Origin: Candidatus Aenigmatarchaeota archaeon
GTDB taxonomy: Archaea > Aenigmatarchaeota > Aenigmatarchaeia > CG10238-14 > SCSR01
Direction of reading: 5' to 3'
Length of the DNA: 64,000 bases
Assembly: GCA_016181005.1 (NCBI GenBank)
Contig: JACPAE010000003.1
Location: 66,215 to 130,214, forward strand
The notes below the pieces were generated by a model. That model was not told where the DNA came from, did no database searches, and was given only the letters and a program-made list of their open reading frames with translations. Both the position numbers and the translations under genes were made by a program. Below are positions 1 through 64,000 of the stretch, piece after piece. Position 1 is the stretch's first letter. Each line of letters starts with the position of its first letter.

Positions 1-3000
1 ACTTCAGTTATTGTGACTGACGAAGGCACGAACTATGTAAGATACTTTTCTGTTGACAATGCTGGAAACACTGAAAGCACAAAATCTGTTTCTGTCATGA
101 TAGACGAAACAAACCCTGTTGTGGGCACAGTCATTGTAACTCCGAATTCGGCAGGCTTTACAGGACCCACTCCAACAGTTTCTGCAGAGATAACAGATGT
201 ACCGAGCGGTGTTTTTGATTGCCAGTACACGATTGACGGTGGCACAAACTGGTTAGACGCGGACTGGGATGCCGATACAGGTATTTGTTCAAAACAGCTA
301 GGGCCATTTTCAGAGGGCACCACACTTACATTCAATATAATGGGCATTGATTTCGCGGGGAACACTGATACAGGCGATGCTGTGCAAGGGACTGTTGATG
401 CGTTGGCGCCTACGGTAACTGTTGCTGACCTTATAGATTCTAATGGAGACAGTGTTGATGAGTGGTTTGGAAATGGTGTCCTTACTGCAACTGCTGACGT
501 GGAAGACGACACTTCTGGAGTATCTTCTGTGGTATTCACTATCGTAAACGGAGAGAATTCTGCATCGTGTGATGGTCTTTTTGAACAGGGCGACGAATTT
601 TTTGGCACATGGTCATGCGACATTGATACAATCGACAAAGCATTGCCAGACGGTAATTATGAATTTTTAGTAGGTGTGACAGACGATGCAGAGAATTCTC
701 AGGAAAATTCAGTCTTTTTCTTCGACCTTGACAACACAGCACCAACAACAACAAAATCTATAGGGGCTCCATCTTATTGTACAGAATTTGACGAATTCGA
801 CGAGTGTGTGGGGAACAGCTATGTGACAACTGATACTACAGTAACTTTAAGCACATTTGATGATGGCATTGGTGATGAGGAGATGGTGGATGTATGTTAC
901 TCTATTTACTCTATTAATGGCGGTGAACCTGTTTGTCAGGGTGCATGGAGTGAAAGTTCTTTTGACATATTCTTTAACGAAGAGTCTGAGCATACGTTGG
1001 AGTTCTGGTCAGTTGACGCTTTAGGGAACGAAGAAGATCATCATGTACAAACTCACTTTGTTGATGATTCAGAACCTGTGACGACAAAGACATATGGAGA
1101 GCCTTATGTCTGCAGTGAATCAGATGGAGATGAATGCGTTGGAAGCGAGTACATAACCACTGCCACGGAAATTACACTTACTGCAGAGGATTGCGGAGAT
1201 TCTACTACGCCTGAAAGTTGCGTAAACCATCCGGTCGGAGTTGACATGACTAATTATAGGGTTTATCTGTGTGATGATGTAGGAGGAGAGTTTTTGTCGT
1301 ATGAAGGATCTTTCAAAATAAGCGAAGAATCCTGCCACATTATAGAATACTACAGCGTGGATAACCTTGGCAATGTAGAGGACGTAAATTGGCAACAGGT
1401 TTTTGTGGATGTTACGTCGCCTGTTGTTGCAAAAGCAATTGGGCAACCAAAGTTCGGGATACAGCTGACTACTTCGAATACAGATGGCACAAGCGAGTGG
1501 ACAAATGAACTGTCACATAGCGGCGATTCATTGATCAAGATGACTACACCGACAACAACTGACCAGGGCAGAGGAATTCTGTCTTTTACTGGGACTTTGG
1601 ATAATATAGAATCATTTTCTTACTGGAGTAACACTGCTAATGCAGGGATATATGACCAGTTATCAATTTGGACAGCTATTTATCTTGACGGGAATGACGA
1701 TGGCGTATTTAATGTAGATGATGATTATTACTTGCAGTGTGAGCCTTACTACACTTATGGAAATCCAGAACTAAATGTGTGGGAACAATATGATGTCATG
1801 AATACTAAATGCGTAGGGATGGAAAGTCCAGATCTACCGCATGAAGCTCCAACTCTGGCGGATTACATATCCGGAGATGCAGTAAGTTTTGAGACAACTG
1901 GTCACGGCCTGCAAAGTTTTGCTTCAAGGGAATATGGGAGTCTTGAAGTGTTGCACATAGACATGAGAGCAGGTTACGGTAGCCCTTGGGCGGGATTTGT
2001 CGGCTATATTGACGACATAGAAATAAATGGCAATACGTTCCCGGATGATTCGATATACGTAACTCAAGATACTTTGATTGGATTGTCCTGTTCAGATCAG
2101 GATCCGCACCCGGTAGGCGACGAAACAATTTATTACAGGTACAATGTTGATGGAGGAGAATTTACTGAATGGGTGGAATACGAAAATTCGTTCAGCTTCC
2201 TAGAGGACTCTGCTCATGTCCTAGAATATTATTGCCTGGATGCGTTAGGCAACACGGGCGAAGTGCAATCAGAAACAGACATAGTCGAAACCGTAGCTCC
2301 GGTTACGACAAAGGCAGTCGGCCAACCTAGCTCTGCAGACGGATTCTGGGTGACCACTAACACTCCAATAACACTGACTGCAGAAGACCAGGATCCGCAC
2401 CCGGTAGGAGTAGATTACATTAATTATGAGATATGGTGGGACGCTAATGGGGATGGTGTTATTGATGCTGAAGAACTAGACGAATTAGATAATGTCGTTG
2501 CATCGAATCCTATATCTACAAATACTGTTGACTATTCAACTGTCACGTTCTCCTTTGGTGAAGAGAGTTTGCATGAACTGAGGTGGTATGCAGTTGATTT
2601 GCTTGGAAGTCAGGAAGTAATGCAGACGCAGCAGCATAATGTCGACAATACATTACCTGAAGCATCCATAAACACGGTCGAAGAAACAGGAGCTGGCGTG
2701 ACCTTTGACAGCTATTATTTCAGAGGAACTGTCAATGTCTTGGGAACTGCAGATGACAACAAGTGCTTTGTCGAATACACACTAGATGCAACTGAATTAG
2801 ACTTGAACGAATATGTATTTGTTCAGCAAATAGTGTCAAGTGTCGATGAAGTTAATGATGATATCCTTGCAACATGGGATACGACGACAATCGATGACGG
2901 TCCATATACATTGGAATTGAATGCACAAGATTGTTCTTTGAATGATAATACAGCCTCCTCCTCTGAACTGTTCATAGACAACAGTGCCCCAACATCAACC

Positions 3001-3933
3001 ATGACATCTGACGAAACTGTAGTAACGGGCGCAAACGATGTGCAGGCAGAATTTTCTGTGAGTTGGAGCAGTATTGACGAGGGTTCAGGTACAGCCAGTT
3101 ATGCCTTGTATGTAAAGAATGGCGAAAACGCTTGGGTTGCATGGACACCGGATGAAGATCTGACTGTGGAAGGAAGCGCAAATTATCTTGGCACCATAGG
3201 TCATACCTACTGTTTCAAATCAATCGCAACTGACAATCTTGGAAGTGTGGAAGCTGACAAGGAAGTTGGAGACGATGGAGTTAGCTGCACTAACGTCGTA
3301 GCTTACAGTTTCAACCTTGCACTTATACAGGGATGGAACCTAGTCTCACTGCCCGTAGTTCCTATTGATAAGGATGCAGAGGATGTGGTAAGCGATATAA
3401 GTGACAACCTCAAGAGTGTCTGGACATACGATCCTACAGACCCAGACGCAATCGACGGCTGGCTGACTTATAACCCAGACGAGCCAGAAGCTAGCAACTT
3501 GGAAAAGATGAGTGCTGGTTCTGGATTTTGGATTGAAATGGATAATGTAGATGATCTGACTGTGGAAGGAAGCATTATGGCACCTGGAGTAACACCTCCG
3601 CAAAGGACACTAATACCAGGCTGGAACTTGATAGGATATTATGGAGTTGATGATGAGATAGAATACCCTGCATGCGATCCAGACGATCCACTCACTGTTA
3701 ACAACCCTGTATGCGGCTACGGTAAGGAAGCAAATTGCGCATTATATTCATTGAAGAACACGCAGACAGACCTGCCTAGATGGACTTCGTTATGGACATA
3801 TTACGGCGGAAGTTTCCACCAAGTGTTCAATTTCGAAAGGCTGGACCCAGGAGCGGGCTACTGGTTAGCCATGGGCTCAGATTTGCCAGAAGTAATGTAC
3901 ACGATGAGTGATTGTCCAGTAACAGTAACTTAA
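1..3933 (+). CDS. Large surface protein with repeated Ig/OmpL47-like domains (5' end outside window)
   Basis: The frame is open from the first base, so the N-terminus lies outside the window; an internal GTG at 13 is not taken as the start. The visible 1300-odd residues are acidic, cysteine-containing and built from repeats of roughly 100 aa. Each repeat opens with a TTK-(A/S)-(I/V)-G-x-P motif, followed by YVTT and an ADx-x-GN motif, as in OmpL47/Ig-like extracellular domains. The C-terminal 250 residues carry two GWNL(V/I) motifs (GWNLVSLP and GWNLIGYY), a module often found at the end of secreted archaeal proteins. No C-terminal membrane anchor is visible. A role as an extracellular or S-layer-associated protein is inferred. 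The next gene is also a surface protein. Confidence 0.8.
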   Translation, partial: TSVIVTDEGTNYVRYFSVDNAGNTESTKSVSVMIDETNPVVGTVIVTPNSAGFTGPTPTVSAEITDVPSGVFDCQYTIDGGTNWLDADWDADTGICSKQLGPFSEGTTLTFNIMGIDFAGNTDTGDAVQGTVDALAPTVTVADLIDSNGDSVDEWFGNGVLTATADVEDDTSGVSSVVFTIVNGENSASCDGLFEQGDEFFGTWSCDIDTIDKALPDGNYEFLVGVTDDAENSQENSVFFFDLDNTAPTTTKSIGAPSYCTEFDEFDECVGNSYVTTDTTVTLSTFDDGIGDEEMVDVCYSIYSINGGEPVCQGAWSESSFDIFFNEESEHTLEFWSVDALGNEEDHHVQTHFVDDSEPVTTKTYGEPYVCSESDGDECVGSEYITTATEITLTAEDCGDSTTPESCVNHPVGVDMTNYRVYLCDDVGGEFLSYEGSFKISEESCHIIEYYSVDNLGNVEDVNWQQVFVDVTSPVVAKAIGQPKFGIQLTTSNTDGTSEWTNELSHSGDSLIKMTTPTTTDQGRGILSFTGTLDNIESFSYWSNTANAGIYDQLSIWTAIYLDGNDDGVFNVDDDYYLQCEPYYTYGNPELNVWEQYDVMNTKCVGMESPDLPHEAPTLADYISGDAVSFETTGHGLQSFASREYGSLEVLHIDMRAGYGSPWAGFVGYIDDIEINGNTFPDDSIYVTQDTLIGLSCSDQDPHPVGDETIYYRYNVDGGEFTEWVEYENSFSFLEDSAHVLEYYCLDALGNTGEVQSETDIVETVAPVTTKAVGQPSSADGFWVTTNTPITLTAEDQDPHPVGVDYINYEIWWDANGDGVIDAEELDELDNVVASNPISTNTVDYSTVTFSFGEESLHELRWYAVDLLGSQEVMQTQQHNVDNTLPEASINTVEETGAGVTFDSYYFRGTVNVLGTADDNKCFVEYTLDATELDLNEYVFVQQIVSSVDEVNDDILATWDTTTIDDGPYTLELNAQDCSLNDNTASSSELFIDNSAPTSTMTSDETVVTGANDVQAEFSVSWSSIDEGSGTASYALYVKNGENAWVAWTPDEDLTVEGSANYLGTIGHTYCFKSIATDNLGSVEADKEVGDDGVSCTNVVAYSFNLALIQGWNLVSLPVVPIDKDAEDVVSDISDNLKSVWTYDPTDPDAIDGWLTYNPDEPEASNLEKMSAGSGFWIEMDNVDDLTVEGSIMAPGVTPPQRTLIPGWNLIGYYGVDDEIEYPACDPDDPLTVNNPVCGYGKEANCALYSLKNTQTDLPRWTSLWTYYGGSFHQVFNFERLDPGAGYWLAMGSDLPEVMYTMSDCPVTVT

Positions 3934-3935
3934 GC

Positions 3936-3944
3936 TTTTAAATT
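3936..3944 (+). promoter_or_regulatory. TATA box for the 3975 surface-protein gene
   Basis: TTTTAAATT lies just after the stop of the upstream gene and 30-35 bases before the TTG/GTG start cluster at 3975-3980. The spacing predicts a very short leader. Confidence 0.45.
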
Positions 3945-3974
3945 CTCTTATTCTTATCTTTCAAATGGGGTAGT

Positions 3975-5408
3975 TTGGTGGCGAAAAAATCACAGTTCAT
4001 CTATAGCTCGATTTTATTCTTATTTCTAGTCCAAATAGCATCTGCTCAAGTGTCGATACCGCATCAGCTTTATGGCAATGTCGACTTTTTGAACGGTCCT
4101 GCACCCGACGGCTTGCTGGTGGAGGCAAAGATTGACAATTCTGTTGTCGCCAGCACGACAACCCTAAACGGACGATATGGGTACATGCCAAAAGTATTCT
4201 TTGTGACAGACCCGAATAGCGACAGAGCCGGGCAAACTATCTCATTGTTCATCCAGGGGATAGACACGAACAAAACTGCCATTTTTGAAAATGGGGAACA
4301 TACGCAAATAAATATTTCCCTGAACACCAATATAGGCAAAATACAAGCCGAGCCTAACGAAACTATAACAGATACTCCGGTGACAATTACCCCCGCGACG
4401 CCGGCTCTAGTCATCGTAGGCAACGACATGAACATAACGATATCATCCACAGGCACGACCAGTGCGACAATAGAAACCGTGGACAAGCTTGAATCCAACT
4501 TCTTCACAGGAGCATTCGCCATTCCAGGAGGCTTGCTGCTTTTGAACGCATATGAAATAAAGATAAGCGGGGATGTTGCCATCACCGTGACTATGGCATA
4601 TAGTGATTTCGGGGTAGACGAATCGACAATCAAGCCCTACAAGTTCGATGGTATCAGCTGGGTTGCACTTCCAGACAGCAGCATCATAAGCAGAGACACA
4701 ACTGCAAACACTGTCACGTTCACGATTTTACCAGAAACACCTTATGCTCTTTTCGGATCGCCACCACCAAGTGGAGGCGGTGGAGCGCCTGGTGCAGGAA
4801 GTGGGGTAGGATCTACAGGAGGCTCGACAGGACCTGTTATAACATCTGAATCAAGATCCTTATCGGTCACAATTGTCGGCAACGGCACGATGCGCGCGGG
4901 AAGCAGCAATTCCCTTGTGGTAAGGGTTTCCAATACAGGAAATTCACTTGAGACCAGTGTAGGGATTTCCTTAACCGGGGTGCCTAACGAGTGGGTAGCA
5001 ATGACTCCTTTGGCCACAAATATCCAATCAGGATCGTCTCAGGATTATCTCGCAACCATCACAATTCCTGCAGGCGAGCAAGGCACAAGAACTTTACTTT
5101 TCACCGCCACATCACTGGAGAACACAGTAGGTTCAAGATCGGTTACTATTGAAATAAGTCCGCCCTCATCAATCACCGTCTGCGGCAATGGAATTTGTGA
5201 GGCAGGTGAAACGGCAGATAGCTGTCCTGCGGATTGTGAAATAGGTCCGGTTCCAACTACACCTTTCGCAGCTATAACCGGTTTCATAGCCGGCGTTGCG
5301 ACAAATCCTCTATACGCTACTCTTATTACTCTGATTTTAATTGGTGCGGGTTTCCTCATTTACAGGTATAGAATTGAGCCAAAATCCAGAAGGCATAGAC
5401 GAAAATAG
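3975..5408 (+). CDS. Membrane-anchored surface protein with NEW3/CARDB-like domain
   Basis: The 477-residue product starts with TTG at 3975 or the adjacent GTG at 3978. It has an N-terminal signal segment (about residues 9-24, ending ASA), a carboxypeptidase-regulatory-like beta domain, a Gly/Ser linker near residue 265, and a CARDB/NEW3-like domain around residues 290-390. A short Cys motif follows (CGNGICEAGE...CPADC), then a C-terminal hydrophobic anchor with a basic tail (RRHRRK). This is the classical layout of an exported protein tethered by its C-terminus with the body outside. Function beyond cell-surface location is unknown. It may be co-transcribed with the upstream surface gene but has its own TATA-like box. 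Confidence 0.8.
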   Translation: MVAKKSQFIYSSILFLFLVQIASAQVSIPHQLYGNVDFLNGPAPDGLLVEAKIDNSVVASTTTLNGRYGYMPKVFFVTDPNSDRAGQTISLFIQGIDTNKTAIFENGEHTQINISLNTNIGKIQAEPNETITDTPVTITPATPALVIVGNDMNITISSTGTTSATIETVDKLESNFFTGAFAIPGGLLLLNAYEIKISGDVAITVTMAYSDFGVDESTIKPYKFDGISWVALPDSSIISRDTTANTVTFTILPETPYALFGSPPPSGGGGAPGAGSGVGSTGGSTGPVITSESRSLSVTIVGNGTMRAGSSNSLVVRVSNTGNSLETSVGISLTGVPNEWVAMTPLATNIQSGSSQDYLATITIPAGEQGTRTLLFTATSLENTVGSRSVTIEISPPSSITVCGNGICEAGETADSCPADCEIGPVPTTPFAAITGFIAGVATNPLYATLITLILIGAGFLIYRYRIEPKSRRHRRK

Positions 5409-5457
5409 CCAACTATATCCAAATTTTAATTGTCCCAATGTTGCAGGGCAAGATGAA

Positions 5458-6333
5458 CTAATTCTCTAAAGCTTTCTTAATCTTGTCCAAAGAACTCGTA
5501 GCAGCCTGTCTTCCTACTTTAATCAGCTTCGCCCTCTGCTTCTTGCTGTCAGACTGCAAGATATCGCTCCTTTTTGTAGGATCCGAGAGCTCAAGCAAAA
5601 ACGTCGGCGGATAGTTCTTCAATTTCTCTTTTTTTATCTTGTTGCCGATCAGCCGGAAAGCATCCCACACGCTATTTACCAGATAGTCCTTTTTGAACCA
5701 CATGTAGAAATACATGTTCCTCGTGGACTCTACCAGTCGCTTCTGGAACCTGTTCATGCTTCTCCCCCTGAAGTCGATCTGCAAGGCGCTGCTGGCTTCT
5801 ATGGCTATTGTCGTGCTGGCTCCCATGCTTAAGGCTACATCCACTGGCAGCGGGTTCAACAGCCCTCCGTCAACAAGGAATTTGCCGTCGAGTTCTACAG
5901 GAGGAAAGATGCCTGGTATGGACATTGTCGCCTGGACTGCCTTTAGCACAGGGCCTTTGTCCAGGACAACCTCGTCTCCTGTTATAACATCGACTGCAAC
6001 CACAGCGAACTTTTTCGGAAGATCCTCAAAATTCTTCTCCCCGCCCAGAAATTTCTTGAGTTTGCTTATCGCGTAAGAAGGGTCGAACATTGCACCGTGT
6101 GAAATTGTTATTTTCTTGAAATCGCTTTCCTTCAGGCTCTGCGCTCTTTTAATTATATCCTTCACTGGGATTTCATTGGCCAATCCCAAACCAATCAGAC
6201 CGCCGACGCTAACGCCTGTTATTATGTCGAAGCTTATTCCTTCTTCCTCCAAAACTTGCAATGCACCAAGTTGCATCCATCCTGCATATGCCCCACCGCT
6301 AAGAACTAGACCAACTTTCTTAGACTCGGGCAT
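5458..6333 (-). CDS. Patatin-like phospholipase (RssA-type)
   Basis: This 291-aa protein carries the patatin hallmarks: a glycine-rich oxyanion motif SGGAYAG near residue 11, the nucleophile elbow GVSVG with Ser at about 41, and the catalytic Asp in VDGGLLNPLP. The family hydrolyses acyl esters of lipids; the RssA-type subgroup is cytoplasmic and its substrate is usually unknown. The C-terminal third is basic and could contact membrane or another protein. It converges with the preceding surface gene, with about 50 bases between the stops. Family assignment is firm; substrate is not. Confidence 0.88.
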   Translation of the reverse strand: MPESKKVGLVLSGGAYAGWMQLGALQVLEEEGISFDIITGVSVGGLIGLGLANEIPVKDIIKRAQSLKESDFKKITISHGAMFDPSYAISKLKKFLGGEKNFEDLPKKFAVVAVDVITGDEVVLDKGPVLKAVQATMSIPGIFPPVELDGKFLVDGGLLNPLPVDVALSMGASTTIAIEASSALQIDFRGRSMNRFQKRLVESTRNMYFYMWFKKDYLVNSVWDAFRLIGNKIKKEKLKNYPPTFLLELSDPTKRSDILQSDSKKQRAKLIKVGRQAATSSLDKIKKALEN

Positions 6334-6405
6334 AGAAACCTATTAAATACTAGTTAAGCTGTTTAGATAAAGTTTACAAATTTTATTTGCTCTTTTTCGT
6401 CGGAA

Positions 6406-6732
6406 CTATTTATCATCGTATGCTCGAATTATCATCCCATAAGGAACTCCGTTGGTTTTCTCACCGAAAAGTTTTATTGGAACAAAGTCGCCCTCTAATA
6501 TCCCTCTAATATTTCCAGGGTAGGCATAAACAGTTGTCCCGTCGTCAACTGTTTTTACTATATAAGGTGCTCTATGGTTGCGAATTACACGTGCTATCAC
6601 TTGTCCTTCCTCAGGTTTGTAAGTTGACCCCAAAGTAACTCTTAGTATTGTGTCTACATCACTCTCTCTGACATTTCCCTCACCAAAGAGAACCTTACTA
6701 GCTTCATTCAATTGGGTCCTGAATTGATTCAT
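6406..6732 (-). CDS. Small unknown protein
   Basis: The 108-aa soluble protein is not recognised. Its C-terminal two-thirds look beta-rich (TLGSTYKPEEGQVIARVIRN, then VYAYPGNIRGILEGDF), compatible with a small barrel or SH3/OB-like fold. No catalytic motif is visible. A TATA-like stretch (CTTTTAAATC on the minus strand, near 6768-6777) sits about 40 bases upstream, so it may be transcribed separately from the archease gene. Confidence 0.55.
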   Translation of the reverse strand: MNQFRTQLNEASKVLFGEGNVRESDVDTILRVTLGSTYKPEEGQVIARVIRNHRAPYIVKTVDDGTTVYAYPGNIRGILEGDFVPIKLFGEKTNGVPYGMIIRAYDDK

Positions 6733-6787
6733 TTCTATTACCTTTTGGCCTACGACAATTGGTCAGTAAGATTTAAAAGCCTTGCTG

Positions 6788-7219
6788 TTAGACATCAAGA
6801 ATGACTTCTGCCTTCCATCCAGATTTTGTTTTTAGAACTTTGAAATTATGCAGACTAACTGCCTTTACATCTACCAGCAGTTCATGCTTTCTCATGTCTA
6901 GTTTTTCACCACTTGCCTCTGATTTCAGCTTGTATATTCCTTTCATTTGAGTAATCTCGATTTTGAACTTGCTAAACAAAAGCAGCTTCGCGTCTTTCAA
7001 GAAAATCAGCTCCTGCAGGAAATTGAACAAGAGCATCTCGCTGCTGTCACCGTCCACAGCTATTTTCCTTTTGACTCTTGACTTGACCGACTTGAGGTCT
7101 TTTACTTGTGTGTTTGTTACTGCTAACGCTGAAGATTCGAACATTTCTTCCATGGTCTTGCCAGCGGCTTCAAAAGCCACGTCAGCTATTGCGACGTCTT
7201 CCAAGAATTTGTAGGGCAT
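6788..7219 (-). CDS. Archease (RtcB activator)
   Basis: The 143-aa sequence matches archease from end to end: N-terminal YKFLEDVAIADVAFEAAG (family: Y-x-FLEHTADI...), central LLFNFLQELIFLKD, and C-terminal D-x-RKHELLVDVKAVSLHNF...GWKAEVILDV. Archease is known to speed RtcB guanylylation and allow multiple turnover by coordinating metal at the ligase active site. The first acidic motif reads DVAIAD instead of the common HTADI, so one metal-ligand position may differ. It starts 2 bases after the stop of unknown gene X and lies two genes downstream of rtcB on the same strand. A functional link to RtcB is therefore expected. Confidence 0.85.
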   Translation of the reverse strand: MPYKFLEDVAIADVAFEAAGKTMEEMFESSALAVTNTQVKDLKSVKSRVKRKIAVDGDSSEMLLFNFLQELIFLKDAKLLLFSKFKIEITQMKGIYKLKSEASGEKLDMRKHELLVDVKAVSLHNFKVLKTKSGWKAEVILDV

Positions 7220-7221
7220 AA

Positions 7222-8208
7222 TTATATTTGCACATGTGGTACTAAATAATCTTCAACGCCACTATACGAGTCTGTAAATAATCGTTGGTAACTTCTTTGG
7301 CCTTCTTGAGCATGTACCACAGATGAAAACTTCCACAACAACAACTCCCTTTCAGCTTCTTGCAGATTTCTTTCTTCAGGTTTGTAAGAGCCTTTAGGAA
7401 AGTAGAGCTTTATTACTTGATTTCTCAATCTGTCGTCAAAAGTTGCCAACATCCTACCTGGTATAAGAAATGGGCTGCGGACTATAGTATCTGAGGTTTC
7501 TAACCTAGACAATTCAACTGCTGTAAAAGCTGCAACCACGTGGTCGTCAGCGAAATAGCCTTCTGCTCGAAGTTTATATTCTCTATCTTCGCAAGCATGA
7601 TGTGGCTCTATTCTATGCCAAGGTTCGCCAGAGCCTTGTGTGGATAAATTATTGAATCTTATTGTATACCTCTTTACTTCTTCCATTGACCGTGATGGTA
7701 ATCTTACAACAGCTTCCGGGCCATAGTTCCGTACTTCTATCCTATCTCCTATACCAAGTTGAGGGAATAATTTTGTAACGGCATAGTATAGTCGACGTCC
7801 GTCTAATATAGCTGTCAAAGGAACATAGATGCGAGGAATATCTGCAGATTTCCAACTATATGCTCTTGTGTAATCGTCTGGTAAAATATATTGCATACGA
7901 CTTCTGAAATTTGCTTGTGGATCTGTTGCCCTTGTATTTAGCGATATTATATTAGCATACCTCCAGAATTTTTTGAAATCTCTATCCAATCTTCTTCTAC
8001 CAAATCGTGTAGTTATTTCGCCTGGGATTAAATCATGTTCTGGGGGAATGAAAAACAAATCTTCCTCAGTGGAAATAGCGATTCGCCGAGGCAAACCAGC
8101 ATTAGTAAGTTCACTGCCAGATAAGACCACATGATTAGTATATGTTCTCTTCTTTTCTGCTGTAGATGGATTTTCGAATATTGATACTCTGATATTGGAA
8201 TCGGCCAT
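7222..8208 (-). CDS. Unknown protein X between rtcB and archease
   Basis: The 328-aa product is not recognised. It is soluble, with no signal peptide or membrane segment, and rich in Arg and aromatic residues. A central stretch (GDRIEVRNYG..AVVRLPSRSMEEV) looks like a beta-barrel or SpoVT/PUA-like element, but I cannot assign a family. Base composition is more AT-rich than rtcB. The stop is 2 bases from the archease start, implying joint transcription of the two. A TATA box inside the end of rtcB gives it a leaderless promoter of its own. Its place between a ligase and its activator makes an RNA-related role possible, but nothing in the sequence proves it. Confidence 0.6.
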   Translation of the reverse strand: MADSNIRVSIFENPSTAEKKRTYTNHVVLSGSELTNAGLPRRIAISTEEDLFFIPPEHDLIPGEITTRFGRRRLDRDFKKFWRYANIISLNTRATDPQANFRSRMQYILPDDYTRAYSWKSADIPRIYVPLTAILDGRRLYYAVTKLFPQLGIGDRIEVRNYGPEAVVRLPSRSMEEVKRYTIRFNNLSTQGSGEPWHRIEPHHACEDREYKLRAEGYFADDHVVAAFTAVELSRLETSDTIVRSPFLIPGRMLATFDDRLRNQVIKLYFPKGSYKPEERNLQEAERELLLWKFSSVVHAQEGQRSYQRLFTDSYSGVEDYLVPHVQI

Positions 8209-8229
8209 GTAAAGAAGTTATTATACAAT

Positions 8230-8238
8230 TATTTAAAA
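8230..8238 (-). promoter_or_regulatory. TATA box for gene X / archease
   Basis: On the minus strand TTTTAAATA is centred 26 bases upstream of the ATG at 8208, the spacing of a leaderless archaeal transcript. It lies directly beyond the rtcB stop codon. Confidence 0.55.
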
Positions 8239-8239
8239 T

Positions 8240-9787
8240 CTAGCCCTTGACATTTCCTATAGGAACGAACTTGACAACCTTTTTGGAGATACCAGACATA
8301 TGTGTCGCTTCAATGACATCGTCTATATCCTTATAAGCACCACCTGCTTCTTCGGCCAAGCCGGAAAATGAAACTGACTTGATGTAAATTCCTCTTTGCA
8401 TCATTTCCTTCTGTAGCTTGTCGCCACTGTAAATATTCCTTGCTTTCGTCCTACTCATAGTCCTTCCACTGCCATGTGCCGTCGACATGAAGGTTTCGTG
8501 TGCTTTTTCGCCACCAACCAAAAGGTAAGAGCCGGTTTCCATACTACCGCCAATTATGACTGGACTTCCATCATCACGATATAATTTTGGAATTTCTACT
8601 CTTCCAGCAGGATAAGAGCCGGTTGAGCCTTTTCGATGCACGATCAACTTCTTTTTCTTTCCGTCAACTTCATGCTCCTCCAAGCTTGCACGGTTGTGGG
8701 AGACGTCGAAAACCATTTTCAATCCCAATGATTCTGCATCCTGCTTGAAAACATCTGAAAAAACTTCCCTTATGCGGTGAAGAATAACTTGACGGTTGGC
8801 AAAGCTCATGTTAACACCCCCAGCCATTGCCTTGAAGTAATCCTGTCCTTCAGGTGAATTGAAGGGTGCACACGCTAGTTCCTGGTCCAAAATTTTAATC
8901 CCATACTTCCTTTCCATCACTGACAGAAATAGCTGCAAGTAATCTGTGCCTATTTGATGGCCGAAACCGCGCGAGCCGCAATGAAACATTATTACAACTT
9001 GATTTGGAAACAGTCCCCATTTTTTAGCTAGTTCTTGGTCAAAAATATTCTCTGGCTTTACAACTTGTATCTCAAGATAATGATTGCCTGAACCTAAAGT
9101 GCCAATTTGCTTAAAGCCTCGCTCAATGGCTTTTGAGGAAACTTTTGAAACATCTGCCCAATCAGCTTTTCCATTCAGCTCAGTTCTTTCTAAATCTTCT
9201 TCCCATCCATAACCTTTCTTAATACACCATTCTGCACCCTCGACAACAACTTTTCTGAATTCATCCTTTGTCAATTTCACAAAACCAGTGGAGCCGACAC
9301 CAGCAGGCACCCTGTCGAATAATTTATCGACCAAAGTCTTCAAATGAGGTTTAACATCATTATAAGTAAGGCTAGTTAAGACCAAACGCATACCGCAATT
9401 AAACGACTTGATTAAGAAATTACTTAACCAAAATATCGAATCCGATACCGCCTGGTGATATCACACCGTTCTCTTCCGGATCGAATGCTGCTACACCGCC
9501 TATCGGAAATCCGTACCCGGAATTGCCTCCTTCTAGGATTAACTAGAAAGGATATGACCGTCGGGCATGCAGAATGCAAATTTTTGGATTCCTGGCAAGT
9601 TGGCAACATTTGTTATCTGGTCGTATACCTGCAAGTCCATTTGATCTACAATTTTCTTTGAGGCATATATTCTAGACGGGACTCTCATTCCTTCTTTGAA
9701 GGATTTAGGTATTTCCCAGACTACGTCTGATATCTTCTTAATTTCTGGTTTCTTGAATATTTGATTACCGAATGGTATTTTCTTCAC
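8240..9787 (-). CDS. rtcB: RtcB tRNA-splicing ligase, gene split by two small introns
   Basis: RtcB joins 2',3'-cyclic phosphate and 5'-OH RNA ends using GTP and Mn2+; in archaea it ligates tRNA exons. The proposed coding sequence is complement(join(8240..9401, 9433..9521, 9554..9787)). It totals 1485 nt, exactly 495 codons (494 aa plus stop), the usual archaeal length. Exon 1 ends CMPDGH, exon 2 encodes SGYGFPIGG through GIGFD, and exon 3 resumes NCGMRL. The spliced protein has the catalytic Cys at 110 (Cys98 in Pyrococcus horikoshii). The metal and GMP-binding His motifs follow: SGNHYLE (His215), [11 protein letters not shown] (His248), VSHNRAS (His343) and TAHGSGR (His417). Without splicing, exon 1 stops five codons after PDGH. 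The start is GTG at 9787, two bases beyond the TAA of the upstream gene, with GGAGG directly abutting. A decayed pseudogene is unlikely because every exon is intact. Confidence 0.9.
9402..9432 (-). other. rtcB intron 2 (31 nt, canonical bulge-helix-bulge)
   Basis: In the mRNA the exon helix GAUU/AAUU is followed by a 4-bp central helix CGAU/GUCG, with a 3-nt bulge AUU on the 5' side and UUU on the 3' side. A 9-bp intron stem (UUGGUUAAG/CUUAAUCAA, one G-U pair) and a 6-nt loop follow. This is the hBHBh' substrate of the archaeal splicing endonuclease. Cutting between bulge nucleotides 2 and 3 on each side removes 9432-9402 and joins GAT-AT|T-AAT-TGC, giving D-I-N-C in frame (phase 2). The unspliced sequence has an in-frame TAA inside the intron. 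Confidence 0.85.
9522..9553 (-). other. rtcB intron 1 (32 nt, relaxed bulge-helix-bulge)
   Basis: Removing these 32 nt joins GGT-CAT|TCC-GGG-TAC, encoding G-H-S-G-Y, the conserved RtcB sequence PDGHSGYG (phase 0). The intron core is a hairpin (UCCUUUCUAG/CUAGAAGGA, one bulged U, 6-nt loop UUAAUC). Outside it are bulges AUA and AUU and a shortened central helix GUC/GGC with a G-A mismatch. An AC/C internal loop follows, then the exon helix GCCCG/CGGGU. This is not a perfect motif, but it places cuts after the second bulge base exactly at the boundaries needed by the protein. The junction could shift by one or two bases without changing the spliced RNA, because exon and intron ends repeat. Confidence 0.7.
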
Positions 9788-9791
9788 CTCC

Positions 9792-10325
9792 TTAAAGGTC
9801 TAAATTGATTCCTTCCAACAATCTATCAAAGTCTTCCCTCTCGCTCTTTTTCCTAGGCTCCATACCTAGCACATCAGCCATATTCTCTAGCAGTCCGATG
9901 TGCTCGGCACCTATATCTGGCATCAATCCGATTATTGCTTCGCTTCCGCTATATCCCCAAACTACAATAGGCAAGGACCTTGCATCCCGGTCTAGGAGGC
10001 CAACAGCTCCTCTTTCTTCATAACGCTTTTTGACTATTTTAAAATATCCTGTTATATCCCCTATCCTATAAACATCTGTTGCTTGATAATTTTCCGAGTT
10101 TAACCTTTCGACTAGACGCTGCATTGCTTCTTTACTATAAGAGCTCTTTCTCCCAAAAAACACTATGTTCAATCTGTCCGCGCCTAAGAACTCTTCGGTA
10201 CCCGTGCCTACAAATCTATATCCATAGTCCGCTGCAATTCTGTCTAGTATGTCATGCCTGCCTCCAGCGTGTTCGTCCTCGATGTATAACTTGTATTTTC
10301 TCAACTCTTCCAGAACTTCTTGCAT
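9792..10325 (-). CDS. Unknown protein upstream of rtcB
   Basis: The 177-aa soluble protein is not recognised. It has an alternating alpha/beta pattern (LNIVFFGRKSSYSKEAM, then LPIVVWGYSGSEAIIGLM) and a C-terminal acidic helix. No membrane segment or known catalytic motif is visible. Its TAA stop is 4 bases before the rtcB GTG start, and the rtcB ribosome-binding site overlaps this junction, so the two genes are almost certainly co-transcribed and translationally coupled. A TATA box lies 26 bases upstream of the ATG. Confidence 0.65.
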   Translation of the reverse strand: MQEVLEELRKYKLYIEDEHAGGRHDILDRIAADYGYRFVGTGTEEFLGADRLNIVFFGRKSSYSKEAMQRLVERLNSENYQATDVYRIGDITGYFKIVKKRYEERGAVGLLDRDARSLPIVVWGYSGSEAIIGLMPDIGAEHIGLLENMADVLGMEPRKKSEREDFDRLLEGINLDL

Positions 10326-10346
10326 ATTCTATTTCTGAAACCAAAG

Positions 10347-10356
10347 CTATTAAAAG
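10347..10356 (-). promoter_or_regulatory. TATA box for the rtcB transcription unit
   Basis: CTTTTAATAG on the minus strand is centred 26 bases before the ATG at 10325. It is the only obvious promoter upstream of the unknown gene-rtcB pair. Confidence 0.5.
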
Positions 10357-10373
10357 TTACGCCAGCTGAGTGT

Positions 10374-11033
10374 TCACTTAAATTCATCCAGAAGCAGTAC
10401 TTGCCCTTTAACGCCTGCGACGAACTTGTCCTCGGCCTCTTTGGCTTTTGAACCCAGCAGTCTTTTGTAGTGTATAGGGATGGTAGTTTTCGCCTGTATC
10501 GCATTCGCCGCGTCAATTGCCTCCTTCACGTCCATGACATAAGTGCCTCCAATCGGCAAGAGCGCTACATCTATATCTGTCAAGTTCCTCATCTCAGGAA
10601 TAAAATCAGTGTCGCCCGCATGATAAATCTTCCTTCCATCAATAGTGAATACATATCCTACCCACTTGTTCTGCTTCGGATGGTAGCTCAGCCTTTCATG
10701 CTTGACATTATACGCAGGAACTGTCTTTACGTCGACGCCTGAAAGCTTCATCTCCTTGTTCGGCTCTGTTATGATGAACCTGTTTTTTGGAAAGCTTCTG
10801 GTGTCGCAGCCATTGACGGCAACTATCAATGTCTTGTCTGTGATAATCGTCCTTAAGTCGGTAGTGCTCCAGTGGTCATAGTGCGCATGCGTTATGAAGA
10901 CAATGTCGGCCTTGTTCTTAGGCGTTGACTTTAAATCAAAAGGGTCGACAAAATAGAAATTCTGGTTGTTCCTTGTCGTGAGCAGGAAGCTGGAGTGACC
11001 GAACCAAACTAGATTGTCAAGACTGTCTGCCAT
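10374..11033 (-). CDS. Metallo-beta-lactamase-fold hydrolase (UPF0173-like)
   Basis: The 219-aa protein opens with a WFGHSSFLL strand-turn and carries the metal motif HAHYDH near residue 48, then AGDTDF and a late histidine in IPIHYK. These are typical of the UPF0173/L-ascorbate-lactonase-like branch of metallo-beta-lactamase-fold enzymes, which bind one or two metals. The true substrate is unknown. A TATA box (minus strand, 11053-11063) lies about 25 bases upstream, so it is transcribed independently of the rtcB unit, which begins 49 bases beyond its stop. Confidence 0.88.
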   Translation of the reverse strand: MADSLDNLVWFGHSSFLLTTRNNQNFYFVDPFDLKSTPKNKADIVFITHAHYDHWSTTDLRTIITDKTLIVAVNGCDTRSFPKNRFIITEPNKEMKLSGVDVKTVPAYNVKHERLSYHPKQNKWVGYVFTIDGRKIYHAGDTDFIPEMRNLTDIDVALLPIGGTYVMDVKEAIDAANAIQAKTTIPIHYKRLLGSKAKEAEDKFVAGVKGQVLLLDEFK

Positions 11034-11052
11034 AATCCTAATTTGGATATTT

Positions 11053-11063
11053 AGAATTTAAAT
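11053..11063 (-). promoter_or_regulatory. TATA box for the metallo-hydrolase gene
   Basis: GATTTAAATTC on the minus strand is centred 25 bases upstream of the ATG at 11033. Confidence 0.5.
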
Positions 11064-11088
11064 CATATCTGCATAACGATTGTTAGAT

Positions 11089-11106
11089 GCCTCACGAATG
11101 TGAGGC
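11089..11106 (+). other. Perfect 7-bp hairpin in intergenic region
   Basis: GCCTCAC-GAAT-GTGAGGC forms a 7-bp stem with a 4-nt loop in the 187-bp gap between divergent genes. The surrounding 60 bases are more GC-rich than the rest of the gap. There is no T-run after it, and box C/D motifs are not clear, so its role (small RNA, operator or terminator) is open. Confidence 0.3.
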
Positions 11107-11220
11107 GAGCGATAACGAAGAGTATTTTTACTGAGTCAATATGAAAATACAGGGAGGTGGGCGCAGGTTTTTAGAAAGCTTAAATAATTTACTGTCAAGT
11201 AATAAATAAGGAGATTAGAA

Positions 11221-11592
11221 ATGGTTCAAAGATACGAAAGAAGATTAGCTATAGCCGAATCTGAGTTAATACAATTCTGTCAAGATGGATTAAGAGCTTT
11301 AATAAGAAAAGATTATAGCAAGGAATTTTTAGTGGGTGGCGATGCAACTAGACAAAAAACTTATTATTTTAAGGATGGCGGGGTATACCTAATGGGTTCA
11401 CAATACCCTGGAGACACTACTCCTGATGCGAGAGTTAAACCAAGCAGGGTACCATTCCATAGATTTAATGAGTTCAGAGAGGGAAGAACATACGAACATG
11501 AGCCCAGTCTGAAAGGAGTTGCAAGACGCATAGAAGATGCATTAAGGGATGCAAGTCTAGAACATACTCTCCCGTTCTCCATATACATATAA
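11221..11592 (+). CDS. Unknown 123-aa protein
   Basis: This soluble, basic, Arg/Tyr-rich protein is not recognised. The ATG is preceded by a good Shine-Dalgarno site (AAGGAG at about 11208-11213), and a TATA-like AGCTTAAATA lies further upstream, so it appears to be a real, separately expressed gene. Codon use is AT-rich like the rest of the 11-15 kb patch. No motifs of a known enzyme are visible. Confidence 0.55.
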   Translation: MVQRYERRLAIAESELIQFCQDGLRALIRKDYSKEFLVGGDATRQKTYYFKDGGVYLMGSQYPGDTTPDARVKPSRVPFHRFNEFREGRTYEHEPSLKGVARRIEDALRDASLEHTLPFSIYI

Positions 11593-11601
11593 ACTAAATG
11601 A

Positions 11602-11715
11602 GAAATAAAAAATCATGATTTAACAGTGTTGACAAGCGACGAAGTTCTGAAGAATAGATTCAAGGTTTATTACACTAACGTCATGACTTACGATGAGCTT
11701 AGGAGGATTTCTTAG
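11602..11715 (+). pseudogene. Remnant of a PIN/VapC-like toxin C-terminus
   Basis: An open frame without a proper start encodes HDLTVLTSDEVLKNRF followed by VYYTNVMTYDELRRIS. This resembles the last 35 residues of PIN-domain toxins (late acidic residue in a TSD motif, then a closing strand and helix). A TGA stop precedes it and no N-terminal half is present. It overlaps the tail of the minus-strand 49-aa gene by 17 bases. Confidence 0.35.
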
Positions 11716-11848
11716 CATATTTACTAAGGATTTTTCTTTGTATAGCTGTAGCTTCTTCTAATGTAATCGTCTTTTTAGGTGCTCTTACCTTTACATTATG
11801 ACCATTAAGCCTGATTGTCTTTATTTCAAAATCTTTGTCATGTCTCAT
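11699..11848 (-). CDS. Small unknown 49-aa protein divergent from the toxin-antitoxin module
   Basis: A longer frame reaches 11944, but the internal ATG at 11848 is preferred because a TATA box (CTTATAAATA) lies 24-32 bases upstream of it. The longer start would also run into the antitoxin operator. The peptide is basic, with a KTITLEEATAIQRKIL helix and a KKSS tail. It is not recognised; a small regulator or toxin-antitoxin partner is possible. Confidence 0.4.
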   Translation of the reverse strand: MRHDKDFEIKTIRLNGHNVKVRAPKKTITLEEATAIQRKILSKYAKKSS

Positions 11849-11870
11849 AAAGAGTATATTGTCGATGACG

Positions 11871-11880
11871 TATTTATAAG
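11871..11880 (-). promoter_or_regulatory. TATA box for the 49-aa gene
   Basis: CTTATAAATA on the minus strand is centred about 27 bases from the ATG at 11848. It lies back-to-back with the toxin-antitoxin promoter. Confidence 0.45.
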
Positions 11881-11901
11881 TATTATTAGGCGGAGTGATG
11901 A

Positions 11902-11911
11902 GTTTATATAC
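11902..11911 (+). promoter_or_regulatory. TATA box of the RHH/RelE module
   Basis: GTTTATATAC is centred about 26 bases upstream of the antitoxin ATG, predicting a leaderless transcript that starts inside the palindrome. Confidence 0.5.
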
Positions 11912-11912
11912 T

Positions 11913-11934
11913 ATAGATACCAATTGGTATCTAT
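11913..11934 (+). promoter_or_regulatory. 22-bp perfect palindrome, likely antitoxin operator
   Basis: The core GATACCAATTGGTATC is extended by ATA/TAT on its two sides to a perfect 22-bp inverted repeat. It overlaps the predicted transcription start and the first two bases of the antitoxin ATG. Ribbon-helix-helix antitoxins are known to autorepress by binding such repeats. Confidence 0.65.
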
Positions 11935-12181
11935 GAAACCTCAAATTAATCTGAGATTACCTGGCGAATTGAAAAGAGTTGCCGAGAGGTATGCAAGAAT
12001 ACATAAATACAGGAATCTGCAAGAACTAGCCACAGAAGCCATAAGAGAGAAGGTTATGGAAAAGGGTTACGACGAAAGTTTTACTGAGAAGGAGATTGAA
12101 CTAATAGACAGATTAATAGATGCTAGTATAAAAAAGGGGGATTTGGTAAGTGAAAAAGAGTTGAGAAAGGCTTTGAGATGA
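11933..12181 (+). CDS. Ribbon-helix-helix antitoxin
   Basis: The 82-aa product starts MKPQINLRLPGELKRVAERY, a typical RHH beta-strand and first helix, then RNLQELATEAIREKV. Its acidic, flexible C-terminal half would wrap the toxin. An upstream in-frame ATG at 11798 is rejected because the palindrome and TATA box place the transcript start at 11933. It overlaps the RelE-like toxin by 4 bases (ATGA), which is characteristic of toxin-antitoxin pairs. Confidence 0.8.
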   Translation: MKPQINLRLPGELKRVAERYARIHKYRNLQELATEAIREKVMEKGYDESFTEKEIELIDRLIDASIKKGDLVSEKELRKALR

Positions 12182-12474
12182 CCTATGAAATAGTAGCGAG
12201 TGGAACATTTCTCAAGCAGGTAGAAAATTTACTACCCAAATATAAAGAACAAATTGACAAGAAAATTGATTTGATAAAACAAAATCCGTTCAGATTCAAG
12301 GCACTACATGCCAAGCTATATTCAAGAGTATTTAGAGTAAGACTGGATATAGGAGGCAAGGGGACTAGATTAATTTATGTTGTATTAGGCTCGAAAATAA
12401 TTTTGGCTTGTCTTCTTGATAGAAGTAAAGAGTATAAAGATTTGGAGAATTACTTGGTTAAGATTGAAGGTTAA
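12178..12474 (+). CDS. RelE/ParE-family toxin
   Basis: The 98-aa protein has the RelE/ParE pattern: YEIVASGTFLKQVENL, a helix pair ending IKQNPFRFKALHAKL, then FRVRLDIGGKGTRLIYVV and a final LLDRSKEYKDLENYL. RelE-type toxins cleave ribosome-bound mRNA; ParE-type act on gyrase. The subtype cannot be decided from this sequence. It is translationally coupled to the antitoxin. Confidence 0.8.
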   Translation: MTYEIVASGTFLKQVENLLPKYKEQIDKKIDLIKQNPFRFKALHAKLYSRVFRVRLDIGGKGTRLIYVVLGSKIILACLLDRSKEYKDLENYLVKIEG

Positions 12475-12577
12475 TTTGAGGCGGGCGGGTTTTCGAATTG
12501 AATATAATCAGTGGTTTTGCCACGAATACTTGGAGGAGTTGGATTTTAGCGCAACGTTCCGAAAGAAAAAATCAAAG

Positions 12578-13294
12578 TTAGCTCCCGAAATAGGTTTCTA
12601 TTTTCCTTAATTTTTCTTCAAACCTGTCTCTCGTTGCAACTCGTATGTAAGCACGTCCGAGGAAATTATAAACTTTATAGAGTGGATATATCATTGCGCT
12701 AGAAGCTGTCAAACCAGCGAGAATCCATGACCAAGAAGTATCACCTAATGTCATCTTTTTAGCCGAAACCCTTCTCCGCATATTTTCAGCTGCTTCAAAG
12801 AAATTTTTAATTTCCTTCGCATATGTTCCTGGAGGTCTGCGAGAGTCACCGCCGTATAGATACGCATACCAATCAGCTGCACCTTTCGGCCATTCAGGTA
12901 CAAATCCTTGAACATTTTCAATAGCCAGATTTAACTGGTCCTCAGGTAAAGTTTGTAAATAATCTTTTTCAGTTAAGATTTCCCTATGTTTGTCAAGAGC
13001 TTGTTTTGTCTCAATAAGACGTGCTAGAGCTTCTTCAGGTCTGTTTTCATAAAAACGTACATTGTGCTCATTACGAAACTTTTTCGGATCGTAATATAGA
13101 TAGGCTAATTCTTCAAAAATAGGAGCGAATGGTGCATTAGCTTCAACTTGAACATTATGGGGTTTGACAAAACTTTCGTCTACATAATTCCGTACACCAT
13201 AGCAACTACCTGCACCGACCATTAAAGTAATTCCTGCTCCATATAAAAGTCCCTGTCGTCGCAAATGATTTAATATTTTTTTAGCATACCTCAT
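12578..13294 (-). CDS. Unknown membrane protein, two membrane segments
   Basis: The 238-aa protein has an N-terminal hydrophobic segment (about residues 17-35), a largely helical 130-residue middle region expected on the outside, and a second membrane segment near residues 190-215 followed by a basic tail. It is not recognised. The start overlaps the stop of the upstream gene by 4 bases, so the two are coupled. The topology matches the unrelated-looking gene at 35943. Confidence 0.55.
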   Translation of the reverse strand: MRYAKKILNHLRRQGLLYGAGITLMVGAGSCYGVRNYVDESFVKPHNVQVEANAPFAPIFEELAYLYYDPKKFRNEHNVRFYENRPEEALARLIETKQALDKHREILTEKDYLQTLPEDQLNLAIENVQGFVPEWPKGAADWYAYLYGGDSRRPPGTYAKEIKNFFEAAENMRRRVSAKKMTLGDTSWSWILAGLTASSAMIYPLYKVYNFLGRAYIRVATRDRFEEKLRKIETYFGS

Positions 13295-14037
13295 ATTACC
13301 AATTCACCTTCGGCAGAAATTTTTACAAAAGAAGGAGTGATATTATTGTCGTTGAAATATGTGGATAGTGAGCCCATCTCACAAGCTACATGACCTTCTA
13401 TAACAAACTCTTGATCGCCCCTTAATTTATATGGTTTACCACCATCTCTTTTAGCCACACCTTTTCTTGGTTTCAATTTAAACCTACCATCTAATTCCAT
13501 GAGTTCTCCCGATATTCCACGTGAAGCATGAACAATTCCACTAAAATGCATGTGACACTCATAAAAATCGGTACGTACCTCATCAAAAGTTGGAGTCTGT
13601 CCTTTGTAGTCTAAGACTTTTTTTGCTTGAAATTCTCCACTAGCATCTAAGAAAATCACTGGCTCAAACTTGGAAGCATGAAGAACTAGAACATTATCTA
13701 AGAGTGTTATCTGCTCAGATTCTAAAAAGTTTATACGCACTTTATCAGAAAATTTGGTTTTATATAAACCAGCGTTTTTCGAAACAGTTCCAGATGTGCT
13801 AAAATACAAAGGTCCGAGTCCATGATCTTCTACCGATTCGCACCTAATACGGATTATATACCCAGTTGGTATTTGAATTGCGGAGCCGTCGTAATCACGA
13901 TTATCGGCTCTACCAGAAACATGACCTTTAAATGAATAACCTTGCTTGTCAGTACCCAAATAATTAGTTATAGAAATTTTGTCCAAACGCGTTACTATAA
14001 AACTTTCTCCTACACCATCTAATTCAATTAAAGGCAT
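13291..14037 (-). CDS. Unknown beta-rich protein
   Basis: The 248-aa soluble protein is dominated by short strands with repeated G-H-V-S-G and G-x-L-x-G turns (FKGHVSGRADNRDYDGSAI, later GISGELMELDGRFKLKP). These suggest a beta-helix or beta-sandwich. No signal peptide is visible. It is not recognised. It sits between two other unknown genes on the same strand, 24 bases downstream of the next one, and is probably part of a three-gene unit. Confidence 0.55.
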   Translation of the reverse strand: MPLIELDGVGESFIVTRLDKISITNYLGTDKQGYSFKGHVSGRADNRDYDGSAIQIPTGYIIRIRCESVEDHGLGPLYFSTSGTVSKNAGLYKTKFSDKVRINFLESEQITLLDNVLVLHASKFEPVIFLDASGEFQAKKVLDYKGQTPTFDEVRTDFYECHMHFSGIVHASRGISGELMELDGRFKLKPRKGVAKRDGGKPYKLRGDQEFVIEGHVACEMGSLSTYFNDNNITPSFVKISAEGELVI

Positions 14038-14061
14038 ATCTTTATAATATCGATAAAATTT

Positions 14062-14994
14062 TTAAGCTTGCATGTTGCCCACAAGATAGCCTCTGCCGTT
14101 ATTGAAATCTAGCCTACCGCTGACTTTTCCACCATAAACGTGAGCTGTATGTTGTGGCAATGACCATCTACCTAACCCTTCTACAAAGAAATCGCCATCT
14201 ACGGTGAAGAGGGGTGGTAAAAATAATATTTCTTCACCATAATGATTTGTTTCTATTCTTGGATTGTCTCCAGCAGAAAGTATTTTTCCATTATACTTGC
14301 GTACCTGAGCTCCAGTAGTTTCATCTACACGTCCGTCAGGAAAAACTAGCTTTACGTTAGGAGACATTGATGGTATGTAAACAATTCCTGATGATACGGG
14401 AGAACTTACTATATACCCAAGAAGAGCAGTTACACTAGCAGCAAGCCCTATAGCCATTCCTGGAATTACTAGATCCACAACTTTCCCCATTAGTCTGCCA
14501 ACTCCAATCTTTCTCTCAGGTTTTTTATCGACAAGCTTACTTTTCAACAAAGCCATTTCTTCCTCCGAAATATATTCTGCCCATATAGAAAAAGTCGTAG
14601 GGGATATGGCATTTAAAATGGAACCATCCACCATCCCTTCAGCAGTATAACTATTAAAATCAACTTTCATATTTCGAACATTGTAACGAGGTTCAACAAC
14701 ACCGCTTAAGACTAAATTTTGTGGATGTTCTTCTACGCTCACGGATTCTATCGGTCTTTCACCAGGTCTGTAAAGTCTCACGCCCTCTCTGGGAAATGTT
14801 GCTTCATGGTCACCATAAACTCTCATTTCTTTAACATTCGAATAACTAAGTCCATTTACAGGAGTGGTAGCAATTACGCCTTTACGAATTATCAGTCTAG
14901 TAATTTTGTCTAATTCTCCAATAGCAAAATGCTCGCCTTGTTCAGATACTCCAGGATTAACTAGCAGTTCTTTTTCCAATTCCTGAACTGGCAT
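14062..14994 (-). CDS. Unknown protein with a central membrane segment
   Basis: The 310-aa product has beta-rich halves on both sides of one long hydrophobic stretch (about residues 175-200, VIPGMAIGLAASVTALLGYI). Short G-turn motifs (VSGRLDFNNGRGYLVGN) resemble those of its downstream neighbour, so the two may be distant relatives. No family is recognised. It is the first gene of the minus-strand trio ending at 12578 and lies back-to-back with eS26. Confidence 0.55.
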   Translation of the reverse strand: MPVQELEKELLVNPGVSEQGEHFAIGELDKITRLIIRKGVIATTPVNGLSYSNVKEMRVYGDHEATFPREGVRLYRPGERPIESVSVEEHPQNLVLSGVVEPRYNVRNMKVDFNSYTAEGMVDGSILNAISPTTFSIWAEYISEEEMALLKSKLVDKKPERKIGVGRLMGKVVDLVIPGMAIGLAASVTALLGYIVSSPVSSGIVYIPSMSPNVKLVFPDGRVDETTGAQVRKYNGKILSAGDNPRIETNHYGEEILFLPPLFTVDGDFFVEGLGRWSLPQHTAHVYGGKVSGRLDFNNGRGYLVGNMQA

Positions 14995-15084
14995 AAAATA
15001 TATTAACCATAAAAGTATTTAAAAGGCTTTAATTCTTTTTTTTAAATCTTTATTACATTACTTGTCCAACTTTATTTAGATAGC

Positions 15085-15366
15085 ATGCCAATCAGCACAG
15101 CGCCGTACAAAAGGTCCTACAAGCACGGCATATCCAGGGGAAGGGAGGCGCTGGCTGTATGCGACGGCTGCGGCAGGCAGGTGCCGAGATACAAGACATT
15201 TCCGGTAAGGCGCGGCATGAGGATAAACGATCCCGTGATTATGCAGCAGATAGACAGAAGGATGATTCATATGATGTCAAGGGTCATGAGATACTGCCCA
15301 AGCTGCGCGAGATTCAGGAGAATTTCGCAGCCCGGCAAAAGCGTTAGGAAGAAGGGCATGAGGTAA
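15085..15366 (+). CDS. Ribosomal protein eS26 (probable)
   Basis: This 93-aa, strongly basic protein has a zinc-ribbon pair CDGC...YCPSC. The sequence VCDGCGRQVPRYKTFPV and the later RYCPSCARFRRI match the eS26 pattern (C-x2-C-GRxVPRxK, then YCxSCA). eS26 binds the small subunit near the mRNA exit. It is known from Crenarchaeota-related lineages and eukaryotes and is patchy elsewhere. The spacing between the two Cys pairs is near normal. The pilus ATPase gene follows 4 bases later, an odd but probably co-transcribed partner. Confidence 0.65.
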   Translation: MPISTAPYKRSYKHGISRGREALAVCDGCGRQVPRYKTFPVRRGMRINDPVIMQQIDRRMIHMMSRVMRYCPSCARFRRISQPGKSVRKKGMR

Positions 15367-15370
15367 GCCC

Positions 15371-17128
15371 ATGTTGGACAAGATAAAGAACTTGAGGGGA
15401 ATTTTCCACAGGCGCCTGTCGCAGGAAGAGAAACCGGAGGAGCCGCTGCCGGGCTTTAGAATCAACCTGTCGACAAGGATCGTCGAGCTGCCAAGCTTTC
15501 CCGACGTAACAAAGGCCAATGTCATCTACCCGATAATGGAGCCTTTCTCCTACGTGCAAATCAAGTGGGACGATGAGGGCAAGTCCCTGCTCTACAACCT
15601 GATCGAGCCTGTGCTGACTGAAAACGAGAAGAAGCTTTTGGACAAACTCTCCGAGGCGCTGATCCAGATGGTTGAAGTAGAAATGGGCTCCTTGAAAGAG
15701 CCTGACAAAGCTATCGCCTATCTCCAAAAGCAGATGAACAAGATTCTGAAGGATTTTGGCATGCAGCTAACGCCCAACGAGTATGTCAAGATGATGTATT
15801 TTGTCTACAGGAACTTTTTGGGATACAACGAGATAAATTCATTGATGCACGATGCCAATATAGAGGACATAAGCTGCGACGGCGTCGACACTCCTGTGTA
15901 TGTCGTCCACAGAAAGTACGGCTCTGTCAGGACAAATATTGTTTTTGCGAATGTGGACAGGCTGAGGGAATTCGTAGTGAAGCTAGCTGAAAGGTCTGGG
16001 AGGTATGTAAGCTATGCCGAGCCCATACTTGACGGAACTTTGTCGGACGGCTCCAGAGTTTCGGCAACCTTGGCCGGCGACGTTGCCACAAGAGGGCCGA
16101 CGTTTACAATAAGAAAGTTCGGTGACAAGCCACTCTCGCCCACCGAGCAGATTGCGCTGAACACTGCAACCCCGGAAATGTTTGCGTATTTTTGGTACTT
16201 GGTGGAGCACGGCGCGAACATGCTGCTTGTGGGCGGCACTGCAACCGGCAAGACGACCTTCCTGAACAGCATCTGCATGTTCATTCCGCCTGAGAAGAAG
16301 ATAGTGAGCATAGAAGACACCAAGGAGATTCGGGTTCCGCACGAGCACTGGGTCTCGGGCTTGACAAGGACAGGATTTGGCATCCCATTGCCGACGGGTG
16401 AGAAGTATGGCGAGATTACGATGTACGACCTGCTAAAGGAGAGCTTCAGGCAGAACCCTGATTATGTCATTGTTGGGGAGACAAGGGGCAAGGAGGCCTA
16501 TGTCATGTTCCAAGGAATGGCGTCCGGCCACACTTCTTTGAGCACATTCCACGCCGGCTCTGTCGACGCGGTCATCAAAAGGCTGACGTCACCTCCAATA
16601 GAGCTTTCGCCGATATTGGTAGAGAGTCTGAATGTGATTGCTATAATGTCGCACTCGAAGGAGAAGGGCGGCGATGCGAGAAGGGTAAGGGAAATTGTCG
16701 AGATTATTTCCGTAGATTCGAAGACTGAAGAGGTTAAGACCAACCTTGTTTTCCTGTGGAACCCAGCGACAGATACTTTTGAAAAAGTCAACGACAGCCA
16801 GATCATACCGAAGCTGCTGGAGGCCAGGGGAGGAAACATTGAGGAAGCGAAGAGAGAGCTGGAAAAAAGAAAGGTTGTTCTGGAATGGCTGCTTGATAGG
16901 GAAGTGAAGGACTATACAGAGCTTGTCAAGTACGTCAACATGTACTACAAGGAGCCTGAAAAACTTTTCCAGATGATAGGGAAGCTGGAGGAGTGGAAAA
17001 AGAAAGAACCCCCTGTGGAAAGGCCTGTTGAGAAAAAGGTGGAAATTAAGCAAGTCGAGGAGATGCCAAGGCGAGAATCTATCCTGTCTTTACTGGGATT
17101 CAAAGTAGTGAAAGAACGTGCACACTAA
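15371..17128 (+). CDS. Type IV pilus/archaellum-type secretion ATPase (TadA/FlaI-like)
   Basis: The 585-aa ATPase has an N-terminal domain, a Walker A GGTATGKTT at about residue 290, a Walker B-region VIVGETRGKEA near 365, and the His box ASGHTSLSTFHAG. These are typical of type II/IV secretion ATPases that power archaeal pili. A charged coiled tail (residues 490-585) extends beyond the usual core. It is followed by two TadC-like membrane proteins and by convergent pilin genes, which together make a complete small pilus locus. Assembly would take place at the cytoplasmic membrane. Confidence 0.92.
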   Translation: MLDKIKNLRGIFHRRLSQEEKPEEPLPGFRINLSTRIVELPSFPDVTKANVIYPIMEPFSYVQIKWDDEGKSLLYNLIEPVLTENEKKLLDKLSEALIQMVEVEMGSLKEPDKAIAYLQKQMNKILKDFGMQLTPNEYVKMMYFVYRNFLGYNEINSLMHDANIEDISCDGVDTPVYVVHRKYGSVRTNIVFANVDRLREFVVKLAERSGRYVSYAEPILDGTLSDGSRVSATLAGDVATRGPTFTIRKFGDKPLSPTEQIALNTATPEMFAYFWYLVEHGANMLLVGGTATGKTTFLNSICMFIPPEKKIVSIEDTKEIRVPHEHWVSGLTRTGFGIPLPTGEKYGEITMYDLLKESFRQNPDYVIVGETRGKEAYVMFQGMASGHTSLSTFHAGSVDAVIKRLTSPPIELSPILVESLNVIAIMSHSKEKGGDARRVREIVEIISVDSKTEEVKTNLVFLWNPATDTFEKVNDSQIIPKLLEARGGNIEEAKRELEKRKVVLEWLLDREVKDYTELVKYVNMYYKEPEKLFQMIGKLEEWKKKEPPVERPVEKKVEIKQVEEMPRRESILSLLGFKVVKERAH

Positions 17129-17165
17129 TCTTTAGGTTAGGAAAACCAATATTATTTTAGGTAAA

Positions 17166-18038
17166 ATGGTAAGCTACACCACTATAGCCACTGTCCTGTT
17201 CGGCGGGTTTGTTGACAGGTACGGGAGATACTTCGGCTTCCTGAGGGACAGCTTGCCGAGAGCCGACATCAAAATTCCGTTCAGGAGCTATGTCAGCTTC
17301 GCTGTTCTTACCGCTGTTATAATGTTCTTGGCTTCGCTTGTCGGTGTAACGATAGCGACTGCCTATCTCGACCTCCAAATGCTGAACAAGGCAGTACTGA
17401 TAATCACGTTGCCAATTTCCATCTCCCTGATAATCTTTGTCTTATTGATTTTGTACCCTTACCAAAAAACCTCGGGCAGGAGGAAGGACATTGACATCAA
17501 CCTGCCGTTTGCGTTGACCCACATGGGCGCCATAGCAGAGTCTGGTGTGCCACCCTACATGGTCTTCAAGCTTATCAGCGGTTTTGAGGAGTACGGGGAA
17601 ATCGCAAGGGAGTCGAGAATTCTTGTCAGGAACATGGACGCCTTCGGCGTCGACCCGCTTACTGCAATAAGGGAGCTTGCAGAAAGGACTCCCAGCAACG
17701 AGTTCCGGCAGATTCTCCTTGGCATCATAAGCACTACGGAAAGCGGCGGGGATGTCAAGACCTACATCAAGAATGCGGGCGAGCAGGCGCTGTTCAACTG
17801 GAAGCTCAAAAGGGAAAAGTTCATGCAGCAACTGTCAGCGTACGCGGAATTCTACACAGGAATCTTGATTGCGGCTCCGCTTTTCATCATATCCCTTTTC
17901 GCTGTCATGAACATGATCCAGCCCAACATAGGAGGCTATGACATTCTGACACTGACCAAGCTCAGCATTTACGGCTTGGTGCCCATGCTTAACATCGGGT
18001 TCATCCTTTTCCTCAAAGGCGTGGAGGTTGAGATGTGA
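17166..18038 (+). CDS. TadC/FlaJ-like pilus platform protein (first copy)
   Basis: The 290-aa membrane protein has two N-terminal hydrophobic segments, then a cytoplasmic four-helix T2SSF-type domain (LPFALTHMGAIAESG, later GIISTTESGGDVKTYI), and two C-terminal membrane segments. T2SSF proteins form the membrane platform contacted by the ATPase. FlaJ/TadC homologues in archaea are often fused doubles; here the two units are separate genes overlapping by 4 bases. Confidence 0.85.
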   Translation: MVSYTTIATVLFGGFVDRYGRYFGFLRDSLPRADIKIPFRSYVSFAVLTAVIMFLASLVGVTIATAYLDLQMLNKAVLIITLPISISLIIFVLLILYPYQKTSGRRKDIDINLPFALTHMGAIAESGVPPYMVFKLISGFEEYGEIARESRILVRNMDAFGVDPLTAIRELAERTPSNEFRQILLGIISTTESGGDVKTYIKNAGEQALFNWKLKREKFMQQLSAYAEFYTGILIAAPLFIISLFAVMNMIQPNIGGYDILTLTKLSIYGLVPMLNIGFILFLKGVEVEM

Positions 18039-18865
18039 TGGTTAGATTCAGGACGCTGATCTTTGTCGCGCTCTCGCTTTACATAGCATCGGCCTTGGTG
18101 AACTACTTTTACCTGACGAAAGTAACCGACTTTGCCTCGTCGCTCTACATAGCATTCGCTGTCGTAATTGCGTCGCCGCTTGTTGCGATAAAGTATTTTG
18201 AAAACAGGAAGATAAAGCAGATTGAGCAGAATTTCCCTGTATTTCTCCAGGATTTCGTGGAGACGATAAGAGGAGGCATGACCGTCCCCCAGGCGTTCAA
18301 GGCAATCTCAAACAACGAGTACGGCTCGCTGACTCCGCTGGTCAAGAAGATGAGCGCACAGCTAGACTGGGGCATACCAGTTGAGATAGTGCTGAGAAAT
18401 TTCGCCAAAGCTACAAGCTCCAAAATAATTTCCAGGGTTGTGTCGACTGTAATGGAAAGCCACAAATTCGGCGGCAAGCTTACAGACACCTTCGAGGCGC
18501 TGAGCAAGACCGCGATAGAAGTGGAGAGGCTGAGGGCTGAGAGAAGGCTCTTCCTAAACTCGCAGATAGTGACCGGCTACATAATTTACTTTGTCTTCCT
18601 TGCTGTCATCATAGGCCTGGAGAAGTATCTTGTGCCCAGCTTGGGCCAGGTTCCGCAGACGACCTTGACTGCGGTTGGGAACACAGTAAACCAGGCGAAC
18701 ATTGCGCAAGAGTACAAGGAATTGTTTAGAAACTTGATTGTTATGCAGGGCCTTTTTGCAGGACTGACTGTCGGGAAGATGGCAGAAGGTGCTCTAGTGT
18801 CCGGTGTGAAGCACAGCATTTTCATGACAGTTGTCGGCATAACAGTTTTCTTGATACTTGGCTAG
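18035..18865 (+). CDS. TadC/FlaJ-like pilus platform protein (second copy)
   Basis: The 276-aa protein is a second T2SSF-type membrane protein, with FPVFLQDFVETIRGGMTVPQ and ESHKFGGKLTDTFEAL motifs and flanking membrane segments. It starts with the ATGATG overlap at the stop of the first copy, so the pair is co-translated and probably forms a heteromeric platform. It converges with the pilin gene on the minus strand, the two stop codons overlapping by 4 bases. Confidence 0.85.
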   Translation: MMVRFRTLIFVALSLYIASALVNYFYLTKVTDFASSLYIAFAVVIASPLVAIKYFENRKIKQIEQNFPVFLQDFVETIRGGMTVPQAFKAISNNEYGSLTPLVKKMSAQLDWGIPVEIVLRNFAKATSSKIISRVVSTVMESHKFGGKLTDTFEALSKTAIEVERLRAERRLFLNSQIVTGYIIYFVFLAVIIGLEKYLVPSLGQVPQTTLTAVGNTVNQANIAQEYKELFRNLIVMQGLFAGLTVGKMAEGALVSGVKHSIFMTVVGITVFLILG

Positions 18866-19308
18866 CATGCAGCGACGTCGGACGACTCTGCCTGGTCGGT
18901 TACTGCGCTGCAGTTTGAATATATCCAGATCTTGTCGTAATTGGTTCCACCAATGGTTTGGTTGAACGTACCTAGCTGGCTTGGCTTTAATACCAGATAA
19001 TTGCCGCTTGTATCATTCAACGCGAAGGACACTTGGCTCGAATTCAGAAAAACGATTTGGACTGTGATGTTGCCTAGGGTTATTCTGCCGTTGTTTTTTA
19101 TTATTCCGGAGATATTGTTGTTGCAGTATCTAAGGTTTGATATGTCCAAGGCCCCGTTGCTGCAGATGACTTGGTGCTCGCCTTCTTTTCTGACAATGCC
19201 TGTGGACGTCTGGGTAAAGCCGGATAGCCAGACGCTTATCAAGCCGCCTATGCCGACAGTGAATGCTATCAGCAGAACAGTTGCAACAAGGGGAGACAAA
19301 CCTTTCAT
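18862..19308 (-). CDS. Archaeal type IV pilin-like protein
   Basis: The 148-aa product begins MKGLSPLVATVLLIAFTVG, the class III signal of archaeal pilins, cleaved by a prepilin peptidase after the KG; the hydrophobic helix then polymerises into the filament core. The rest is a small Ser/Thr/Asn-rich beta head with four cysteines and several N-x-S/T sites. It lies directly after a second pilin and opposite the pilus assembly genes. Confidence 0.85.
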   Translation of the reverse strand: MKGLSPLVATVLLIAFTVGIGGLISVWLSGFTQTSTGIVRKEGEHQVICSNGALDISNLRYCNNNISGIIKNNGRITLGNITVQIVFLNSSQVSFALNDTSGNYLVLKPSQLGTFNQTIGGTNYDKIWIYSNCSAVTDQAESSDVAAC

Positions 19309-19719
19309 TTACCCACCGCAAACACTTGCCCTACTTAATTCAGGGCAGTTTGTCTTTATAAGCAATCTTGAAAAGTCCGATGACACGCCGGTTACTGTAT
19401 AGCTTCTTATCGAGTTGCCAACCAGCGTGGTATTAAGAGGGTTTTCGGAAATTGTGCCGTTGCTGTATTCGACATAGGCTGTAATGTTCAGGGAAGCGCT
19501 TCGTATGTTGTTCAAGGAGAAGAGAAGGGTTCCCCCGGTTGAATTGAGCCTGCAGCTTAAAAATTCGAACTGCGCAACCCTGCAGTCGGCCGTCGTCCTG
19601 TTTTCAACAGGCAAGGATTTTTCCACGAACGTCGAACTCCAGTAGGCGAGGACGCCCGCAATGGTCATTGTTATAGCTATCAAGAGAACCGAAGCTACAA
19701 TAGGGGAAATTCCTTTCAT
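19309..19719 (-). CDS. Archaeal type IV pilin-like protein (second)
   Basis: A longer frame begins at 19794, but the ATG at 19719 gives the canonical class III signal MKGISPIVASVLLIAITM, so it is preferred (136 aa). The head domain holds three or four cysteines and multiple N-x-S/T sites. The stop abuts the start of the other pilin, so the pair is co-transcribed and may be major and minor subunits of one filament. Confidence 0.85.
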   Translation of the reverse strand: MKGISPIVASVLLIAITMTIAGVLAYWSSTFVEKSLPVENRTTADCRVAQFEFLSCRLNSTGGTLLFSLNNIRSASLNITAYVEYSNGTISENPLNTTLVGNSIRSYTVTGVSSDFSRLLIKTNCPELSRASVCGG

Positions 19720-19802
19720 GGCTTTCTGAATAAACTTGTGATTCTGACCGTATAAATATTGTTTATCATCAGTTTTATTACCTCGGACTGCCAAAGAGAT
19801 TT

Positions 19803-20345
19803 ATGGCAAAGGCCAGGAAAAAAGATTCCGTCGTTGTTTACAAGATTGTCACTCTCATTGCGATCGGAGTTGCACTTGTTGCTCTTGCCCAGCTTTGGCT
19901 GAACCCTGGATTCATACCGACGTCTTTGTTGCCAATTTCTGAATTGTCGACGCAGGGCTACACCCAGGTTGCCGCTCAGGCGTCTGCAAGCGGAGATGTT
20001 GGACTGGTCACGATAACCGGAAACTGCTATGAGATTGTTGCCAACACTGAACCGGCGCAGGCAGAGTCTATAGCTAACGGATTGGAAGGTGTAGTTGGCG
20101 CAAGGCCGAACACGCACGACTTGATGAAGGATGAGCTTGACGCTCTCGGGATTGGGGTCGTGATGGTGAAGATAGTCGACATGAGAGACAATACTTTTAT
20201 CGGCAGGCTGATTCTTAGGCAGGGCCAGAATATTGTCAGCCTTGACTCAAGGCCAAGCGACGGCATTGCCATTGCTGTCAGAGTTGGTGCGCCTATCTAT
20301 ATAGAGGACAATTTGCTTAAAGCACAGGGGAAGTATGTTTGCTGA
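19803..20345 (+). CDS. Membrane-anchored bifunctional nuclease (BFN/DUF151) domain protein
   Basis: The 180-aa product has an N-terminal membrane segment (about residues 13-34), then a BFN-like domain: CYEIVANTEPAQAESIANGL, RPNTHDLMKDELDALG, and the hallmark SLDSRPSDGIAIAVRVGAPIY. BFN domains occur in archaea, bacteria and plants, and a nuclease activity has been reported for one plant member. An outward-facing anchored version is unusual, though archaeal versions with an anchor exist. It shares its last 11 bases with the ParB-like gene. Confidence 0.8.
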   Translation: MAKARKKDSVVVYKIVTLIAIGVALVALAQLWLNPGFIPTSLLPISELSTQGYTQVAAQASASGDVGLVTITGNCYEIVANTEPAQAESIANGLEGVVGARPNTHDLMKDELDALGIGVVMVKIVDMRDNTFIGRLILRQGQNIVSLDSRPSDGIAIAVRVGAPIYIEDNLLKAQGKYVC

Positions 20346-20655
20346 TCTTGTTGATATTCCCATCGACTCATTAATTTTAGCGCATCCTGAAGTAAGAAAG
20401 AATAAAGTAGGTAGATATGTAATGAGCTTTGTATCTCAGAAGAATATCGAACCCGTATCTGTAACAAAGTGCGTTACTAATGGAAATTACTATTTGACAG
20501 ACGGTCATCATAGAGTAGTTGCAGCTTATTTCTTAGGAAATCGGCATATTAGAGCACAGACTTTGCCATGTACATATGATGTCCCGGAATGTAATGGAAA
20601 GTGTAGCGAAGGTGATGGAGCGTATTCTATACAGAATATTGTGCTTGTAGGGTGA
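20335..20655 (+). CDS. ParB-like nuclease-fold protein
   Basis: The 106-aa protein keeps the core of the ParB/sulfiredoxin fold: an N-terminal VDIPIDSLI strand, PVSVTKC and the key box YYLTDGHHRVVAAYFLG. It lacks the helix-turn-helix part of chromosomal ParB, so it is a stand-alone ParB-N-like domain, which often serves as a CTPase, kinase-like or nuclease module. A cluster of cysteines near the C-terminus (PECNGKC) could bind metal. The start overlaps the upstream BFN gene by 11 bases. Confidence 0.65.
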   Translation: MFADLVDIPIDSLILAHPEVRKNKVGRYVMSFVSQKNIEPVSVTKCVTNGNYYLTDGHHRVVAAYFLGNRHIRAQTLPCTYDVPECNGKCSEGDGAYSIQNIVLVG

Positions 20656-20931
20656 TTATTTTTTAGCGGCTTTAAATTTCTCCCCGAAATCTTCCGCCTC
20701 TTCAAGAAGCTTCTTCCCTGCCTTCTCCAGGGCAGTTCTAGGCGAGCCGCGTGAAGTTTCCACAAGCACCTTGGGCTTGGACAAATAAGGATGCTCTCTT
20801 ATAGTTGCGGCCTCTTTCACGGACGAATCCTCCCATAATTTATCCTTGACCATGTTGGCAAAACCTATAGTCTCGTCCTCAAATTCAACAATCATTCTCT
20901 TGTCGCTTTCTTCAATTTTCTTTAGCTCCAT
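20656..20931 (-). CDS. rpo11: DNA-directed RNA polymerase subunit L (Rpo11)
   Basis: The 91-aa protein matches archaeal Rpo11 in length and in the core HPYLSKPKVLVETSRGSPRT, followed by the long C-terminal helix ALEKAGKKLLEEAEDF. Rpo11 pairs with Rpo3 in the polymerase assembly platform. It is a housekeeping gene and a useful taxonomic marker. A TATA-like TTTTAAATA on the minus strand (about 20963-20971) lies upstream. Confidence 0.85.
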   Translation of the reverse strand: MELKKIEESDKRMIVEFEDETIGFANMVKDKLWEDSSVKEAATIREHPYLSKPKVLVETSRGSPRTALEKAGKKLLEEAEDFGEKFKAAKK

Positions 20932-21166
20932 GATGCCACCATTAAAGTTTGTATTGAAGAGTATTTAAAATCTAGGTATGCCGGTTCTGTCGCAGATACG
21001 GATGAGAGGGTAGAAATGTCGAATACGGGTGATAAAGTAATTGATCTAAATTATTGGTTCTTTGGGATCTAAACATGTTGTTTCTAGTTATAAGACATAT
21101 TAAAAGACTAAAAATGCAAAACTGTTAGAGATTTAAAGTTTAACACCAAATATTTAAACTGATAGA

Positions 21167-21652
21167 ATGAAGAAATTATTTACTGTTTTAACAGGTTTTC
21201 TAATGGTTCTTACAGCATTTTCAGTTATAGGCATTGCTCATATCAATCCACAAGGCAAACAAACACACCCAGTAGGAATTGAAACTGAGAGCTGTCAGGA
21301 TGCATATGCAGGAGCAGAAGAGCAATTCCAAGACAGGGGTGAAGTGAATCTCCGTTTGCTCGCTAATATAGAAGACAAATGCGGATTTGAGTTTGATGAA
21401 AATTGCAACATTGAATTTGATGCAGCTAACGAACCTGTTTTAGTTTGTGAAGAAACACCACAATGCGTAGAAGTTTCCCCAGAGGAAATCCATTTTGGCG
21501 CGTGTACGGATCTTTCATTTATCCAAGAAACAAACCTTCCGCAGTGTTGCGCTCTTGAAGGGCAACCAAGCGGAGATATCCTGTGCGGAGCAGACCAAGA
21601 ATGGGTAGTGGGTATTGCGGCTTTCCCTACTTGCTACATTTCAAATTCTTAA
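21167..21652 (+). CDS. Small secreted Cys-rich protein
   Basis: The 161-aa product has a clear signal peptide (KKLFTVLTGFLMVLTAFSVIG) followed by an acidic, cysteine-containing domain with 11 Cys residues, suggesting disulfide bonds in an extracellular protein. No membrane anchor is visible at the C-terminus. It is not recognised. A-T-rich TTTAAAG boxes lie 25-35 bases upstream. Confidence 0.6.
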   Translation: MKKLFTVLTGFLMVLTAFSVIGIAHINPQGKQTHPVGIETESCQDAYAGAEEQFQDRGEVNLRLLANIEDKCGFEFDENCNIEFDAANEPVLVCEETPQCVEVSPEEIHFGACTDLSFIQETNLPQCCALEGQPSGDILCGADQEWVVGIAAFPTCYISNS

Positions 21653-21687
21653 ATCGCCACCCGAATGCGACAACCTAAAAAATCACC

Positions 21688-21954
21688 CTAATTTGTTGAC
21701 AATGTCGGTATGCCGAATACCCAGATTGCTATTATGCTGTGCAGCGCTACTGAGATGAAGAAGAACCTCCACCACCAGCAGTGTGTCGTGTAGAATCTCT
21801 GGTACCACTGGCGCTTCCAGAGGAATTCTGTTATTTGTTTGCCCATAAGGCAGCGGCAGGAGAAGAATACCAAGAAAAGGAAGATTAAATTAGTTATACC
21901 TAGGACGAAGGTTATGTTTGGTCCGTAAGTTAAAAGAAATTCAGGCACTGCCAT
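21688..21954 (-). CDS. Small membrane protein, unknown
   Basis: The 88-aa protein has two membrane segments separated by an aromatic and basic loop rich in Trp (QWYQRF..HCWWWRFF). It is not recognised. It lies between the secreted protein and the tRNA gene, on the opposite strand to both. Confidence 0.55.
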   Translation of the reverse strand: MAVPEFLLTYGPNITFVLGITNLIFLFLVFFSCRCLMGKQITEFLWKRQWYQRFYTTHCWWWRFFFISVALHSIIAIWVFGIPTLSTN

Positions 21955-21988
21955 ATAATTCTTATCTATTAAGGCTTAATATTAATTT

Positions 21989-22061
21989 GGCCCCGTGTGG
22001 AAATTGGATATCCGACGGCGCTTCGGACGCTGGGTTGAGGGTTCGAATCCCTTCGGGGCCA
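21989..22061 (+). tRNA. tRNA-Arg (anticodon UCG)
   Basis: A full cloverleaf can be drawn: acceptor GGCCCCG/CGGGGCC with discriminator A, D stem TGGA/TCCG (one T-G pair), anticodon stem CGGCG/CGCTG with loop CTTCGGA (anticodon TCG), and T arm GAGGG-TTCGAAT-CCCTT. No intron is present, and the terminal CCA is not encoded (ACCT follows). Its 3' end is the attachment site of the integrated element. Confidence 0.93.
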
Positions 22062-22062
22062 C
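22048..22062 (+). repeat. attL-like 15-bp repeat in the 3' end of tRNA-Arg
   Basis: TCCCTTCGGGGCCAC covers the T-arm 3' strand and acceptor end of the tRNA. The identical 15-mer recurs at 30647-30661. Confidence 0.8.
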
Positions 22063-22106
22063 CTTTAAAGGGTAAAGCTTAAGACCACCGAAATTTAATA
22101 GAATAT

Positions 22107-23249
22107 ATGGAAAACGCCAGAGACATTTATGGAGATGACGGGAAAGCTAAAAGGTTGCTGGAAAGGATTATTGCAAGTTCGGAGATACATTCCAATAACA
22201 AGAAACTGTTGTCTGGCTTTATAGATAATTGCAAAGCCAGAGGACTAAAGCCTACATCGTTACGCAAGGACTTGCACGCATTGAAATTCATTCTGGAAGA
22301 ACTTGGCGATAAAAACATAGACAATGCTAAGAGACAGGACTTTGAAAGGATATTAGCAAAACTTTCCAGTAAGGACTGGACAGAATGGACTAAGAGAAAC
22401 CATAGGCTGGCTGTAAGGAAGTTTGTCAAATGGGTCAAAGGATATATCAAGCCGCATGTTTATCCTGAAGAAGTTGACTGGATACCAGTTGGAAAAGGCG
22501 AAGACAACAAACTGCTCCATAACGACTTGATAACTAAGGAAGAGTTCGACCGAATGATGACAATGTGTAACAACCCACGAGACAAGGCAATGCTTTCTAT
22601 TTTATTCGAGACTGGCATGCGTATCGGGGAATTGCTGAGCATAAAGATTGGGGACATCTCTGCAAATGGAAATGGTAAGACTTTGGCCAGGATAACTGGC
22701 AAGACTGGCGTCCATGTCGTGCCTATTGTTGTAAGCAAGCCGGCATTACAAGATTGGTTGGATCAGCACCCATTGAAAGACAAGAGGGACGCATATTTGT
22801 TTGTCACAAGATTTAGCGCGTATCGTGAGAACCCGAATGAATTGTATGTACCAATAGAATACAATGGGATAAGGAAAACCTTGAAGACTCTTGTTAAAAG
22901 AGCCGGCTTGAACAAGCGAGTTTACTTCCATCTGTTCAGGCATTCATCGGCCAGCGACAAATCCAACTGGATGAGCGACAGGCAATTGATGAAGCTGCAT
23001 GGCTGGAAAACTCCTAAGATGCTTGAAAGGTATTCGCACATGAATGTAGACGACTTGATACAAGTAATGGAGAAGCATTACAAGACAAAGGATACTGAAA
23101 GGAAAAGGAAACTGACGGGCGAGGCCACTGTAAGGTTATTGCAAGTGATGTACGATGTCATTAGGAATAATCCCAACATGCAAAACAAAGTGAGCAAGGC
23201 CTCGAAGGAAATAATCAAAGACTTGAAGATGGAAGACTTGGTGAAATAA
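22107..23249 (+). CDS. Tyrosine recombinase/integrase
   Basis: The 380-aa protein has an N-terminal SAM-like core-binding domain and a catalytic domain with the full R-K-H-R-H/W-Y set: GMRIGELL, GKTGVHVVP, HLFRHSS, HGWKT and ERYSHM with the nucleophile Tyr. Such enzymes join an episome to a tRNA gene by strand exchange at the att core. It starts 45 bases after the tRNA, and its stop overlaps the next small gene (TAATG), so it heads a transcription unit. Confidence 0.93.
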   Translation: MENARDIYGDDGKAKRLLERIIASSEIHSNNKKLLSGFIDNCKARGLKPTSLRKDLHALKFILEELGDKNIDNAKRQDFERILAKLSSKDWTEWTKRNHRLAVRKFVKWVKGYIKPHVYPEEVDWIPVGKGEDNKLLHNDLITKEEFDRMMTMCNNPRDKAMLSILFETGMRIGELLSIKIGDISANGNGKTLARITGKTGVHVVPIVVSKPALQDWLDQHPLKDKRDAYLFVTRFSAYRENPNELYVPIEYNGIRKTLKTLVKRAGLNKRVYFHLFRHSSASDKSNWMSDRQLMKLHGWKTPKMLERYSHMNVDDLIQVMEKHYKTKDTERKRKLTGEATVRLLQVMYDVIRNNPNMQNKVSKASKEIIKDLKMEDLVK

Positions 23250-23416
23250 TGACATCACCACAGACAAAAAGCAGAGAAAACAAGGTCAGGATGTTTAAGG
23301 AAGCGATAACGGTTTTAGCTGACTTGCTGACCATGAACAAGTCGCAACTTGATAAAATAGACTCTAGGAACATCAAGAAGATTGTGGATGAGTTCAAATC
23401 TTGGAGAGTTGTGTAA
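23249..23416 (+). CDS. 55-aa unknown element protein
   Basis: The ATG overlaps the integrase stop codon (TAATG), and the TAA abuts the next ATG at 23417. The peptide is helical and basic (SRENKVRMFKEAITVLADLL, ending KSWRVV). The exact overlaps on both sides support a real gene. Function is unknown; a small accessory factor for the integrase is possible. Confidence 0.5.
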   Translation: MTSPQTKSRENKVRMFKEAITVLADLLTMNKSQLDKIDSRNIKKIVDEFKSWRVV

Positions 23417-24199
23417 ATGGATATATATGAAAATACTTTGAAAGACTTTCCCAAGCTTGTATCTGGAGTTGAAAAAGGACATCAAAGTCTTTTAATTGTT
23501 GCGGAAAAACTGGCAGAATATAACAAAGTGGGGGCATCAAAAAAACTAGGAATGATACATATCATATATTCTGATATTGTAGAGACCATAGAATGTGCAA
23601 CTATATTGTGCATGAGGGGACACTATGAGTGTGTAGCAAAACTATTAAGAAGTTGTTTTGAAGCCACTTATTTGATACTAAAATTCAACTCATATCCAGA
23701 GGAGTCTTTTAATGTTGATAACCAAATCTTAGACATATTCAATCAAAACAAAAATTATGGCGTGATTGAGAAAACTTACGAAGGAATGAAGTCACCTGAG
23801 AAGGAAAAGTTCGAATATAATCTATGGCTGGACTCTAACAATGAACTGAATAGCCACAAGGTACGGCTGGTAGGTAGGATTTTTAGTTCAACAAAACTTA
23901 TAAGAGAATTCACGAAATTTGATATTCCTGAAAAATATAGAGAAGCTTACCACAAACTAAGCAAATTTGTCCACCCACGGTTTTATGGAATAATGTCTAG
24001 GTTACAATTAGGAGAAGGTAAAGTAAAGTTTCGGGGTGTATATAAAGCGGACTTTGCAGAAGCCGTTTTGAAAGACATTATAAAAGCGGTTGTTTTATGT
24101 ACAGTTCCTCTCAAAGATTATATGGAAGGTTTAGACTTTACTCAGGAAGAAATTCAACTAGCAAAAGAAATAGATGAGATATATGAAAAGTTTGTCTAA
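23417..24199 (+). CDS. Unknown helical protein (DUF5677-like)
   Basis: The 260-aa soluble protein is nearly all helical, with MRGHYECVAKLLRSCFEATYLI and a later KLSKFVHPRFYGI motif. This recalls the DUF5677 and related HEPN-like groups found near mobile elements, but the match is from memory and not firm. No R-x4-6-H HEPN nuclease motif is clear. It follows the small 55-aa gene with no gap. Confidence 0.5.
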   Translation: MDIYENTLKDFPKLVSGVEKGHQSLLIVAEKLAEYNKVGASKKLGMIHIIYSDIVETIECATILCMRGHYECVAKLLRSCFEATYLILKFNSYPEESFNVDNQILDIFNQNKNYGVIEKTYEGMKSPEKEKFEYNLWLDSNNELNSHKVRLVGRIFSSTKLIREFTKFDIPEKYREAYHKLSKFVHPRFYGIMSRLQLGEGKVKFRGVYKADFAEAVLKDIIKAVVLCTVPLKDYMEGLDFTQEEIQLAKEIDEIYEKFV

Positions 24200-24353
24200 A
24201 TCTCAACAACCATCAAGAAAATCGTAGGTATTCTCAAGGAGTGGTCAAAACGGCCCTAGTTGGTTTTCATACTACTACATTTTTAATGGTTATTGCCATA
24301 CCATCCCGTCTATTTGTTAAGTCGTTTGAAAAGAATCAACCAGAATAAAACCA

Positions 24354-25220
24354 TTAAGAAAAGTGTAGTAGCTTTGCATACTTTAAATTTATCTTTTTTC
24401 TCTCAAGTTCTGCCCACGCCTTTATCCCTTTCTTTTTAAGTATAGTTTGGTTTCGTGCCATCCCTAAAAGTAATTCATGTTTATTGTTTGCTGTTTCTTC
24501 TTGCATTAGAAATGAAAGAAAGAATCTGTTATAGTCATCACTTGTAAGCGAATATCTGATGGCTTTAATAAAAGCAGTTGACTTTATTTTCGAATAGATT
24601 TCTCTACCGATTTTGACAGCATTGCTTCTATAAAATGGGTGATTCCAATTTAACCGAATTTCAAGGAGAGATAAATAAAGGTCATGAATGAAAAAGCAAG
24701 TTTGGATAATGTTTTCTAAAAATGCTTCTAGTCCATTTTCCTCAGAGTAAAGGCTGACAAAAGAGTTTCTTATTTTCTCGTCCTCAAACAGCCTTTTAAG
24801 CTCGCTCCTGCCTTTAGCTTTGAATTCTTCAGTCCACTTACTTTCTATTTTTCTTAAAAGCTTCTCTTTGGTTTTTGTGTGTCTGATAAGATATGTGGAA
24901 TTCTTCTTTCTTTCAAGCCGATGAAGAATATACTCATAAACAATGTCTTCCAATCTTATCCTATACCTCATTAACGATTTCTTGTAAGAATCGATTCTCT
25001 TATTGGCATAAATGTTTGGGTAATTTTTAGCTATTTTCTTCTTATCTACAAATTGTTTAAAGAAATCACTTTTCCTAAATCTTACGATTGTTGGTTGATT
25101 CTGCCCACTTCTTTTGTATTTTTTATTGTATAATGCAGAAGCTTCTTTTATATTATTCCAATCCCTCAGAAAGAGGCCATGAACCTTATTTGCTGGTGTT
25201 ATTGCCGTTATGTATTTCAT
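24354..25220 (-). CDS. Unknown basic helical element protein
   Basis: The 288-aa protein is very Lys/Arg-rich and mostly helical, with no membrane segment. No catalytic motif was found. It is divergent from the RHH operon across a 63-bp gap that holds TATA boxes and an inverted repeat, so the two promoters may be controlled together. The 154 bases between its stop and the preceding gene contain no other gene I can see. Confidence 0.5.
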   Translation of the reverse strand: MKYITAITPANKVHGLFLRDWNNIKEASALYNKKYKRSGQNQPTIVRFRKSDFFKQFVDKKKIAKNYPNIYANKRIDSYKKSLMRYRIRLEDIVYEYILHRLERKKNSTYLIRHTKTKEKLLRKIESKWTEEFKAKGRSELKRLFEDEKIRNSFVSLYSEENGLEAFLENIIQTCFFIHDLYLSLLEIRLNWNHPFYRSNAVKIGREIYSKIKSTAFIKAIRYSLTSDDYNRFFLSFLMQEETANNKHELLLGMARNQTILKKKGIKAWAELERKKINLKYAKLLHFS

Positions 25221-25233
25221 GCAAACACTTAGG

Positions 25234-25248
25234 GTATCATTTTGATAC
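25234..25248 (+). promoter_or_regulatory. Inverted repeat operator between divergent element genes
   Basis: GTATCA-TTT-TGATAC lies between the divergent genes at 25220 and 25284, next to a shared TATA region. The GATAC/GTATC half-site resembles the one in the RHH/RelE operator at 11913. The adjacent RHH protein is the natural candidate ligand. Confidence 0.5.
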
Positions 25249-25250
25249 TA

Positions 25251-25260
25251 TATTATAAAT
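25251..25260 (+). promoter_or_regulatory. TATA box of the element's plus-strand operon
   Basis: TATTATAAAT is centred 28 bases before the ATG at 25284. The same stretch read on the minus strand could serve the divergent gene at 25220. Confidence 0.5.
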
Positions 25261-25283
25261 ACTCCTATTTAAATAGTTTTCTT

Positions 25284-25412
25284 ATGCGAACGACTGTGAC
25301 AATCAGCCTGGATGCAAAGACTATTGAAAGGCTTAGGAAAGATAAACAGAAAACTGGATTGCCGATTTCAATCCAGATTGAAAAGGCCTTAGAGGTTGTT
25401 GGACATGACTGA
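25284..25412 (+). CDS. 42-aa ribbon-helix-helix regulator
   Basis: The sequence RTTVTISLDAKTIERLRKDK then GLPISIQIEKALEVV is the minimal RHH fold (strand, helix, turn, helix). It is likely a CopG-like repressor of the element, acting at the inverted repeat just upstream. Its last 8 bases overlap the next small gene. Length is at the low end for the family. Confidence 0.65.
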   Translation: MRTTVTISLDAKTIERLRKDKQKTGLPISIQIEKALEVVGHD

Positions 25413-25506
25413 CTACCACGATCGACTGCTTGAAATTTTAAAGCAAGTTTCAAAAGATGAACGAAAGGAAAAGGATGTGAACCTATATGGAAAATCTAAA
25501 GTTTAA
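25405..25506 (+). CDS. 33-aa overlapping small gene
   Basis: The ATG lies inside the RHH stop region and the frame ends inside the next gene. The peptide is charged and helical (MTDYHDRLLEILKQVSKDER). It is supported only by its place in a chain of overlapping frames. Confidence 0.35.
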   Translation: MTDYHDRLLEILKQVSKDERKEKDVNLYGKSKV

Positions 25507-25639
25507 GAAAATCTATGCAGTAATCCCTTTGGAACTTTGGATTCAATTAGCCAATTCTGGTAAATTCAATAATGATTTCGATAGCTGGATTGCTCAGCTT
25601 ATTTCTGACGCTCTGGAGGATGAAAATGAAAATCGATGA
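25487..25639 (+). CDS. 50-aa unknown small protein
   Basis: The product starts MENLKFKKIYAVIPLELWIQ and ends in an acidic tail. The fold may be a second RHH-like unit: a strand IYAVIPLELWIQL followed by helices FNNDFDSWIAQLISDAL. It overlaps genes on both sides. Confidence 0.45.
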   Translation: MENLKFKKIYAVIPLELWIQLANSGKFNNDFDSWIAQLISDALEDENENR

Positions 25640-25805
25640 AAATTATTTACCAATCCGTCCTGGCTTAGGTTTGAAGGTTAAAGTCATTCGTGGCACGCAG
25701 CCAGGATTGCAGTTGTGTTTTTGGCGAAGGATCGATGGAAAGTGGCAGCAGGGAATATGTCGATTTTTCGTGCCACGAGAGTTGGAGGGGCTGGTGAAAG
25801 CATGA
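25620..25805 (+). CDS. 61-aa small protein preceding the element ATPase
   Basis: An earlier start at 25572 is possible, but the ATG at 25620 gives MKMKIDENYLPIRPGLGLKV and fits the overlapping layout. The product looks like a small beta-barrel (LGLKVKVIRG, LQLCFWRRIDGKW). The TGA overlaps the ATG of the next gene (ATGA). Confidence 0.45.
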   Translation: MKMKIDENYLPIRPGLGLKVKVIRGTQPGLQLCFWRRIDGKWQQGICRFFVPRELEGLVKA

Positions 25806-27442
25806 ACCCAAGATGCGACCAATGTGGGTCGAAGACGAAAGAAATTGAGAAAGGTGCCAATTTCATCATGTATGAATGCACCAACGAGAATTGCAAAGAG
25901 ATTTTGCAGCAGGAAAGGACAAAAAGTAAGCGGGTAAAAGAGGAGGAGCCGAAGGGTATTGAGACGACATTCATTGAAGACAAGGACACGTTAGTACAGC
26001 AGGTATATTCCAATTCTCCGAAGTTTGTTATTTACAAAAATGGCAGTTATAGCTATGCGGATGAATACACTTCAGGCGATGGCCTTCTTTACATCCCGTT
26101 AAATCTCGTTGGCCTTATGCTGCGTGGCCGACCGATTGTGAACTTTGCTTCATATCCGATAAGCTACGAGTCGTTTGAAATGTTATCAAATAAAATCAAT
26201 TCGTTCATTGACAAGTATTTTGACATAGGCCCTAGCGACAGAAAGCTATGCACGTATTTTATTATCTTTACATGGTTATACGACAAGGTAAGTGTCACAC
26301 CCTATTTGAGATTCATTGCGGATTTTGGCTCTGGGAAGACACGGGGGCTGTTTACAATCGGCCATCTTTGTTACAACAGTTTCATGGCAGCGGGGTCAAG
26401 CACGGTCAGTGGGGCAATGCGACTGCAGAACAGGATACATGGCACACCTCTGTTCAATGAAAGCGATTTCAGGAATTCAGACGATACAGTGGCGTTTATC
26501 AAATGGACGAACAACGGCTTTGAGTCGGGACTGCCTGTCATAATGAGTAATAAGGAGAACCCGTCAACACAAGACGTATTTGATCCGTTCGGACCGAAGC
26601 TCTTTGTGATGAAGAGACCGTTTGTGGATACGGCGGCCGAGAGCAGACTGATATCGATAGCACCTAAAGAAACTCGAAGAAAAGATATACCAGTTCTATT
26701 GCCAGATGAGTTCTATGCCGAAGCATTGGAAATCAGAAACATGCTCCTTGATTATCGGATGAAAAACTGGCACAGCATTGATCAAAAACAATCGCTCAAT
26801 ATAGACGAGTTAAACATCGAAGCCAGACTCAAGCAGATATGCTACCCATTATCCTACATCATACCTGAAAATGCAATAGACGACTTTAAGAAATACATGG
26901 AATTGAGACAACAGGAGATAAAAAAACAAAGGGCGGACAGCTGGCAGGGCGTGATTTTCAATACACTGCTTTCAATTATCGAAGACGACGAAGAACGTAA
27001 ATTGAAGTATGTAACTTCAAAGATGATAGCCGAAGAACTAAAGTCCTCACCTCAAAAAATAACAAGCACACTTAAGGAAATAGGCCTTCGAGTCACTATT
27101 TCTAGATTTTCAGACAAAACAGCACGCCACATAGTCGTTGATTCTTTGGAGGCGTGGGAACGAGTATGCAGTCGATACTTTGTCGATATAAATAGCAGTA
27201 TGCCAGCCTGTCCAGATATTATCAAGTCGCCTGAGTTCGTAACGGGTGTAACAGGCGTAACACCTGTAACGATAGACGGCTTTGTTACGCCTGTTACGGA
27301 TGTTACAGATGTTACGAGGACAGCATGCCATGACTGCAGCTCCACTTCCAACCTGACCTCTCTAGCCGACACTTACGATCCCAAAGCCACGCTATACTTG
27401 TGCAAGTCATGCATACAGAACAAGGAGGGCGGTCTGGCGTGA
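25802..27442 (+). CDS. Element replication-type ATPase/helicase with zinc ribbon
   Basis: The ATG at 25802 is chosen for its ATGA overlap with the preceding gene (546 aa). An N-terminal zinc ribbon (CDQCGSKTKEI...CTNENC) is followed by a P-loop domain with Walker A ADFGSGKTRG at about residue 175 and a Walker B-like LFNESDF. A winged-helix-like region (KYVTSKMIAEELKSSPQKI) and a C-terminal CHDCSS/CKSC zinc pair come later. This layout suggests a plasmid or viral replicative helicase. The exact family is not recognised. A VT-repeat stretch near residue 485 is encoded by an unusual symmetric DNA array. Confidence 0.65.
   Translation: MNPRCDQCGSKTKEIEKGANFIMYECTNENCKEILQQERTKSKRVKEEEPKGIETTFIEDKDTLVQQVYSNSPKFVIYKNGSYSYADEYTSGDGLLYIPLNLVGLMLRGRPIVNFASYPISYESFEMLSNKINSFIDKYFDIGPSDRKLCTYFIIFTWLYDKVSVTPYLRFIADFGSGKTRGLFTIGHLCYNSFMAAGSSTVSGAMRLQNRIHGTPLFNESDFRNSDDTVAFIKWTNNGFESGLPVIMSNKENPSTQDVFDPFGPKLFVMKRPFVDTAAESRLISIAPKETRRKDIPVLLPDEFYAEALEIRNMLLDYRMKNWHSIDQKQSLNIDELNIEARLKQICYPLSYIIPENAIDDFKKYMELRQQEIKKQRADSWQGVIFNTLLSIIEDDEERKLKYVTSKMIAEELKSSPQKITSTLKEIGLRVTISRFSDKTARHIVVDSLEAWERVCSRYFVDINSSMPACPDIIKSPEFVTGVTGVTPVTIDGFVTPVTDVTDVTRTACHDCSSTSNLTSLADTYDPKATLYLCKSCIQNKEGGLA
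27239..27315 (+). repeat. Dyad-symmetric GTAAC/GTTAC array, possible iterons
   Basis: Four GTAAC units start at 27239, 27248, 27257 and 27266, and four GTTAC units (the reverse complement) start at 27284, 27293, 27302 and 27311. Spacing is 9 bp throughout except one 18-bp step at the centre. A perfect 15-bp inverted repeat (27248-27262 with 27283-27297) lies within it. The array encodes VT repeats in the replication ATPase gene. Confidence 0.6.
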
Positions 27443-27582
27443 GATACTGTAAGACATGTAAGAAATGGTTGGAACATAAAAAATCAGATATCATTAGTGG
27501 AAACTCAAAAAAGGAATGGAGAATACGCTACCATGTCGAAAGAGGGCATGCAATAGACTGGAATAGAAAGGTGAAGGAATGA
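27439..27582 (+). CDS. Small C2H2 zinc-finger-like protein
   Basis: A GTG start overlapping the ATPase stop (GTGA) gives a 47-aa protein: YCKTCKKWLEH then YHVERGHAIDW. The C-x2-C and H-x4-H pattern suggests a small zinc finger for DNA binding. The longer frame beginning at 27400 would overlap the ATPase extensively and is not preferred. Confidence 0.5.
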   Translation: MRYCKTCKKWLEHKKSDIISGNSKKEWRIRYHVERGHAIDWNRKVKE

Positions 27583-27746
27583 AACAAAACCGACAGCCGA
27601 TACCAGAAATTGTTTATATATACCGACCTGTGCGAAGACGAAAGCGTAAGGGCATGGAAGAAGTCAAGGATTATTTTTATCAGCGATTGAGGATGCAGGT
27701 GAGAGTGGAGAAAGAAAACGCAAGAAACGTGAGGTATATCAGATGA
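27579..27746 (+). CDS. 55-aa basic small protein
   Basis: The ATG overlaps the previous stop (ATGA). The peptide is highly basic (YRPVRRRKRKGMEEVKDYFY), consistent with nucleic-acid binding. No family recognised. Confidence 0.45.
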   Translation: MKQNRQPIPEIVYIYRPVRRRKRKGMEEVKDYFYQRLRMQVRVEKENARNVRYIR

Positions 27747-27771
27747 AACTTATCAATTTAGGAGGGTAATA

Positions 27772-28044
27772 ATGTCGAAAAAGGATGAAGAAAAACCACT
27801 ATACATAAAGGATTGGGAGGAAGCTGAATATTTTTATTATTTAATTGGACCAAAAAACACCTCGAAAAATAAACGACTTGCAATGAAATTTATGGATTTA
27901 TTAGACAAACTTGATAGGGAACATTTCTTTTCCCAACCGTTGGTTTGGAAGATTCGTTTTCACATGTCTAAGATTATTTCAAAAATGGTTGGTAACTCAC
28001 TCAATATTCAGCAGAATAAGAAAAATTCCGAGAAACAGAGTTGA
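27772..28044 (+). CDS. Unknown 90-aa element protein
   Basis: The ATG has a strong Shine-Dalgarno site (GGAGGG about 7 bases upstream), unlike most genes in this window, which start leaderless. The product is charged and helical and is not recognised. The next gene begins 5 bases after its stop. Confidence 0.5.
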   Translation: MSKKDEEKPLYIKDWEEAEYFYYLIGPKNTSKNKRLAMKFMDLLDKLDREHFFSQPLVWKIRFHMSKIISKMVGNSLNIQQNKKNSEKQS

Positions 28045-28049
28045 TATAA

Positions 28050-28484
28050 ATGGATAAAGATGATAGAGAAGAAGCCAAAGGTTTGCCCGAAGCAATTACG
28101 CACAAGCAGAAAATACTGAAATTTTACTATGATGCTATATCATGGTTAGAAAACTACCTTTTGGTATCTTCTCACATAAAGAAAACAAACTTCCGTCAAA
28201 ATCCTATTGGAGAAAGAGACGCAAGAGCAATGAAAAACATCTCCTTTGACACGTTTCAATACATGATTCATGGGCTTTACATTTCATTATCAGTCTATAA
28301 ATTGAAACAAAAAGAGATCGATTTCTTTCAGAAATTGGATGATGCGGTTATAAAAGAACAGAGCATGGATTTTCCATACCTATACGAAGCATTGAAAGTT
28401 CTGGGCGAGATCATAAGAAGGCTTGGAATAACAGATTTTCCGATAGTGCCTACACCTAGAGATAAAACATTTCTAGAGGAATGA
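28050..28484 (+). CDS. Unknown 144-aa helical element protein
   Basis: This soluble helical protein (KQKILKFYYDAISWLENYLL, later FQYMIHGLYISLSVYKLKQK) has no catalytic motif. Its stop is followed one base later by the Zot-like ATPase, indicating co-translation and possibly a partner role. Confidence 0.5.
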   Translation: MDKDDREEAKGLPEAITHKQKILKFYYDAISWLENYLLVSSHIKKTNFRQNPIGERDARAMKNISFDTFQYMIHGLYISLSVYKLKQKEIDFFQKLDDAVIKEQSMDFPYLYEALKVLGEIIRRLGITDFPIVPTPRDKTFLEE

Positions 28485-28485
28485 A

Positions 28486-29445
28486 ATGAAATTAAAACAA
28501 AAATTAGAATCATTAGAGCAATACAAAAAGTTTGGAAAATATCTGCAAGAAAACCTAGACGGCATAAAGAAGCTGATCAGAACCGACAGGGATTGGCTGA
28601 TGCTTAATGTCGGTTATGAAGGCATGGGCAAATCGAATCTTGGAATGCAGATTTGCAAATATGTAGACCCTGATTTTGATGTTGACAGGATAGTTTTCAC
28701 ACCGGCAGAATTTAGGATATCATTGGAGAAAGTAAAGAGATATCAGGCTATCCTTGTTGACGAAGGCGTAGAAGCATTGTTCTCACGCAAGGCAATGTCC
28801 AGGGAATCTGTAGATATAACACAAATACTTACACAGATTCGACATAAGAACCTCTTTATAGTAATCAACACTCCCGACCCATTCTTGATTGACAAGTATA
28901 TCCTAAGCCATCGTGCCAAATTCATGACTAGGATTATTAACAGAGGATTGTATGCGGTTTATTCTAAAAAGAAAATGATGTTGATAGATAAAAATCCTAT
29001 AACCAAAGCTACCAAATACCCGCAAGCCAACTTCATGGAATCGTTTGACAAGATAGAAGGCACTAAATTATGGGAAGACTATCTGCAGAAGAAGACGGCT
29101 TTCATCAATGCCAACAGAAGCCACAAGGTCTGGAAACTCAGGCTTAAGCAAGAGGCCAAAATGAAGAAAAGCTACACGCTTCAGGACTTAGCCGTCATAA
29201 ACAATACAAGTATGTCAACTGTCAAAAGATGGGTGTACGACCATAAGATATTTGCCAAGAGACATGCCTTTATTGACATATTTGGCCGTGTTAGGATAAC
29301 AGAACAAGGCTATAGGACTGGCATGAAGAGGTTACAATCACTTAGAGAAAGACTAGCCAATGAAAAGCTCAAGGCCAGTAGAAGATACCATAAGAAGACT
29401 AAACGTACTAGGGGCAGACGTAGGAGACGATATAAGACGATGTGA
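28486..29445 (+). CDS. Zot-like P-loop ATPase with C-terminal helix-turn-helix
   Basis: The 319-aa protein has a Walker A GYEGMGKSNLG near residue 44 and a Walker B YQAILVDEGVEAL near 88, then a conserved QIRHKN(L)FIVINTP segment resembling Zot/FtsK-HerA-like ATPases of small elements. A helix-turn-helix (LQDLAVINNTSMSTVKRWV) follows, with a very basic C-terminus (KKTKRTRGRRRRRYK). It could package or move element DNA, or segregate it. The family call is moderate. Confidence 0.65.
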   Translation: MKLKQKLESLEQYKKFGKYLQENLDGIKKLIRTDRDWLMLNVGYEGMGKSNLGMQICKYVDPDFDVDRIVFTPAEFRISLEKVKRYQAILVDEGVEALFSRKAMSRESVDITQILTQIRHKNLFIVINTPDPFLIDKYILSHRAKFMTRIINRGLYAVYSKKKMMLIDKNPITKATKYPQANFMESFDKIEGTKLWEDYLQKKTAFINANRSHKVWKLRLKQEAKMKKSYTLQDLAVINNTSMSTVKRWVYDHKIFAKRHAFIDIFGRVRITEQGYRTGMKRLQSLRERLANEKLKASRRYHKKTKRTRGRRRRRYKTM

Positions 29446-29492
29446 CATCACCTGTACGCACGTGTGTCTATAGTAGGAAAAATAGTAATGTA

Positions 29493-30611
29493 CTATAACG
29501 GCATAGAAGTAAGGGAATTAAGGCCTGACCCTATTGAAAGACTGTTAGGAACAGTTGGGAACTCCTCTGGCCTATTAACATTTTTATGCAAGTCCTTTAT
29601 ATAACTTAGTATAAGTTCTATGAGTATTATTACTAAGCCAAGTAAGATACCCCATACAAGATTGGAGAAAATAGTGGACCCTGTATCTTCGACGTTGACA
29701 TGGAAAAATATCCTATCGACTTGAACATCTTTATTATCGAGTGTCCTGCTCTCACCACCAATACTAGTTTCCGAACTCTCTAAACCCAATGGGTTTATCC
29801 AACTATATGGAGCATTTCTACATTCTATAACATAATTGCTTCTTTGCACGGATGTATGGACAAGGTTTGATATATCACAATCTCGATCACATGAATAACC
29901 AACTGTATTGAAGCGTTCTCTAAATGATACAAAATCGAACGTGTCATGTGGTATAGGATTAACATCTAAGGAAAAGAAGGTTTTAGGTTTGACTGTGTCT
30001 TTTAACTTAAAATACAATTCTAGCATATAATATCCAACGTCCAAATCTGTGTTATTAAAAAGTGAAATTCTTGTTGAATTCAATAAATTGCTCTCATTCT
30101 TTACTACAATTGTTTCTGACGGGTATGACCGATTAACTCTTAAATAATATGCCTCAATGCCATCAGGTAAATCCATCCCCATCCAAGATTTTATACTTTC
30201 GTTGTTTCTAAAATCCAATTTAATATGGCCTCTAGAGTAATCCCCACATACCTTACGAAAATCAAGTAAAACATCTGTATACCCCAAATCCTGAGTCTTA
30301 TCCCAATTCCAGAGTGTGAACTGAAGAAAAGTTTTTTCTGGGACAGCTTGAACCGAAAAAACAAAGTATACAGCTATAAATCCAATTATAACATAAATTA
30401 TTCCTAATCCAAACATTTTTTTACTAAAAAAGAAAAAGCCGAGAGCCAAGCTCAAACCAAAGAAAACATAAAGAAGGCTTGGCACATAAGCGGGTAAAAT
30501 TATAAGCCAAATTATAGACAGTGTCATCAACCATGTAAAAAAGAGAATAAACAAAATTACACTTTCTAGTTTTGATAATGTATCCATTGTGGCTCTTCTC
30601 ATGGTATTCAA
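29493..30611 (-). CDS. Unknown membrane protein at the element's right end
   Basis: The 372-aa protein has three membrane segments in its first 110 residues, a long beta-rich outside domain (about 120-310) with two to four Cys, and one C-terminal segment (LVWGILLGLVIILIELIL) with a short inside tail. It is not recognised. It is the last gene before attR and is transcribed against the operon, a common place for cargo. Confidence 0.55.
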   Translation of the reverse strand: MNTMRRATMDTLSKLESVILFILFFTWLMTLSIIWLIILPAYVPSLLYVFFGLSLALGFFFFSKKMFGLGIIYVIIGFIAVYFVFSVQAVPEKTFLQFTLWNWDKTQDLGYTDVLLDFRKVCGDYSRGHIKLDFRNNESIKSWMGMDLPDGIEAYYLRVNRSYPSETIVVKNESNLLNSTRISLFNNTDLDVGYYMLELYFKLKDTVKPKTFFSLDVNPIPHDTFDFVSFRERFNTVGYSCDRDCDISNLVHTSVQRSNYVIECRNAPYSWINPLGLESSETSIGGESRTLDNKDVQVDRIFFHVNVEDTGSTIFSNLVWGILLGLVIILIELILSYIKDLHKNVNRPEEFPTVPNSLSIGSGLNSLTSMPL

Positions 30612-30646
30612 ATATAAGTGGCTCTAAATTAATACCAAAAATCAGT

Positions 30647-30661
30647 TCCCTTCGGGGCCAC
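30647..30661 (+). repeat. attR-like 15-bp repeat
   Basis: TCCCTTCGGGGCCAC matches the tRNA-Arg 3' end at 22048-22062 exactly and lies 42 bases upstream of the EamA transporter gene. Confidence 0.8.
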
Positions 30662-30703
30662 AACTTTATATTCCAAAACCGATAATTCTGGTTCTGTGGT
30701 TTA

Positions 30704-31597
30704 ATGGACAATCATTTGAAGGGTTACATCTATGTCATCACGTCCTTGCTTCTGACCGGCGTGGCTTTCATCGCGATGACAGTTGCTCTAAGAACTGCTG
30801 AAATACAAACCGCTTTATTCTTCATGTTCGCCACTGGCTTTGTGCTGTCCAGCATCATGCTTGTCGCTACAAGGAAGATTGACGAGGCAAAGACCATAGC
30901 CAAAAAGTACTGGAAGCCTCTGCTTGTCATAGGAGCCTTAAATGCTGTAACGGCATTTCTCTGGCTGCTTTCATTAAATCTGGTCGGGCCTTCTGTGACT
31001 GCATTCGTCGGGAGGTTCGGCACGATATTCACGATTTTGATGAGCGTGATATTCCTGAAGGAGAGGTTCAACAGGCTGGAGCTTGTCGGGGCATTGATCA
31101 TGATTGCCGGCGCATTTGTGCTCAGCTACAACGGCGGTAATTTCATCATCTTCGGCGTCCTTGTCGTTATCACAATGTCCTTTCTGTTCTCGAACTGGCA
31201 GTTCATGTCAAAGCGCTATATCAAGCACATAAGCCCTCTGGTTATGAACCACGCAAGATTTACAATCACTTTCGTCATAGTCGGAACGTACGTGCTGTTA
31301 ACCGGCAACCTTTCTGTCCCTTCGTTAACTCCCATTGCTTTGATCATGCTGAGCTCTGTCTGCGGAGGCATCATTGGATTTATCCTTATCTATAAAGCTA
31401 TGGAGATAGCCGACCTATCAAAGATTTCCACCATCCAGTCTCTGGAGCCGTTTGTTATTATGGTATATTCTGCGCTCATATTAGGTAGCATACCCACAGG
31501 CTATCAGCTGATGGGCGGCATTGTCATAGTTGGCGGTGCACTGTTGATGATACTGGCCAGATACAGGCCGAAGTTCATCGAAGCGATAGTTGGGTAA
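30704..31597 (+). CDS. EamA/DMT-family transporter
   Basis: The 297-aa protein has ten membrane segments in two repeated halves, with the DMT signature in each: VGPSVTAFVGRFGTIFTILMS, and later SKISTIQSLEPFVIMVYSAL. The family exports metabolites or transports nucleotide sugars. The substrate cannot be read from the sequence. It begins right after the element, and its promoter probably lies within the attR region. Confidence 0.85.
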   Translation: MDNHLKGYIYVITSLLLTGVAFIAMTVALRTAEIQTALFFMFATGFVLSSIMLVATRKIDEAKTIAKKYWKPLLVIGALNAVTAFLWLLSLNLVGPSVTAFVGRFGTIFTILMSVIFLKERFNRLELVGALIMIAGAFVLSYNGGNFIIFGVLVVITMSFLFSNWQFMSKRYIKHISPLVMNHARFTITFVIVGTYVLLTGNLSVPSLTPIALIMLSSVCGGIIGFILIYKAMEIADLSKISTIQSLEPFVIMVYSALILGSIPTGYQLMGGIVIVGGALLMILARYRPKFIEAIVG

Positions 31598-31598
31598 C

Positions 31599-31856
31599 AT
31601 GCTTGAAAAAGAAGCCAAGAAAGAGATAGAAAGGATTGAGAAGATAATGAAAAATCTTAAAGTTATGGATTCTAAAGCTGACGGGTTAGTGAAAGTTCTT
31701 AATTCCTACCATGAAGACGCCAATTCATTTTACAAGAAGAAGCAGTATCTGCAAGCTTTGGAAGCTACGTTCATTGTCTGGGCTTATGTAGATGCTGGAT
31801 TGCATTTAGGCGTTTTCCAAGTTCCCGAAAGCTTGAGAAAAATGTTCACAGTTTAG
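31599..31856 (+). CDS. DUF357 family protein
   Basis: Starting at the ATG one base after the EamA stop gives an 85-aa helical protein with the DUF357 core: YHEDANSFYKKKQYLQALEA then WAYVDAGLHLGVF. DUF357 is an archaeal family of unknown function. Direct coupling to the transporter gene suggests joint expression. Confidence 0.7.
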   Translation: MLEKEAKKEIERIEKIMKNLKVMDSKADGLVKVLNSYHEDANSFYKKKQYLQALEATFIVWAYVDAGLHLGVFQVPESLRKMFTV

Positions 31857-31900
31857 GAAGTTTCACGAATTTTTAAATATATTCCGCACTATATGCTCTT

Positions 31901-32005
31901 ATGAGAGAAGAAGTAAAATTCAGAGAGCCTGACTTGGAAAAGATATATCAGAGAATGTTACGTAGAATGAGAGTTACAGGTACTAGAATTCGTAAGGGGC
32001 TTTGA
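31901..32005 (+). CDS. 34-aa small ORF with its own TATA box
   Basis: The sequence begins MREEVKFREPDLEKIYQRM and ends in a basic tail (RRMRVTGTRIRKGL). A TTTTTAAATA box lies about 28 bases upstream, giving a leaderless transcript. It overlaps a PIN remnant on the opposite strand. Could be a small regulator or a fragment. Confidence 0.35.
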   Translation: MREEVKFREPDLEKIYQRMLRRMRVTGTRIRKGL

Positions 32006-32135
32006 TTTCAATACCGAATTCGTTTTCAAGTTGTTTGTTATGTAGCATATCGGCATCTAAAGTGACAAAAATCTATTTATTCTTGACTAAATCGCAAACG
32101 TAAATTAACTGAAATATAAAATAGTATATACTGAG
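31983..32135 (-). pseudogene. Truncated PIN-domain toxin remnant with in-frame stop
   Basis: On the minus strand the frame reads IFQLIYVCDLVKNK, an in-frame TAG, then IFVTLDADMLHNKQLENEF and a GIEI strand with a closing APYEF. This is the typical C-terminal half of PIN-domain proteins (FVTLDxxLL-x-NKxLExxFGI). The N-terminal half is absent and the stop breaks the frame, so it is a decayed toxin. It lies in the 285-bp gap before smc. Confidence 0.5.
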
Positions 32136-32148
32136 CATTTTGATTGCC

Positions 32149-34650
32149 ATGGCAGTGATAACAAAGCTTGCAATGCAGGGATTCAAGAGCTTCAACAGGC
32201 GTGTTGCCATCCCCTTCCTTGCAGGTGTGAATGCTATAGCCGGTCCGAATGGATCAGGAAAAAGCAATGTGCTTGATGCGATTGCGTTTGTTTTGGGAAG
32301 GACGTCTGCCAAATCCATGCGTGCTGATAGACTTCACGAGCTAATCTTTCACGGCGGTACAGGAAAGAACCCTGCCGACCTAGCTTCTGTCACCTTGACG
32401 TTCGACAATTCCAAGAAGGAGTTTCCGGTTGACAGCGACGAGCTGTCGATAAACAGGAAGGTGAACAGGAAGGGCGCGGTTGTCTACAAGATCAACGAAA
32501 GGACCGTGACAAGGGACAAGATTATCCAGACATTAGCCCCTGCTAGGATCCAGCCGGACGGGCACAACATTATACTGCAAGGCGACGTCACTGAGATTAT
32601 AGAGATGAGTCCGGTTGAAAGAAGGGGGATTATAGACGAGATTTCCGGCATTGCCGAGTACAACGACAAGAGGGAGAAGGCGCAGAAGGATCTGGATGCG
32701 GTCGACCAGAAGCTAAAGGAGGCCGAGATAATCATCAGCCAGAGGTACAGCATCTTCAAGAAGATGGAGGATGAAAGGAATGCCGCGATAAAATACCAGA
32801 ATCTCCAGCAGCAATCCAAAGTCCTCAAGGCGTCGGTCGCCAACAAGAAAGTGCAGACATTCCAAGAAGAGATTGCAAAGTTTGACGAGAAGCTTGCGGA
32901 GAAGAAGGAATTGAGCGGGAAGGTAAATGCCGAACTGGAAAAGGTCGAGGAAGACCTTGGCGCCAAGGAGAGCGGAATAAGGGAGGTCGCAAGCAAAATA
33001 ATTGATTTGTCGAAGCGATTCCAGATAGAGAAAGAGATATCTGACTTGAGGTCCGAGCTGATTGTGAAGAGAAGCAAGATTGATTCAAACACGCGGGAGA
33101 TTGAACGGCTGAATAGCCTGATAGAAAAATTGCAGGCGTTGGAGTCGAGGAAGGCTGAACTTGTGGGCGAGCTGCCTAGGTCTGTACAGAGCATTCTGAG
33201 GCTTAACCTTAGGGGAGTTCACGGCACTGTTGCGAGCCTGGTTTCCGTGCCTGAAAAGTACCAGATTGCAGTTGAGGTTGCGGCGGGTCCGCATTTCAAT
33301 GACATTATAGTTTCTGACGAGGATGTTGCCGCGTATTGCATAGAATACCTGAGAAGAGAACGTATTGGGCGCGCGACTTTTCTTCCCCTGACAAAAATAA
33401 AGCCGAACCTGTTCCGGGAGAATGAACTGCTGCACAAGCACGGAGTTGTCGGCGTGGCCAGCAAGCTGATAAAGTACGACACAAGGTACATGACAGCTGT
33501 CGAGTTTGTCTTCGGCAATACTTTGATTATCGAGAACCTTGATGCGGGAAGGGCGATAGGAGTTGGAAGGGCAAGGATGGTCACGCTGGACGGCGACTTG
33601 CTCGAAAGGAGCGGAGCGATGATTGGCGGCCATTATATAAGATCCCACGCCAAATCGATCGAAGCGTCGACATCGAGGGACATTGACAGCTATATTGACC
33701 TGAGGAAACGGCTACGTGAGGAGGCTGGAAAATTGCAGGACCAGGTCGAGGAGCTTGAAAGCAGGTTGAAGAAGATGGCCGTCTCGGAGCAGACGAAACA
33801 GTTTATTGATCTGGAGAAGGTCAGAATCGCGTCCGAGCAGGATGTCGACAAACTCAGAGACAGGAGAAAGTCCCTGAACGAGAGGAAATTGAATCTTGAA
33901 ATCGAACTCAACAGAATAAGCATAGAAAGGGCCAGGATGGAGACCGACCTGCAGAATGCAAAGGCAGAACTGCAACAATACGGCCAGATTGCGTTTGTCG
34001 ACGAGAAACTGGCAAAGCTTGAAGACATGCTCATGAAGACAGACAAGGAGCTCGCGACGCTGGGGCCTGTGAATTTCAAGGCCATAGAAGAGTTTGAAAA
34101 ACTGAAGACGGAATTCGAAGGATACAAGCAAAAGTACGAGAAGATATTGGGCGAGAAAAAGGCCGTATTGGACATGATTGCGCAGATTGAGGAAAGAAGG
34201 AAGGAAGTTTTCTACGGGACGCTGAACGAGATTAAGAAGGCGTTCAACAACATTTTTGTAAAGATGCTTAACGGGACTTCCAGCCTGGATTTGGAGGATC
34301 CGAACAACATAGAAAGCGGATTGCTGATAAAGGCGAGCCCAAGGGCGAAAACGCTCATTAACATAGATGCAATGTCTGGCGGCGAAAAATCCCTTACAGC
34401 ACTTGCGTTTTTGTTTGCAATACAAAGCCACAAGCCCGCGCCTTTCTACATCCTCGACGAGATTGATGCCGCGCTGGACAAGGCCAACAGCAAAATAGTT
34501 GCGGACATGATAAAAGAATTTTCAAAGGGAGCGCAGTTCATAATCATTACCCACAATGATACTACGGTCAAGTCTGCAGACCATCTGTATGGTGTGAGCA
34601 TGATTGAAGGGGAGAGCAAGATAGTGTCGGTGGAGATGCCGAAGCAGTGA
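32149..34650 (+). CDS. smc: SMC chromosome-condensation ATPase with short coiled coils
   Basis: The head motifs are complete: Walker A GPNGSGKSN, signature MSGGEKSLTALAF and Walker B FYILDEIDAALDKA. The hinge (about residues 340-495) carries LRGVHGTVASLV and a closing GAMIGGHY. The ATG at 32149 gives AVITKLAMQGFKSF, the usual SMC start; an ATG 9 bases upstream is also possible. The protein is about 833 aa against a usual 1150-1200. Each coiled arm is about 170 residues, roughly half the normal length, while head and hinge look normal. Followed by scpA after 4 bases. Confidence 0.92.
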   Translation: MAVITKLAMQGFKSFNRRVAIPFLAGVNAIAGPNGSGKSNVLDAIAFVLGRTSAKSMRADRLHELIFHGGTGKNPADLASVTLTFDNSKKEFPVDSDELSINRKVNRKGAVVYKINERTVTRDKIIQTLAPARIQPDGHNIILQGDVTEIIEMSPVERRGIIDEISGIAEYNDKREKAQKDLDAVDQKLKEAEIIISQRYSIFKKMEDERNAAIKYQNLQQQSKVLKASVANKKVQTFQEEIAKFDEKLAEKKELSGKVNAELEKVEEDLGAKESGIREVASKIIDLSKRFQIEKEISDLRSELIVKRSKIDSNTREIERLNSLIEKLQALESRKAELVGELPRSVQSILRLNLRGVHGTVASLVSVPEKYQIAVEVAAGPHFNDIIVSDEDVAAYCIEYLRRERIGRATFLPLTKIKPNLFRENELLHKHGVVGVASKLIKYDTRYMTAVEFVFGNTLIIENLDAGRAIGVGRARMVTLDGDLLERSGAMIGGHYIRSHAKSIEASTSRDIDSYIDLRKRLREEAGKLQDQVEELESRLKKMAVSEQTKQFIDLEKVRIASEQDVDKLRDRRKSLNERKLNLEIELNRISIERARMETDLQNAKAELQQYGQIAFVDEKLAKLEDMLMKTDKELATLGPVNFKAIEEFEKLKTEFEGYKQKYEKILGEKKAVLDMIAQIEERRKEVFYGTLNEIKKAFNNIFVKMLNGTSSLDLEDPNNIESGLLIKASPRAKTLINIDAMSGGEKSLTALAFLFAIQSHKPAPFYILDEIDAALDKANSKIVADMIKEFSKGAQFIIITHNDTTVKSADHLYGVSMIEGESKIVSVEMPKQ

Positions 34651-34654
34651 TTTA

Positions 34655-35395
34655 ATGAAAGCCAAGCAAGTGGAGCAGCCGAAAGCGGAGGAGGACATCC
34701 TTAAGACGATCATAGAAAAGGAAAGCTGGGAGGACGTGATTTACTACATTGTAGGCTTGGAGCAGCTGAATCCTTGGGATGTGGATTTGACAAGGCTGAC
34801 GGAAAGCTTCCTCAAGTTTGCCCAGAGTGTGAAGGATCTTGACTTTAGAATTCCCGCGAAGGTTGTTTTTGTGGCGGCAATACTGCTGAGGTTGAAGGCT
34901 GACTACCTCTCCATCTTCGAGGAGGAAGAGGATGACGAAGTCGAGAAGATGCTCAAGGAGGAAAAGCCTTTTGCGGAGCTGGGAATAGACCCGAATCTTG
35001 TTCAGCTCGGCTACCCGATGAGGAGGGTACCGAAGAGGCAGGTCACTTTGGAGGAGTTGATATCGGCGTTGAGGAGTGCGCTGGAAGTCAGGGAAAGGAA
35101 GGAGGAGAGGGTGAAGGTTTTGAGAGGGCAGTTGAATGTGAACTTGCCGCATGAGGAGGAGGATATGACAATTAGGACTGAGAAGATGCTCAAGGAGATT
35201 GACGGCCTGATGCAGAAGCTCCACCAGGACAAGATAGAATTTGGCCAGATAGTGAAGGAGTGGAAGAGGGACAAAGTCATAGAAAAGTTCATACCAATGC
35301 TACACTTGGAGCATGACGGGAAAATCTCTAGCGAGCAGGAAGACTTCTTCAAGAAGATATTGATAAGCAAGAAGACTTTGCAGTCTAAAAATTAA
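34655..35395 (+). CDS. scpA: ScpA kleisin subunit of condensin
   Basis: The 246-aa protein has the ScpA pattern: LNPWDVDLTRLTESFLKF near the N-terminus, FVAAILLRLKADYLSI, and a C-terminal winged-helix region. ScpA bridges the two SMC heads. It starts 4 bases after the smc stop and is followed by scpB, giving the classical smc-scpA-scpB order. Confidence 0.9.
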   Translation: MKAKQVEQPKAEEDILKTIIEKESWEDVIYYIVGLEQLNPWDVDLTRLTESFLKFAQSVKDLDFRIPAKVVFVAAILLRLKADYLSIFEEEEDDEVEKMLKEEKPFAELGIDPNLVQLGYPMRRVPKRQVTLEELISALRSALEVRERKEERVKVLRGQLNVNLPHEEEDMTIRTEKMLKEIDGLMQKLHQDKIEFGQIVKEWKRDKVIEKFIPMLHLEHDGKISSEQEDFFKKILISKKTLQSKN

Positions 35396-35420
35396 TAACG
35401 GTGAAACACGAAATTAAGGT

Positions 35421-35909
35421 ATGAACAAAAAGGCGCTTCTCGAGTCTGCATTGTTTGTTTCCGACAAGCCGTTGAGTCTTGCCAAACTTGCGGATATTAC
35501 CGGATTGCCTCAGGACGAGATAAAACCATTATTGGAGAAAATCAAGGTTGAGCATGAGAAGGATGAGAAAGGAATGGATCTTGTTGAAACTCCTGAAGGC
35601 TATGAGTTCAGGATAAAGCCACAGTACCGCGACAAGATAGTCAAGCTCGCACCGATGGCAGACCTGAGTGAAGGCCTGTTGAGAACATTGGCATTGGCAG
35701 TTGCATTAAAGCCGCCTGTAAAGCAGTCATCAATTGTCCGCTACCAAGGGAACAAAGCTTACAGCTACATAGAGCAGTTGGAAAAGAAAGGGTTGATCAA
35801 AACGGAAAAATTTTCAAGAACCAAAGTCATCAAGCTCACAGAGGAATTTGAAAAGTATTTTGGAAAGAGTGTTGACGAACTGAAAAGGATACTGGAAGTG
35901 AAAGCGTAA
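35421..35909 (+). CDS. scpB: ScpB subunit of condensin
   Basis: The 162-aa protein has two winged-helix domains: KKALLESALFVSDKPLSLAK, then VKQSSIVRYQGNKAYSYIEQL. ScpB dimers bind ScpA and regulate the SMC ATPase. It lies 25 bases after scpA. Confidence 0.88.
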   Translation: MNKKALLESALFVSDKPLSLAKLADITGLPQDEIKPLLEKIKVEHEKDEKGMDLVETPEGYEFRIKPQYRDKIVKLAPMADLSEGLLRTLALAVALKPPVKQSSIVRYQGNKAYSYIEQLEKKGLIKTEKFSRTKVIKLTEEFEKYFGKSVDELKRILEVKA

Positions 35910-35942
35910 AGAATTTAATTCCATAGTTCGAATTTCACTTTT

Positions 35943-36467
35943 ATGTATAGAGCACAAAGAAGTAGAATAGTCCTACCCTTAGCAAGTGCAGTCACTCTGA
36001 CAACTGGGATATTTGCATATCATGATGTTAATGGGTTGTTACAAAGAGATGAAATATTATCCCAGGTTTTTCATAATGCATATACTTCATTGACGCGAGT
36101 CGACATCAAAGACCCTTCGACCTATCGGGAGGTTGGCAACTCTATAGAATATTTGGAAGCTGCGGATAAATATAGGCCTGAAACTCTAGCAGGATCTTAC
36201 ATAAACAAACTCAAGTCATTCGAACGGCACCTTAATCATAATCCTTCAAGCCTTAGTTTAATCCGGGAACAAGATCTATTGAAAATTGGTCTGGCTGACC
36301 AAGCAAATGCTTATGACGGCAGCATGAATCCGCTGAGCTTGCTTCTGTTTGTTGGATGTTCTTTGTGGCTGTTTAGTCAGCTAAAGCCAAAGATAGCTGA
36401 CTTGTATAATCGCTGGAAAAGAAGAACGAGGTATATACCACCGGACGACTATGGCCTATACACTTAA
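35943..36467 (+). CDS. Unknown membrane protein with two membrane segments
   Basis: The 174-aa protein has an N-terminal segment (LPLASAVTLTTGIFAY), a helical outside domain of about 100 residues, a second segment near 130-147 (MNPLSLLLFVGCSLWLFSQL) and a basic tail. It is not recognised. It overlaps the end of the convergent KaiC-like gene by 12 bases. Confidence 0.5.
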   Translation: MYRAQRSRIVLPLASAVTLTTGIFAYHDVNGLLQRDEILSQVFHNAYTSLTRVDIKDPSTYREVGNSIEYLEAADKYRPETLAGSYINKLKSFERHLNHNPSSLSLIREQDLLKIGLADQANAYDGSMNPLSLLLFVGCSLWLFSQLKPKIADLYNRWKRRTRYIPPDDYGLYT

Positions 36468-37145
36468 GCTCTTCACAACAATGCCCTTGTCGGTTATGTC
36501 GAAAGGATAAATCTTCTTCCCATGGTCCGTCCTTCTCATCTTAAGTATCTGCAGGTTCCTTGAGGCTCCCCCCACCATCATGTAATTCAGCAGGACAACG
36601 GAATCGGCCACGAACTCCTCGAACCCGAACTTGCTTATCGTCGGCCTTTCAGCCCTCTCGACCTCGGAAATTATCATGCTTGTCACGCCCAGCGATTTCA
36701 GCGTGTTCAGCATGTCGAATGCCTTCGACCTTATCTTGAAGCTTTCCTCCGGCCTTTCCTTCCAGCCCATTGATGCAATTGTCATGCTGTCGAGCGCGAA
36801 CCTGACCGCCTTGATCCTTTTCACACTCTCGACTATTTTCGTGGTTATGGTTGTTATGTCGCTTGCAACCAGGCTTTCCATCCTGAACCTCCCGGCATCC
36901 TCGTACTTGGAAAAGTCCCAGCCGAATCTGGCGACGTCCGCAAGAATCTCGTCCGGCCTCTGCTCTAACGTGACATAAACTCCATTCTCACCCCTTTGAA
37001 GGCCGCTCCACAAGTAATGCATGCAGAATATCGTCTTTCCGGTTCCCGAATTTCCTGCTATCAAGTTCGTGGAGCCCTTGATAAACCCTCCTTCTATCAG
37101 CTTGTCGAAACCAGGTACGCCAGTTTCCACTCGTTCGGACGGCAT
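36456..37145 (-). CDS. KaiC/RAD55-like RecA-superfamily ATPase
   Basis: The 229-aa protein is a single KaiC domain: GVPGFDKLIEGGFIKGSTNL, Walker A GNSGTGKT, a Walker B at FALDSMT and a late DHGKKIYPFDITDKGIVV. Archaeal single-domain members often work as signalling ATPases, for example controlling motility or surface structures. It lies just after the surface-protein gene at 38226 with the same orientation. Confidence 0.88.
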   Translation of the reverse strand: MPSERVETGVPGFDKLIEGGFIKGSTNLIAGNSGTGKTIFCMHYLWSGLQRGENGVYVTLEQRPDEILADVARFGWDFSKYEDAGRFRMESLVASDITTITTKIVESVKRIKAVRFALDSMTIASMGWKERPEESFKIRSKAFDMLNTLKSLGVTSMIISEVERAERPTISKFGFEEFVADSVVLLNYMMVGGASRNLQILKMRRTDHGKKIYPFDITDKGIVVKSLSV

Positions 37146-37149
37146 GGAA

Positions 37150-38226
37150 TCATTTCTTCATGAAGACTTTGTAGATGATGAAAATTACTATTGCTGCGAC
37201 AATCAAGCCGATTATGTAAAGCGAACTAATTTCGGGTGCAGGGGTCGGGGCTGGCGCAGGTGCCTCAACTGCTTCGGCAACCGCTATCGTCTTTGTCTCC
37301 ACGGTCTCAACCTTCTTAGGCAACTCATAAGAAAGATACCTCAGTTCCCCTTCTTTCATTGTCGGGAATATCCATTGCACGATTGGGTCGGCCTGTAGAA
37401 CCTCTGGCTGCTCGCCCTTGAAAACAACCTGCACCACATTTGAAGCAAGCGATTTGGGAATAACTTCGACTATCTTAACATTCTTCGCATCCGACTTTGC
37501 CTCGACCGCCAGGGTGAACTTGGACACGAATGCTGTCTTGTTGGTCGTCTTTTCCTTTATTTCGAACACTTCCACATTCACATTGACAGCTATCGGGCTT
37601 GCTGCCCCCGTAGAAACAGACTGCTTTATCTCGGTCAGGACTTGCTGGGCAGTCGACTCGGTGGCTGTTGGCAGGACAGTGTCGATAGTGTTTGCTAAAA
37701 TTGGTGCCTGCGTTGTGGTCGTCAACTCTGCTACTCCTATCTTTGTAACCTCGACGTTTTCAACCTTTATCTCTGTGACGTTCAATGCAGTTGGGCTGAC
37801 CGATGTTATAACTTCTTGGATTGCTGCGGTTTCCGTAACAGGCTCTGATACCGTCGTGACATTTACAACCGTGACCGGTGTTGGTCCGGGCGTAGGCTCT
37901 GCAGGTGTTGTGGGTGTCGTCACGTTGGTGGTTGTGGTTGTGGCTGCAGAAGTGCCTCCTCCACCAGACGTTCCTCCGCCTCCGCTTGGAGCAGAGCTAG
38001 CACATGACCCAGAATTGCAAAAGCCGCCTGTACATTGTGCAGCTATATCGCACGTTTCGCCATTTGCCCTTAGTGTGGTATTATGTACAGCACTAGGCAC
38101 GGTCGTGGTGTCTCCCCCGCTAGTGTCAATAGTGGTTGAGCTCTCGCCTAGTGGCGGAGCAATAGCGATCTGGGAAAAAAGAATAACAGATACCAAAATC
38201 GTTGGGAGAATTTTGTAGTCATTCAC
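37150..38226 (-). CDS. C-terminally anchored surface protein, Thr/Val-rich
   Basis: The 358-aa product has a signal peptide, an early CDIAAQCTGGFCNSGSC cysteine motif, a Gly/Ser then Thr/Pro linker, a beta-rich domain and a C-terminal anchor (IIGLIVAAIVIFIIYKVFMKK). Similar cysteine motifs occur in other surface proteins of this window. Role unknown. Its start lies 15 bases after the stop of the giant gene upstream, so the two are co-transcribed. Confidence 0.75.
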   Translation of the reverse strand: MNDYKILPTILVSVILFSQIAIAPPLGESSTTIDTSGGDTTTVPSAVHNTTLRANGETCDIAAQCTGGFCNSGSCASSAPSGGGGTSGGGGTSAATTTTTNVTTPTTPAEPTPGPTPVTVVNVTTVSEPVTETAAIQEVITSVSPTALNVTEIKVENVEVTKIGVAELTTTTQAPILANTIDTVLPTATESTAQQVLTEIKQSVSTGAASPIAVNVNVEVFEIKEKTTNKTAFVSKFTLAVEAKSDAKNVKIVEVIPKSLASNVVQVVFKGEQPEVLQADPIVQWIFPTMKEGELRYLSYELPKKVETVETKTIAVAEAVEAPAPAPTPAPEISSLYIIGLIVAAIVIFIIYKVFMKK

Positions 38227-38240
38227 TACTTAACCCCCAC

Positions 38241-41200
38241 TTAAGTCGGGTTACCACCCGTTAATGCAACACTCCAAGAGCCGAATGTGAATGTAGTCGA
38301 ATAAGTGCCTACTGCTGTCGGCGGCAACTTGACGTATATTGTCACTGTACCGTTGATCGCGGCTGTCTGTTCATGCAAGTCTTGCAGTGGGTATATCGTA
38401 TCTGTCGTGTTGTAATTATGGGAGACATAGTATGTCGCTGCAGTCCCGTTTGATATGGTATAGTTCATAATTGTGTTGTTCGCCGTAGGTATTGTTGCTG
38501 CACCGGGTCCGCCTATTTTTGTCCAGTTTGCTATCCTGACTGCTGTAGCATTCACGCCTGTGGCATTTGTAGTTGTACTACCCAAGGTAATGTTGAATGT
38601 GAACGACCAACCGTTTCCATAAGTATTGTCATTTGTCGCGTTGATGTCTGACGAATATAGAGTTGCTGTCACACCGTCAAGTGTATCAACACCGAACGCT
38701 CTTGTAATTGTAGTCGCATTATTTCCTGCATTGTCCTGTGCGGTTATCTGTATCGTTTGGTTGGCCTGGTCTGTCAACGCACTTGCGGTATATGAACAGC
38801 TAACATTTCTTGCATTGTACTGCGTGCAGTCTCTTGTAAAGTTGAAACCTGATATGTTTACAGTGATGCTGTTCACATCGATTCCGGCTCCTCCATCATT
38901 ATCTATCAAAGTGAATGATATCGTTGGTGTTGTTGTGGTGACATTAGAGCCCGCTGTTGGTGACGTCAAATTCAATACCGGGATATTTGTATCGTCTGCA
39001 TTGCTTCTGACCATCGTTGGGCTGACCGTCAACTGCGATGAATAGTTCAAGTTCATGCTTACGAATGTAAAGTCCACATAGTTTGCCTTGCTCAATTGCA
39101 ACAATACATTTCCACCAGTAACACCTCCAACTACATTGGATTGGTTAAGTGCCCAATAAATAACACCGTCCGCGGTGGAATTCGTATCTGAGCTAGCGTT
39201 TCCGTCTATGGCTGCGAATGTCGAAGACCCAGATGTGACAATTGCCGTGACTGCTGTTACCGACCCTGTATTTACTTTAACCGAGAATGGCATGTTCAAA
39301 GTTACATTCGCCTGCAACGATGAATTAACTGGGAAGTTGGCAGATGTTGTGTTGATGTAACCGTCTTTCCTCACAGTCATGTTAGCTCCCCCATTCCAGC
39401 TAGTATTAAGTGTGGAAACGTTTGCATAAAATACATTGGAATTCAATGAGCTTCGGAATACAGAGTTGTTTTCAACAAGTATCGTTCCTGCGCCTGCGGA
39501 GAAGTTCCTTGCAACTGTAACCCCTGAGTTCATGTTGTTGCTTTGGCTAAGCTCGTCTAATACGTTTATCCTCACAGAATAATTAAGCCCGTATATCGTG
39601 CTGTTCCAGTTGACCGTTACTTGGTTGCCTCCGGGAGTCGGTGTTGTAGACTGTGTGGAATTGATGAATCCTACTGAATTTGCGACAAGATTTACTGCGC
39701 TTGTCCCTGGGACTGGTATGTATGCTATACCGCTACTATATCTTGTAGAGTTGACTGATGCGGATGCGGCAGTGCCTGAAACATTAACTGCGGCCGCGCC
39801 CACAAAATCTGTCGACCCATTCAACAAGAAGCATGTATAGTTCAATTGGTCACATATGCTCAATACTCTAATGGTGAAATTAAGCGCGGAACCGTTTACA
39901 TTCGAAAGTGCGTCTGCCGGGTTTGTCACATTAAAGACAACGCTACCATTCCTTGTAGTGGCACTTACGCTGGCCGCAACCGAAGTGTTCGTATAACCTC
40001 GGGCCGAAATCGTGATAGTCGATCTTGTATCATTGGATGCTGGTATAAATGCCACACCGCCGCTGTAGTTGCTGGCAAGTCCCGACACTTCAGCCACAGC
40101 TGCACCATCTGTAAGCGGAGCAATTCCACTAATATTGAAGCATGTAAAGTTCTGCTCGCTGCACGCATAGAATACACGGATTGTGTAAAGCATGTTCTGT
40201 GTCGCCTGTGCCTGTGCTGAAGTGTTTATTGGAAATACAGAAGTGCCATTGTCAACATACCCTCTCTTCGAGACATTGACATAAGTCGTTCCAGATATTA
40301 CAAGGCTTGGCGTTGGAAGCGCGAAATATGCGAATGTGGCATCTGATGCATTTTGTGAAAACCCACCCGTGGCGTTTACGCTGTAATTAATCGGAATAGC
40401 GCCCAATGCTACTCCTAATTCGTCATTGGCCTGCACTCTAAAGTTGAATGGCATCTGCAGAGTTATTTGCGACTGGTTGCTTGCGTTAATCGGGAAGTTT
40501 GCCGCAGAGCTAGTGTTGATGTAGCCATTCTTGGCTATCGTGACGTTAGTGCCGAAGAATGAAGCGTTTGTCAAGCTCGCGTTGGAGAAATAATAGACAT
40601 TGTTGCTTTGCTTATCTGCTGTGACTAGGAATGCTGCGGCGAAAGTGTTGGCTCCAGGCGCGCCACCAGATGAGTTGAATCCGAATGTGACACCGCTGTT
40701 CATGTAGCTTGAATTGCCTATGCCCAATTCATCGGTGACATTGATTCTTATGGTATAGTTCAGTCCCTTTCCTGTCGCATAAGCACTGACTGCGTTGTCT
40801 GTAGTGTTAATTCCAGTACCGTTGAAAATTATTGTCCTTTGAGCGTCTGCGGTAGGAGTGACTGCTACTGTTCCGTTTACAAGGCTCAAGTTCCCTAGGA
40901 ACGCGTTGACTGTAATCACAGATGTTCCTGTTGCATTTACATAAGCGTATGTGCTGTTGGTGTTGACCAAAAGTTCGTAAAAGACATTGTTGGCCTGTTC
41001 AAATACATCGACACCTACCATTGTGGTACCGGCTTGGTTGTAAGTCGCGGTATTGTTCAATGTAAAGTTCCTCGTTCCCAATTCATCGAATACAGACAAG
41101 ACTCTGAGTGTAAATGGCAATGCATTGGCACGATCCGTAGCAACACCAGTTCCATCAGTAGTGTTGAACACTAGTCGAGTTTGAGCTGACTGATTTACAA

Positions 41201-43085
41201 ATACTACCTTGGATATATTGACAAACCCGTCCTTCACAGCCGTTATAGTTATAGGCGTCGATGAGTTTGGATTAGTCGCATTGATATAACCGTCAGAGCT
41301 ATAAGTGGTATTCACAGCCCCGCCTATAGCCAAGCCTGATATCTGCACTGTAGATGCTGTTCCGTCTATCAGATAGCAATGACCTGATGTCACCAATTCG
41401 TTGCATATGTCAGTGACCCTTACGGAAAAGTTCATTCCTGTGAATACAGCTGCCTGGGAAGTAGCGTTAATCAAGACCAAAGTGTTGTTCGTAGAATTGA
41501 TATAACCAAGTTTTCCTACTGAAATGTTCGCAGACACGTTAGTCGTGTTGAAGTAATATGAGTTGGTCGACTGGGAACTGGCGGATGTTATCGTATTGTT
41601 TAGCATTATAGTCACGCCATTGTCGAATACCGCCCCTGAGTCCAATTCATCTTCTGCAGTTATTTTCAAGCGGAATAACAACTGTGGCTGCATTGTTGCC
41701 TGTGTTGTTGCATTCACCGGCATGTCGACTACTGTGTTGTTGACATAACCTGACTTGGCTGTAGTCAGATTAATGGCAGTCCATGTTGTCGGGATGCTGA
41801 AATAATAGAGACTTCCGGATGATTGGTTGGCTGTTGATGCAGTGCCGTTTATCGAAAATCCAACGCCGTTATCGAATTGTGCCGTTGCTAAAAGTTCATC
41901 CGAGACATTCACTCTCACTACGAATATCAACGCGTATGTCGAATTTCCTGTAACTTGTGCAAGCGACGTATTTCCGAATCTAGGACTGGTATCATTGTTG
42001 AATGTGGCATTGTTCAAGAAACCTGATCGTGACACCAAGATTGTAAAATTGTTCGAGCCTACAGCAACATCTGGGAGTGCATAGTACTGTATATTGAACG
42101 CTGTGGCATTTGGCGCTGCCGTTGACTGCGTGATCGGAGTCGTTGGCGCTGTAAAGTATGTTATGTTTACAGTTGCTCCCGTGAGTGTATTTCCCAGCTG
42201 ATCCTGTACTGTGACTTTGATGCCATACGGCAATCCTCCTGCTAATTCATAGCCGTTACCAGACTGTCCTGACGGTGAGTTGGTATAACTGACGCTTGTT
42301 CTGTTTACATCTGTATACCCCAGCGATGTGACATTGTAAAGGAAAGTATCAGCCTGTTGATTGCTTATATTCCCGCTTTCGATAACAACCAGACCAGCGC
42401 TGTTATCCGAATCATTGAATATGTGATCTACAGCCAGAGGGAATGTTATCTGGCTGCCGTTGTAAGGGTTTACAAATACACGAGCGCCTGTGGTATTGCC
42501 CAGTTCATTCAATATGTCAAAAGCTATGTCGGCGCTATCAATCGCTGCTGTGTAAACGGTACTTTGTGCCGAAGAGTCTCCTGTACTGTTGGAAGTGTTG
42601 ACTAGCCATGACCTTGCGCCGCTCACCCCGCCACTGGGCATCGTTACCGTGACGTTGATCAGCCTGTTGCTTCCTACAGGAATGCTGAACCCAGCGCCAG
42701 TGCAGTTGACGGCGGTTCTGAAAATTGTACATGCGTCGGTTGCATTTCCGGTTGCGTTTACTGCAGTTACTATGTATCCTGTGGCGTTAGATATGTTGAC
42801 AAGCGATACGACACCATTATCAGAAGATGAACCAGGCTGGTTGGTTACATTGAATCTCCATATTATGCTGCCCACACCTGTCCTGTTGATTCTGTCGCTG
42901 TCTGAACTGTCGTCCACCGATACAACCACCGCAGCGAATGCAGTTGAAACCACCACCAAACTGACCAAAATAAAGCTGAATATGAATGCGAAACTCGAAA
43001 AGTTTATATTATTCTGTGAATTCGAGCTTTTTAGTCCTTTTACCATAGATTTATATAAATCAGGGTGAATGGTTCCTAAAGACAT
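38241..43085 (-). CDS. Giant repetitive surface protein (1614 aa), dense in N-glycosylation sites
   Basis: An N-terminal hydrophobic signal (about residues 29-51, ending AFAA) is followed by 15 or so repeats of about 95-110 aa. Each is marked by a core (V/I)RVNVxDEL...G(Y/F)(I/V)N and a NATTQA/NASxQ motif. Asn-x-Ser/Thr sequons are extremely frequent, so heavy glycosylation is expected. No C-terminal anchor is present. A TATA box at 43106-43116 supports the start at 43085. S-layer or adhesin function is inferred. Confidence 0.82.
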   Translation of the reverse strand: MSLGTIHPDLYKSMVKGLKSSNSQNNINFSSFAFIFSFILVSLVVVSTAFAAVVVSVDDSSDSDRINRTGVGSIIWRFNVTNQPGSSSDNGVVSLVNISNATGYIVTAVNATGNATDACTIFRTAVNCTGAGFSIPVGSNRLINVTVTMPSGGVSGARSWLVNTSNSTGDSSAQSTVYTAAIDSADIAFDILNELGNTTGARVFVNPYNGSQITFPLAVDHIFNDSDNSAGLVVIESGNISNQQADTFLYNVTSLGYTDVNRTSVSYTNSPSGQSGNGYELAGGLPYGIKVTVQDQLGNTLTGATVNITYFTAPTTPITQSTAAPNATAFNIQYYALPDVAVGSNNFTILVSRSGFLNNATFNNDTSPRFGNTSLAQVTGNSTYALIFVVRVNVSDELLATAQFDNGVGFSINGTASTANQSSGSLYYFSIPTTWTAINLTTAKSGYVNNTVVDMPVNATTQATMQPQLLFRLKITAEDELDSGAVFDNGVTIMLNNTITSASSQSTNSYYFNTTNVSANISVGKLGYINSTNNTLVLINATSQAAVFTGMNFSVRVTDICNELVTSGHCYLIDGTASTVQISGLAIGGAVNTTYSSDGYINATNPNSSTPITITAVKDGFVNISKVVFVNQSAQTRLVFNTTDGTGVATDRANALPFTLRVLSVFDELGTRNFTLNNTATYNQAGTTMVGVDVFEQANNVFYELLVNTNSTYAYVNATGTSVITVNAFLGNLSLVNGTVAVTPTADAQRTIIFNGTGINTTDNAVSAYATGKGLNYTIRINVTDELGIGNSSYMNSGVTFGFNSSGGAPGANTFAAAFLVTADKQSNNVYYFSNASLTNASFFGTNVTIAKNGYINTSSAANFPINASNQSQITLQMPFNFRVQANDELGVALGAIPINYSVNATGGFSQNASDATFAYFALPTPSLVISGTTYVNVSKRGYVDNGTSVFPINTSAQAQATQNMLYTIRVFYACSEQNFTCFNISGIAPLTDGAAVAEVSGLASNYSGGVAFIPASNDTRSTITISARGYTNTSVAASVSATTRNGSVVFNVTNPADALSNVNGSALNFTIRVLSICDQLNYTCFLLNGSTDFVGAAAVNVSGTAASASVNSTRYSSGIAYIPVPGTSAVNLVANSVGFINSTQSTTPTPGGNQVTVNWNSTIYGLNYSVRINVLDELSQSNNMNSGVTVARNFSAGAGTILVENNSVFRSSLNSNVFYANVSTLNTSWNGGANMTVRKDGYINTTSANFPVNSSLQANVTLNMPFSVKVNTGSVTAVTAIVTSGSSTFAAIDGNASSDTNSTADGVIYWALNQSNVVGGVTGGNVLLQLSKANYVDFTFVSMNLNYSSQLTVSPTMVRSNADDTNIPVLNLTSPTAGSNVTTTTPTISFTLIDNDGGAGIDVNSITVNISGFNFTRDCTQYNARNVSCSYTASALTDQANQTIQITAQDNAGNNATTITRAFGVDTLDGVTATLYSSDINATNDNTYGNGWSFTFNITLGSTTTNATGVNATAVRIANWTKIGGPGAATIPTANNTIMNYTISNGTAATYYVSHNYNTTDTIYPLQDLHEQTAAINGTVTIYVKLPPTAVGTYSTTFTFGSWSVALTGGNPT

Positions 43086-43105
43086 TTAAAAGTATTTGGG
43101 AAACC

Positions 43106-43116
43106 TTATATATAAA
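43106..43116 (-). promoter_or_regulatory. TATA box for the giant surface-protein gene
   Basis: TTTATATATAA on the minus strand is centred 26 bases upstream of the ATG at 43085, and supports that start over the next in-frame ATG at 43046. Confidence 0.55.
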
Positions 43117-43177
43117 CCTTTTTCCGGGAAAATTTTGCATAATTTTTATTTTTCCAAGCTTTTTCAAGCAGTTAATC

Positions 43178-43185
43178 TTATATAC
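43178..43185 (+). promoter_or_regulatory. TATA box for the 43207 gene and glycan cluster
   Basis: TTATATAC is centred 26 bases upstream of the ATG at 43207, diverging from the giant surface-protein promoter. Confidence 0.5.
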
Positions 43186-43206
43186 TGCGATTTACGGGGT
43201 ATAATA

Positions 43207-43851
43207 ATGCTGGTTGTAAGGCATCGTGTCAACAAAATTGCCGATTTGAGGCAGGTAGAGCCTAAATACGGCGTGGAAATCGACGTAAGGCACGACAACA
43301 GGACCGGAAGGCTTTATTTGAACCATGATCCGGGCACTGGTGACGACTTTGAGGATTATATGGAGGTTTTTGCAAGCCAGGGGAACAGGTTTGTTATATT
43401 TAACATCAAGGAGGCTGGTATTGAGGCCAGGGTTATAGAGGTCGCAAAGAGGCTTGGCATTGAGGATTACTTTCTTTTGGACGTGGAATTTCCGTTTATT
43501 TACCGTGCGGCTTTTGGTGATGGTGTTTCTGGACTTGATGGCAGGATTGCGATAAGATATTCCGAAGCAGAGCCGATAGAGCAGGCGCTGATGCTTGCCG
43601 GTAGATTAAAGTGGGTTTGGGTGGACACGAACACTAGATTGCCTTTAGATAAGGAAAACTACAGGAAATTAAAGGAGGCTGGTTTTAAACTTGCACTAGT
43701 CTGCCCTGAGAGATGGGGCAGGCCGCAGAACATACCGAAATTCATAGAGCAGATGAAGGGGGACGGGGTAATGGTTGATGCTGTTATGACTGCCAAGGAT
43801 TATGTAAAGCAGTGGGAAGAGAGTGGTATCCTAACTAGCTCTGGTAATTAA
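43207..43851 (+). CDS. Glycerophosphodiester phosphodiesterase-like protein
   Basis: A longer frame opens at 43096, but the ATG at 43207 is chosen from the TATA spacing (214 aa). The fold follows the GDPD/PI-PLC barrel: VRHRVNKIADL, then GVEIDVRHDNRTGRLYLNHDP with the acid and His pair, and later VWVDTN and GVMVDAV. One or two metal-binding positions look altered, so the true substrate is open. It heads the plus-strand sugar cluster, with only a single base to the next gene. Confidence 0.7.
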   Translation: MLVVRHRVNKIADLRQVEPKYGVEIDVRHDNRTGRLYLNHDPGTGDDFEDYMEVFASQGNRFVIFNIKEAGIEARVIEVAKRLGIEDYFLLDVEFPFIYRAAFGDGVSGLDGRIAIRYSEAEPIEQALMLAGRLKWVWVDTNTRLPLDKENYRKLKEAGFKLALVCPERWGRPQNIPKFIEQMKGDGVMVDAVMTAKDYVKQWEESGILTSSGN

Positions 43852-43852
43852 A

Positions 43853-44650
43853 ATGACAAACCTAGTCCCTATGGCAGGTGAAGGCAAGAGGTTCAAGGAT
43901 GCAGGCTATACAATGCCCAAACCTCTAATTCCAGTCTCCAGCAAGCCTATGATAGTCCAGGCGATAAAAGGCATGCCACCATCAGACAAATGGATTTTTA
44001 TCTGCAGGAAGGAGCATGTTGAAAATTATAAAGTCGACGAAATCCTAAGGAAAGAAATTCCTGATGCCCAGATAATCACGGTTGATAAAACTACAGAAGG
44101 GCAGGTATCCACATGCCTGCTCGCAAAGGATTTGATAGACAAGAATGAGCCTTTGTACATAGGCACATGCGATGCCACGAAAGTATGGGATCTGGAAAAA
44201 TGGAGTGCATTAATTGCAGACAAGAGCGTCGATGGAATCATCTGGGCGTTCACAAGGCAATTCAATCTTGTAGCCAATCCTAAAGCATGGGGATGGGTAG
44301 ATGTTGATGAAAGTAATGTTGTGAAAAGGATTTCTGTCAAAGTCCCCATAAGCGACAATCCTTACAACGACCAGGCAATCATCGGCGCGTTCTGGTTCAG
44401 GACAGGGCAGCTATTCATAGACATGGCCGAAGAATTAATCAAAAGAAACATTAGAGTCAATAACGAGTTCTATGTAGATTCGATTCCTAATGTTATGCTA
44501 GAGCACGGCATGAAGGTCAAGACTTTTGTCGTCGACAAGTACATCGGCTGGGGTACGCCTGTGGATTTGCAGACTTACGAGTACTGGGAAGACTACTTCA
44601 ACAAGAATCCTGGCCATCCTTATAAGAAGCCAGCTGCCGAACAGGGTTAA
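43853..44650 (+). CDS. Sugar-phosphate nucleotidyltransferase-like protein (first)
   Basis: The 265-aa protein starts TNLVPMAGEGKRFKDAGY with the nucleotide-binding G-x-G-x-R-F motif, then PKPLIPVSSKPM. A metal-binding acid lies in CDATKVWDLE, followed by a conserved WGWVDVDE. This is the NTP-transferase fold of enzymes that make NDP-sugars. The sugar cannot be named. A paralogue lies at 48581. Confidence 0.82.
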   Translation: MTNLVPMAGEGKRFKDAGYTMPKPLIPVSSKPMIVQAIKGMPPSDKWIFICRKEHVENYKVDEILRKEIPDAQIITVDKTTEGQVSTCLLAKDLIDKNEPLYIGTCDATKVWDLEKWSALIADKSVDGIIWAFTRQFNLVANPKAWGWVDVDESNVVKRISVKVPISDNPYNDQAIIGAFWFRTGQLFIDMAEELIKRNIRVNNEFYVDSIPNVMLEHGMKVKTFVVDKYIGWGTPVDLQTYEYWEDYFNKNPGHPYKKPAAEQG

Positions 44651-44697
44651 ATAGCTCGCCAAACAACACTTTAAAAAGCTAAATAAGTGAGTTCTTA

Positions 44698-46812
44698 GTG
44701 AGCAGGATGAGCAAGGTTCCGTCTGTATTCAGATCAAAGCTATTTGTCGGTATACTTATTTTGAAAGTAGTAGCCGCATTTATTTTCGGCTCCGACTTTA
44801 TCGTGAATGGCTTTATTCCTTTTGTGAAATATTTTGTAGAATCGGGCTTTCAGGACCCTTACCAGCACTTTGCCGACATAGGAGAGACTAAAGCGTTTCC
44901 CTATCCGACAATAATGCTCCTGATGGTGACATTGCCGTACGCATTCCTTGCAAAGATTTCCACTTTATGGACTAGTGACGCTTTCCTGAATCTTTTCGTC
45001 CTTAGGCTGCCCATACTGGCTACGGACCTGTTCATCTTCTACGTCCTGATAAGATGGCTAAGAACACGTGAGGATAAAGTTCTGAAATACTACTGGGCAT
45101 CTCCAATCCTTTTCTATATCAGCTACATCCACGGCCAGCTAGATGTCATACCAATAGCCATCCTTTTCATGTCCTTGGTTTTCCTTTTCAGGAACAAACT
45201 GGCGCTGTCGTCGCTTACTTTAGGTATGGGAATTGCAACCAAGACCAACATCCTCCTCACTCTGCCTTTCATGGCAGTCTACATCTGGAAGAACAGGTCA
45301 TTCAATGATGCGGTAAGGTTTGCAGTGCTGTCTTCAGTAACTTATGCGATACTGATAGCTCCATTCCTCACATCGCAAGGATTTGTGCACATGGTCTTCG
45401 GCGCATCCGAGCAATTCCGCGTGCTAGATCTCGCGATTCCACTCGGCTACCAGAACATAGTCCTCCTTGCGGCGCCTGCGGCATACTTGCTGCTTCTGTT
45501 CAACTTTTCATCCTACGAGAAGCTGAACAAGGACGCGCTGATGATGATGCTTGCTCTAGTCTTCACAGTTGTCGTCACTTTGGTTCCGCCTGCGCAAGGA
45601 TGGTATTACTGGGCTGTGCCATTCCTGATTTATTTTTTCGTCAAGCAGGAGAAGGTGCCGATGATAAGCTTCTGGGCGATCAACATTCTTTACCTTGGAT
45701 ATTTCCTGTTCAGCCAGAGCTCAGACATATTCCAAGTTTTCCAAGTAATATCGCCGCAGATAGCAAGCCTGCCAACCCCTTACCATATTGTGGAAGGCTA
45801 CGGCGTAAATCCTTTGACAATCTCCAACATCCTTTTCACAGGGTTGGCCGCGTCAATGATAATGACTGCATTCTGGACATACACCATAGGAGTCAAGTCC
45901 AATCTCGAATACAAGCTCAGGGAAAGGCCCACAATTGTGGGAATAGGCGGCGATTCTGGGGCAGGAAAGAGCACCAACGCTGACTTGCTTTCAGGGATTT
46001 TCGGCGAGAATGGCTCTCTAATAGTGAACGGCGACGACATGCACAAATGGGAGAGAGGAAACGAGAACTGGCAGGTGTTCACGCACTTGAATCCTTTTGC
46101 AAGTCGGCTGCATGAAGACTTGGAGCAATCAGTCGCATTGACCGAAGGCAACAGAATCACCAGGGTGATGTACAACCACGAAACAGGCAAGTTCACGGAG
46201 CCTGTCGAGATAGAGCCTAACAAGTTCATAGTATTCGTCGGGCTGCATCCTTTCTATTTGAAAAAGATGAGGGATCTTTATGACGTGAAGGTTTACATGC
46301 ATCCTTCCGAGGAATTGAAGCTGCACTGGAAACTGTTGCGCGACATGTCTGAAAGGGGGTATACTAAGAAGCAGGTTCTGCAACAGCTGAGGAAAAGGCA
46401 GAGGGACAGGGCAAAGTTCATAGATCCGCAGAAGCAGTTCGCGGACATTGTAGTGAGCTATTTATTGAAGAAGAAAATTGACAAGATCGGCTTGCCGAAA
46501 GCCAAGGTAGACATGATGCTGAAGATATGGCTGGACAACAGCATAAACATGGAGCCATTTGTGAAAGTCCTCTCCTCTGTAAAGGCGCTGAAGGCGAGCA
46601 ATTACCAGAAGGACGACTTGAAGACACAGTGCTGCGAGTTTTACGGTACAGTAACAGAGAGGGAGCTTGAAGATTGTCTGTACAAGCTTGTGCCGAACTT
46701 CGAAGAATTAATTCACAACCAATCGCCGCAGTTTGAAGACGGGTACAACGGCATCTACCAGCTCTTCTTTATTTACTATCTGAGCGAGATATCTAAATTC
46801 AGAGGGAAATGA
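44698..46812 (+). CDS. Membrane glycosyltransferase fused to a phosphoribulokinase-like domain
   Basis: The first 405 residues form a GT-C-type membrane enzyme of about ten segments. The C-terminal 300 residues are a cytosolic PRK/uridine-kinase-like domain. Its motifs are Walker A GGDSGAGKST at about 420, NGDDMHKWER, VMYNHETGKF, FVGLHPFY, then KLHWKLLRDMSERGYTKKQV and FIDPQKQFADIVV. These follow phosphoribulokinase closely. Such a fusion is unusual and suggests that a sugar or polyol is phosphorylated as it is moved onto a membrane lipid or glycan. The GTG start has a TATA box at 44669-44678. A fresh start at ATG 44707 is possible. Confidence 0.75.
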   Translation: MSRMSKVPSVFRSKLFVGILILKVVAAFIFGSDFIVNGFIPFVKYFVESGFQDPYQHFADIGETKAFPYPTIMLLMVTLPYAFLAKISTLWTSDAFLNLFVLRLPILATDLFIFYVLIRWLRTREDKVLKYYWASPILFYISYIHGQLDVIPIAILFMSLVFLFRNKLALSSLTLGMGIATKTNILLTLPFMAVYIWKNRSFNDAVRFAVLSSVTYAILIAPFLTSQGFVHMVFGASEQFRVLDLAIPLGYQNIVLLAAPAAYLLLLFNFSSYEKLNKDALMMMLALVFTVVVTLVPPAQGWYYWAVPFLIYFFVKQEKVPMISFWAINILYLGYFLFSQSSDIFQVFQVISPQIASLPTPYHIVEGYGVNPLTISNILFTGLAASMIMTAFWTYTIGVKSNLEYKLRERPTIVGIGGDSGAGKSTNADLLSGIFGENGSLIVNGDDMHKWERGNENWQVFTHLNPFASRLHEDLEQSVALTEGNRITRVMYNHETGKFTEPVEIEPNKFIVFVGLHPFYLKKMRDLYDVKVYMHPSEELKLHWKLLRDMSERGYTKKQVLQQLRKRQRDRAKFIDPQKQFADIVVSYLLKKKIDKIGLPKAKVDMMLKIWLDNSINMEPFVKVLSSVKALKASNYQKDDLKTQCCEFYGTVTERELEDCLYKLVPNFEELIHNQSPQFEDGYNGIYQLFFIYYLSEISKFRGK

Positions 46813-47531
46813 CATGTATAGAATTTATTCCAGTGTTGTATTTAGGTGAATGTATGGAGCAAAGCGGACCAATTTATGTATTTGATGCTGACGGCGTCAT
46901 TTTCGATGGCACTATGAAGATTATGGGAAATGTTTTTTCAGAATCTCTTGTAGCATATGGTATTCCACCAGAAGACGCATTGTCTTTTTACTTAAGCACC
47001 GCCGGCCAGCCGATAGAAAAGCAGTACGGAGACGCTTTATTGAGGTTTGGTGCCACGGTTGAAGATGGCCGAACTGTAAGAAAACTCACAGAGTATTTTC
47101 AATCTAATGCCTATAGAGAAATGCCACAGCTATATCCAGACGTAATACCTGCCGTGGAAGCTCTAAGAAATCGTAGAATGGTTGTTTCTACTAATACACC
47201 ACAAGATGTATTGACCAGAAGGATTAATTATTATGGTTTAAATAATTATTTTAAGAGATGGTTTGGCCGAGGATACAGTGGAATTACAGATAAGGCACAT
47301 CATAAAGGTTCTATAATTGGCTACCTTGGTGTTAGCGAGGAAGAGTTTCAGAGATATGGGTTACTAATCGGGGATGGTCTGCATGATATGGAGATTGCTA
47401 CGGAATGGGGCATAAAGGGAATCGGTAGGCCGACTGAAGGCACTACAGCCGAAGCTTTAATGCAAGCTGGGGCGGTAGAAACTGTTGAGAACTTGGCATA
47501 CTTGGTAGAACTTGAGAAAAAATTATTTTGA
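46809..47531 (+). CDS. HAD-family hydrolase
   Basis: The motifs are VFDADGVIFDG (motif I), VVSTNTPQDV (motif II) and GLLIGDGLHDMEIA (motif IV), with a helical cap: a HAD phosphatase or phosphoglycolate-phosphatase-like enzyme. The ATG at 46809 overlaps the previous stop by 4 bases; the ATG at 46854 gives a more usual N-terminus just before motif I. It overlaps the aldolase gene by 4 bases, so it belongs to the same unit. Confidence 0.85.
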   Translation: MTCIEFIPVLYLGECMEQSGPIYVFDADGVIFDGTMKIMGNVFSESLVAYGIPPEDALSFYLSTAGQPIEKQYGDALLRFGATVEDGRTVRKLTEYFQSNAYREMPQLYPDVIPAVEALRNRRMVVSTNTPQDVLTRRINYYGLNNYFKRWFGRGYSGITDKAHHKGSIIGYLGVSEEEFQRYGLLIGDGLHDMEIATEWGIKGIGRPTEGTTAEALMQAGAVETVENLAYLVELEKKLF

Positions 47532-48580
47532 TGATTATTATGGAAGAAATAAGCGAGCTTGTAAGAATCTCGAATGAAATAGGAGAATTAAAAGCTCTGG
47601 TGCAGGCCGGTGGTGGCAATTCATCAGTAAAAACTAGTGGCGGAGAGATGGTCATCAAAGCGTCAGGATTTACCTTCGCTGAAATGACGGAGATTTCTGG
47701 ATTTACAAAACTGGACCATGAACAAATAAATGATTTTTTTGAAAATTACAAAGCTGTTGTCGATGCAAATGAAAATGAGGCTGCCTACAACCGAGTGCTT
47801 AAACAGGCGATGCTCAACCACACAATGCCCAAGCCGTCAATGGAAGCCGGCATGCATGTCTTTCTAGACAGAGTAGTAGTCCACACTCACCCTGTGATGG
47901 CGAACATATTGAACTGCATGAAAGGTGGTGAAAAAATTGCCAGAGATTTGTTTTCTCACATGTCCCCGGAGTTGATGTGGGTTGATTATGTAAATCCTGG
48001 TTTTTCACTGGCAAAAGAAATAAATAGCTCTGTTAACTCGTACGTGAGGAAGAATGGCGTGAAACCGGAAGTTATTTTTCTGAAAAACCACGGCATTATA
48101 GTTTCCGGTAAAGATTCCAAAAGATGCGTCCAGCTCACGATTTCAATCAACCAGAAAATTTTCGAATATTTAAAAGGCAATTTTGGTTTGGAAGAATTTC
48201 CAGAGCCGCAGCTTGAACTCAAGGACGGGCTATTTCTCAACAACAATGGTGTTGCAAAACAATTTGTGCAGAAGCTGGAGGGGAACAAACATTTGCTTTC
48301 AAAGTTCCTGATACCGGACGATGCTATTTACTGCTCCAAGTTTTTAATAGCGGACAGCCTGTCTGATGCGGAGGACAAGATTGCATTCAGCAGACAAGGT
48401 GTGGCATTTCCGTGGGGTGAGAAGAAATCAATAAAGGTGAACGAGATGCTGGTCGCCAAGCTCTACATCTTAGATGCATTGAAGAAGATTGGTGATGTGG
48501 AATTCCTCAAAGAGGAGGACGTCAATTATATTCTTAATATGGAAAGCGAGAAATACAGACAAAATTTGGATAGTGGTTAG
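47528..48580 (+). CDS. Class II aldolase/adducin-family enzyme
   Basis: The 350-aa protein has the aldolase II pattern: VQAGGGNSSVKTSGGEMVIK, an acidic residue in KPSMEAGMHVFL, the metal ligands in VVHTHPV, and VIFLKNHGIIVSG. The family splits or forms sugar phosphates (fuculose-, rhamnulose- or ribulose-phosphate type) with zinc. An extra C-terminal 120 residues is atypical. It overlaps the HAD gene and is followed directly by the second nucleotidyltransferase. Confidence 0.85.
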   Translation: MMIIMEEISELVRISNEIGELKALVQAGGGNSSVKTSGGEMVIKASGFTFAEMTEISGFTKLDHEQINDFFENYKAVVDANENEAAYNRVLKQAMLNHTMPKPSMEAGMHVFLDRVVVHTHPVMANILNCMKGGEKIARDLFSHMSPELMWVDYVNPGFSLAKEINSSVNSYVRKNGVKPEVIFLKNHGIIVSGKDSKRCVQLTISINQKIFEYLKGNFGLEEFPEPQLELKDGLFLNNNGVAKQFVQKLEGNKHLLSKFLIPDDAIYCSKFLIADSLSDAEDKIAFSRQGVAFPWGEKKSIKVNEMLVAKLYILDALKKIGDVEFLKEEDVNYILNMESEKYRQNLDSG

Positions 48581-49357
48581 ATGAAAGTTGTAGTGCTGAT
48601 GGCGGGAGTAGGTGAAAGGTTTGAAAAGGCTGGGTATAAAGAGCCAAAGCCGCTGGTGAAAGTAGACGGCAAACCGATGATAGAGCGTGTCGTAAACATG
48701 TTTCCAGGTGAAGAAGATTTTGTCTTTGTATGCGACAACGAGCATCTGAGGAAGACTGAAATGAAAAGGGTGCTTACATCTCTAAAACCTAATGGTTTGA
48801 TAGTAGGCATAAATCATCAGCAGCTGGGAGCTGTGTGGAGCATGCTTGAAGCTTTAAAGAAAATCGATTTCCTGAAGGATGATGAGCCGGTGATAGTCAC
48901 CTATTGCGACTTTGACGTGTGGTGGAGCTATGATGATTTTAAAAGGAAAATGGTGGAGACAAAATGCGATGCTGCAGCAACGGCGTACAAGGGATTCCAT
49001 CCTCACTTGATAGGGCCGCAATTGTATGCCGGGATGAGAACAGACGAAAACAATTGGATGTTGGAATGCAGGGAAAAGTTCAGCTTCACTGAGAACAAGA
49101 TGGACTCATACCAGCAGGCAGGCTCGTTCTATTTTTCGTCAGGGGCTCTGCTGAAAAAATACTTGCTGGAAGTAATCAAACGTGGCATGATTGTTAATGG
49201 TGAATACTACATCAGCGTTGTCACCGAAGCAGTGAGGCAGGACGGCCACAAAGTCTACGTCTATCCTCTTGAGCATTTCCTCCAATGGGGAGCGCCTCAG
49301 GATCTGCAAACTTATCAGTTCTGGTCCGACTATTTCAAATTAAAATCGAATGAATAA
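48581..49357 (+). CDS. Sugar-phosphate nucleotidyltransferase-like protein (second)
   Basis: The 258-aa paralogue of the 43853 gene starts KVVVLMAGVGERFEKAGYKE then PKPLVKVDGKPM, with a metal-binding YCDFDVWW. The C-terminal YVYPLEHFLQWGAPQDLQTY matches the other copy (VDKYIGWGTPVDLQTY). Two NDP-sugar or NDP-alcohol reactions are therefore likely. The start abuts the aldolase stop. Confidence 0.82.
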   Translation: MKVVVLMAGVGERFEKAGYKEPKPLVKVDGKPMIERVVNMFPGEEDFVFVCDNEHLRKTEMKRVLTSLKPNGLIVGINHQQLGAVWSMLEALKKIDFLKDDEPVIVTYCDFDVWWSYDDFKRKMVETKCDAAATAYKGFHPHLIGPQLYAGMRTDENNWMLECREKFSFTENKMDSYQQAGSFYFSSGALLKKYLLEVIKRGMIVNGEYYISVVTEAVRQDGHKVYVYPLEHFLQWGAPQDLQTYQFWSDYFKLKSNE

Positions 49358-49359
49358 TT

Positions 49360-50082
49360 ATGAAGAGTGTTGATCTCTCGATTGTTCTGCCGTGCTACAA
49401 CGAGGCCAAGAGCATACCATTCCTTCTGAAAAGATTTGCTGAAGTTATTGGTAAAATGAATGTGGAGCTTGTCATCGTAAACAACGGCTCGTACGACAAC
49501 ACCGTGGAGGTTCTGGAAAAGGAGTTGAAGAATCCCAAATACAAGTTTGCGCGGGTTGTTACTGTTAAGAGGAACAAGGGCTACGGCTATGGCATACTGT
49601 TCGGTTTGAAAAGCTGCAAAGGAGACGTGCTTGCCTACACGCATGCAGACCAGCAGTGCGACCCTCTTGATGTCATACGGGCATATGATGAACTGGTGAA
49701 ATATCCAGACATGAAAAGAGTCCTTGTAAAGGGCAAAAGAATTACCAGAGTGCTCAGGGAGCTAATCATCACAAAAGGCCTCCACATGATTGCAACAATT
49801 CTGTTTTTCAGGAAATTTGACGACATAAACTGCCAGCCCAAAGTTTTCTACAAGTCCTTCTTTGAGAAATTGGCGCAAGCGCCGCACGATTTCAAGTTCG
49901 ACTTTTACGTGCAATACATGGCTATGAAAAGTGAGATGAAAATCAAAAGTATACCAGTGAAGTGGGGCCAAAGGAAACACGGCGAGTCCCATTGGGCATA
50001 CAGCACAATTTCAAAAATTAAGACTTATTGGGACTTTTTCAAATATCTAGCAAAATTAAGCATTATGGACCTTTTCAAGTGA
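49360..50082 (+). CDS. Family 2 glycosyltransferase (dolichol-phosphate sugar synthase-like)
   Basis: The 240-aa enzyme has VDLSIVLPCYNEAKSIPFLL, VIVNNGSYDNT, NKGYGYGILFGL and HADQQCDP, which are the classic GT2 positions with the DxD-like region. The family puts a sugar from an NDP-sugar onto a lipid carrier or onto a growing chain. It begins 2 bases after the nucleotidyltransferase. Confidence 0.88.
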   Translation: MKSVDLSIVLPCYNEAKSIPFLLKRFAEVIGKMNVELVIVNNGSYDNTVEVLEKELKNPKYKFARVVTVKRNKGYGYGILFGLKSCKGDVLAYTHADQQCDPLDVIRAYDELVKYPDMKRVLVKGKRITRVLRELIITKGLHMIATILFFRKFDDINCQPKVFYKSFFEKLAQAPHDFKFDFYVQYMAMKSEMKIKSIPVKWGQRKHGESHWAYSTISKIKTYWDFFKYLAKLSIMDLFK

Positions 50083-50086
50083 TAAG

Positions 50087-50443
50087 ATGCATTCGAATTT
50101 TAAAGGAATGTTAATAATTGGCGTGTGCACAATATTGACAACTATAGCCCAGCTTTTCTTCAAATCCGGCTCGCAGTACTTGAGTTTCTCACTGACTTTT
50201 CTGACAAATCCTTACATAATTTTAGGATTCTTGGCATATGGCATTACCTCGCTCCTGTTTGTTTTTGCGCTGAAGTTTGGCGACTTGTCGCTTCTCTATC
50301 CTGTGTGGTCTCTTAGTTTCGTGTGGATAACTATGAGCTCAATATTTTTTCTTAATGAGAGTGTAACTGTCATGAACTGGATTGGAATTGGATTAGTTAT
50401 CACCGGGATTTCGCTAATAGGATTGGGTGCTAAAAATGGTTGA
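50087..50443 (+). CDS. Small EamA/SMR-type membrane protein (first of pair)
   Basis: The 118-aa protein has four membrane segments, with the SMR/EamA pattern AQLFFKSGSQ, FVFALKFGDLSLLYPVWSL and FLNESVTVMNWIGI. Paired short members of this type, such as ArnE/ArnF, flip lipid-linked sugars. It overlaps its partner by 17 bases. Confidence 0.8.
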   Translation: MHSNFKGMLIIGVCTILTTIAQLFFKSGSQYLSFSLTFLTNPYIILGFLAYGITSLLFVFALKFGDLSLLYPVWSLSFVWITMSSIFFLNESVTVMNWIGIGLVITGISLIGLGAKNG

Positions 50444-50774
50444 CATATTGCCCGTATCGTTGGCTGTCATTGCAACTGTATTGGGAGCGACTGCTTCGAT
50501 TTTTTTCAAACTTGCATCAAAGAAAGTTCATGGTATTAAAGAATTCCTACACAACAAGGAATTTTTTGCTGGAGGTTTTCTTTTTGCAATCTCAACGTTA
50601 TTCATGATATCCGCACTAAAGTTTGGAGAACTATCCGAAATATTCCCATTGACAGCACTTACATACATATGGGTGGCTATATTATCGGTCAGAATTCTGA
50701 AGGAAAATATGTCAGCTGTAAAAATTGCCGGCTTCATGCTGATTATACTTGGGATACTTTTTGTAGCAATGTAG
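50427..50774 (+). CDS. Small EamA/SMR-type membrane protein (second of pair)
   Basis: The 115-aa protein is similar to the first of the pair: four membrane segments, ASIFFKLASKK and SALKFGELSEIFPLTALTY. The two probably form a heterodimer that flips a lipid-linked sugar across the membrane. It lies just before the GT39-like enzyme. Confidence 0.8.
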   Translation: MLKMVDILPVSLAVIATVLGATASIFFKLASKKVHGIKEFLHNKEFFAGGFLFAISTLFMISALKFGELSEIFPLTALTYIWVAILSVRILKENMSAVKIAGFMLIILGILFVAM

Positions 50775-50805
50775 TGTATTTATAAGAAAAACACTTTTAT
50801 TATAA

Positions 50806-52308
50806 GTGAGTCTGTTGAAGCAGGGCTTGATTAAAAAACTTTTTAGCATAGAAACTGTTCTGATAATTTTCATATTTGCAGGGATATTCTTCCGATTTTA
50901 CAACCTAGCCATTCCGCTACAGGGCGATGAAGTGATATACGGGATAGCGTCGATGAAATTCCATCAGGAAAGTTACGAGGCTGGCAAGGATTATGTGCTG
51001 GAACACCCTCCGCTGGGTAAATGGCTTGTTGGTCTGCCATCTAAGTTTATTGATGCCAACTATGACACGTTCAAGCTTCTGGGAAAGGACATGTTTGTTT
51101 GGGCATATATGGGGTATGATGCGCTTGGCAAAAATTATGTTGCACTGAGAACAATGGTGGCTGTTGGCGGTGTTCTATCCCTTATCCTTATATTTCTAAT
51201 CGCAAGAAAACTTTTCGGAACTACAGCTGCCCTATGGAGCACTGCACTCGCATCTTTGTCTTTCGAGCTTGTAGGGTTTAGCAGGATGATTTTCATGGAA
51301 ACTCCGATGATCCTGTTCTCTCTCCTGACTCTGTACGTCTATCTACACTATCTCGATTCGTCAAATAAGAAGAGGATTTTATATCTTGGACTGTTCTTTA
51401 TCTCGCTTGTCGCAACTCTTTTGACGCGCCACATACAGCCTCTGTTTCTATTGCCAATATTCGCTGTGTGCCAGTTTGCACTTAACAAAAACCTGAAAGA
51501 AAATTTGTACGTATTGCTCTTTCTTGGCCTTTCATACTATCTCGTGTTCCACATCATATTTCCGCAGGATATTATAGGCTATGGCGGAAGCAGGTTTGGC
51601 TATTCTAGCATTTTTGGCTTTTTCTCGTTCAAGCTTTTTGATGTTGTCATGAGCTTGCTTGTAAGAAATTCTCTCTTGTTCCTAGCATCGCTGTGCTCCT
51701 TAGGCTACATCGGCTATAAGATAGTCAACAAAAAACAAAAGATGGAACTGAATCCTGTGCTAATATTTTTCATCATGTCGGCCGCCATGTTCTCAATCCT
51801 AAGCTTCCCGCTCCCACGGCATTATATTTTCATGTTTATCCCGCTGTACATATTGGGCGGTTATGCGCTCCACTACGCTTCCAAGAACAGGATTTTGAAA
51901 TTAGGTCTTGTTGCATTGGCTATTGTCAATGTAGGCATGTTGGCATTTTATTCCCCACAATTCCTGACTTACACAAATTTCGGCATCAGCGGATTTGAGA
52001 GTGTTCCGAATGCATATGACCAGTTCTCTAATCTTCGAAATAGACTAAACGCACTTAATGACACAGAACGTCTAGTGACAAACGACCCTAACTTACTAAT
52101 ATTTTTCGAGAGCCAAAAGATGCCGATTCCGCCTGCGGTAGAGCCAGTCTGTAATAATGCAACAATCAGCACACTGGACTTGGACAATATCACTGTGCTG
52201 TACGCACCTCATTCTTCAAAGTTAGATTTTGAAAATGATCCTTATATTTGCCCTCTGTTCAAGTCAAAGTTGCTTGAATCGTCCAACGTAAGAATTATTG
52301 AACTATAG
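50806..52308 (+). CDS. GT39-like membrane mannosyltransferase
   Basis: The 500-aa membrane protein has about 12 segments. Its first outside loop has the PMT motif PLQGDEVIYG, with the essential Asp-Glu, and EHPPLGKW. PMT/GT39 enzymes move a sugar from a lipid carrier to protein or lipid outside the cell. The start is TTG or GTG-like at 50806. It ends the plus-strand cluster and converges with a surface-protein gene after 4 bases. Confidence 0.85.
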   Translation: MSLLKQGLIKKLFSIETVLIIFIFAGIFFRFYNLAIPLQGDEVIYGIASMKFHQESYEAGKDYVLEHPPLGKWLVGLPSKFIDANYDTFKLLGKDMFVWAYMGYDALGKNYVALRTMVAVGGVLSLILIFLIARKLFGTTAALWSTALASLSFELVGFSRMIFMETPMILFSLLTLYVYLHYLDSSNKKRILYLGLFFISLVATLLTRHIQPLFLLPIFAVCQFALNKNLKENLYVLLFLGLSYYLVFHIIFPQDIIGYGGSRFGYSSIFGFFSFKLFDVVMSLLVRNSLLFLASLCSLGYIGYKIVNKKQKMELNPVLIFFIMSAAMFSILSFPLPRHYIFMFIPLYILGGYALHYASKNRILKLGLVALAIVNVGMLAFYSPQFLTYTNFGISGFESVPNAYDQFSNLRNRLNALNDTERLVTNDPNLLIFFESQKMPIPPAVEPVCNNATISTLDLDNITVLYAPHSSKLDFENDPYICPLFKSKLLESSNVRIIEL

Positions 52309-52312
52309 TTGT

Positions 52313-53737
52313 TTATTTGTATTTACTTTTCACTTGATCCCAAGGAGTCCCTTTATTGAACAGCTTGGAGAATACGCCTTTCTTGTATAGTACAAATCCT
52401 GCAACACCCAGCAAAACCAGGCCGCCAAGTATCAAAATGTTTCCTCCTTTGGTTAACTCGGTAAGTTCCGGCGGTATACCCGCCTCAGGCTCTGGTGCAG
52501 GTGTCGGCGTCACGACTGCTCCTGTCGCACTTTCTCCGGCTATTGCAAACACGGAAAGGCCGGGAGATGTGGCTTCGTAATAAATAACGTCAGTCTCCCC
52601 TCCAAGCTCGCCCATCTTTGTCGTCACTAACTTTGTCCAAGCATTGCTCTCATATCTGTACAAGGCGACTGTCGACTCGTTCACGCTGTTGGAGCTTAGC
52701 CAGCTTTTTTCGACTTTGAACCTTATCACCGACTGGTTGACTGCTGTGTCAACAGCTGTGCTGTTTTTGTCGATCTGTATATAATGGTAAACTTTTCCGG
52801 AAATTTCCTGCGTCACGCTTGCAGGCATGCTTGCCAGTTTTGTGACTGTGACCTGAATGTTATTGACAGAATTCTTGACACTGATTATAATCAAGCTAAT
52901 GGCAACGTCTTCAGTTTTGTTTATGTTGACGTTTGCTGATTTGCCAGCTGATATTGACGGGATGGTTATGGTTGCCAGCCCTTTCTGCGTAGTGACTTTA
53001 ACTCCTGGTGTGGTAGTTACTGAAGTAGTTGTTGTTGTTGTTTCTGTTGTTGTTGGTGACGCTGGAACAGTCAAAGCCTGCGTGACCGTCAGTGTCTGAC
53101 CGTTCGACGCCGTAATTGTTGCTGTGCCTGTATAGGATCCAGCGGCGCCCGTAACAGTAACTTCATGATTATTAACCGAACTTCCACTTACTGTCTGTGT
53201 ACCAGATGGGGCTGTACATGTGGCAGCACCGCAACTTGTACTAACTGTATAAGTTGTAGATGCGTCTCCTGCATTGTTAACCCCTATTGTGAAGATCACG
53301 CTTCCGCTCTTCTGTGTCGAAGACGCTGTCAAGGAGGCTGGTGATAGCACTTTCAAACCGGTCTGCTCGCTGTCAGATAAGGAACCACCAGTACCAGAGT
53401 CTGTTCCTGAAACACTTACGGTTATTTTATTGCTGTAATCACCCGCTGCACTTCCGCTGCACGACCAGCTGGATGTGCCGCTTCCAGCCGAGTCAAGCGA
53501 AACAGACTGGGAGCCAGTTGGTGTACAACTTATGCCAGTAGGCAGGTCCAAAGTTCCGGAAACACTAGATGCACTCGAGCCAGAAATAGAAGCTGAGAGC
53601 GTAAAGCTGTCGCCTTGGTTTGCACTTGACGGTATTGTTACACTTGCTATCGATAAAGATCCCGCAATAGCCAAATTAACGCTATAGAAAATGGTGAAGA
53701 TTGCTGCGGCCAATACCAATATTGCTCTTCTATTCAT
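52313..53737 (-). CDS. C-terminally anchored surface protein, Ser/Thr-rich
   Basis: The 474-aa product has a signal peptide (VLAAAIFTIFYSVNLAIAG), two beta-sandwich domains, a Thr-rich linker near residue 230, and a middle domain seen in archaeal PGF-pre-PGF-type surface proteins (VNESTVALYRYESNAWTKL). A membrane anchor (LILGGLVLLGVAGFVLYKKG) with a basic tail ends it. It shares its start region with the stop of the giant gene upstream (TGATG), so both are co-transcribed. Confidence 0.78.
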   Translation of the reverse strand: MNRRAILVLAAAIFTIFYSVNLAIAGSLSIASVTIPSSANQGDSFTLSASISGSSASSVSGTLDLPTGISCTPTGSQSVSLDSAGSGTSSWSCSGSAAGDYSNKITVSVSGTDSGTGGSLSDSEQTGLKVLSPASLTASSTQKSGSVIFTIGVNNAGDASTTYTVSTSCGAATCTAPSGTQTVSGSSVNNHEVTVTGAAGSYTGTATITASNGQTLTVTQALTVPASPTTTETTTTTTSVTTTPGVKVTTQKGLATITIPSISAGKSANVNINKTEDVAISLIIISVKNSVNNIQVTVTKLASMPASVTQEISGKVYHYIQIDKNSTAVDTAVNQSVIRFKVEKSWLSSNSVNESTVALYRYESNAWTKLVTTKMGELGGETDVIYYEATSPGLSVFAIAGESATGAVVTPTPAPEPEAGIPPELTELTKGGNILILGGLVLLGVAGFVLYKKGVFSKLFNKGTPWDQVKSKYK

Positions 53738-56700
53738 CAGCTCACCACAAACATGGCAGATGCCACTCCCGACGAAGTCGATTTATCCAATCTCACGTAA
53801 TATGTACCCGCTACCGATGGCGTGAATGTGTTGTAGAACCTGGAGCCAGATGTTTGGGTTAAAGGTAATGATACTGTTGTTGTGATGTTGTTGGACGTTG
53901 TAAGTACTCTGGCCGTTGAATTTGCAGTATTACTTATGATGAAGACTGTGCCACCAGTTGAGAATGCGCTGCTATTGGTTGTCAAGCTTGATCCCGACCA
54001 TACAGCCGGTGCTGTAGTTCCCGACGCAACACTTGTTACGGATCTTACAGTAGAATTGCCGCCTACATTGTTTACCCTCAGCATAAAGACATAAATTCCC
54101 GTGTCTGTTATGTTCACAGTCACATTCTGCGGCGTATTCGCAGTCATTGCTATGCTGGAATTATCGTAGACCACTGAAGTGGCCACTGGAGAGAATACTC
54201 CTAAGCGGGCTGTTGATGTTGCTGAAGAGAAGATTGTCACGCTGAATGCCTCGCCTGCTGTAATACTTGTAGGGATGCTTATGTTGACGATTTCAGAACT
54301 ATTTGCCACACTTATCAAAGCAAAGTCGAATCCTTTTGAACCGTTAAAAGTAAATTCAACGCCAGCGCCAAAAGTGCCTATAGAGGAAGAATCGTTTGGA
54401 ATCGACAAACTCGCCGTATACGGCTGGCTGTTGCCTACAGTTAATGGCGTTGTTATTATTCCCCTGTCTTCATCGAAGATAGATATGAATCCTGTTCCAC
54501 CGCTAGCGTTAACCGAAGTTCCGCTGCTGGAATTTGTGACTGTAACGTTGAATCCAATTGCTTCGCCGACATTGTAGGTTGTCTTGTTTGTTGAAAGCCT
54601 AACTACCAGCCCGTTGACTATGTAACCGGAATATGCTGTGAGTGAGGTATCATTTGTTATGAATGCGTGTACAAAATATTCGCCGTCTGTCGAGCCCATA
54701 TTGGAAACTGATAGCGTAGATATGCCTCCCGCATTAGTGTTTGCTGATCCAAGTGAGCTTGGCGGCCTGCCCGGCGCTCCCCTCTCGAAGCTTATGTTGT
54801 ACCCGACAGCTCCTGTTCCATTTTCATAAGTAAGTGTTGCTACAAGCGATCCGCTTGAGCTTGGCGAATAAGATCTTTTGTTAGGCTCTACCGAAAGCCT
54901 CAGTGCGTTACTTCCTGTAACAGTTAATGAAGCCGGTGGAGCGAATCCTGCACTCCCGTCTGAAGTAGAAACGCTAACATCAAGTCCGTATGTTAATTTT
55001 GGTGCGAAAGAAGGAATCTCAATTGAGAGTGTGGCATTGCCTTTGGTTGTTGTATTGGTTATTTCTGTCGGTCGCCCGAATGCCCACAATCGTAAAGTAA
55101 CAATTGAACCATCCGCTACGTCAAAGCCTCCTCCTGATGAGGCATTAACATAAATATTAACAGTAGTTCCAGGTGTGCCTGTAAAGCTATTGACTATCGC
55201 CGCGCCTGCTGTACCAGGAGTTGCATTCATCAAACTTACGCTAAGTGAAGAAACCATTATACCTGCATACTGTACTTGATTGTCAACCAACACCTTCGCA
55301 TAATGAGGACCACTTCTATTGCCAACGTTTAGGAACAATTGTGCAATCCCTTGCGTGCTTGTATTTGTGTAATTATACGTATTATTATGTGACACGTTTA
55401 TGTCGTTGGGTGGGCTTACCTTGTATAGAGTTACAACTACTTGTTTGCTACTTACAGGCTGACCTGTTGACGAGTTTATGACTTTGACACTAAGATTAAG
55501 GAGTTCGTTTGCATTGAACTTGAATTCGAGTGTTGCTCCTCTGCGAGTTTCCACTTGAATATTTGTTGAAATAACTTCAAACCCTGTAAATATATCCTGG
55601 CTCCCGCCGGAAGTGGAAACCGTAACTTTTACACTATGTCTGCCAACTTGACGTGTACCTAAATCAAATTGATAAAAGCCAGGACCTGATTGATTTGCTG
55701 TATAAGTAACATTGCTCAAGCCATCTAATACTGCTGTTGGATTTGATGATAAGGTAGTGCTGGGTGGAACAAAGACGTTGACCTTTACAGTGTCGGTTGT
55801 TGAATAGGATGGTTTCTCCGTCTCTACAAAAGCTTCAATTCCCCTTACTTCAAATCCGTAAAATGACTCCAAATTGATTACTTGTGTCGCCGTGTCTTTA
55901 GAAATCTTGACTTTTATGCTATGGAAACCAAAGCTCCAGGTGCTTCCAGTTATCTGACTTGGATTTAATGTCAGCGTTGCTTTGCCATTGCTATCGGTAA
56001 TGCCTGTTATTGGATTTCTATTGCTGTCGACAGTTACTTCCACATTGGCATTGGCTATTCCCGCGCTAGAGCTTGCATTTCTTACTTCTACTGAAACAAT
56101 GACATTGTCTGAAGGCTGATAGGAAAACCTGTCTGTAGATAGTTTGATCGCAAGGTTGCTGACTTGGAGCCAAGTTTCTGCAGTACCTGACTTGCCACTT
56201 CCGTTGACAGTTGCAGCCAAATTATAAAATCCTACTGTGCTTGGAGCCAGAAGCGAAAAGCTACCTTCGCCATCTACAATGCCGCTGCTCGCATTGGTCG
56301 AATTAACTGGTGCGCCTGTAGAGTCCTGAATTTCAATCCTTAGTTGACCCGATGCCACTCCAGTTGGAGGATTGGTTGTTGTATCAAATGCATAAACTTT
56401 ACCATTGATTAATTGGCCTGTGCCAAATGTGAAACCTCCGAGATTGATTCCTACGGAAAAGTCTGATAGGGAAACTGGCATTGTGAAGGTTGAAGTGTAT
56501 GAACTAGATCCGCTGACATTAGTTGCATTAACCAAAAGTAGATATTTACCTGCTGTCATCCCTCCATAGGCAGCGGCCGAGAAATTAGCAGTCCTGTTGT
56601 AGAAAATCTGCGCAGTTGGGTCGTAGGCTAAATTCAATACAGCTGAAGTTCCTGCTGCGCTTCTATTAGGATAGAGCAATTGTGCTGTTACGTTGACGTG

Positions 56701-59151
56701 TGTGGTGTTGAGGGGTGTTCCTGTGCCATCTCTCACGCTTATATTGACGTTATTGTTAGCCGACAGTACTAAAGATTGGAATCGTGGCTCTATCTGGAAT
56801 CTTTCTGTTCTGTTTATATCCCGCGGGAGCGTTTGTCCTGCTGTTATCGCAAAAGCAGTTGTATTCTTAACAGATGCAAACCTTGAAAAGTCTAACCTCG
56901 GTTCAATTCGTAGCTGGTATGATCCATCTGGTAAAGGTATGCTCAAGTTCTGATAAGACGTACCTCCTCTCAGGATGTTTTCAAGCAAAAAGCTCGCACC
57001 ATCTATGTAAGTTAGAGAGTTACCGCTTGAATTTGTGACAACAAGTCTATTTTCAAACCAAAAGTGGAAGTTACCGAGGGTTTCTTTTACATTGCAGCTT
57101 ACAGAGTTGAATATACTCTGGCAATTAGTGACGTTTAGATTTAGGAAACCGGGTTGTGTGAGATTGCAGTTAACGTTTGATATTTGACCTTGAGTGACAG
57201 TTGTTGTGTTAATGCATATGCCTACCGGCGGCGTGTCAGAAAATCCAAAGGACTGATTCTGGCCAAGAACTAAGAGCTGTACATTTCCACTCGGAGCTGT
57301 AAGAGGAACTGTTATGCTCTTCGGTAGAGTAACTTGGTCAAATATTTTGAGCATTGTCATTTTTGACGTGAATGCGTCTCTTGTCTCGCCTGTGACTTTG
57401 CTTGATTCAAATCTGCTTAATTCACTTAGCAAACCTGTAGCATTGTTAAGAGTGACATTTACATTGACTTGCCCGCCTGCGCCTAACTTTATAGGCTTTA
57501 GAATTGTATTAGCTCCTTGGGCGAAGTAACCCATTTCCCCGTTCTTGTCTATAGTGGGGAAGTATACTGGAGCACCAGTTGTTGGGTTGGTTATGTTTGA
57601 GACAATAAACAAGTCATAAGCAGGGAAGGGCATTACGCCACTACCGAATGGCTCTGAAATAAACGAAGTGCTAGGAACTCGCAATGAAAAGATTCCATTT
57701 TGGTCTGCTACAGTTGAATTGATGAAAACTATGCCCATAGGCGGGGAGAAGTAGTCATGTAGTTTAGCGTAAACAACTGCACCAGCAACACCTTGTGTCG
57801 GGTTGCTCGCATTGACTATCTGTCCTTTGATTATTGTAAAAGAGGGATTTGCAACTCCAGTTGTGTCCGCCACTTGGATAATTGCGCCGTAAATTCCGTT
57901 AGATGTGGAGATGAATGAATAGTTGCGCGGAGTGCCACTTATGTTTAATTCAATTGTGTATACTGCATTCACGTCCAAGAAGGCAGGTGGTACAAACCTA
58001 TCGACGCCGCCGAATGTTTGGGCTAGGACAACGCCTGTAGAATTGTAAACTTTTATTGAAGATAGGTTTAGAAAGCCTTCTGAACCGAACCCGCCGAAGG
58101 GATTGGCCAAACTGACTTTGAAGGTATCCACAAATGAGATGACAGTTGAAGTGTTCATTGTTATTGTAGCTGTCTGGTTAAAGAGCACTCTTCCCCTGCT
58201 TGAGTTTGACGAAACAAAGTCATAACCGACAAACACCGAATTGTTCAACTGCAAACAATTATTGGAACCCCCTTCCATTCCAAAAGCACCTACCTGACTG
58301 CCTGCAAAGAAGGGAAGACCATGCCATATACATTGATTGCTAGGGTGAAATTGAGTTTGTCCAATGCAACTACCGTCTGCTGCGACTGTACCGCGACAGT
58401 GTTGAATCCAATAGCCTGTAGAATCAGATACTGCTGGTCCCTGGCTGAAGTTTGCATAGTCATTTACAGTATCATTGAAACCCATCAATACAACATTTCC
58501 CAACCCAGAAGAAGACTGCGGACTCTGCGTTTTCACAATGTATTGATTTATAGTCACTACACTTGCATTAAGGCTTGATTGGTTGTAAGTTTCGTTGAAT
58601 GAAGTAACGTTAATGACTGCTCCTGTATCGGCCCAAGTTACATTCAAGGCAAAATCAGCGCATTGTGGGAACGGTGGTTGAACTAAAGGCTCGAGTTGTT
58701 GGCTCGCATCGCACGTAGCTTTGGACACTAGTGAAAGATTACCTGTATAATTAGTAGTATTGTAATAATAACGATGAAGATTGCCTCCACATTGTGTGAT
58801 TGTTGCATTTACGACACTTACATTAGCAAAGCCGCCAGATAAACTCGTGCTAAAGTTAAAGCTATTGACAGCAGTTGTATTGGTATTCGAGCATATTCTT
58901 ACTGTGACATTATTGGAACCGCTTGCATTATAGGGGTATACGTCGTCGATTAGAAAAGTGGGAGTTTGTGCTAGGACAGTTGGCGTTAGAAGGATAGAAA
59001 AGAATAGAAAAAGCGATATAATTGTATGGTTAAACCTATTATTCCCCACGCGTACCTTTAAGAAATTTGCATTTTTCACCAAATAAACCTTTCTTTTTGT
59101 AAAATTCACCACTTCAAGATAGAAATTACGCCAACTGTCTCTTTTGGTCAT
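53737..59151 (-). CDS. Giant surface protein (1804 aa) with Ig/CARDB-like repeats
   Basis: A hydrophobic signal (IISLFLFFSILLTPTVLA) ends about residue 61. It is followed by a Cys-containing N-terminal region and then many beta-sandwich modules, with carboxypeptidase-regulatory-like and alpha2-macroglobulin-like strings (SYSTTDTVKVNVF, SYQPSDNVIVSVEV, TYNVGEAIGFNVTV). Asn-x-Ser/Thr sites are numerous. No anchor is seen at the C-terminus. The start at 59151 overlaps the upstream gene by 26 bases; a start nearer the signal peptide is possible. Function as a structural surface protein is inferred. Confidence 0.8.
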   Translation of the reverse strand: MTKRDSWRNFYLEVVNFTKRKVYLVKNANFLKVRVGNNRFNHTIISLFLFFSILLTPTVLAQTPTFLIDDVYPYNASGSNNVTVRICSNTNTTAVNSFNFSTSLSGGFANVSVVNATITQCGGNLHRYYYNTTNYTGNLSLVSKATCDASQQLEPLVQPPFPQCADFALNVTWADTGAVINVTSFNETYNQSSLNASVVTINQYIVKTQSPQSSSGLGNVVLMGFNDTVNDYANFSQGPAVSDSTGYWIQHCRGTVAADGSCIGQTQFHPSNQCIWHGLPFFAGSQVGAFGMEGGSNNCLQLNNSVFVGYDFVSSNSSRGRVLFNQTATITMNTSTVISFVDTFKVSLANPFGGFGSEGFLNLSSIKVYNSTGVVLAQTFGGVDRFVPPAFLDVNAVYTIELNISGTPRNYSFISTSNGIYGAIIQVADTTGVANPSFTIIKGQIVNASNPTQGVAGAVVYAKLHDYFSPPMGIVFINSTVADQNGIFSLRVPSTSFISEPFGSGVMPFPAYDLFIVSNITNPTTGAPVYFPTIDKNGEMGYFAQGANTILKPIKLGAGGQVNVNVTLNNATGLLSELSRFESSKVTGETRDAFTSKMTMLKIFDQVTLPKSITVPLTAPSGNVQLLVLGQNQSFGFSDTPPVGICINTTTVTQGQISNVNCNLTQPGFLNLNVTNCQSIFNSVSCNVKETLGNFHFWFENRLVVTNSSGNSLTYIDGASFLLENILRGGTSYQNLSIPLPDGSYQLRIEPRLDFSRFASVKNTTAFAITAGQTLPRDINRTERFQIEPRFQSLVLSANNNVNISVRDGTGTPLNTTHVNVTAQLLYPNRSAAGTSAVLNLAYDPTAQIFYNRTANFSAAAYGGMTAGKYLLLVNATNVSGSSSYTSTFTMPVSLSDFSVGINLGGFTFGTGQLINGKVYAFDTTTNPPTGVASGQLRIEIQDSTGAPVNSTNASSGIVDGEGSFSLLAPSTVGFYNLAATVNGSGKSGTAETWLQVSNLAIKLSTDRFSYQPSDNVIVSVEVRNASSSAGIANANVEVTVDSNRNPITGITDSNGKATLTLNPSQITGSTWSFGFHSIKVKISKDTATQVINLESFYGFEVRGIEAFVETEKPSYSTTDTVKVNVFVPPSTTLSSNPTAVLDGLSNVTYTANQSGPGFYQFDLGTRQVGRHSVKVTVSTSGGSQDIFTGFEVISTNIQVETRRGATLEFKFNANELLNLSVKVINSSTGQPVSSKQVVVTLYKVSPPNDINVSHNNTYNYTNTSTQGIAQLFLNVGNRSGPHYAKVLVDNQVQYAGIMVSSLSVSLMNATPGTAGAAIVNSFTGTPGTTVNIYVNASSGGGFDVADGSIVTLRLWAFGRPTEITNTTTKGNATLSIEIPSFAPKLTYGLDVSVSTSDGSAGFAPPASLTVTGSNALRLSVEPNKRSYSPSSSGSLVATLTYENGTGAVGYNISFERGAPGRPPSSLGSANTNAGGISTLSVSNMGSTDGEYFVHAFITNDTSLTAYSGYIVNGLVVRLSTNKTTYNVGEAIGFNVTVTNSSSGTSVNASGGTGFISIFDEDRGIITTPLTVGNSQPYTASLSIPNDSSSIGTFGAGVEFTFNGSKGFDFALISVANSSEIVNISIPTSITAGEAFSVTIFSSATSTARLGVFSPVATSVVYDNSSIAMTANTPQNVTVNITDTGIYVFMLRVNNVGGNSTVRSVTSVASGTTAPAVWSGSSLTTNSSAFSTGGTVFIISNTANSTARVLTTSNNITTTVSLPLTQTSGSRFYNTFTPSVAGTYYVRLDKSTSSGVASAMFVVS

Positions 59152-59908
59152 AGGCTCCTAGTGCGAAAAAGCCGAAAGCTATCAGATACAGGAAATGCTG
59201 GGGTGAGCCTACATACAAGAACTGGTAAATGCCTAAGATGACGAAAAGGTAGTAGGACGCCTCTGCCAGTATCAGAAGAACAAAGCCAAAGATGAACAAT
59301 GCAAAAGGCCGCTGGATGGATAATTTGCTCAAGCTCATGAGAGGGAAGAGCATGGAACCGGCGATTATCATGTCGGCAAGCAAGTAGATTGTAAACAAAT
59401 AGTCGCTTGTTCCCAGCCTAAAGTAAAGATATGTCAAGGTGCCTCCGAGTAGGATTAGAGACGCTAGCGTTGCCAGTAGAAATAGCCTGGCAAGAGGCAC
59501 TTTAGCGTTGCTGGTTTTAATCAAGTCTACAAAGTGCAACAGCTGTATGCTGGCGTAAGCAAAGACCAAGTAACCTATTATGTCGATTATAACCAGGCTC
59601 CAGAAATAGGGGAAGACTGTATTAGTTGCTGTAACGTAGATTGTTGATACACCATTGGTGAATGTCCAAATCGCAAGAGCTATTGCAAAAGACTTCCAAA
59701 CCCTACCCAAAGAGTTTTTTGTTCTGAATGCCTGCGCGTTTAGGTAGGAAATTGAAGCCGCCATTGCCATGAAAAAGATTGCGAAATAAAGAATGTAGGG
59801 CAAGTATTGCCGATTGTAAAAATAGAAGTAAAGATTGATTGCCACCGAAAGAACCATCAATGCTGCTATGAACCTGAACTTCAATTGCCTGGTCACAGCT
59901 ATCATCAC
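59126..59908 (-). CDS. Seven-membrane-segment protein, unknown
   Basis: The 260-aa protein has seven predicted membrane segments and ends in a short basic tail (AYDQKRQLA). Its pattern resembles the 7TM sensor domain found ahead of histidine kinases, here without a kinase. Its start overlaps the stop of the upstream RAD55-like gene by 4 bases, so the two are co-translated and may form one signalling unit. Confidence 0.6.
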   Translation of the reverse strand: MMIAVTRQLKFRFIAALMVLSVAINLYFYFYNRQYLPYILYFAIFFMAMAASISYLNAQAFRTKNSLGRVWKSFAIALAIWTFTNGVSTIYVTATNTVFPYFWSLVIIDIIGYLVFAYASIQLLHFVDLIKTSNAKVPLARLFLLATLASLILLGGTLTYLYFRLGTSDYLFTIYLLADMIIAGSMLFPLMSLSKLSIQRPFALFIFGFVLLILAEASYYLFVILGIYQFLYVGSPQHFLYLIAFGFFALGAYDQKRQLA

Positions 59909-60432
59909 AATATCACCATTTTGTTAGACGCCTGGGCAATCACCGCAATTTCTTTTTTGGACGTATCTATATTTGTGTCGAACACAACCCCTATTTTGTT
60001 GTGATTTGACAGTTGGGAGAAGGCGAAGTTGAAGAACTTTACAATTGCCATGGGCTGGTAAACCATGAATGACGACAAGGAGTCGAATATAAAGAACTTC
60101 ATCTTGGAATCCTTGACGAATGGTTCAAGAACGATGCTGACGTATGTGGGGTTGAATGGCTTTTCCAGATAGATGCAATTGCCCTCTCGTTTTTCTTCAT
60201 TGTAAGTCACAGAATCTATGAAAATTATGTCTTTGGTATTGATTTTGTTCGATTCAAAGGTTTTTGACAATGTTGTATAGGCTTTGACTACAGAGATTAT
60301 AACGCCTGGATAATTTTTGCCGACAAAATAGTTTACAGTGTCGAGCCAGAGGCTTTCGTAGTTCTCCAGCTTCGTAGACACTATTACGTTTCCTCCGTTT
60401 ACAAAATTGTCAAGCTCTGCTGATAAAGCCAT
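59905..60432 (-). CDS. RAD55/KaiC-like domain lacking a clear Walker A
   Basis: The 175-aa protein has a RecA-like core: GGNVIVSTKLENYESLW where the P-loop should be, DIIFIDSVTYNE, then KFFIFDSLSSFMVYQP (Walker B-like) and a closing AIVIQAS-like strand. The G-x4-GK-T/S P-loop is missing, so ATP binding may be lost and the fold used as a receiver or scaffold. It is linked to the 7TM protein by a 4-base overlap. Confidence 0.6.
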   Translation of the reverse strand: MALSAELDNFVNGGNVIVSTKLENYESLWLDTVNYFVGKNYPGVIISVVKAYTTLSKTFESNKINTKDIIFIDSVTYNEEKREGNCIYLEKPFNPTYVSIVLEPFVKDSKMKFFIFDSLSSFMVYQPMAIVKFFNFAFSQLSNHNKIGVVFDTNIDTSKKEIAVIAQASNKMVIL

Positions 60433-60461
60433 TGATTAAATTTGGTAAAGCCAGTATAAAT

Positions 60462-62009
60462 TCATGACTCGACTTTTTTCTTCTTAGGCTCTTCCCTGAG
60501 GAAAAGGAACCAGAAGAGGATTATTAATGCGACTGCTACAATAATTGCCGTGCCAAGATATGTGAGATTCCTGTTTAGTGTAAAGCCGCCTGTAGTTCCC
60601 CCAGGCACTTCCACATCGGTAAAGTTCAGAGTTATTGTCTTTTGCACACTAAACACATTGCTCGACAGTTCCTTGGACAAGACTAGAAAGTCTACTCTTG
60701 CAGGATCCAACTTTTCATTCACATGAACCGAGGCTGTGAACTTTTGCGTCTTTCCTTTCTCAATGTTGACAATAGACGGCGTGACATTCATCAGAGTTTC
60801 AGGAAAGCCGCTGAAGACTATGCTGACATTGCTCAAGTCTACATCGCCAGTGTTCTTGACGTTTATTGTGAACGCCTTTGTGGTGTTAACCGTAACCTGT
60901 ATCAATTCATCCGCAGCTATCTCTGCTGAAGCCTGCACTGGAGCTTCCGGCTTGGGCTCTTCAGGTTGGGGAACGCCTGCACTTGTCACATGCAGCGTCT
61001 CTCCGTCCAAATAGCTCTTTGAGCCAACTGAATAAGATGCTTTAACAGTCCAAAGTCCCTCAACCTCGCTCCTATAGGTTTCGTTGGAGAACATTCCCTT
61101 GGCTTCGCTGTCGATTGAAAAAGTAGAATTGCCTGTCACATCCCAGCTGTTGTTATAAATGTCGTATGATGTGACCGAAAGACTGACATAACCATTCGGA
61201 TTTACTGCCGTTGAGTTGAGCATAAGGTCGATGTAGGCAGCTTCTGCATGAGTAACATTCACATTAACTTTCTGTGACGCACCATCGGCCGTGACTGTGA
61301 CATCCTGCTGTCCTGCGGTCTTCAACCTAACCTTGAAAGTCTTTGTGCCGCCATCGCTGGCCTGGAATGCATAAGAAGATGGTAAAATTCCCAAGCTGTC
61401 GGACGATGAAAAGCTTGCTGTTCCCGCATAGTCCTTCTTCGTGCTTCCGCTTGCGTCAACTGCGGTAACTGTCAAATCGAATGCGTTTCCGGCAACAGCA
61501 GAATTTGGCGCCGTGACCTTCAAGCCGCTGAATGCCTGCTGTACGCTCTTTACTTGCATTTCGCCGGAATTCACATCGCCTTGAGTGTTGAATGTCTTCC
61601 AGCTGAACGGAAATGTTCCCTGCTCATTTGACGACAGGACAACCTTGAACGTTAGTGACTTGCCCTGTGCTAGTCCTGTCCCCTCAGTGCTCCAAGCTAT
61701 CCTGAAAGGTGAAGGTGCTGTGGGAACATAGCTACTCTCAAACGTCCATTCAGCAGGTGCGGTTATCTGCCTTACAATAAATAGCGGCTGACCATCCCTT
61801 TGCGGCAATACAAGCTCGACTTGGTTGATGCTTGCTCCAGCGTCATTTGAGACGGTAAGCAAAAATTCTGTATCAACTCCCTGGACAAAAGACGTCGGGG
61901 TCAATGTAGTTGTTATGGTTGCTGCTATGACAATGCTTGTGAAAACCAAAGTAGCAATACCGACAAACAAAAAGGCAAACTTCCTTTCAGCCAAATGCAT
62001 ATTTAACAT
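60462..62009 (-). CDS. C-terminally anchored surface protein with CARDB-like domain
   Basis: The 515-aa product has an N-terminal signal (FAFLFVGIATLVFTSIVIAA), an N-terminal beta domain, Ig-like modules (AVAGNAFDLTVTAVDASG), a CARDB-like domain (NVTPSIVNIEKGKTQKF) and a C-terminal anchor (LGTAIIVAVALIILFWFLFL) with a basic tail. It is one of several surface proteins in this region. Function beyond location is unknown. Confidence 0.78.
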   Translation of the reverse strand: MLNMHLAERKFAFLFVGIATLVFTSIVIAATITTTLTPTSFVQGVDTEFLLTVSNDAGASINQVELVLPQRDGQPLFIVRQITAPAEWTFESSYVPTAPSPFRIAWSTEGTGLAQGKSLTFKVVLSSNEQGTFPFSWKTFNTQGDVNSGEMQVKSVQQAFSGLKVTAPNSAVAGNAFDLTVTAVDASGSTKKDYAGTASFSSSDSLGILPSSYAFQASDGGTKTFKVRLKTAGQQDVTVTADGASQKVNVNVTHAEAAYIDLMLNSTAVNPNGYVSLSVTSYDIYNNSWDVTGNSTFSIDSEAKGMFSNETYRSEVEGLWTVKASYSVGSKSYLDGETLHVTSAGVPQPEEPKPEAPVQASAEIAADELIQVTVNTTKAFTINVKNTGDVDLSNVSIVFSGFPETLMNVTPSIVNIEKGKTQKFTASVHVNEKLDPARVDFLVLSKELSSNVFSVQKTITLNFTDVEVPGGTTGGFTLNRNLTYLGTAIIVAVALIILFWFLFLREEPKKKKVES

Positions 62010-62078
62010 TACGACAAAAAAAGATTTAAGATAGAAGATAGAAAAGATTTAAATACAGATGGCAAAAGGATAAAAAGA

Positions 62079-63116
62079 TTATTGATTTGACGAGTTTTTC
62101 GGCGTTGGAACTGCATTTATTGCAAAATCGTTGGAGTTGTCATCAGTGTCTGTCGCAAGCGACTTTCTTTCCAAACTTTTGTCGCTGGACGGAACCTGAG
62201 CTGGAGAACCCTCATAGACATGGTCGGGATTTCCCCAAGCGACTGCATCTACCCTGCCGTTCTTTGCTTCTTCAATTGATTTCATGTTCGGATTGAATGG
62301 GAATACTGCTACTGACCCGTTTGTGCTTATCTGGCCAGTTGAATAAGGCTGGCCAGTTGCTGTCAACACTGTCCAGTCTGCATCTGGAGTGTTGTAGATG
62401 TTCACCAAGAAGTATTTGCCAGACTGTATCGTAATATTCTGGAATGCCCAATTTCTTTGAGTGTTGTTCCAGTCTTTCTTAGATGAAAAGTAGGACAAGT
62501 ACCAGCCTGTCGTGTCTATGACCGAAGGCGTGGGATTGTAGAGCTCGACGAATTCCTTGTCGCCAATCTGGACTTCGTTTATAGTCAAGTGATTAAGTAG
62601 GCTTGTAGCATTCGTGGATGTGCTGACTGTTAATGGCTGGTTATTTTCTACAGAAGTTGTATTAGGCTGTTGTTCTGTACTTTGTGTTGTTTGTGCTTGT
62701 TCGGACTGGCTGTCGGGCAACTCCACACATTCACAGTCTTGGGGGCAGTTGAAGCATCCTTCCCCAGATTCGCACTTGCTGTTCCCGCAGCATGCTTCTT
62801 TTTCGAGAACAACACACTTGCCAGAAAGGCATACATTATAGACGCATGAGCTGGAACTGCCGCATCCTTCCACGCTTCCGTTTAACGGAACATTGGAACA
62901 TATATAGCCGGTTGTTTCGTTGCAGTAGTCCAGAGTGCACGGGTTGTTGTCATTGCAGGAAGCTGGACATGCCTGCTGCACTTCTGCATCAGTGGTCGTC
63001 TCGTTGCCCTCTACGCTCCGTGCCGAGAACATACCTGTTAAATTTGAAAAATTGAGCGCGACCAAAGAAACAAGTGCCAGAGCGCCGATAGACGCCAAAA
63101 CTATATATAAGTTCAT
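62079..63116 (-). CDS. Secreted lamin-tail-domain protein with Cys-rich region
   Basis: The 345-aa product has a signal or anchor segment at the N-terminus and a cysteine-rich region (CPASCNDNNPCTLDYC, CGNSKCESGEGCFNCPQDC). A Ser/Thr/Gln linker leads to a lamin-tail domain (LTINEVQIGDKEFVELYNPT, DTTGWYLS, SGKYFLVNIYN). Lamin-tail domains occur in secreted prokaryotic proteins, often with nucleases or adhesins. No catalytic domain is visible here. Confidence 0.8.
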   Translation of the reverse strand: MNLYIVLASIGALALVSLVALNFSNLTGMFSARSVEGNETTTDAEVQQACPASCNDNNPCTLDYCNETTGYICSNVPLNGSVEGCGSSSSCVYNVCLSGKCVVLEKEACCGNSKCESGEGCFNCPQDCECVELPDSQSEQAQTTQSTEQQPNTTSVENNQPLTVSTSTNATSLLNHLTINEVQIGDKEFVELYNPTPSVIDTTGWYLSYFSSKKDWNNTQRNWAFQNITIQSGKYFLVNIYNTPDADWTVLTATGQPYSTGQISTNGSVAVFPFNPNMKSIEEAKNGRVDAVAWGNPDHVYEGSPAQVPSSDKSLERKSLATDTDDNSNDFAINAVPTPKNSSNQ

Positions 63117-63208
63117 TAATCTTTATTTTGTAGGCTTTATAATTACCTTTACGTTTATGTCTCACTGCATTATGGAATATATACCGTTCTTGGTTAGGGG
63201 TAATTCTA

Positions 63209-63805
63209 GTGATTAAGGTTATTATTTTCGATTATGGTGGTGTAATTGGAAAAGAACCTCATGAAAATGAGATTTGCTTAGCAATAGCTAAAAGATTTGG
63301 TTTGGGGTATGATTTTGTCAAAAATGAGTATAACACACTGGAATTTAGATTCTTAACGAATAGAATTTCCAAAAAAGAATTTTATATCAGACTGGCACGC
63401 CTTCTAGGCGTTTCTGCCAAAGAGCTGGGACGAGTTTGGGATGCCGTATATTATCAAAAAAAACCAAAATTAAATGGAAAAGTTATTAATATTGTAAAAG
63501 CTCTGAAGCCATATTATAAGCTTGCCTTGTTGTCTGATGTTTTTCCGGGTCGTGATGCCATCCTTAAAAAATATGGTTGTTACAAATTCTTCCCGAGTGT
63601 GATTTTATCTTCTAAAGTTAGGATGCAGAAGCCTGACAAAGTGATTTACAGATATACTGTCAAAAGACTGAATGCAAAGGCTAATGAATGCCTTTTCATT
63701 GACGATAGAGAAAGAAATATTAAAAGTGCGGAAAAGCTTGGTATGAGGACTATATTATTTAAAAATGCAGAACAACTTGAAAAAGAACTGAAACAGTATT
63801 TGTGA
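63209..63805 (+). CDS. HAD-superfamily hydrolase (second)
   Basis: The 198-aa protein has motif I IIFDYGGVIG, motif II LALLSDVFP, a motif III Lys in MQKPDKVIY and motif IV CLFIDDRERN. The first nucleophile is followed by Y instead of the usual second Asp, as in epoxide-hydrolase/haloacid-type members, so a phosphatase role is not assured. The start is GTG, with a TATA-like box at about 63171-63182. Confidence 0.85.
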   Translation: MIKVIIFDYGGVIGKEPHENEICLAIAKRFGLGYDFVKNEYNTLEFRFLTNRISKKEFYIRLARLLGVSAKELGRVWDAVYYQKKPKLNGKVINIVKALKPYYKLALLSDVFPGRDAILKKYGCYKFFPSVILSSKVRMQKPDKVIYRYTVKRLNAKANECLFIDDRERNIKSAEKLGMRTILFKNAEQLEKELKQYL

Positions 63806-63809
63806 TTTT

Positions 63810-64000
63810 ATGGTCTTCAAACAATTTTCACCCACAGTGCAGAAGGCAATCCAGAAGAGATTCAAGGAGGCCACATTGCCGCAACAGCTGGCCATACCTT
63901 ACATAGCATCCGGCCTAAACGTCATGATTATTGCCCCTACTGGCAGCGGAAAGACTGAGGGCGCTTTGCTTAAAATTTTCGACAGAATCGTAAACGATGC
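63810..64000 (+). CDS. Lhr-like DEAD/DEAH helicase, N-terminus only
   Basis: The first 63 residues show the Lhr/large helicase start: FSPTVQKAIQKRFKEATLPQ, a Q-motif-like AIPYIASGLNVMIIAPTG and Walker A SGKTEGALL. The gene runs past the right edge. Lhr-type helicases unwind nucleic acids in DNA repair or RNA metabolism; full function cannot be judged from the fragment. Confidence 0.8.
   Translation, partial: MVFKQFSPTVQKAIQKRFKEATLPQQLAIPYIASGLNVMIIAPTGSGKTEGALLKIFDRIVND

Follow-up and report, generated by a model that had tools for sequence, protein, structure and literature searches.

How an archaeal cell could obtain a full-length RtcB ligase from a gene that cannot be read straight through is the question raised by this locus. 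The window analysed, a stretch of 64,000 nt, belongs to a host genome of 740 kb in five contigs (92% complete); among named organisms, groundwater Candidatus Aenigmatarchaeota are its nearest relatives. The rtcB gene lies on the minus strand at 9787-8240, and its unspliced reading yields an 82-residue fragment followed by a stop, with the remainder in shifted frames. A preliminary description of this DNA had proposed that rtcB is interrupted by two tiny mRNA introns, leaving three pieces in different frames broken inside the motifs PDGH|SGYG and GFDI|NCG.

The interrupted rtcB gene

Frameshift-aware alignment to an intact orthologue of the same genus, with gaps of any length allowed, confirms the three pieces and both break points. 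Exactly two inserts were found by this comparison, one of 32 nt directly after PDGH and one of 31 nt within GFDI|NCG. All five segments lie on the minus strand. Exon 1 (9554-9787, 234 nt) begins with GTG at 9787-9785 and ends in ...PDGH, as delimited by the orthologue, and is followed by intron 1 (9522-9553, 32 nt, ATCCTTTCTAGTTAATCCTAGAAGGAGGCAAT). Exon 2 (9433-9521, 89 nt) ends in ...GGIGFDI, its last codon being split 2+1 by intron 2 (9402-9432, 31 nt, TTTGGTTAAGTAATTTCTTAATCAAGTCGTT), while exon 3 (8240-9401, 1162 nt including the stop) runs from NCGMRL... to the C terminus and alone matches PF01139 with 447.6 bits.

Excision of 9553-9522 and 9432-9402 leaves 1485 nt, corresponding to 494 residues and a stop. 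The earlier statement that removal of 32 and 31 nt restores an intact RtcB therefore stands, with the correction that its figure of 495 codons includes the stop. When one insert is removed and the other kept, the product is still truncated. Against the Pfam RtcB model the unspliced pieces score 473 bits and the spliced protein 540 bits; the latter aligns with solved RtcB structures over nearly its full length. With residues numbered as in Pyrococcus RtcB, this structural alignment would place intron 1 two codons 3' of the active-site aspartate D65 and intron 2 between the metal-binding residues D95 and C98. With regard to the start codon, a ribosome-binding site, AAGGAGGTG, overlaps the GTG (window 9770-9800, minus strand); since the start codon used by relatives corresponds to an ATA in this gene (9778), the actual start may be ATA.

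An error of assembly or sequencing, or a decaying pseudogene, could produce a gene of this appearance. The host genome is metagenome-assembled, and two other genes of the same assembly hold inserts of 23-26 nt that may be errors: uS11 (G000 C5:172613-172635, 23 nt) and nth (C2:58668-58693, 26 nt), where frame-breaking tandem duplications reflect either assembly error or recent mutation. These two were considered as introns and rejected, being plain tandem duplications without the BHB motif described below, with BHB scores of 5 and 6. The rtcB inserts are not duplications, and short inserts with BHB geometry are found at the same motifs in 25 other genomes. Moreover, relatives of the same genus and of the same family also bear inserts, so that an error peculiar to one assembly is not the explanation; the genomes compared are themselves metagenome assemblies. 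The preliminary description had named a second intact rtcB, with this copy decaying, as one of the findings that would speak against introns. No second rtcB was found in the host genome, the interrupted copy being the sole one, and dN is far below dS in every exon. Against G001 and G003, two genomes of the same genus in which rtcB is uninterrupted, the exons give pN of 0.02-0.09 and pS of 0.44-0.88 (0.09 and 0.52 for exon 1, 0.03 and 0.88 for exon 2, both against G001). All three exons are under strong purifying selection and the gene is not decaying. Error or pseudogene is, on this evidence, highly improbable.

Two further classes of element were rejected as the identity of the inserts. Group I or group II introns do not agree with a size of only 31-32 nt, and Rfam finds one tRNA only in the window. 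Inteins are likewise incompatible, given that lengths of 32 and 31 nt disrupt the frame and bring in stops.

BHB motifs and the probable splicing machinery

Archaeal EndA recognises a 4-bp helix between two 3-nt bulges, the BHB motif, and cuts between bulge nucleotides 2 and 3 (PMC6379350; PMC2738675). At intron 2 the motif is canonical (GAUU CGAU AU^U ... GUCG UU^U AAUU, ^ marking the predicted cuts; 9397-9442, minus strand) and is contained in the minimum-energy fold, with a local fold z of -3.1 and 0 of 200 shuffles as stable. Its BHB score of 30 ranks first among 2070 possible nearby cut pairs, the alternatives giving an equivalent protein reaching at most 0. At intron 1 the motif is relaxed (GGUC AU^A ... 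GGCA AU^U; 9521-9559, minus strand), consisting of three central pairs and a G.A mismatch that closes the central helix, together with a strong inner helix (UCCUU/AAGGA) and no adjoining outer helix. Here the score is 18, compared with 5 and 7 at the -1 and +1 registers and at most 7 for equivalent-protein alternatives, with a local fold z of only -0.8 and a central pairing probability of 0.15 in a 240-nt context. Relaxed BHB motifs are known in this family (PMC6379350). In both introns the cut pair after bulge nucleotide 2 that restores the full RtcB frame coincides with the BHB cut sites, the registers one nucleotide to either side scoring far lower, and the junctions given earlier, GGT-CAT|TCC and GAT-AT|T-AAT, are those of the BHB register. 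Because the preliminary description made no mention of these motifs, they constitute independent evidence.

The enzymes expected to act on such motifs are encoded in the host genome. EndA is represented by one gene of 188 residues, with a PF01974 match at G000:C5:69040-69318 (E 4.6e-27), and its nearest solved enzymes are archaeal EndAs, including that of Methanocaldococcus (close to 1a79). This single short protein resembles the homotetramer type, whereas efficient cutting of relaxed motifs is ascribed to the two-subunit and fused EndA types (review, PMC6379350). A single-gene EndA facing the relaxed, weakly folding motif of intron 1 is a point against splicing by EndA at that intron. Several tRNAs of the host genome carry BHB introns.

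Downstream of rtcB in the same cluster lies a gene for archease, the RtcB cofactor (6788-7219, minus strand; PF01951, E 9.4e-37), the two being separated by an uncharacterised ORF of 328 aa (7222-8208, minus strand) with no Pfam match. No T4-type RNA ligase scored above the cut-off in the host genome. The sole remaining RNA ligase candidate, of the PF09414 type, is a weak, below-cut-off match in a 573-residue frame that is, judging by its length, probably the DNA ligase. The RtcB ligase available is encoded by the interrupted gene itself only, and since it is the only RNA ligase of its kind found in the genome, RtcB would be required beforehand to mature its own message.

The mechanism proposed is as follows. 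EndA would cut each exon-intron border of the rtcB pre-mRNA after nucleotide 2 of the 3-nt bulge, and RtcB, with archease, would join the exons as in tRNA splicing, so that the spliced message would give the intact 494-residue RtcB. The preliminary description had RtcB ligating the introns; it is the exons that RtcB joins. Under this scheme pre-existing RtcB would be needed for making new RtcB. The interpretation as mRNA introns gains support from frame-restoring junctions that are BHB cut sites, from the presence of EndA and of BHB introns in tRNAs, and from inserts of relatives with compensatory pairing (see next section). It is very probable that both inserts are archaeal BHB introns of the rtcB pre-mRNA, cut by EndA and joined by RtcB; splicing itself, the two enzymes as its agents and the self-dependence of RtcB are what we infer from sequence.

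Recurrence in relatives and in other genes

A copy of rtcB is present in 136 of the 156 genomes of the class, Aenigmatarchaeia. Only those rtcB matches that were broken, contained stops or started late were inspected, and the insert counts are therefore lower bounds. On this basis, in at least 20 Aenigmatarchaeia genomes the two motifs hold 25 short rtcB inserts, 13-34 nt long, all 25 with a frame-restoring cut pair in the BHB register. This comparison of related rtcB genes, which the preliminary description had suggested, argues that the inserts are not a product of chance. Their exact positions vary, with three positions at most 9 nt apart at the first motif and several at the second. The rtcB inserts of G011 (contig C80, L039), likewise in BHB register, are just 16 nt and 13 nt long, which is very short even for BHB introns. 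Outside the class, at least 6 of 89 rtcB-bearing Nanoarchaeia genomes (the class of a Woesearchaeota genome) contain 8 further rtcB introns, and in one of the six the second motif also holds an intein. No such inserts were seen at either motif in bacterial RtcB genes belonging to the same subfamily.

Pairing is maintained while the sequence changes. Inserts at the position of intron 1 occur in 11 other genomes, and the 12 introns at this same first-motif position display compensatory changes at each of the five inner pairs and in one of the four central pairs, position 2 of the central helix varying between C-G, U-G and U-A. The distribution is patchy, some close relatives being without rtcB introns. 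Mapped onto a phylogeny of 64 RtcB proteins, intron presence must have changed at least 15 times, and well supported branches make 14 of these changes unavoidable, which indicates frequent gain, loss or transfer.

Going beyond the preliminary description, the same kind of intron was found in metK of the host and is widespread in the group. Gene-by-gene comparison with a same-genus genome revealed a 32-nt BHB insert in the host metK at GHPD|KICDQ (G000 C1:14420-14451, outside the window), and one in rnhB of the genome compared, at GIDEAG|RG. Introns of this type are present in metK of 7 genomes, host included, and, with lengths of 19-34 nt, at the GIDEAGRG motif of rnhB (RNase HII) in 12 genomes (G003, G091, G050, G052, G039, G047, G008, G015, G010, G064, G061 and G036). 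In G009 and G011, 18-nt inserts with a stop occur at the same rnhB motif; these were not properly scored. The total comes to 52 BHB introns in three genes across two DPANN groups, always in catalytic motifs and rather uniform in their short length, mostly 28-34 nt.

For the 33 introns scored in rtcB, metK and rnhB, the mean BHB score is 23.1 in the true register, taken as the best of the 1 to 6 registers giving an equivalent protein, a choice that inflates the score somewhat and far less than the gap seen, against 3.1 and 3.2 at -1 and +1. The local background is 2.1 +/- 5.3 (standard deviation). Of the positions in these introns, 89% of the central and 91% of the inner ones are paired. The accepted cbf5 intron, serving as positive control, scores 40 and 42 at two Desulfurococcales loci. 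As a sole detector, a genome-wide BHB scan combining structure and open frames was discarded, its 2548 hits being too many by chance and codon usage providing no separation. Several N-terminal "inserts" reported by the frameshift aligner were also rejected as neighbouring genes or unalignable starts. One strong BHB-like structure (G000 C1:173848-173885, score 27) lies in a probable rRNA region, possibly as an rRNA processing stem or a small intron.

The metK motif harbours a second feature. In 14 related genomes (G061, G063, G146, G133, G074, G091, G111, G039, G098, G083, G046, G079, G112 and G015; L272-L287) GHP|DK coincides with CAT CC(T/C) TGA CAA, a conserved sequence containing an in-frame stop and a single additional base. 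Within it, CCU UGA C resembles a site of programmed +1 frameshifting, at the same motif that holds a BHB intron elsewhere. Recoding may accordingly exist in the group, and the ribosome might skip the rtcB inserts by programmed bypassing or frameshifting, the RNA staying uncut. Ribosomal bypassing depends on a match between take-off and landing codons. Intron 1 has CAT as the take-off codon and AAT as the triplet before resumption, an unmatched pair that led to rejection of a bypassing site. Furthermore, bypassing has no need of 3-nt bulges that flank a short helix and lie exactly in register for EndA, yet this arrangement is present in 33 of 33 scored introns. Skipping by the ribosome is extremely unlikely as the explanation, and splicing remains the reading adopted.

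Role, origin and relation to known systems

The introns may be more than passengers, a proposal compatible with splicing. If splicing efficiency reported the activity of EndA and RtcB, the introns could set the RtcB level by feedback. The presence of two introns in the ligase's own gene and their repeated occurrence at two rtcB motifs fit such a role, and the cbf5 intron was earlier proposed to be a negative regulator (PMC2738675). Their patchy presence, the many changes on the RtcB tree and the close relatives without introns count against it, as do similar introns in metK and rnhB, genes with no link to ligation. Given this distribution, most introns are better seen as passengers; they probably persist as near-neutral elements, often gained and lost at active-site motifs, and a regulatory role is possible, if rather unlikely.

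As to origin, also compatible with splicing, the introns could be what is left of mobile elements (homing introns that have shrunk, for instance), near-neutral and targeted to conserved active-site codons as inteins are. Inteins of 1.3-1.45 kb interrupt rtcB at GFDI|NCG in several relatives (G019, G030, G044 and G054, at L045, L044, L051 and L049, and G243, L296), making the motif of intron 2 a hotspot common to inteins and introns. Another rtcB intein is located at FH|CGSRG in G002 (L041). The confinement of the introns of three genes to catalytic motifs and their patchy distribution agree with a mobile ancestry. Conversely, the rtcB genes surveyed yielded no larger BHB intron that carried a homing endonuclease, and the introns are short and rather uniform in length. 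We give this origin an even chance.

The closest known parallel is the BHB intron of the cbf5 pre-mRNA in Crenarchaeota, 16-39 bp long and with patchy gain and loss (Watanabe 2002; Yokobori 2009, PMC2738675). Like the rtcB introns, it is short, sits in a protein-coding gene, has a BHB motif at its borders with cutting between bulge nucleotides 2 and 3, and disrupts an active-site codon. The rtcB case differs in the gene, in the phyla (Aenigmatarchaeota and the Woesearchaeota group), in having two introns per gene and in that the host gene encodes the splicing ligase; in addition, the host here has a single-gene EndA, whereas cbf5 introns are linked to a hetero-oligomeric enzyme. The HVO_1309 transcript of Haloferax volcanii is also an mRNA substrate of archaeal EndA, but its BHB intron occupies the 5' UTR and leaves the coding frame unbroken (PMC7714728). 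Archaeal tRNA introns share the motif and the enzymes expected and are present in the host genome, but in tRNA rather than mRNA. The RtcB inteins share the GFDI|NCG site in relatives, but they are in frame, about 1.3-1.45 kb long and removed from the protein rather than from RNA.

According to a 2020 study, cbf5 of Crenarchaeota carried the only archaeal mRNA BHB intron reported, besides that study's own 5'-UTR case (PMC7714728). The preliminary description knew of no intron in rtcB, and no description of mRNA introns in rtcB or DPANN was found in the searchable literature, from which bioRxiv and most subscription papers fall outside, so that an earlier description may exist elsewhere. Within this scope the features that look new are the host gene, its interruption by two introns, the self-dependence of the ligase, the phyla concerned and how many genes are affected. 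On balance we lean slightly towards a broader proposition, namely that tiny BHB introns are common in DPANN protein-coding genes at catalytic-motif codons (rtcB, metK, rnhB and perhaps more), and that in rtcB they would close a loop in which the ligase is needed to mature the mRNA that encodes it, a state that would sustain itself and be passed on together with the protein. Gene callers probably annotate such genes as broken or truncated. The dependence of RtcB on RtcB for its own message would offer a directly testable case of self-dependence in RNA splicing, and insertion motifs common to inteins and introns bear on how introns arise.

Elsewhere in the window, at 11798-12474 on the plus strand, two adjacent small ORFs look by eye like a RelB/RelE-type toxin-antitoxin pair.
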